DNA of 22,530 nt from a virus, in IMG/VR virus record IMGVR_UViG_3300020222_003398, positions 1-22,530 of that record; one strand, written 5' to 3'. Below the pieces are notes generated by a model, which had not been told where the DNA came from, did not search any database, and worked only from the letters and a program-made list of their open reading frames with translations. A program made the position numbers and the translations under genes. Below, piece after piece: positions 1 through 22,530 of the stretch (the first letter of the stretch is position 1; every line of letters begins with the position of its first letter).

Positions 1-1398
1 GAACTGGTCCACCAGGGGAGAGCCGCCTTCGGGTTCACCTTCGGTGACCGCGGGCGGCCGCTCCCCCCGCTCGATGATCCGGTAGGGAGGCGGAGGGGGA
101 ATCTCTTCTCCGGGAGACGGGCCGAAGGTGGCCGGCGGCGGGGCTATGGGCGCTTCCTCCCACGGCTCCACTGCAGGGGGCGTCCAGGCCGGGGCCTGGC
201 GTTCCTGTTGTTCAGAGTCGGCCTTCTCCCGCAGTTCCCGGACGTACTGCCGGTACTCCGCGAATTTTTCGGCCCCCCCGAAGACCCCGCCCAGGGCCGC
301 GCCCACCAGAACGCTTTCCACCACGTTTTCCGTCAGCTTCTGGTCCGGGTCGTAGCCGTATTTCTTGAAGGCGTTGGCCACGATCTCCTGGGCGCCTTCC
401 GTGGAGCCTTCGGTGATGATGGAATCCAGCAGCTTCCGGGTCAGGGTCAGGCCCTTCTTGCCGGCAAAGATTCGCTCCAGGGACATGGCCTCCAGAGAGC
501 CCGCCAGCGCCCCGCCGGCCAGCATGACGATGTTGCGGGTGAGCCAGGGCACTTCCTTGCCCTTCTCCAGTTCCCAATTCCTTAAGTTCTGTTCCGCGGA
601 GGCCGCTTCCTGGGCCATGGCCATGCTGTATCCGCCCATGCGCCCCATGCGGGCGAGCTTCGAGCCGTACTCGGTGAGCTTGGCGGTGGCTGTGGCCAGG
701 GCCTCGGCATCCCCGGCCAACGCCGCGGCCTTGGCCGCCTTGTCGGCCCCGTTGATCAGCTTGCCGTATTTCAAGGCCGCGGCCCCGGCCCGGGCCATCC
801 AGTTGCCGAAGAAATAAGGGATGGTGCTCATGGCCCCTTCCGGCAGTTGGGCCGCCCAGAAGTGGGGGTTGGTGACGTTGGCCGCGATCTGCTTGGCCAC
901 GCCCCCGGGGTCCTGGAGGATGCGGTCCAACTCCACCGGGGGACCGCCCGCGGCCTTGCCCGGCTTGAGCGCGGGGGACTCCGCGATATCTTCCAGGCCG
1001 GTGATCACCGGTTCGGTGATTCGTTTGACCGTGTCGCTTTGCAAAACGTCCGAACCCGCGATCTTGGCCAGCTGGAAGGGCAGCTTGGCCAGGCCCAGGG
1101 CGCCCCGGCCCAGGCTGGCCGCCACCTCTCCGGGAAGCGACCGCTCCACCTCCACCTGGGCCGCCTGCCGCTTCTTTAAAAGGCGGTCGATCCGATCCAC
1201 CCCCGCCTGCTGCTCCGGCGTCACGGACTCCAAAGGCATCTCGGGAATGTCGGGCGTCTTCGCCCCCGGCGCCGCCTCGGGAATGAAATCCGGCGACTTG
1301 CCGAACATCTCCGGGATGAAGTCGGGGACCCGCGGCTGACCCGGCGGCCGAAGCGGGGCCAGGTTAAAGCGTTCTTCTTCGGGGTAAAGCAGACTCAC
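1..1398 (-). CDS. Large polyvalent/internal virion-type protein, N-terminal 466 residues (partial)
   Basis: An open frame runs without a stop from a GTG at 1398 to the window edge, so the C-terminus is missing. The GTG overlaps the upstream stop (GTGA) and has a GGAG about 7 bases before it. The N-terminus is proline-rich and repeats a short motif (PDFIPE, PDFIPE, then PDIPE, residues 25-55). Two glycine/alanine hydrophobic stretches follow, near residues 283-300 (LAGGALAGSLEAM) and 357-375 (VLVGAALGGVFGGA). Between them is GSTEGAQEIVANAFKKYGYD (about 327-346), a type of sequence I associate with large polyvalent proteins and internal virion proteins of podoviruses. After residue 400 the chain becomes a proline-rich linker. 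Being last in the virion operon, it is a candidate ejected protein that touches the host membrane. The family is moderately sure; the role is inferred. Confidence 0.6.
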   Translation of the reverse strand, partial: MSLLYPEEERFNLAPLRPPGQPRVPDFIPEMFGKSPDFIPEAAPGAKTPDIPEMPLESVTPEQQAGVDRIDRLLKKRQAAQVEVERSLPGEVAASLGRGALGLAKLPFQLAKIAGSDVLQSDTVKRITEPVITGLEDIAESPALKPGKAAGGPPVELDRILQDPGGVAKQIAANVTNPHFWAAQLPEGAMSTIPYFFGNWMARAGAAALKYGKLINGADKAAKAAALAGDAEALATATAKLTEYGSKLARMGRMGGYSMAMAQEAASAEQNLRNWELEKGKEVPWLTRNIVMLAGGALAGSLEAMSLERIFAGKKGLTLTRKLLDSIITEGSTEGAQEIVANAFKKYGYDPDQKLTENVVESVLVGAALGGVFGGAEKFAEYRQYVRELREKADSEQQERQAPAWTPPAVEPWEEAPIAPPPATFGPSPGEEIPPPPPYRIIERGERPPAVTEGEPEGGSPLVDQF

Positions 1399-2558
1399 GG
1401 TAGGACTCCGTATCCGCGCTGCTTTTCTTCCATCAGCCGGCTGTACTGGTCAGGCCGCAAGAGCGCCGGACCCGGCAGGGCCGGAAGCGGCTTAAACGGC
1501 CTGATCTCCCCTCGCGGCCCCACCTCAATCTTGAACGGGGTTATCTCTCCCCGGGGCCCCACCTGCACCATCTTGTCGTCCAGGAAAAGCGGCGGTGCCG
1601 TCCCCGGAGAATTTTGGAGCGGCGCAGTCCGGTTTTGGGTTTTATCGGGGACCGCCGGGGGGTTGACCCATTGAAGGATGGTGTCCCGGCGCTTCTTTTC
1701 CGCCTCTTGGTCGGCTTGAGGAGTGGTCAGCCATAATTTTTGCCCCTGCGTCAGGGCGTATCCGGCCTTTGTCAGATTTTCCACGGCCTTGGTGATGCCC
1801 TGATCATTGACCCACTTGTTCTCGTCCAGGTGGCGCATGGCCTTGGCTTCGAACGCCTGGAAAGCCTTTTCGGGGTCGGCCTCGCCCATAGCCTTGAACC
1901 CCATAACCAATTGCCCTAAACCCGGAATCACCGGCCCCAAGCCTTCCGGGCCTTCCTTGTAAAACCGGGGGTCGCTTTGCACCCGGTTCATGAAGGCTTC
2001 CAGGTTGCGCTTGCGGGTCATCACGTCCCCCGCCAGGGCCGCTTCCTGGCTTTTTCCCTGGGCCGCGATTTCTTCCAGCTTGTTTTGGTGCTTGAGACCC
2101 TCCATGGCTCCGCCCGCCGGCACGAAAGGCGCGCCTTGCTCTCTCCGGAAAGCCTGCACCGCCTGCCCCGGCGCGGCAAACTCCTCCCCGTAGCGCGGCC
2201 CCTGGTAGGTGGTGGTCATGCCTCGGGTCACCGGGATGGGTCTGGCAAAGTCCTGCTGGCCCGAAGCAACCCGGGTTTCGGACCGGGCCGCCTCCTCGGG
2301 AAACAGAGGACCCTGGCCGCCGTAGGAAGTCTCGTCTCCCAGTCCCTTGCCGGCAACGAAGGCCCGGGTGAACGCCTGGGCTTCCCGGACCGGCTCTTTC
2401 CGAGGGCTGGTGGTAGCGTTCCGGGCTTCCGCCAGTTTTACCGCCCCTTCCTGCTGCAGCTCCAGCAATCGGCGCTGCTTCTGGTATTGCGCCTCTTTCT
2501 CGATTTCCTCTCTGGTAGGCCCGAACAGCCCCCCGCTAAGGTCAGTAGTGAGGCTCAT
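1395..2558 (-). CDS. Hypothetical virion protein, 387 aa, candidate internal/ejection protein
   Basis: The ATG lies 3 bases after the preceding stop, with GGGAGG about 9 bases upstream. I do not recognise the family. The N-terminal third is charged and helical (EEIEKEAQYQKQRRLLELQQ, residues 18-37). The middle is glycine/proline-rich and of low complexity, and a second helical segment covers about residues 150-300. Near the C-terminus a 13-residue unit with the core VGPRGEIxPFK occurs twice in a row. There is no signal peptide or clear membrane helix. The next gene starts on its stop codon (GTGA), so the two are translationally coupled. Its place between the coiled-coil genes and the large polyvalent-type protein suggests a minor internal virion protein, which is inference only. 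Confidence 0.7.
   Translation of the reverse strand: MSLTTDLSGGLFGPTREEIEKEAQYQKQRRLLELQQEGAVKLAEARNATTSPRKEPVREAQAFTRAFVAGKGLGDETSYGGQGPLFPEEAARSETRVASGQQDFARPIPVTRGMTTTYQGPRYGEEFAAPGQAVQAFRREQGAPFVPAGGAMEGLKHQNKLEEIAAQGKSQEAALAGDVMTRKRNLEAFMNRVQSDPRFYKEGPEGLGPVIPGLGQLVMGFKAMGEADPEKAFQAFEAKAMRHLDENKWVNDQGITKAVENLTKAGYALTQGQKLWLTTPQADQEAEKKRRDTILQWVNPPAVPDKTQNRTAPLQNSPGTAPPLFLDDKMVQVGPRGEITPFKIEVGPRGEIRPFKPLPALPGPALLRPDQYSRLMEEKQRGYGVLP
1491..1568 (-). repeat. Tandem 39-base coding repeat, two units
   Basis: Two adjacent units of 39 bases, at 1530-1568 and 1491-1529, encode V-Q-VGPRGEITPFK and I-E-VGPRGEIRPFK within the 387-aa protein. The units match in 10 of 13 residues and the DNA has diverged mainly at third positions, so the duplication is not very recent or has been under selection at protein level. 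Confidence 0.8.
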
Positions 2559-2561
2559 GAT

Positions 2562-3491
2562 TTAGTCCTCCCGGTCCAAGCCGTAGAAGGAAACAGGCGC
2601 GATGACCCATGTATCCGCGTCAAAGTTGTTCACGTCTTCGTCCTTCCAAAGTTGGGAAGGTTTCTCAGTGGTTACGTCCTTGAGGATGGCCACCCGGTCC
2701 CCTACCCGGTATTCCGCAAAGTCGCTGGGCCTGGCCTCCACCAAGTCCTTGCGCCATTGCACCCGGTAACGGGGGTAAGGGGTGGCCTCGTCCGGCTCAA
2801 TGAGTTCTTTGATTACCGCGCCGGTGTAATAAACCGTGTCCATCCAGTTGCCGGAATAAAGAAAGGGGCTGGACTTCTGCCGTCCCCAGGGCGCGTCCGG
2901 CATGAGCCGCACCCCCAGGGCCAGGAACTCGCCGGGGACCGGGAATTTGGCCTTGGGGTTATTGGGGTTCACCCGGAGCCACCAGTGAAGGTTCTTGGGC
3001 TCCGGCTCCCCCGGCAGATTTTTGGCCCACCATTTGACGTGGGCCGCGGCCAGGTAGCAGGTGTTGAGGAGTATCCGGTCCGCTTCCGGCCACTCGAAGA
3101 ACTTATCCGGCACCGGGGGGGCCGCTCCCGTCCCTTCCTTGACCGCCACGGTGTTCGGTTGGGAAGAGCATTCCCCCACCAGCACCAGCATCTCCACGCA
3201 CTCCAGGGGGAAGCCCCCCAGGAAATCCATGAAGCCCAGGGCTTCCTCCAGGAACACCCCCTCGGGATGCTGAAAATCCTCCCGGTATTTGGGAAACTCG
3301 TACCGGGCCAGAAACAGCCGGTCTTTCCCTTGCCGGTACTGGAAGGGGCGGACTTTCAGGCCGGAAAACATCTCGTCCAGGGATTTGCCGGCCTGTTCCA
3401 TAACGGCGTCCATGCCCTCCTCCCGGTCAAAGAGCCACCAGGTGGCTTCCAGGGTCTCCTCTGCGGATGGGCGTTTCCAGTCTTCAAACAT
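2562..3491 (-). CDS. Hypothetical virion protein, 309 aa, with C-terminal SH3-like segment
   Basis: The ATG lies 5 bases after the stop of the coiled-coil gene, with only a weak GGCGGG ribosome site, so reinitiation is likely. No family is recognised. The protein is rich in Trp, Tyr and Phe (for example WWLFD near residue 18, VKWWAK near 152, HWWLRV near 169), as in compact mixed alpha/beta virion proteins. Residues about 218-272 look like a small beta barrel: TGAVIKEL, then RYRVQWRKD, then YRVGDRVAILKD. The last part is the same kind of strand-turn-strand seen in the 357-aa protein at 6999-8072 (YRAGDRVKVMLKDG). There is no membrane segment. It sits inside the putative ejection-protein block, but its job is unknown. 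Confidence 0.7.
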   Translation of the reverse strand: MFEDWKRPSAEETLEATWWLFDREEGMDAVMEQAGKSLDEMFSGLKVRPFQYRQGKDRLFLARYEFPKYREDFQHPEGVFLEEALGFMDFLGGFPLECVEMLVLVGECSSQPNTVAVKEGTGAAPPVPDKFFEWPEADRILLNTCYLAAAHVKWWAKNLPGEPEPKNLHWWLRVNPNNPKAKFPVPGEFLALGVRLMPDAPWGRQKSSPFLYSGNWMDTVYYTGAVIKELIEPDEATPYPRYRVQWRKDLVEARPSDFAEYRVGDRVAILKDVTTEKPSQLWKDEDVNNFDADTWVIAPVSFYGLDRED

Positions 3492-3496
3492 TAGCG

Positions 3497-4663
3497 TTAC
3501 CCGCCGCTGATGGTCAGCTTCTCGTCCTTGATTTCGCTGTGGAGGCGAGTGCTGTTCTTGTGGACGTACCTGCGGGCCTGGTTCTCCAACGCCTGGGCCC
3601 AGGTGCGGGTATCGGCCTGTTTCATCGCGGCGTTGGCCTTCTCCTGGCTTAAGTTTATTCTCGCCGCGGCCTCTTCATTAACCAGGCTCTTCTGGTCCTT
3701 GAGATTCCCCTCGGTGGCCTCCCTTTCCCGGCGAAAGACCTCCACCTCCACGTAGAAATCCGCTTCTTTCAAGTCCTCCTGGGCCTTGTCCGCTTCCAGC
3801 CCTTTGTCGAGCTCCCGTTTCAGTTCCTTGTCCGCCTCCTCCTTGAAGGCCTCCGCCAGGGTGCGGGTGTCCCAGATGGCCAGCATGTCGGCCAGGCGGC
3901 TCTGGATATAAGAGAACCCGGCCTCGATCTCCCGGCGCCCCACGTCCAGCTTGATCTCGGAAAGCTTCTTGGTGAGGATTTCCGCGTAGATCGCGGCCAC
4001 GTCCGCCTGCAAGGTGGCTTTCTCCGCCAGGGTCGCGTACTGCTGCACCTGGGCCTCCACCAGGTCCACTTCCGCTTTGCCCGCCTCGATGTCGGCCAGA
4101 AGCGCCCGCACGTGGGCCTTGGCCACGTCCACCTGGGCCCGGGCCAAGTCCGCCTCCACCTGCGCTCGTTGGATGGCCTCGTAGTAAACCTTGGCGTTGA
4201 CCTCCTTTAAATGCAGCCCTTCCTTCTCCACTGCGAGCTCGGCCCGGCTGCGCTCCACTGCCAACTGCTCCCGCTCCACCTGGGCCGCGTACTCCCTGGC
4301 CCCCATGAGGAGCGCCCGGACCTTGGCGTCATAGACCTTGACCGCCAGGACGTACTCTTCCGTGGCCGTCTTGATGGCCAACTGCTCCCGCCCCAGGGCC
4401 ACCTTGTCTTCGGCCAGACGGCGCTCCTGGGAAATTTCTTCCTGGTCCAGCTCGAAGCTCCGGTCCCGTTGGGACTCTTTGATCTCCCAGGCTTCATCGC
4501 TCACCGCCAGATAATTCTCTACAAAGGTCCGGCCCAAGGCATTTAGGGCGTCCTGCCGGTCTTCCAGGGGAGCCATTAAGCCGCCCCAATCCAGGTTGAT
4601 CCAGACCCCGGCATTGCGAAGGCGGGTGCGCTCGGTCAGTTGCAGCTTGTCCGTTTCTTCCAT
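3497..4663 (-). CDS. Long coiled-coil virion protein B, 388 aa
   Basis: The ATG comes 3 bases after the stop of the previous gene, with AAGGG upstream. From about residue 60 to 345 the chain is almost pure alpha-helix: Ala, Glu, Lys, Arg, Gln and Val dominate and glycine and proline are nearly absent (for example AQVEADLARAQVDVAKAHV, residues about 155-173). The N-terminal 60 residues are less regular (LRNAGVWINLDWGGL), and the C-terminus ends with a short non-helical tail (LTISGG). Residues 107-130 (VKVYDAKVRALL...AREYAA) match residues 77-99 of the next protein upstream (VREFDLKVLVRL...LEAYRE), so the pair probably arose by duplication. In a phage without an obvious tape measure, such rods could line the portal axis or form an ejection tube; that is inference. 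Coiled-coil is sure, function is not. Confidence 0.8.
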   Translation of the reverse strand: MEETDKLQLTERTRLRNAGVWINLDWGGLMAPLEDRQDALNALGRTFVENYLAVSDEAWEIKESQRDRSFELDQEEISQERRLAEDKVALGREQLAIKTATEEYVLAVKVYDAKVRALLMGAREYAAQVEREQLAVERSRAELAVEKEGLHLKEVNAKVYYEAIQRAQVEADLARAQVDVAKAHVRALLADIEAGKAEVDLVEAQVQQYATLAEKATLQADVAAIYAEILTKKLSEIKLDVGRREIEAGFSYIQSRLADMLAIWDTRTLAEAFKEEADKELKRELDKGLEADKAQEDLKEADFYVEVEVFRREREATEGNLKDQKSLVNEEAAARINLSQEKANAAMKQADTRTWAQALENQARRYVHKNSTRLHSEIKDEKLTISGG

Positions 4664-4666
4664 GCC

Positions 4667-5878
4667 TTAACCCTTCAAAATTTTCTTGTAGGTGGTCTGG
4701 CTGATGGTGGAAGACAGAAGCACCTGGTCGGCGCTGTCCCTGATGGTTTCCGCCTGGTCCATGGCCTGTTGGGTCATGTTCTGGAGCAGATTCCCCAGTT
4801 CCTTGGTCACGTTGCTCCTTTCGGCCTCCAGGTAGGCCACGTCCGCGCCGCTCCGGGCGGCTTTAAGGGCGAGATCGCTCTCCAGCCGGAACCTGATCTT
4901 GTCCTCTTCAAATTCCGCCCGCTTGGACAGAATACGATCCCGCACTTCATTGGCGTATTCCTGAAGCAGCCGCCGCGCCTGAGTCCGGGCCAACTGTGTA
5001 GCCTCATCGGCCCGGATGCGGGCTTGCTGGGCCATTTCATAATTCTCCTGGGCCTCCCGGATGGCGTGCTCCGCCTCTTCCTCCGCGGTTTTGAGCGCAA
5101 TGCGGTCATAGCCCAGGCGTTCCAGGTCTTCCTTAACCGGTATTTCCCGGGTGACCGCCTCGGCCAGGGCCAGCCGCGCCGCGGCCTTATCCTGGTAGAA
5201 GGGGACCATCTCTTTTTTAATGGCGGCCAGGGCTTCCTGGGCTTCCAGTACTTTTTCAAGGGAGTCGGCCCGCCGGCGCTCCGCGGCCAACACCAGTTCT
5301 TCCGCGGCCAAAACCTGGTAGATGGAGGTGATGATCTCCAGCTTCTTTTCCGCGGTTTCCAGTTGGGCTTGAATGAGCAGTTCCTCGGCCCCCAAAGTGG
5401 CCCGCTCCGCGGCCACCAACTGCCGGCGGTAAGTAATAATGCTCTGCTCCACTTCGGCCCGGGCCTTAATCACCGCCACCTGGCGAAACTCGGTTTCCGC
5501 GTTCAAGCGGTCCACGTCGGCCCGTTGGCGCTCGGAGGTGGCCTGGGCCTGGGCCTGTTCCAGGGCCAGGGCGTTGAAGATTTTCTCCCGGTAGGCTTCT
5601 AAAGCCAGCTTCGCCAGGCGCACCAGGACCTTCAGGTCGAACTCCCGCACCTGGAAGATGGTCTGGCGCCCTTCCTCATAAATCTTGCCGTTGGCCTCGG
5701 TGAGCTTGGCCTTGGCTTCCTGGCCGGCCACCAGGATGCCATCCAGGGTGTCGCCGGTGGGGGCCGGAAAGCCCCGGCCCGCGTCATCACTGAGGGCCTT
5801 GTCCACCTGGGTTTGCAGCCCCTCCGTCACCTGCCGGACGGCCATGGACCACTTGGCGCTTTCGTCTCTTAAGGACAT
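4667..5878 (-). CDS. Long coiled-coil virion protein A, 403 aa
   Basis: The ATG at 5878 follows the stop of the glycine-rich gene by 2 bases, with CGGAG upstream. An N-terminal region of about 55 residues contains a Gly/Pro break (GRGFPAPTGDTL, residues 35-46). Residues about 55-345 are continuous helix rich in Ala, Glu, Arg, Leu and Gln (ALALEQAQAQATSERQRADV, about 103-122; EEEAEHAIREAQENYEMAQQ, about 270-289). The C-terminal 60 residues are Ser/Thr/Gln-rich (NMTQQAMDQAETIRDSADQV). No transmembrane helix is seen. It pairs with the 388-aa coiled-coil gene downstream, in size, spacing and a shared motif. Candidate internal or ejection protein. General coiled-coil similarity to unrelated filamentous proteins is expected and should not be used to name it. 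Confidence 0.8.
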   Translation of the reverse strand: MSLRDESAKWSMAVRQVTEGLQTQVDKALSDDAGRGFPAPTGDTLDGILVAGQEAKAKLTEANGKIYEEGRQTIFQVREFDLKVLVRLAKLALEAYREKIFNALALEQAQAQATSERQRADVDRLNAETEFRQVAVIKARAEVEQSIITYRRQLVAAERATLGAEELLIQAQLETAEKKLEIITSIYQVLAAEELVLAAERRRADSLEKVLEAQEALAAIKKEMVPFYQDKAAARLALAEAVTREIPVKEDLERLGYDRIALKTAEEEAEHAIREAQENYEMAQQARIRADEATQLARTQARRLLQEYANEVRDRILSKRAEFEEDKIRFRLESDLALKAARSGADVAYLEAERSNVTKELGNLLQNMTQQAMDQAETIRDSADQVLLSSTISQTTYKKILKG

Positions 5879-5880
5879 GT

Positions 5881-6987
5881 TTATCTCCGGGCCAAAACCA
5901 GGGGGATGATCTCCAAGTGGCTCAGTTGCTCGAAGTCCGCGATGTCAATGACCATCTCCCGGTCCTGGAGGTTCCGGGAGATAGCGGCCCGCCCCCGCTC
6001 CACCGGGAAGACCCCCTCCCGGCCCCCGGCCTGCACCCGCACTTTCACGTTCTGGCCGCACTCTCCCACGGTTACGGTGCGCAGCCTTTTCATCGCCGCC
6101 GCGCCTAAGTTAGTGGGGCCGATCCGCACCCCCGAATGAATCCGCCGCCCATCGTCATCCTCCGCGCCCAGGAGATAGATGCCGTCCTCCTTGGCCCCGT
6201 AGAACCGCCCCCGGAACTGGGCAAAGGAGTTGAAGTCGAACCCGGTGTAATAGGACGGCTCGAAATTGTTCCCGGAAAGCACCCAGGTGTCAGAAAAGAG
6301 GCTGTCCGGGTCCTGGCCCCCGCCCGTGAGGACGAATCCTCCTTCGCCCAGGATCAGGGTTACTTGGGGGTATCGGGAACTGAGGCCGCCTTCGCCGGAG
6401 AGCTTGAACGCGATCGTGCCGGCTTCGATGGCGTGAACCTGGGGGTAGCTTTTCTCCAGGACGCCTTCGCCCCCCAGGGCGAATGCCACCGGGCTTCCAA
6501 CTGCAACCGCCTGGTCTCCGGGGCGGGTGACCGTGACTTCCGGGAGCCGGAAACCGCCGAAGCGGAGGCCCCCTGCCCCTTCCATGATTCTGACTGGGGG
6601 ACGGGAGAGGCTGATGATCCCGGCCCCGCCGAAGTCAAAGCCTTTAGAACCGACGAGGTAATTTGCAGGCAAGTCGGGGGCCTGCACTTGGGAGAGCGCG
6701 CCTTCCCCCTCCAGGAGAAACCCGCCGCTCCCCGTAAAGCTTTTGGTTCCGGGGCGGAATACTTCCGGCTTGCCCTGGCCCCCGTCGCCCCCCAGGGCAA
6801 AGCCGCCTTCCCCGGTGACCTCCGTCGCGCCGGGGTTGACTTGCGCCAGGACCCCGGCCCCGCCCAGGGCGAATCCCCCGGTTTTCACATCGGCCACGAT
6901 GGACGCTGCCGCAGGTTTGGCCGAGGCAATTACCCCGCCGCCCCCCAGGGCCAGGCCCCCGCTTCCGGTGAGATAGACATTGGCCAT
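5881..6987 (-). CDS. Glycine-rich repeat tail-fibre/adhesin-like protein, 368 aa
   Basis: The start has a strong TAGGAG 8 bases before the ATG and follows the 357-aa gene's stop by 11 bases. Residues 7-224 hold about nine degenerate repeats of 24-28 residues with the core G-x-G-G-F-x-L-G-G-x-G-x-L (GEGGFALGGDGG, GSGGFLLEGEGAL, GSKGFDFGGAGII and others), each followed by a short variable linker. From residue 232 a different, non-repetitive domain follows (SDTWVLSGNN, YYTGFDFNSFAQFRGRFYGA, GIYLLGAEDDDG), of a type I recall from many phage structural proteins. The layout of a repeat shaft plus a conserved end domain suggests a fibre or adhesin that varies by gaining and losing repeats. Its receptor is unknown. 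Confidence 0.75.
   Translation of the reverse strand: MANVYLTGSGGLALGGGGVIASAKPAAASIVADVKTGGFALGGAGVLAQVNPGATEVTGEGGFALGGDGGQGKPEVFRPGTKSFTGSGGFLLEGEGALSQVQAPDLPANYLVGSKGFDFGGAGIISLSRPPVRIMEGAGGLRFGGFRLPEVTVTRPGDQAVAVGSPVAFALGGEGVLEKSYPQVHAIEAGTIAFKLSGEGGLSSRYPQVTLILGEGGFVLTGGGQDPDSLFSDTWVLSGNNFEPSYYTGFDFNSFAQFRGRFYGAKEDGIYLLGAEDDDGRRIHSGVRIGPTNLGAAAMKRLRTVTVGECGQNVKVRVQAGGREGVFPVERGRAAISRNLQDREMVIDIADFEQLSHLEIIPLVLARR
6316..6969 (-). repeat. Array of about nine degenerate glycine-rich coding repeats
   Basis: On the plus strand the repeat core reads as variants of CCCCCAGGGCGAA, for example near 6474, 6790, 6865 and 6951. Unit length varies from about 72 to 84 bases and the linkers differ, so this is an old, diverged array rather than a perfect satellite. 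It encodes the shaft-like part of the 368-aa protein. Confidence 0.75.
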
Positions 6988-6998
6988 GGTTTAAGCTC

Positions 6999-8072
6999 CT
7001 ACAAGTAGTAAGGGAGGGGCGGCGGAGTCAAAGGGTACTCCCCCTGGGGCGGCTGCTGGGTCAGGTTGAAGGCTTCCACCCAGCCCCCCGGGTCTTCGGG
7101 CGGGGCCCAGACTCCGAACCTCACTCCCAGGCCGGTTTTGACCAACTGGGTCAAAGCGGACTGGCTCACAAATCCCGGATAGGCCGGGGCCGCGCTGACG
7201 CCTTGGCCGGAGTTGGCCGTCCCCAGGGCCAGGACCTCGTTGCTCCGCTCCCTGGTGTAAATCGCCGCATAAATCTCCAGGTCCGTGCTGAACCGCTCGT
7301 CGTCGGAGTTGGGGCCCACCTTCCAGAACCGGGAGGTGAGCCGCCAGATATACATGGCCGGGCCGACGATCACCAGATAGTCGCTGTGGGCCAGGGTGTC
7401 GTCCGCGGGGCCGGACTGGTTCCAGAGAATCCGCCTCGCCTGGAGCTTGCACCAGTAAGGAGACTTCCAGGCAGGATAGTTCGGGTCCTGAACCTCCATG
7501 TCGTGGCCCCAGGAATCATAAACGGGCTGGTTGGAGCCGGTGACATAGCCGGGCTGCAGGTGGTGGTGGTAAACCGTCTGGCCGATCAGGTCCAGGTACA
7601 CGAAATGGCTCTCCCAGGTCCCGGAGGGTAGGGGGTACATGGTAAGCCGGGCAAAGAGCACGAGCCGGACGAGGTAGGGGCAGCGCCTGAGATCAAAATC
7701 CCCCGGGGCCTTGACGGGATTATCGGCCAGTCCCAGCACCGCCGCGGCCTCCCCGTCTTTAAGCATCACCTTGACCCGATCCCCGGCCCGGTAGCCCCAG
7801 GCGGCGTTTTGCAAACCCTTTGTATTCCGGGGCGCCCTCCCTTCCGGGTGCCGGCTGTCCTGGCGGCAGTGGTAGAACAACGGGACGTTCTCAAACTCCT
7901 TGTCCCCGCACTCCACCGTGCAGGTGTCCGCGGGCACCAGGGGATTGGCGCTGATCACCCCCATGTCGGTAATCACTCCTTCTGCGTAGGTGGTCCGATA
8001 AACGTCCCCTAAATCCGGGTGGTTGATCCGGTGGCTGTCGGGACGGGGGGTGAGGATTTCTAAATCAGCCAT
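6999..8072 (-). CDS. Hypothetical virion protein, 357 aa, with N-terminal SH3/OB-like segment
   Basis: The ATG overlaps the previous stop by one base (TGATG). Residues about 23-115 resemble a small beta-barrel domain: YAEGVITDMGVI, a strand pair ending in VPLFYHC (64-70), and YRAGDRVKVMLKDG (94-107). This strand-turn-strand occurs in many phage tail and baseplate proteins. The remainder has many aromatic residues (SHFVYLDLIGQTVYHHHL; KSPYWCKLQARRILW) and ends in a Pro-rich tail (PPPLPYYL). There is no signal peptide or coiled coil. I do not recognise the whole protein. It lies between the 229-aa structural protein and the glycine-rich fibre-like gene, so a tail or fibre-attachment role is possible. 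Confidence 0.7.
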   Translation of the reverse strand: MADLEILTPRPDSHRINHPDLGDVYRTTYAEGVITDMGVISANPLVPADTCTVECGDKEFENVPLFYHCRQDSRHPEGRAPRNTKGLQNAAWGYRAGDRVKVMLKDGEAAAVLGLADNPVKAPGDFDLRRCPYLVRLVLFARLTMYPLPSGTWESHFVYLDLIGQTVYHHHLQPGYVTGSNQPVYDSWGHDMEVQDPNYPAWKSPYWCKLQARRILWNQSGPADDTLAHSDYLVIVGPAMYIWRLTSRFWKVGPNSDDERFSTDLEIYAAIYTRERSNEVLALGTANSGQGVSAAPAYPGFVSQSALTQLVKTGLGVRFGVWAPPEDPGGWVEAFNLTQQPPQGEYPLTPPPLPYYL

Positions 8073-8761
8073 CAGGTCGTGCTCATGGCCAGCTTGGGGG
8101 TGTAGCCGATCTTCTGCCCCAGGGTGTCGATCTTGATGGCCTCGGACAGGGCCTCCACGAACAGCAGCCGCTTGTGGGCGTCCCCCCCGGCCCCGGTGTT
8201 GGACACGGCCTTGGTCACCCCGCCCACCTGGAGGTTTTCATCATTCTGGAAAGCCCCGGTTTTGCTCTTGAGATACATGAACCCCGCGGCGTCGCTGGTC
8301 CCCCAGGCGCCGCTCATCACCGCGATCCCGGTCACCACGCCGGCGGCCCCGGAGCTCTGGCCGGTGACGGTGTCGCCCACCTTGATCTCCTGGGACCCGG
8401 CATCGAAGGGCAGCGCCAGGACGTAGCCGAACACCCCGTACACCGTGTTCCCGTCATTCACGTCCGGCTGCAAAAAGGTCCACTCCTGGGCGGCGTTGGA
8501 ATATTGCGCCTCGGCCTTGCCCGCGGAGTTGATGGAAACGGCCCACTTGTCGGCCACCGGCGCCCCTTCCAGGATGTTGTTGGTCAGGGGCTTGGCCGCG
8601 TAGCCCCGGCCCCCTCCCGAAGGCAGCTCCTCCAGGGTCTCGAAGATGGTGTTGCCGTCCGGGATGATCTGGTTCTTATACAGGCCCAGGATCAACGCCT
8701 GTTGCATGAGGATGGACTTGAGGGCTTCCTTCTCCCCCACGTTGGGAATGTAAACGCTCAT
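8072..8761 (-). CDS. Phage structural protein, 229 aa (VYIPNVGEKEALK type)
   Basis: AAAGGAG lies 8 bases before the ATG. The N-terminus (MSVYIPNVGEKEALKSIL, then LGLYKNQIIPDGNTIFETL) resembles small phage structural proteins that I know only as conserved hypotheticals. The middle of the protein (residues about 128-185) is beta-rich with Gly/Ser turns (GDTVTGQSSGAAGVVTGI; GFMYLKSKTGAFQNDENLQV), typical of repeat modules in tail and fibre proteins. The last 20 residues are less regular. The stop overlaps the start of the 357-aa gene, implying coupled translation. Virion component is likely; which part of the particle it belongs to is not shown by the sequence. Confidence 0.75.
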   Translation of the reverse strand: MSVYIPNVGEKEALKSILMQQALILGLYKNQIIPDGNTIFETLEELPSGGGRGYAAKPLTNNILEGAPVADKWAVSINSAGKAEAQYSNAAQEWTFLQPDVNDGNTVYGVFGYVLALPFDAGSQEIKVGDTVTGQSSGAAGVVTGIAVMSGAWGTSDAAGFMYLKSKTGAFQNDENLQVGGVTKAVSNTGAGGDAHKRLLFVEALSEAIKIDTLGQKIGYTPKLAMSTT

Positions 8762-8773
8762 GGTGTGCTCCTT

Positions 8774-9115
8774 TTAGGTCACGATGGCTTTTTCAATCTC
8801 GATCTCGAAGGGATCGGTCTTTTCCGTTTCCTCGGGCGGCCCCGCCGTGAAGGTAATCTTCAACTGGGCCATGTAGATTCCCGGAGAATTGTTGGTTTGC
8901 TCCGTGGTCAGATAGAAAGAGAGTATGCCCCGGTCGGCCTGGGACCGGTTGAAATCGGCGTCCTCAATGGTGAAGACGTAGGCCGTGTCTTCCTTGTTCT
9001 TCTTCACCCCCAGGAGCAGAATGGCCTCTGGGGGAATGGGCACGGGCTTCCCCTTCTCCGTCACCTTGAGGGTGACCGGCTTGGCCTCACCTTGTATGAG
9101 CTTGATGCGCATCAT
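8774..9115 (-). CDS. Small beta-sandwich protein, BppU N-terminal-like, 113 aa
   Basis: The start codons lie inside the end of the upstream gene (29-base overlap, different frame); GAGAGG directly precedes two ATGs, so the true start may be the second one at 9112. The protein begins RIKLIQGEAKPVTLKVTEKG and continues with alternating beta strands and a T-E-Q-T-N-N-S-P-G-I-Y-M-A-Q-L segment. This pattern (Q-G-x-x-x-P-V-T-L-x-V, then a G-x-Y-x-x-x-L strand) is like the N-terminal domain of siphophage upper baseplate proteins and other Ig-like adaptor domains. In this location it could anchor a fibre or receptor-binding protein. Family match is by eye only. Confidence 0.7.
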   Translation of the reverse strand: MMRIKLIQGEAKPVTLKVTEKGKPVPIPPEAILLLGVKKNKEDTAYVFTIEDADFNRSQADRGILSFYLTTEQTNNSPGIYMAQLKITFTAGPPEETEKTDPFEIEIEKAIVT

Positions 9116-10394
9116 CCTCTCGCATCCAGACCTCTACCTCAGGGGTCCGTTCTATGGCGGTTGGTAGATACAGGAGCCGGTGGATAAGCAACTCGGCTTC
9201 GGGCGCTTCCAAACCCAAGTCAGCCACGGCCCGCCTCAAGGTTAGTTCCGCGTCCAGGTATTCCGGGCCTGCCGCATAGTCCAGCCTGGCCTTGAGGACG
9301 GCCAGGAGCGCGGCGACCTGGCCTTGAAGCAAACGCCGGACTCTCAAAAATCCCTGGGGTTCGGCCTTCACTTCTACCAGGCTCCCCAAGGCCCAATGCG
9401 CCAGCATCCGGCCCCTGGCCGCTGGTTCGGCCTCGATCTCCCCGGAGACGTTGCGCACCGGCTTCATGGTTCCACTGAGGCCAGAAAGCGCTTCCGCCAT
9501 GCCCCCGATAAGGATGGTCCGTCTGACTTCGGCATCCAGGGCGGAAAATGACGCTATGACCCCGGCCAAGGTTCTTTCCAGCCTCAAAAAACCCGAAGCA
9601 TCCGAGTAGATGGCAATCTCCCCCCGGACCTGGCGCTCCACCCCCATCTGGGCGTGAACAGTGGCTTGAGCAGCAGTTAAACCCGCCACTCTCCAAACCG
9701 CGGTTAAGGCTCCATCGGCGTGCGAACTTCCATCAACCTCCCCTGTCAGGCCCATGTAAGGAAGCATCACGCCAGTGATAGCGGTCTGTGCCGCCACGTC
9801 CCCTTCAACCCTTCTTCTGCGTCCCATGAGTGGGGTTGCCAGGGTCAAAGTCGCCTCTACTCTCCCGGCCACGCTCCTTTGTGGTCGGAGGCTGGCCGCC
9901 GCTGCCGCCGCTACTTCACAGAGGGCCGCAAGGCTGTAGAGCATTCCGAGGTCGGCGATGACGCCGGCGCCCGCGTCAATCTCCCCGACAATATTGATGA
10001 AGCGGACCCGCTCCAGCGCTCCGGCAATCCCGGCGTCTCCGGCAATGGCCCCGATAGCGGCTATTACTGGCGACAGGTTTGCAGTAACTATTACCCTCCC
10101 ATCAGCACTACCGAATAGCGAGGCTTTGGCGCTTATTCGCCCTGAACACCCGGAAGCCACCGCAAACTGACCGCTTGAAGTCCAAATAACGGCTAAAGCG
10201 CCGCCTACTAAACAAAAAGCATTAACCGCCGCTTCCAAATCCCGGTAGACCACGGATGGCTCCACGGGCAGGGGCAGGTTGAAATCCGGGCAAGGAAGGG
10301 AAGCAAACCGTCCGCCGCCAAAGGCTGCGTCCGGTCCGCTTTGGAAAAAATCTCTTCCGCTCCAGGAAGACGGTTGATAGTTGCGCAGCGCCAT
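9087..10394 (-). CDS. Beta-repeat tail-fibre-like protein, 435 aa
   Basis: The chosen ATG at 10394 overlaps the preceding stop by one base (TGATG) and has GGAGGG just upstream; a longer frame reaching 10475 would lie inside the previous gene and lacks support. The N-terminus is aromatic/Gly-rich (NYQPSSWSGRDFF...FGGGRF). From about residue 84 the chain is a series of roughly 20-residue beta units of the form R-x-L-x-G-x-[IV]-x-A-x-x-x-A-x-G-x-L (for example RQVRGEIAIYSDASGFL at 255; RTLAGVIASF at 274; RLLQGQVAALL at 354). The composition is Ala/Gly/Val-rich with few Lys. This looks like a beta-helix or solenoid shaft. It follows the tandem 270-aa pair and overlaps the BppU-like gene. Fibre role is inferred. 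Confidence 0.7.
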   Translation of the reverse strand: MALRNYQPSSWSGRDFFQSGPDAAFGGGRFASLPCPDFNLPLPVEPSVVYRDLEAAVNAFCLVGGALAVIWTSSGQFAVASGCSGRISAKASLFGSADGRVIVTANLSPVIAAIGAIAGDAGIAGALERVRFINIVGEIDAGAGVIADLGMLYSLAALCEVAAAAAASLRPQRSVAGRVEATLTLATPLMGRRRRVEGDVAAQTAITGVMLPYMGLTGEVDGSSHADGALTAVWRVAGLTAAQATVHAQMGVERQVRGEIAIYSDASGFLRLERTLAGVIASFSALDAEVRRTILIGGMAEALSGLSGTMKPVRNVSGEIEAEPAARGRMLAHWALGSLVEVKAEPQGFLRVRRLLQGQVAALLAVLKARLDYAAGPEYLDAELTLRRAVADLGLEAPEAELLIHRLLYLPTAIERTPEVEVWMREDDAHQAHTR

Positions 10395-11206
10395 CAGCCC
10401 TCCACCAGGACAATCCGGGGCATAAAAATCGGCGGAGAAGCGATGGCCGCGGCTAAGACCAGGAATGCCAAGCAACTGTCCGGGGCGATTTCCGGGAGCG
10501 CCGCCACGTGGAGCAGGAACTCCCTTTCCAAAAGCTGGCTGTTCGCGTACCCGATGGGAAAGAATTGCTTTGCGTTCGCCAATACCAAATTCGCCACTCC
10601 GCCTCCCATGCCTCCTGGGAGAACGCAGGATTGCACGCTTTTGATCCCCAGGTCGCCAGCCTGGGGATAACCGAATACGAACCTTCCCGCCCCGATGCTG
10701 CCGGGAACGGCGATGGCGCAGGTCTGGCCTACCACATCGTTTTCGTTGGTGTATGAAATGCTTAGCGTCTGACCCGTTGCTCCCGCCGTGGTAGTGATTT
10801 CCAACAGGAGCAGGTTGCCGACACCATCTCCATGGCGGCTGGGAGCGGTGACGCCGGTAAAGGTTTGGGTGTTGGTGATATTGAGGTTTATCCCGCCCGC
10901 GTGCCAGAGGCGGTCATACATGAAAACGGAGGCCCCCATGATCCCGCCCAACAACCAGGAAAACAGAAAGAGCCGGTTCGGGGCTGACGGATTATTAATG
11001 GGCAAAGCCCCGGGGGTATTCTTATCGCAGACCGCCCCCTCCAATGCCGGAGTGGGATCACTTCCGGCGGGGTAGCTTCCTGCCGTCTTCCAGAGGGTAT
11101 ACCAGGCTCCGGGGCTGGTATTGACGCCGGCCTTGTAAAAGTCGATTACTTGCGCGTAACCGCCTTTGAGGGCGTCGATAACGGCTTGATAGCTGGAAAA
11201 GGGCAT
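10394..11206 (-). CDS. Phage structural protein, YDRLWH family, copy 2 (270 aa)
   Basis: The ATG comes 3 bases after the stop of its paralogue, with only a weak GGCGGA site, so reinitiation is likely. The 270 residues match the upstream gene along their whole length. Shared motifs are DPTPAL.GAV (residues about 50-59), GALPI.NP, MYDRLWHAGGI (96-106), QTFTGVTAPSRHGDGVGN (114-131), LLLEIT and AGDLGIKSVQS with LP after it. The motif set (YDRLWH, a predicted beta core, A-G-D-x-G-x-K-S-V-Q-S) is familiar from many phage genomes as a conserved virion protein without a firm function. The C-terminus is hydrophobic and beta-rich (FLVLAAAIASPPIF). Where it sits in the particle is unknown. Confidence 0.8.
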   Translation of the reverse strand: MPFSSYQAVIDALKGGYAQVIDFYKAGVNTSPGAWYTLWKTAGSYPAGSDPTPALEGAVCDKNTPGALPINNPSAPNRLFLFSWLLGGIMGASVFMYDRLWHAGGINLNITNTQTFTGVTAPSRHGDGVGNLLLLEITTTAGATGQTLSISYTNENDVVGQTCAIAVPGSIGAGRFVFGYPQAGDLGIKSVQSCVLPGGMGGGVANLVLANAKQFFPIGYANSQLLEREFLLHVAALPEIAPDSCLAFLVLAAAIASPPIFMPRIVLVEG

Positions 11207-11209
11207 TAG

Positions 11210-12022
11210 TTAGTTTTCCGCCAGGATGATTTTGCCCCAAAACTCGGGGGTGGCGCTGGCCGAGGCCAACCACATCAGGCTGAGACAGGCGTTGTCAGCA
11301 ACCCGGGGCAGATTCGCCGATTGCAGCACCAGGTCTTTTTCCGTGTACACGTAAACCAGAAAAGGAACCGCGATTAATTCCATGGCGTTGAACATCACCA
11401 GGTTGGCTGTTCCCGCACTCATGGCCGTGGGAAGCTGGACGCTCTGAACGCTCTTGACTCCCCGGTCACCCGCCGCCAAACCCACCATAAGCACCCGGTT
11501 GATAACCGCCGAAGCGGGGATATTGACCACAACCGATTTGGCTTCATCATTGGTATTGATGTAATTGATGGTCATGTCTCGGGCGGTTGACCCTGCGGCC
11601 ACCGTGATTTCCAAGAGCAATTGATTCCCGATGCCGTCTGCATGACGGGAAGGGGCCGTTAAGCCGGTGAATGTCTGCAAGGCATTGGAATTGAGTGCGA
11701 TTCCCCCCACATGCCACAGCCGGTCGTAAAGAAGTAGGACCGCTTGGCTGGTGCCCACCGCCCCCATGCTAAGCAAGTGCAAGGTAGCTGGACTGATGGG
11801 ATTGGCGATGGGTAAGGCCCCGGCAGTATCTTTGGTGGGCACGGCCCCTTGCAGGGCAGGAGTGGGGTCGGCCCCCGCCGTGGGGAACCCGACTCCATTC
11901 CACAGCCGCATCATGATCCCGGCAGCCCCGGAACCGGAAGGGGACTTCTTGTAGAACCAGTAAGCCTGGCCTTTCCCGTTACTCAGGGCATTGATGATGT
12001 CATTATAGGTGGCAAAACCCAT
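11210..12022 (-). CDS. Phage structural protein, YDRLWH family, copy 1 (270 aa)
   Basis: AAGAGGG precedes the ATG by a few bases; the start is 9 bases after the stop of the 134-aa gene. It has exactly the same length as the next gene and the same order of motifs: DPTPALQGAV, GALPIANP, LYDRLWHVGGI (98-108), QTFTGLTAPSRHADGIGN, LLLEIT, AAGDRGVKSVQSVQLP. Differences lie mainly in the first 45 residues and the last 60. The pair is a tandem duplication that has diverged well beyond recent copy errors, so both copies are likely in use, perhaps as alternating or receptor-specific subunits. A hand count of 11341-11400 gives 47 % GC against 75 % for 12541-12600 in the next gene, so this pair may have come from elsewhere. 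Confidence 0.8.
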   Translation of the reverse strand: MGFATYNDIINALSNGKGQAYWFYKKSPSGSGAAGIMMRLWNGVGFPTAGADPTPALQGAVPTKDTAGALPIANPISPATLHLLSMGAVGTSQAVLLLYDRLWHVGGIALNSNALQTFTGLTAPSRHADGIGNQLLLEITVAAGSTARDMTINYINTNDEAKSVVVNIPASAVINRVLMVGLAAGDRGVKSVQSVQLPTAMSAGTANLVMFNAMELIAVPFLVYVYTEKDLVLQSANLPRVADNACLSLMWLASASATPEFWGKIILAEN

Positions 12023-12031
12023 GATGCCCTC

Positions 12032-12436
12032 TTAATCCAGGCTCACGTCCAGGTCCCCCGCCTTGAACCTGGCCGTGTCCCCCACGCCGATGACCTTGTG
12101 GACGTTCAGCGCTCCATGCCCCAGAAGGTTCCCGCCCACCGCCTGGTCGAACAGGGCAAAGTGGGTGATGTCCCCCCAATCTCCGGTGGCTTCGGGAAAC
12201 TCGATGGCGTTGGCGTTGGAGACCGCGCCCCCCGCAGCCACGGTCCAATCCGCGGCCACGGTGCTCACCCGGGCGTAGGAGCCGCCTGCGGGTTCCGCCA
12301 GGCCCGCCCCGGAATCGGTGGGGTCCGCGGTGCTTAAGGCCACGTAGATATTGGTGGGCGGGACATAATTCCTGGCCCCCATGCCGAAGATGTGGTCCAG
12401 GATTTTGTTTTCCAGGTAATCGCCGAAGCTTCCCAT
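12032..12436 (-). CDS. Small phage tail-fibre-like protein, 134 aa
   Basis: AAGGAG lies 7 bases before the ATG, 15 bases downstream of the nozzle gene's stop. The whole protein follows a very common phage family: a helical start (GSFGDYLENKILDHIFG), then a beta segment (PTNIYVALSTADPTDSGAG), then YARV and ADWTVAAGG, then NANAIEFPEATGDWGDITHF and a C-terminal beta end. Family members are usually labelled tail fibre or structural protein and sit beside tail genes, as here. The length is normal for the family and no part is missing. It is probably a small virion subunit that works with the following 270-aa pair; its exact position in the particle is not known. Confidence 0.8.
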   Translation of the reverse strand: MGSFGDYLENKILDHIFGMGARNYVPPTNIYVALSTADPTDSGAGLAEPAGGSYARVSTVAADWTVAAGGAVSNANAIEFPEATGDWGDITHFALFDQAVGGNLLGHGALNVHKVIGVGDTARFKAGDLDVSLD

Positions 12437-12451
12437 GGTTCCACTCCTTGC

Positions 12452-13708
12452 TTACGATTTGAACAGCCTGCCGGAGTTGCGCCGAATTTCCCCCATCTCC
12501 TGATCGCTTTCGGCGATGGCCGGAGCCCCTGACAGGGAGACGATGATCTGGGGGATGCCCTCCCGCACCCAGGCGGTGGCCGCGCCCTTCTCCCGGGGGA
12601 GCAGCTTCACCCGGGACTCGCTCAGGCGCACCAGGTGGCCGTTGTTGGTGCCCACCACGAACCCGTTATGGCCCATCCACACCGGCGAGGGCATCTGGGA
12701 CAGCTTCCGGGAAATCTCGTAGCCGCCCCCTTCCACCTGAGCCAGGGTGAGGGTGCCGGGGACGGCCCCGTCTCCCACCCGCCGCAGCCGCATCTTGGCC
12801 GGCTCCGTGCCTTCCATGAACCAGGTGCTTTTCGAGGAATTGACGAACAGGCCGTCGGTGACCGCTGCCACCATGACGATCTCCTCCAGGAAGGGGAGGA
12901 AGTTCGAGGCCCGGAACCACTCATATTGGAAGGGGTCGCTGTAATAGACCTTCTTCCCGCAGGCCCCCCAGATGCGCCCGAAGGCGTGAATAAAGTGAAC
13001 CATCCCCGGGGGCGGGCAGACCCCCAGGGTGGACAGCTTCTTAATCGTGGGCGGCCCTGTGATCCGGTTTCCCGAAACCTGGGCCAGAAACAGGTCGCCG
13101 CCATTGGCGTGGGTGATCCAGCACAGGGCGTTGTCCGGGAGGTTTTTAAGCTCAATCCCCATGGTCCCCGCTTCCCAGGCAACCCTGGCGAGGGAGCCGC
13201 TACCTCCCAAGCGGTTCCCCTCAAAAGTCGTGTAACAAAGGCTATATGTTCCAGGGGGCAAATCCCCCTCGGGAACCAGGCTGATCTCCGGCATGGGAGG
13301 CAACGGCAAGCCCCAGGGCCGCACCGCGTCCTTATTCAGGTCGTAAACGCCTTTCCAGAAATGGGAGCCTATATAAACCAGGTTGTCGATCTCCGCGTAG
13401 TTCAACTTGGCCCAGGGGCCGGGGACCTCGCAAATCGGAGTCGCCTGGGAGCCTTCCACCCGGCACAGGGTGGCGGGATAGCGGTCGGCCACGCACAGCA
13501 TCACCGACCCGGCCCACAGGGAATGGCAGTTCGCCAAGTAAGCAAGCCGGGCGAAGCCCTTCCGCTTCCGCACCACTCCCCCGTCCAAGGCGTCGGCGTT
13601 GAGGACGATCCGGGGAGTGATGAAGCGGTTGTCGTCCAGGAGCTTCCCCGGCGTCTGGGGGAGGTTGTTCATCCCCTTTATCCCCAGCGCTTTTATGGTC
13701 GCAGGCAT
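12452..13708 (-). CDS. Tail nozzle-like protein (podovirus tubular protein B-type), 418 aa
   Basis: AAGGAG lies 5 bases before the ATG. The protein starts with an extended arm (GIKGMNNLPQTPGKLLDDNRF) and a strand with NADALDGGVVRKRKGF, the usual opening of phage nozzle or tail-stabilising proteins in which a strand is followed by Arg/Lys-rich turns. It continues with repeated short beta blades: CVADRYPATLCRVEG, NLVYIGSHFWKGVYDL, PPGTYSLCYTTFEGNR, HAFGRIWGACGKKVYYSDP, GHNGFVVGTNNGHLVRL. This is a beta-propeller-like pattern as in T7 gp12 and P22 gp10 relatives. It directly follows the adaptor-like gene, the normal podovirus order. The assignment rests on fold pattern and order, not on a search. 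Confidence 0.75.
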   Translation of the reverse strand: MPATIKALGIKGMNNLPQTPGKLLDDNRFITPRIVLNADALDGGVVRKRKGFARLAYLANCHSLWAGSVMLCVADRYPATLCRVEGSQATPICEVPGPWAKLNYAEIDNLVYIGSHFWKGVYDLNKDAVRPWGLPLPPMPEISLVPEGDLPPGTYSLCYTTFEGNRLGGSGSLARVAWEAGTMGIELKNLPDNALCWITHANGGDLFLAQVSGNRITGPPTIKKLSTLGVCPPPGMVHFIHAFGRIWGACGKKVYYSDPFQYEWFRASNFLPFLEEIVMVAAVTDGLFVNSSKSTWFMEGTEPAKMRLRRVGDGAVPGTLTLAQVEGGGYEISRKLSQMPSPVWMGHNGFVVGTNNGHLVRLSESRVKLLPREKGAATAWVREGIPQIIVSLSGAPAIAESDQEMGEIRRNSGRLFKS

Positions 13709-13717
13709 GGCGGCTCC

Positions 13718-14383
13718 TTACGGCAGCGGGTCCCGGCCCCCGTGACGCCGGGGTTTCCTGGCCTTGGCGAAAAAGTTGAGCATCCCGATTTCCCCCCGGG
13801 GGCTGCCGAACAAGCCGTTTTTGTATTCCTGCTCCCACCATTGCAAGCTCTGGTGCGGGGGATTGATCATGAGGTCCTGGAGCAGCTTGAAGTTCTTGAT
13901 GACCACCTTGGGGATCAGCACCCGGGCCCTAAACGCCTTGGGGATGCATACCGGTTCATGCCCCTCCTGTGACATGGGCGCGGGTTTTTCGAAAAACCAG
14001 AGGCGGATAGTTTCCGCCGCCTTGGGGAAAATCCCGATTTTTCGCCCGTCCTCGGTGGCGGCAATATGGGTGACGTGATCCCCCGCCTCATCGTGGTCAA
14101 CGTCCAGCCGGTCCATCTCCTCGAACCTGGTTAAAACGGTGAGGGGCTGCCAGGCGCTGTCCCGGGCCTGGAAAAGGTTCTTGTGATAATTGGCCGGGGG
14201 GTCGTAGAGCCAGGCCCCGGCGTTGACCGGCAAGGGAACCGGCTCCACCAGGCGCAACCCCGGCAGGTCGAAATCCGTGGCCAGTTCCTCCACCGCGTCG
14301 TTGAGCCACTTCTGGAGGTAAGGCTCCAAGGAAGGGTCGGAGATGATGATTTTTAACTCATTCTCCAGTTCACCCAGGTTCAT
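13718..14383 (-). CDS. Adaptor / head-to-tail connector protein, 221 aa
   Basis: The ATG is preceded by GGGAGG two bases away and overlaps the end of the 58-aa zinc-ribbon ORF by 14 bases. The N-terminus is helical (NLGELENELKIIISD...LQKWLNDAVEELATDFDLP), then beta segments (VEPVPLPVNAGAWLYDPPAN) and a long C-terminal region with KAFRARVLIPKVVIKNFKL and WWEQEYKNGLFG. This helix, beta insertion, helix layout with a 200-230 residue length fits the adaptor ring of short-tailed phages (T7 gp11 / P22 gp4 role), which docks between portal and nozzle. The gene order (adaptor then nozzle) supports it. Other head-tail connector families are possible. Confidence 0.7.
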   Translation of the reverse strand: MNLGELENELKIIISDPSLEPYLQKWLNDAVEELATDFDLPGLRLVEPVPLPVNAGAWLYDPPANYHKNLFQARDSAWQPLTVLTRFEEMDRLDVDHDEAGDHVTHIAATEDGRKIGIFPKAAETIRLWFFEKPAPMSQEGHEPVCIPKAFRARVLIPKVVIKNFKLLQDLMINPPHQSLQWWEQEYKNGLFGSPRGEIGMLNFFAKARKPRRHGGRDPLP

Positions 14384-14546
14384 TGCCTCCCACCCCTTTC
14401 TGCCTTTTTGCCGTCTCTTCCAGGTGGCACCCGCATTGCGGGCAGTATTCCGTTGCCGGTTTATCCGGGGCGAAGGGAAAGACCAGATCGGCCCGGTAAA
14501 CGAGTTCGCACTTCGGATTCGGGCAGCGGATCAGGTAGTCCGTCAA
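14370..14546 (-). CDS. Small zinc-ribbon protein, 58 aa (TTG start)
   Basis: This short frame starts at a TTG directly after the TAA of the 193-aa gene, in the same frame, and ends inside the start of the 221-aa gene. It contains CPNPKC (Cys8 and Cys13) and CPQCGC (Cys35, Cys38, Cys40), 21 residues apart: a normal zinc-ribbon knuckle pair. The rest is mixed (VYRADLVFPFAPDKP) and the tail is basic (HLEETAKRQKG). AAGGAG lies about 11 bases before the TTG, inside the upstream gene. Without this gene the neck cluster would have a 163-base hole, unlike the tight packing elsewhere. It may bind zinc and fold as a virion or assembly factor; function unknown. The start codon is the weakest point. Confidence 0.6.
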   Translation of the reverse strand: MTDYLIRCPNPKCELVYRADLVFPFAPDKPATEYCPQCGCHLEETAKRQKGVGGNEPG

Positions 14547-15128
14547 TTATGGCGCCGCTCCTTCTGCTTCCCCTGAAGAAGACGGAGTCGCCGGGGCCGT
14601 CAGAGGTCCAGGCTCCGGGACAGCCGGTTTCTTCGGCGCGGGCTTTTTGACGATCTTCTTTTTGGGCGGCGCTTTGGGAGCCGCGGCCTGCTCCTCCGGG
14701 GCCGGTTTCTGCCATTCCGGCGGCTGTTTCGCCTGGGTCCGGGCCAGCTTCTCCTGCTCGGCGATGAACCAGCGGATCACCACTTCCTGATGCGGTCCCG
14801 GTTTGAGGGCCTGGGTGATCTCGGTGATGCTGGCGATGGGGGTCCCGTCCTCAAACGCGAAGGAGCCGTCCGGGTTCATGACGATGCGCCGCCCTTGTTC
14901 TTCCGGCTCATCGTGCCGGTGCTCGAACCAGTACACGGCCTCGTCCTGGTCCGCACCCGGGGGGATGACTTCCGTGATTTCCTTCTTGCTGGCGATGGGG
15001 AGACCGGTGGTGTGAACGAAAGCCCCATTGGCCAGCTTGCTGATGCTTTTTCCTTTCATCACCCAGGTCTGGACCACCTGGATCTGTCCGAAGCGTCCAG
15101 TGTCCAGGGTCTGCGGTTCGAAATCCAT
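14547..15128 (-). CDS. Hypothetical neck/head protein, 193 aa, duplicated core and Lys/Pro tail
   Basis: AGAGGAG lies 7 bases before the ATG. Two similar units make up the core: residues 34-68 (NGAFVHTTGLPIASKKEITE...VYWF) and 86-121 (DGSFAFEDGTPIASITEITQ...VIRWF). They share G-x-F-x-F/H, G-x-P-I-A-S-x-x-E-I-T-x and an aromatic end. After residue 138 the chain is low-complexity: Pro, Ala and Lys with KKKIVKKPAPKK (157-168), then an Ala/Pro/Ser-rich C-terminus. The tail looks like disordered DNA- or RNA-binding tails. It lies between a putative capsid decoration gene and the zinc-ribbon ORF. The core family is not recognised; a head-completion or capsid-interior role is a guess. Confidence 0.7.
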   Translation of the reverse strand: MDFEPQTLDTGRFGQIQVVQTWVMKGKSISKLANGAFVHTTGLPIASKKEITEVIPPGADQDEAVYWFEHRHDEPEEQGRRIVMNPDGSFAFEDGTPIASITEITQALKPGPHQEVVIRWFIAEQEKLARTQAKQPPEWQKPAPEEQAAAPKAPPKKKIVKKPAPKKPAVPEPGPLTAPATPSSSGEAEGAAP

Positions 15129-15141
15129 AAAAGTTCTCCTC

Positions 15142-15501
15142 TTATTGGCCGGTGAGTTCCAGTTCCAGCACAGTGGCCGCCGGCGCGAATCCCGGAGGCA
15201 CTTCCACCAGGGCGCCGTCGGCCATGGCGTCGTAGTCGGCGTGAAAAATCCGCAGCTTGTGGTTGGGCCGGTCGAAGTGATAGACGTAGCCGTCGGCGGG
15301 CTGGATGACCTTGGCCCGCCTGATTTCCTTGTGGAAGCCGAAATGGCTCAAGTCCGGCATGGGGATGCCGTTTCCGGCCCCGTAGGTTTTGAGGCCGTCG
15401 CCGAAAGCGATGGTGGGAAAAACCACCTTGTTGAACTGCAGAAAATCAACGTCCTGGGGGGTCATGTTTACCGTTACGTCCGCCGCATTCAGGTCCGCCA
15501 T
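15142..15501 (-). CDS. Small beta-rich head protein, 119 aa
   Basis: GGAGG lies 7 bases before the ATG. The protein has a beta-rich pattern: VVFPTIAFGDGLKTYGAGNG (residues 26-45), PMPDLSHFGFHKEIRRAKVI, GYVYHFDRPNHKLRIFHADY, ending LELELTG. The segment GYVYHFDRxNHKLRIF is familiar from small phage proteins near the major capsid gene that are often called hypothetical or decoration proteins. It is in the right place: two genes after the capsid protein and just past a strong hairpin. It is probably on the capsid surface, but that is inferred from position. Confidence 0.7.
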   Translation of the reverse strand: MADLNAADVTVNMTPQDVDFLQFNKVVFPTIAFGDGLKTYGAGNGIPMPDLSHFGFHKEIRRAKVIQPADGYVYHFDRPNHKLRIFHADYDAMADGALVEVPPGFAPAATVLELELTGQ

Positions 15502-15518
15502 AACATATCCTCCATGTT

Positions 15519-15544
15519 CCCCGGGGCCGTTTAAGGCCCCGGGG
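15519..15544 (-). promoter_or_regulatory. GC-rich hairpin, 10-bp perfect stem
   Basis: CCCCGGGGCC pairs perfectly with GGCCCCGGGG across a 6-base loop (GTTTAA on plus, TTAAAC on minus). It lies 8 bases past the stop of the 153-aa gene and 18 bases before the ATG of the 119-aa gene. No run of T follows on either strand, so it does not look like a complete intrinsic terminator. It may slow polymerase, protect the 3' end of the capsid-gene message, or mark a processing site. In such tight packing it is the one clear non-coding structure inside the operon. Confidence 0.75.
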
Positions 15545-15552
15545 TGGTCAAA

Positions 15553-16014
15553 TTAAAGCCGGTGCAGATACTCCTGGAGGTCCGGGATTTCGGACCGGGG
15601 GAACCACAGGATAAACGGAACGCAGGCTCCCGCTCCGCCACCCCCCGTGGCCCCCTGGACCTTCTGCTCGATGACCAACTGCTGGCCCACGTCCAGGTCT
15701 ACCGCGTTGAACTCCTTGACGTAGTGGTGGCCGGGGGCCCAACCGTTCACCGCCCCGATCTCGGCCAGCTCCTCCCGGCCGGTGTCGCTGCCGTAGGCGC
15801 TCCGCTTGTCCAGGGACATCTTCTGCGCCGTGCTCATGGCCGCGTAGGCCGTGGTGACCTTGAGGCCGAAGCCCACCACCGTCATGGGCCGGGGAGCGGT
15901 GAACACAAACTTGTCCCCCGCCGCGGCGTCATAGGCCACCGGGGTATGTTTGGCGTCGGCGTGCACTTCGGACATCACGCCGACTTCATAAGACCCGTAA
16001 ATGCTCCAAGCCAT
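15553..16014 (-). CDS. Putative capsid decoration protein, 153 aa
   Basis: TAGGAGG lies 9-10 bases before the ATG at 16014; an upstream in-frame extension lies inside the capsid gene and lacks a ribosome site. The protein is beta-rich with Gly turns: MAWSIYGSYEVGVMSEVHAD, KFVFTAPRPMTVVGFGLKV, NAVDLDVGQQLVIEQKVQG, a short Gly-rich loop (GATGGGGAGA), then VPFILWFPRSEIPDL. The strong ribosome site and position just after the major capsid gene suggest high expression. A decoration, cementing or minor capsid role fits; the family is not recognised. The hairpin at 15519-15544 closes this part of the message. Confidence 0.7.
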   Translation of the reverse strand: MAWSIYGSYEVGVMSEVHADAKHTPVAYDAAAGDKFVFTAPRPMTVVGFGLKVTTAYAAMSTAQKMSLDKRSAYGSDTGREELAEIGAVNGWAPGHHYVKEFNAVDLDVGQQLVIEQKVQGATGGGGAGACVPFILWFPRSEIPDLQEYLHRL

Positions 16015-16027
16015 GATATTTGTCCTC

Positions 16028-16996
16028 CTACAGGCTGGTGACCCGGATGATCTTGGCCTTGCCGTCCGCGGCCACGTTCCAGATGCTCCCCAGGGCCACC
16101 AGGCCGTACCAGGCCGCGGCATGGGAGCGGCCGAAGTCCATCTGGTAGTTGCTCTGCACCCTCAGATGCGGGGTGTCCACTTCAATGGCCGCCACCCCTT
16201 CGTCGCCGAACACCACGGCTTCGCCCAGGTAGGCGCTGGCGCCGGCCACGTTGGAGAAGGCCATGGCCCGGTTGATCTCCACCCAGCGAATCCGCTCGGT
16301 GAGGCCCATTTCGCCCTCGAAGAAGAAATCCCCCTTCTGCAGGTACAGGTGCGGCAGCAGGAAGTTGCGGTCGTCCTTGAGGCTGCGCATGTTCTTGTTG
16401 CAGCTTAAGCCCACGTAATGGTCCCGCTCGTAGCCGGGGACGTGGATGGTGTCGGACAGGTAATCCACCAGCATCTTGCAATGGTCGAAGGTCAGTCCCA
16501 CCGGGGCCACCGCCACCGGCGCCCCGGCCACCCCGAAGGTGCCGCCCGCGATGCTGGTGGGGGTGAAGCAGATCATGACCGCGGCGGGATCCTTGAAGGA
16601 CTTGGCCGCCTCGGTGTCCAGGGAGGCCGTCATCTGTTTCTTAAGTTCCTTCTGGAGGAAGTTGCTGGGCTTGAACTTGCTCAACTGCTCCGCCAGGTTG
16701 GTGTACTCCACCCCTTCCCCGAACTCCTCCACCTTGAGGGCCCGGTCGCCCAGGCTGAGCTTGCGCACCGGAATCCGCGTGGACTCCGTCAGCTTGGAAC
16801 TGGTGTTCTGGGGCAAGGGGTTGATGTGCATCATGTGGACGTACTCGCCCTTGCCCTTGCCGAAGCCGGTGCCCGGGTCCATGGTGAACTGGTAGACCTT
16901 GCACTCGCCAAAGGCCACGTCCAGAAGCTTGTCGCTGATATAGAAGTTCTTAAAGACTCCGACTTGGGAGTCGAATTCCCAGTTGTGCGGCGCCAT
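16028..16996 (-). CDS. Major capsid protein, N4-gp56 type, 322 aa
   Basis: AAGGAGG lies 7 bases before the ATG. The sequence follows the N4-gp56 capsid family: LGDRALKVEEFGEGVEYTNL (residues 82-101), LKKQMTASLDTEAAKSFKD (about 118-136), the strand TFDHCKMLVDYLS, and GYERDHYVGL...MRSLKDD, followed by F-F-x-G-E-M-G and a C-terminal beta region (GLVALGSIWNVAADGKAKI). The family uses the HK97 fold and builds the icosahedral shell. The length is typical. It lies after the scaffold-like gene and before the small decoration-like genes. It should be one of the most abundant proteins of the particle. This is the clearest evidence that the window is viral and of the short-tailed kind. Confidence 0.85.
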   Translation of the reverse strand: MAPHNWEFDSQVGVFKNFYISDKLLDVAFGECKVYQFTMDPGTGFGKGKGEYVHMMHINPLPQNTSSKLTESTRIPVRKLSLGDRALKVEEFGEGVEYTNLAEQLSKFKPSNFLQKELKKQMTASLDTEAAKSFKDPAAVMICFTPTSIAGGTFGVAGAPVAVAPVGLTFDHCKMLVDYLSDTIHVPGYERDHYVGLSCNKNMRSLKDDRNFLLPHLYLQKGDFFFEGEMGLTERIRWVEINRAMAFSNVAGASAYLGEAVVFGDEGVAAIEVDTPHLRVQSNYQMDFGRSHAAAWYGLVALGSIWNVAADGKAKIIRVTSL

Positions 16997-17008
16997 TTTC
17001 CAACCTCC

Positions 17009-17950
17009 TTAAATGGTGCGTTTCTCCCGCCACCTCTCCTTGATGTCCGTGAGGCGGCGCGGTTTTGCTTCCTCGGAGGGAGCTTCCTTCGGGGTTCGCG
17101 CTCCCCGCTCCAGAGTCGTTTGTTCCGGCCCCGGCCGCGCCGCGGCCCTCCTTCCCTTCTCCGCCTTGACCTCGGAGATCATGAAGTTCACTTGCTCTTC
17201 CAGGGTTACGCCGTCGTGCACAGGAGCGCGCTTCAAGGCGTCCCAGAACAGGAAAGAGTCGTGGGACTTGTCCCCCATGTCCAGACCCGCCTCTTGGGCC
17301 ATTTTGATTGCCGCCCGCCGGGAGGATGCTTCCGCGTCCTCTTTATCCCGGCGCTCCTTTTCGGTCCGCCGTTCCTCGTCCAGGACCTTCTTTACCGTCT
17401 GGGTCACGACGGTCTCGTCCGGGGCGGCGCTGCCTCCCCGCAGGGTCGCCACCTTGGCCCACAGCTTGGCCCGTTGGGTTTGGTAGTCCTCGGCGTAGGG
17501 GTCCAGGTTGTCGATCTCGCCCAGGACCTCGGCCACTTGCGCCTCGATCTCTTCCGGCGAAGGAGTTGTTTGAGGAGGAGGAGTCTCAGTTTGGTTTTTC
17601 CGCAGTTCCTCGTTTTCCCTTTCCAACTCCGCCGCCCGGGTGGTGGCCTCGTGCATCTTGCGCTCGGCTTCCCGCTGGGCCTTTTCGGCTTCCTCCTGGC
17701 TCTTGTACTTGGGCTTGAAGCCTTCTTCCTCCCCGCCCTTCGGGCCTTCCGGGATTCCGCCTTCCACCTTTTCTTCTTCCGGCGGCTGGACATGCCGGCC
17801 CTGGGGTTCCTCCTCCGTGCTCTCCCCTAAAGGGCCGGCCAATTCGGCCGGGTGGCCGGAGAAAACCCGCTGCTGCCGATACCGCTCCCGTTTGGAGGCT
17901 AAAGAGCCCTCGTCTTCCGAAGTCTTGGCGTTTTCCACGTCCACTGACAT
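17009..17950 (-). CDS. Scaffolding protein, 313 aa
   Basis: AAAGGAG lies 6 bases before the ATG. The protein is very charged. Residues 42-76 are acidic and Pro-rich (STEEEPQ, PPEEEKVEGG). Residues 82-119 form a heptad-like coiled coil (YKSQEEAEKAQREAERKMHE, then RAAELERENEELRKN), followed by a Pro/Thr linker and more helix; the C-terminus is basic (RRLTDIKERWREKRTI). This acidic start, coiled-coil core and basic C-terminal capsid-binding end is the usual layout of phage scaffolding proteins, which guide shell assembly and then leave. It precedes the major capsid gene, the standard place. There is no catalytic protease signature, so cleavage of the shell would need another gene. Confidence 0.8.
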   Translation of the reverse strand: MSVDVENAKTSEDEGSLASKRERYRQQRVFSGHPAELAGPLGESTEEEPQGRHVQPPEEEKVEGGIPEGPKGGEEEGFKPKYKSQEEAEKAQREAERKMHEATTRAAELERENEELRKNQTETPPPQTTPSPEEIEAQVAEVLGEIDNLDPYAEDYQTQRAKLWAKVATLRGGSAAPDETVVTQTVKKVLDEERRTEKERRDKEDAEASSRRAAIKMAQEAGLDMGDKSHDSFLFWDALKRAPVHDGVTLEEQVNFMISEVKAEKGRRAAARPGPEQTTLERGARTPKEAPSEEAKPRRLTDIKERWREKRTI

Positions 17951-17986
17951 ACGCGCTCCTTTGGCGGGTGTCCTTCAAGGGCCGCC

Positions 17987-18361
17987 TTATGGTTGATCGC
18001 CCTCTGCCGGTATCCCTTCCGGGGCGGCCTGGCGTTCATAGCTGGGTAAAACTCGTTTGAGATGGCGCTCCACTACCAAAGGCGCCACCTGGATTTCCAG
18101 GTTCAGCTTCTTCAACACGGCCAGAAAGCCGGCGTACACCGGGTCCCGTTCCAGGACCAGGCCGGCTTGCCGGATCATCTGCTCTCGGATGGCCTCCACC
18201 ACCAAACCCCCGGAACCCTTTAGTTCGGCCTGCAAGGCCAGGCTCCGGCTAATGGCCTGTTGCAGCCTCGCTTCCAACTCGGCCTTTTTCGTCTCCGGGG
18301 TCTTAAGAATCGGCTCCCCGGTCACGATGTCCGTCTTGATGCCTCCCGGTCCTAAGGGCAC
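17987..18361 (-). CDS. Hypothetical head protein, 124 aa
   Basis: The start is a GTG with AGGAGG 4 bases upstream. The protein is mostly helical: TKKAELEARLQQAISRSLAL (residues about 24-43), VVEAIREQMIRQAGLVLE (54-71), AGFLAVLKKLNLEIQVAPLV. No family is recognised. It lies between portal and scaffold, where small phages often carry a head-assembly helper. A 36-base gap follows before the scaffold gene, with only a weak inverted repeat (GGCGG/CCGCC). It could be a portal partner or small scaffold-like protein. Confidence 0.65.
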   Translation of the reverse strand: MPLGPGGIKTDIVTGEPILKTPETKKAELEARLQQAISRSLALQAELKGSGGLVVEAIREQMIRQAGLVLERDPVYAGFLAVLKKLNLEIQVAPLVVERHLKRVLPSYERQAAPEGIPAEGDQP

Positions 18362-18369
18362 AAATCCTC

Positions 18370-20229
18370 CTATGCCGGCGCGACTCCGGCCAGGGCCGCG
18401 GCTTCGGCCTGGGCCGCCTGGGCCTGCTGCACCGTATCTTCGGCCTGGGCGTTAAGGCCCATGCGGGCCCGTTGCCATTGTTCGATAGCCAAACCGGTCT
18501 GGTCGTCCACCCGGATTCCCTCGTCTTTCAGGTTGAGCCTGGTTTCGATGGCCTTGATGGTGGGGAAGGCCCGGAGATAGGGCACGAATTCCGGGTTTTC
18601 GAACAGGGGCAGGATGACCTCCCGGAGGTTCCTGAGTTGCTCCCAATCCTGCATCATGGCGCTGATGCCGCTCACCGTGAACTGCCCCGTGGTCAGGCTG
18701 GGCAGGTTCAAACCCGTCCGGCTCTCCGGGTCCGCATACAAGAGCGCCTGTTCCGGCCCCATGAACAATTCCAGGTCCTTGTAAGGCATGTAGACATCCA
18801 GGGTTTCCGCCCCCGCCAGGATGGCCTCCAAAGCCCCCTGCTCGATGTTGAACCCCATGAGCCCGAACACCGTCATGCTCTGGTCCAGGTTTTGGGCCGA
18901 CTCCCGAGCCGTCACTTCGGCCCGGTAGCCCGGCAGGCCCCGCACCACGCTGGGGACCAGCACCCCGTCCTCGTAGGACATCTTGCAGAAGTTGAGGTTG
19001 GCCAGCACGTCCGTGGTGGTGGACCGGCTGTGAATCTCCCGGTAGGCCTGCTGGCCGCTTAAGGTCCCGTAAGTGAGGCATTGTTTGCCGGGGTACCAGT
19101 CCAGGTCCTCCCGGTCCACCAGGGAGGAGACGTCTATCTCGATGGGCGGGTTCACCAGCCAGTTGAGGTAGTCGGCGTGCAGCGACAACAGGCTGCACAT
19201 GAACTCCCACAGGGTCTTGATCCCCTGCAGCAGCCCCCGGCCATCGAAGCGGAGCGGGTGGGGAATGACGCTGAACGCCGTGCCCGGCCACCTTAAGGTG
19301 GGGTAGGGGTTGACTTCCGGGAGCTTGATCACCCGGCCCCCCGCGGTGGTGTAAGTGGCGTTGGGCAGCAGCAGCTCCCCCCGGGAATCCAGGACCGTGC
19401 CCCAAAACTCCGAAGTCAGAATCAGGGTGCGGAACTTGGAGCGGTGATGGATTTGCTTGCGCCGGGAGGACACCGCCTCCTTGGTCATGCGCTTGTCGTC
19501 CGTGCTCCCTTCTTCATTCCCCGGCTTGAACTCGCCGATGTTGGTGTAGCGCCCGTCCTGCTCGAATTTTTTCAGTTGCCAGTAATCCAGGTATTCCGAG
19601 TGAATCCAGTACAGTCCCGATTGCGGCTCCCGGGAGATGGCGTCCGGGTCCCGGTAAATCTTCCAGGGTTCGATGAGCAGGTACTTGAGGCCCTTGCCCT
19701 TGCGGTACACCGGGATCATCTCCATGCTGGTGCCCACCGCACAGGACATGCCGCAGGCGTCGGAGAACTGCAGCGGGAAGTTGGAGAAGGTCCGGGACAA
19801 CTGGACGGTCATCAACTTTTTCCGGAAGTCCGCCGCTTCCTGGTTCCGCTCGTTTTCAATGCTCAAAAACTGCACGTCGAACGCCTTGCGGATCAGGGCC
19901 ATGGCGAAGAGCACCGACGCGTGGGGCATGGGCAGGACCACCCGGGACTGCCACGCCTCCTTGGCCGCGTAGTTGGGCGGCTCTTCCTCGTTCCACAGGC
20001 GCCAGCATTCGTCCTGGACCCGCCTGACCTCCTCGTTGGCGTTCATGGAGACCTGGACGCAGTCCTCCAGGTATTCCACGAAATGTTTTTCGTTCTCCCC
20101 GGCGTAGGCTTGGGCCGCTTCCTCCCGCTCGGCCAACTCCTGGGCGTCCGTGCCCGCGGCCGCGGCCTGGCGCTCGATCTCGCTCATCCGGCTCTTGACG
20201 CCTTTGATGGGGTCTTCGATAAAGGCCAT
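18370..20229 (-). CDS. Portal protein, 619 aa
   Basis: AGGA is 7 bases before the ATG, which overlaps the stop of the 87-aa gene (TAATG). The layout is that of a podovirus portal: a helical N-terminal region (EIERQAAAAGTDAQELAERE), a beta-rich body with WQSRVVLPMPHASVLFAMAL, EMIPVYRKGKGLKYLLIEPW and IYRDPDAISREPQSGLYWIH, then a long crown of helices in the C-terminal quarter (QDWEQLRNLREVILPLFENP; AEDTVQQAQAAQAEAAALAG). The length fits the family. It forms the 12-subunit ring through which DNA enters and leaves the capsid. It sits after terminase and before scaffold/capsid, as expected. The Ala/Gln-rich helical C-terminus could reach into the head as a barrel. Confidence 0.85.
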   Translation of the reverse strand: MAFIEDPIKGVKSRMSEIERQAAAAGTDAQELAEREEAAQAYAGENEKHFVEYLEDCVQVSMNANEEVRRVQDECWRLWNEEEPPNYAAKEAWQSRVVLPMPHASVLFAMALIRKAFDVQFLSIENERNQEAADFRKKLMTVQLSRTFSNFPLQFSDACGMSCAVGTSMEMIPVYRKGKGLKYLLIEPWKIYRDPDAISREPQSGLYWIHSEYLDYWQLKKFEQDGRYTNIGEFKPGNEEGSTDDKRMTKEAVSSRRKQIHHRSKFRTLILTSEFWGTVLDSRGELLLPNATYTTAGGRVIKLPEVNPYPTLRWPGTAFSVIPHPLRFDGRGLLQGIKTLWEFMCSLLSLHADYLNWLVNPPIEIDVSSLVDREDLDWYPGKQCLTYGTLSGQQAYREIHSRSTTTDVLANLNFCKMSYEDGVLVPSVVRGLPGYRAEVTARESAQNLDQSMTVFGLMGFNIEQGALEAILAGAETLDVYMPYKDLELFMGPEQALLYADPESRTGLNLPSLTTGQFTVSGISAMMQDWEQLRNLREVILPLFENPEFVPYLRAFPTIKAIETRLNLKDEGIRVDDQTGLAIEQWQRARMGLNAQAEDTVQQAQAAQAEAAALAGVAPA

Positions 20230-20492
20230 TAGAACTTCCTGATATGCCGCACGCGGGTTTTGATTATCTTGGGGCCGCGTTCCCGCCCCGGCTTCCCTTT
20301 AGGCCGGGGCCGCTTGCGCTCCGGCAGGCCCTTTTCCGGTTCGCCGGCCAGGTCTTTCAGGTCCTCGGGCTTCATGGTCCGGGCGGCCTCGGCTGCCTCG
20401 GGGGAGTAAGTGGCGGGCAGTTCCCCTTCCTGAATGGCATGGGCTATCCCCATGAACCGCCTCTGGGCCTTGGATTTGATTTTGCCGGGCAT
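20229..20492 (-). CDS. Small basic protein with KSKAQRRFMG motif, 87 aa
   Basis: I chose the ATG at 20492, 2 bases after the previous stop and preceded by AGGTGG; a GTG at 20504 in the same frame would overlap the upstream gene. The N-terminus MPGKIKSKAQRRFMGIAHAI, then EAAEAARTMKPEDLKDLA, follows a short conserved pattern I know from phage and bacterial proteins of unknown function. The C-terminal half is highly basic (ERKRPRPKGKPGRERGPK), so it may bind nucleic acid. It lies between a packaging-cluster unknown and the portal and overlaps the portal start, so it may act during packaging. A small terminase identity is unproven: no DNA-binding fold is recognisable. Confidence 0.65.
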   Translation of the reverse strand: MPGKIKSKAQRRFMGIAHAIQEGELPATYSPEAAEAARTMKPEDLKDLAGEPEKGLPERKRPRPKGKPGRERGPKIIKTRVRHIRKF

Positions 20493-20494
20493 TT

Positions 20495-20827
20495 CTAGTC
20501 CCACCTGATGGCGTCATAGTTGGCCGCGAATCTGCGCCGGGCCTCGGTAGCCGGCGCCACGTCCGCCGAGACATCCAGTTTGGCCCCGTTCCACTCGATC
20601 AACTCGAAGTTCTTCCGGAAGGCGTCGCCCTGGTGCTGCAGGGAACTCGTCTCCCCGGTGGCGTAAGGCAGGTCCTTGGTGTTCCAGCCGTCTTCCGGCT
20701 CGAAAACCTTGCCTTTGGTCATGTCCACGAAGCACTCCCGACCCACCATCACCCCGTCCAGGCGCTTGCGCCGGTGTTTCAGCATGGGCCACCAGCCCCG
20801 GTAGCCGTGGGTTTCCAATTTGCCCAT
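20495..20827 (-). CDS. Hypothetical packaging-cluster protein, 110 aa
   Basis: The ATG follows the terminase stop directly (TAAATG) with GGGAGG upstream. The N-terminus is basic with aromatic residues (GKLETHGYRGWWPMLKHRRKRLDG), the middle acidic (VFEPEDGWNTKDL), and the end charged (EARRRFAANYDAIRWD). It has no known motif and does not resemble small terminase proteins clearly. Its tight coupling to terminase suggests it works in packaging or head completion. Confidence 0.65.
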   Translation of the reverse strand: MGKLETHGYRGWWPMLKHRRKRLDGVMVGRECFVDMTKGKVFEPEDGWNTKDLPYATGETSSLQHQGDAFRKNFELIEWNGAKLDVSADVAPATEARRRFAANYDAIRWD

Positions 20828-22234
20828 TTAACCTCCCACCGCGTAGGTCTGTGCCCGCTTCTTGGCCCTCCCGGCCGCTTGGCGCAGAGACCCCACGTCC
20901 TGCACCACGTTGGCGGGCAGCATGACGCACACCCCGTTGGCCCAGGCCTCGCAAACGTGGGAAATTTCGTCTTTCTCGGGGATGTTGCTCACCGCCTTCC
21001 CCGAGTTGTCGGTCTTGTAGTGCCAGGCCCCTTTCAAGCCCTTGTGCAGCAGCTTCTCCGTGGGGCTTAAGTAATAGGCGGGCATGCCTTGAATGTTCAT
21101 GTTCAGAACCCGCTTGATCCCCAGCTTCAGGATGGGCCATTTGCTCGGCCCCGGCTCGAACCGCCCCCCCAGCTTTTCCTCGATCACCTTGGCGGCGGAG
21201 TGCTGTTTCCGGCTCTGGTCCGGGATGAGCATGGTGCGGTCGCCGATGTCCCGCCACTCGAAGCACTTGTCCTTCCACCGGGGCGACTCCATCAGGGGCA
21301 GAACCATTCTGTCGATGAGAGAGCCGATGTCGCCCCCGGGCAAAAACAGGGTGTCGATATGGATGAGGCGCCCCAGCTTGGTCCGTTGCCCGATGAGGCA
21401 GGCCGGATTGTGCCAGCCGTCCCAAAACCGGAAGCCCACCAGGCCGGGGGCCGGGATGATGGGGTCGGGGGAGCGGTGCCACTCCTGATTGTATTCCGGG
21501 GTCACCCTTTCCCCCCGGTACACCGCGGCGAATTTTCCCAGGACGTAGCGCTCGTAGGCCGCGGGGTCGTTCTTGTAGGCCGACCGGGCCGCCTGCCGGG
21601 CCGTCTCCTTCAGGTGAATGTTCTCCCCCGGCTGAATCCAAAATACCTTCTTGGTGATGAGGGGATTTTCCGGGTCCACGTCCGGGGCTTCCACCAGCCG
21701 GGGGAAGGTCCAATGCTCCTCGTCCGCCGGGTTCATGCTCACCTGGAGCCGGGAAAATTCCGCCTGGGCCCGGACGCAGCGCAGCAGCGCGTCGTTGAAC
21801 ACCTCTTCCGAAAGGCCGCTGTTGGCCCGCTCCAGCATGGCCGCGGGCTCTTCCAGCCAGATGCCGTCGTACTCCGTCCCTTGCAGCCGGTTCAGGGCCC
21901 CGGGATCGTCGATCCCGAACAGGTCCACTTCCACTTTGGGATTGCAATGGATGGCGAGTTGCCGGTAATCATCCCGCCAGGCAACCAGGGAAGGGGTCTT
22001 TCTGAAAATCTTGTTAATGGAACGAACGGTGGATCTCTTTATGTTAGTATGGGTATCGCGAATAACGGCCCATAACACCGGCCTCTTGTTGCGTTGCGCG
22101 CTAATAATCATCGCCCCTACCGAGGCGTAAGTCTTACCTTCGCCTGCCGGCCCGATAATGACGTTAATCAGCGCATCGCTATGGGCATAGGCGCTTTGTG
22201 TAGCTGACAAGTAGAGGTCAAGTTTATTGCTCAT
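20828..22234 (-). CDS. terL: Terminase large subunit, 468 aa
   Basis: The packaging motor: it uses ATP to drive DNA into the portal and cuts the concatemer. The ATPase part has a Walker A GPAGEGKT (28-35), Walker B GIWLEE (124-129) and a coupling SMNP (166-169). The nuclease part has FWDGWHNPA (Asp272), EWRDIGD (Asp329, Asp332) and DEISHVCEA (Asp422, His426), so both active sites look intact. A TAG lies in frame directly before the ATG at 22234, so this is the first possible start; there is no Shine-Dalgarno, unlike the genes downstream. Length is on the short side of normal. Base composition drops within the first 75 codons (51 % GC at 22021-22230, against 65 % at 21781-21840). Confidence 0.9.
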   Translation of the reverse strand: MSNKLDLYLSATQSAYAHSDALINVIIGPAGEGKTYASVGAMIISAQRNKRPVLWAVIRDTHTNIKRSTVRSINKIFRKTPSLVAWRDDYRQLAIHCNPKVEVDLFGIDDPGALNRLQGTEYDGIWLEEPAAMLERANSGLSEEVFNDALLRCVRAQAEFSRLQVSMNPADEEHWTFPRLVEAPDVDPENPLITKKVFWIQPGENIHLKETARQAARSAYKNDPAAYERYVLGKFAAVYRGERVTPEYNQEWHRSPDPIIPAPGLVGFRFWDGWHNPACLIGQRTKLGRLIHIDTLFLPGGDIGSLIDRMVLPLMESPRWKDKCFEWRDIGDRTMLIPDQSRKQHSAAKVIEEKLGGRFEPGPSKWPILKLGIKRVLNMNIQGMPAYYLSPTEKLLHKGLKGAWHYKTDNSGKAVSNIPEKDEISHVCEAWANGVCVMLPANVVQDVGSLRQAAGRAKKRAQTYAVGG

Positions 22235-22244
22235 CTACCAATCA

Positions 22245-22273
22245 GCGATACCCAATGCTGAAATGGATGTCAA
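22245..22273 (-). promoter_or_regulatory. Predicted promoter for the virion operon
   Basis: On the minus strand a perfect TTGACA (22268-22273) is followed by 17 bases and TATCGC (22245-22250). The -35 is consensus, the -10 matches 3 of 6. Transcription would begin about 4 bases before the terminase ATG, giving a nearly leaderless message, which fits the missing ribosome site. A second TATAAA on the same strand at 22303-22308 could give a leader of about 60 bases, but its -35 is poor. Confidence 0.4.
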
Positions 22274-22286
22274 GCAATAAAATTCT

Positions 22287-22315
22287 TTGACGTTTAGTGT
22301 TGTTTATAGTAAAAG
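22287..22315 (+). promoter_or_regulatory. Predicted promoter for the AbrB-like gene
   Basis: TTGACG (22287-22292), a 17-base spacer and TAAAAG (22310-22315) lie about 35 bases before the GTG of the regulator gene. Both boxes match at 4-5 of 6 positions. It is close to the opposite-strand promoter in a 116-base AT-rich gap (35 of 110 bases GC at 22241-22350), so the two may interfere or be co-regulated. Confidence 0.4.
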
Positions 22316-22350
22316 GGGATTAATTTAAAGAAAGGCAGGTAATTTTTAAG

Positions 22351-22530
22351 GTGAAAAAAATTGGTGGGACGGAAAAGTCGGTAACGGAGCGGAGTGTTAT
22401 TCTGATAAACGGAACGTTATATGTTTCGATACCTAAGGCATTTGCGGCCCGCCACCAAATTCAGGCCGGCGACCGCCTCCCCATGATCCTGGGCGACAGC
22501 CAATTGAAGCTCATCCCTCATGAAAAATGA
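22351..22530 (+). CDS. AbrB/SpoVT-type (MazE-like) DNA-binding protein, 59 aa
   Basis: The frame opens after a TAA at 22321 and the first start is GTG at 22351, with AAGGCAGG upstream; the stop is the last codon of the window. The sequence INGTLYVSIPKAFAARHQIQ then AGDRLPMILGDSQLKLIP is the swapped-hairpin AbrB pattern: a strand with V-S-I-P-K, a short helix, then A-G-D-x-L and a final beta strand. Such proteins act as dimers that bind operator DNA, as stand-alone regulators or as antitoxins. No toxin gene can be seen because the window ends here. Its divergent place next to terminase suggests it regulates its own promoter and perhaps the late operon. The second half is more GC-rich than the first. 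Confidence 0.75.
   Translation: MKKIGGTEKSVTERSVILINGTLYVSIPKAFAARHQIQAGDRLPMILGDSQLKLIPHEK

Follow-up and report, generated by a model that had tools for sequence, protein, structure and literature searches.

A small gene for a predicted zinc-ribbon protein, shared by related uncultured tailed phages, lies between the 193-aa and adaptor genes

A 22.5-kb IMG/VR record (22,530 nt; the whole of this stretch is referred to here as the window) very probably carries a separate small gene encoding a zinc-ribbon protein, which is conserved in uncultured tailed phages, specifies products of ~44–77 aa and occupies a place in the head-neck block, flanked by the gene for a 193-aa protein and by an adaptor gene. 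On the minus strand of the window, the TAA stop codon of the 193-aa gene is followed immediately, and in the same frame, by a TTG codon (14546–14544), which opens an ORF of 58 codons ending at a TGA stop (14372–14370); its product reads (M/L)TDYLIRCPNPKCELVYRADLVFPFAPDKPATEYCPQCGCHLEETAKRQKGVGGNEPG and contains the cysteine knuckles CPNPKC and CPQC (C8, C13, C35 and C38), while a fifth cysteine, C40, is not conserved. The 3′ end of this ORF overlaps the start of the adaptor gene (ATG at 14383) by 14 nt. The original prediction had described the TAA, the in-frame TTG and the 58 codons with CPNPKC and CPQCGC, all of which were confirmed on the minus strand (Table 1), and had offered two explanations, i.e. 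a TTG-started small protein or limited read-through of the upstream stop.

Table 1. Features surrounding the stop–start junction in the window
Feature	Position	Strand	Description
SU10-type head-tail adaptor, 221 aa	13718..14383	−	PF24175, 42.4 bits versus a cut-off of 27, E 1.4e-10
Zinc-ribbon gene	14370..14546	−	TTG start, C8-X4-C13 ... C35-X2-C38; homologous ORFs start with ATG/GTG at the equivalent codon and keep all four cysteines
TAA stop of the 193-aa gene	14547..14549	−	Abuts the TTG; upstream stop placed elsewhere in L003, L065, L005 and L006
193-aa gene	14547..15128	−	Predicted as a repeated pair of alpha/beta units, with disorder in the Lys/Pro-rich tail (from ~residue 137)
AAGGAG, Shine-Dalgarno-like hexamer	14558..14563	−	11 nt before the TTG

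Relatives of the window were gathered from IMG/VR by searches with capsid, adaptor, terminase and zinc-ribbon sequences, and the gene order was common to the contigs obtained. Used as the only query against IMG/VR, the 58-aa protein yielded no relative, whereas the capsid, adaptor and terminase queries recovered them. The zinc-ribbon gene was present in 29 further contig junctions, in each case between the 193-aa gene and the SU10-type adaptor gene, and, of the contigs found to extend over both the 193-aa homologue and the adaptor, all contained a homologous ORF at the expected position when searched with a zinc-ribbon profile. When annotated phages were searched by protein, neither the adaptor nor an L026-type zinc ribbon produced a match, and the terminase query retrieved only three distant records (~24% identity).

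Alignment of 26 full-length sequences revealed six invariant residues (C8, C13, C35, P36, C38 and G39). Between the window and its closest full-length relative (L065), dN was 0.18 and dS 1.37 (54 codons, 73% DNA identity), with 24 of the 44 differences falling at third positions, and other pairs of relatives likewise exhibited dN values well below dS. As judged from these comparisons of sequences, the gene is separate and the zinc-ribbon protein is under purifying selection. The ORF is short, starts with TTG and reaches no library family above the cut-off, as might be expected of a chance reading frame without a product; however, its homologues carry the invariant cysteines, have ATG or GTG at the equivalent codon and diverge with dN far below dS. 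Because homologous ORFs hold the equivalent position in every related contig found to cover the region, the ORF is not a product of chance, and an explanation of that kind, already refuted by the comparison with relatives, retains a negligible probability.

Start codons across the 30 junctions comprised 26 ATG, three GTG and a single TTG, the latter being that of the window. The two nearest relatives of the window, L065 and L003, have GTG in place of the TTG (GTGACGGATTA in both, versus TTGACGGACTA in the window), and L004–L007 have ATG at the same alignment position. Since the starts nearest to the window share this alignment position, the TTG is the form that a conserved start takes in the window. 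A TAGGAG hexamer, which includes the upstream stop itself, precedes the GTG in L003 and L065, near the position of the AAGGAG of the window. TTG is a weak start codon and a Shine-Dalgarno spacing of 11 nt is longer than usual, both of which count against a separate gene. Nevertheless, the option of a TTG-started small protein was borne out by the homologues with ATG or GTG at the equivalent codon, by their invariant cysteines and by the purifying selection.

The alternative option, that some ribosomes read through the TAA and thereby fuse the zinc ribbon to the flexible Lys/Pro-rich tail of the 193-aa protein, giving a minor extended virion protein, is highly improbable. In its favour, disorder is predicted for the tail of the upstream protein, and 19 junctions, that of the window included, place the zinc ribbon in the upstream reading frame without an intervening stop. 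Conversely, 11 of the 30 junctions are out of frame (L003, L005, L006, L014, L016, L018, L020, L059, L070, L074 and L079), with five in frame +1 and six in frame +2 relative to the 193-aa gene, and at least five frame changes are required on the tree of the upstream protein. The in-frame share (19/30) exceeds one third, but does not represent 19 independent events, because it derives mainly from clades that share a 3-nt gap. The junctions of L065 and L003, sisters that adjoin the window on the tree, are nearly alike (TAGGAGTCGGTA-GTG and TAGGAGCCGGTAAGTG, respectively), and one extra base places L003 out of frame; the frame was thus switched without harm to either gene. Furthermore, every homologue has its own start codon, TGA is absent from the in-frame stops, which are TAA (11) or TAG (8), and the RNA around the TAA of the window folds no better than shuffled sequences (z 0.48).

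A needed fusion would keep the frame; as the frame is not kept, read-through is not supported, and as a conserved mechanism it is ruled out by the out-of-frame relatives and the frame changes. Limited read-through as put forward in the original prediction thus found no support, given that neither the frame relation nor the stop is conserved (L003, L005 and L006 being out of frame). That prediction had also proposed a check for loss of the frame or the cysteines in close relatives, in which the cysteines proved to be kept and the frame lost, the latter counting against read-through. In lineages whose two genes happen to share a frame, there is a very slim chance that a small share of ribosomes may make a functional fusion of the 193-aa protein and the zinc ribbon beside the free protein. 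Literature searches on phage read-through brought up frameshift cases, such as E/E′ of P2 (PMC3091744), or unrelated ones, and nothing else.

While frame and stop vary, the stop-to-start gap lies between −4 and +10 nt in 29 of the 30 junctions, and the junctions of the relatives include ATGA and TGATG overlaps. Such overlaps are typical of coupled genes and have been linked to termination–reinitiation (PMC6728339). The 0-nt gap of the window resembles these tightly coupled stop–start pairs, but differs from them in that its combination with a TTG start makes the ORF appear to continue the upstream gene. Such close spacing is consistent with translational coupling of the 193-aa and zinc-ribbon genes, from which we infer that the two may be coupled. 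Most likely, ribosomes that finish the 193-aa gene would start at the TTG by termination–reinitiation or by Shine-Dalgarno-assisted initiation, and coupled initiation of this kind would tie the output of the zinc-ribbon protein to that of the neighbouring genes. Tight stop–start junctions are common between co-directed genes, and the original assertion that both explanations would be unusual was therefore overstated; the zinc-ribbon gene is an ordinary one. The junction also serves as a warning that a stop with an alternative start directly behind it can be mistaken for a read-through extension, and the copy in the window could escape gene callers biased against TTG starts or short ORFs.

The designation 'zinc ribbon' derives from the conserved arrangement of cysteines and from weak similarity of relatives to generic zinc-ribbon families, several relatives matching such models (best E 3e-06, Zn_Ribbon_1). 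Two CX2–4C knuckles, the second of which is CPxCG, correspond to the C4 pattern of zinc ribbons, the first knuckle being CX4C or CX2C across the 26 sequences. The best Pfam score of the window protein was 13.7 bits against a cut-off of 25.8, no Pfam or NCBIfam match was obtained at E 0.01, and all PHROG matches were below the cut-off. Curated zinc-ribbon families are many and a profile match is no defining feature of the fold class. On the strength of its cysteine pattern, the window protein is therefore classed as zinc-ribbon-like, without assignment to any named family, and its cysteines suggest that it would bind zinc. In the AlphaFold model, confidence was high for the two-knuckle core (block pLDDT 90–93, residues 11–40). 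Foldseek matches had E values above 0.7, none of them significant, and the only solved structure with a VIA-align Z above 2 was FUS-ZnF, an RNA-binding zinc finger (6g99, Z 2.3, a weak match). Generic C4 zinc ribbons (Zn_Ribbon_1, PF13240; Zn_ribbon_8, PF09723; rubredoxin-like knuckles) share with the window protein the two knuckles (CX2–4C ... CPxCG) and the small size; however, the window protein reaches no curated cut-off, and its family has conserved features of its own and a fixed place in the phage structural gene block.

The constant location of the gene ahead of the adaptor suggests that its product may take part in head-neck assembly. The original prediction had placed the ORF between neck genes, which is correct for the downstream SU10-type adaptor (PF24175), whereas the upstream 193-aa protein has no match among known families that would identify it as a neck protein. 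A literature search for zinc-ribbon neck proteins returned nothing. It is also possible, if rather doubtful, that the product is not involved in head-neck assembly or part of the virion, and instead acts as a small nucleic-acid-binding protein or as a translational or transcriptional regulator of the Com or Ogr/Delta type. Weak matches to PHROG 6417, 'translational regulator' (best E 0.0027), and to Pfam Ogr_Delta (best E 0.0034) were each given by three family members, and the sole solved structure above the VIA-align threshold is RNA-binding; yet none of these hits rises above noise, many unrelated zinc ribbons share them, and the gene remains between the 193-aa and adaptor genes in all relatives found. 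For the window protein itself, no Com- or Ogr-type profile match was obtained, those of the three relatives in each case having E values of 0.003 or worse. Com of Mu (PHROG 6417) and Ogr/Delta of P2 (PF04606) are likewise small phage-encoded zinc-binding proteins (zinc binding being predicted for the present family) to which very weak profile matches exist, but similarity to them is not significant, and the window gene is located among head-neck genes rather than in a control region. With this gene, the head-neck block of these uncultured phages gains a small zinc-ribbon family of consistent placement.

The terminase and portal of the window (18370–22234) are 100% identical over their full length to VGSX01000121.1, a contig binned as Deltaproteobacteria, and other terminase relatives are located in Syntrophobacterales and Desulfobacterales assemblies. 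These observations provide a lead towards a deltaproteobacterial (Desulfobacterota-type) host, although bins can contain stray phage contigs.

With regard to the neighbouring genes, the 193-aa protein was assigned to no PHROG or Pfam family, and a fold search produced no significant match; its internal repeats read GxxxxxTGLPIASKKEITE.. and GSFAFEDGTPIASITEITQ... In L031, L032, L034, L038 and L014, a spacer of 255–286 nt, possibly containing another small gene, separates the zinc ribbon from the adaptor. The adaptors of L005 (2961–3875) and L020 (4001–4876) contain an inserted segment after ~residue 51–63, which in L005 comprises ~85 aa with GGTGY-type motifs. The adaptor gene is followed by a head-closure gene (PHROG 8040). 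Just before the true head-closure gene, L055 (3854–4018) and, equivalently, L064 (4665–4829) harbour a short ORF that combines a head-closure-like N-terminus (FKGMNNLPG) with a second zinc-ribbon-like stretch (FDPNWRVRVAG...CPLC) and that looks like a recombination remnant.
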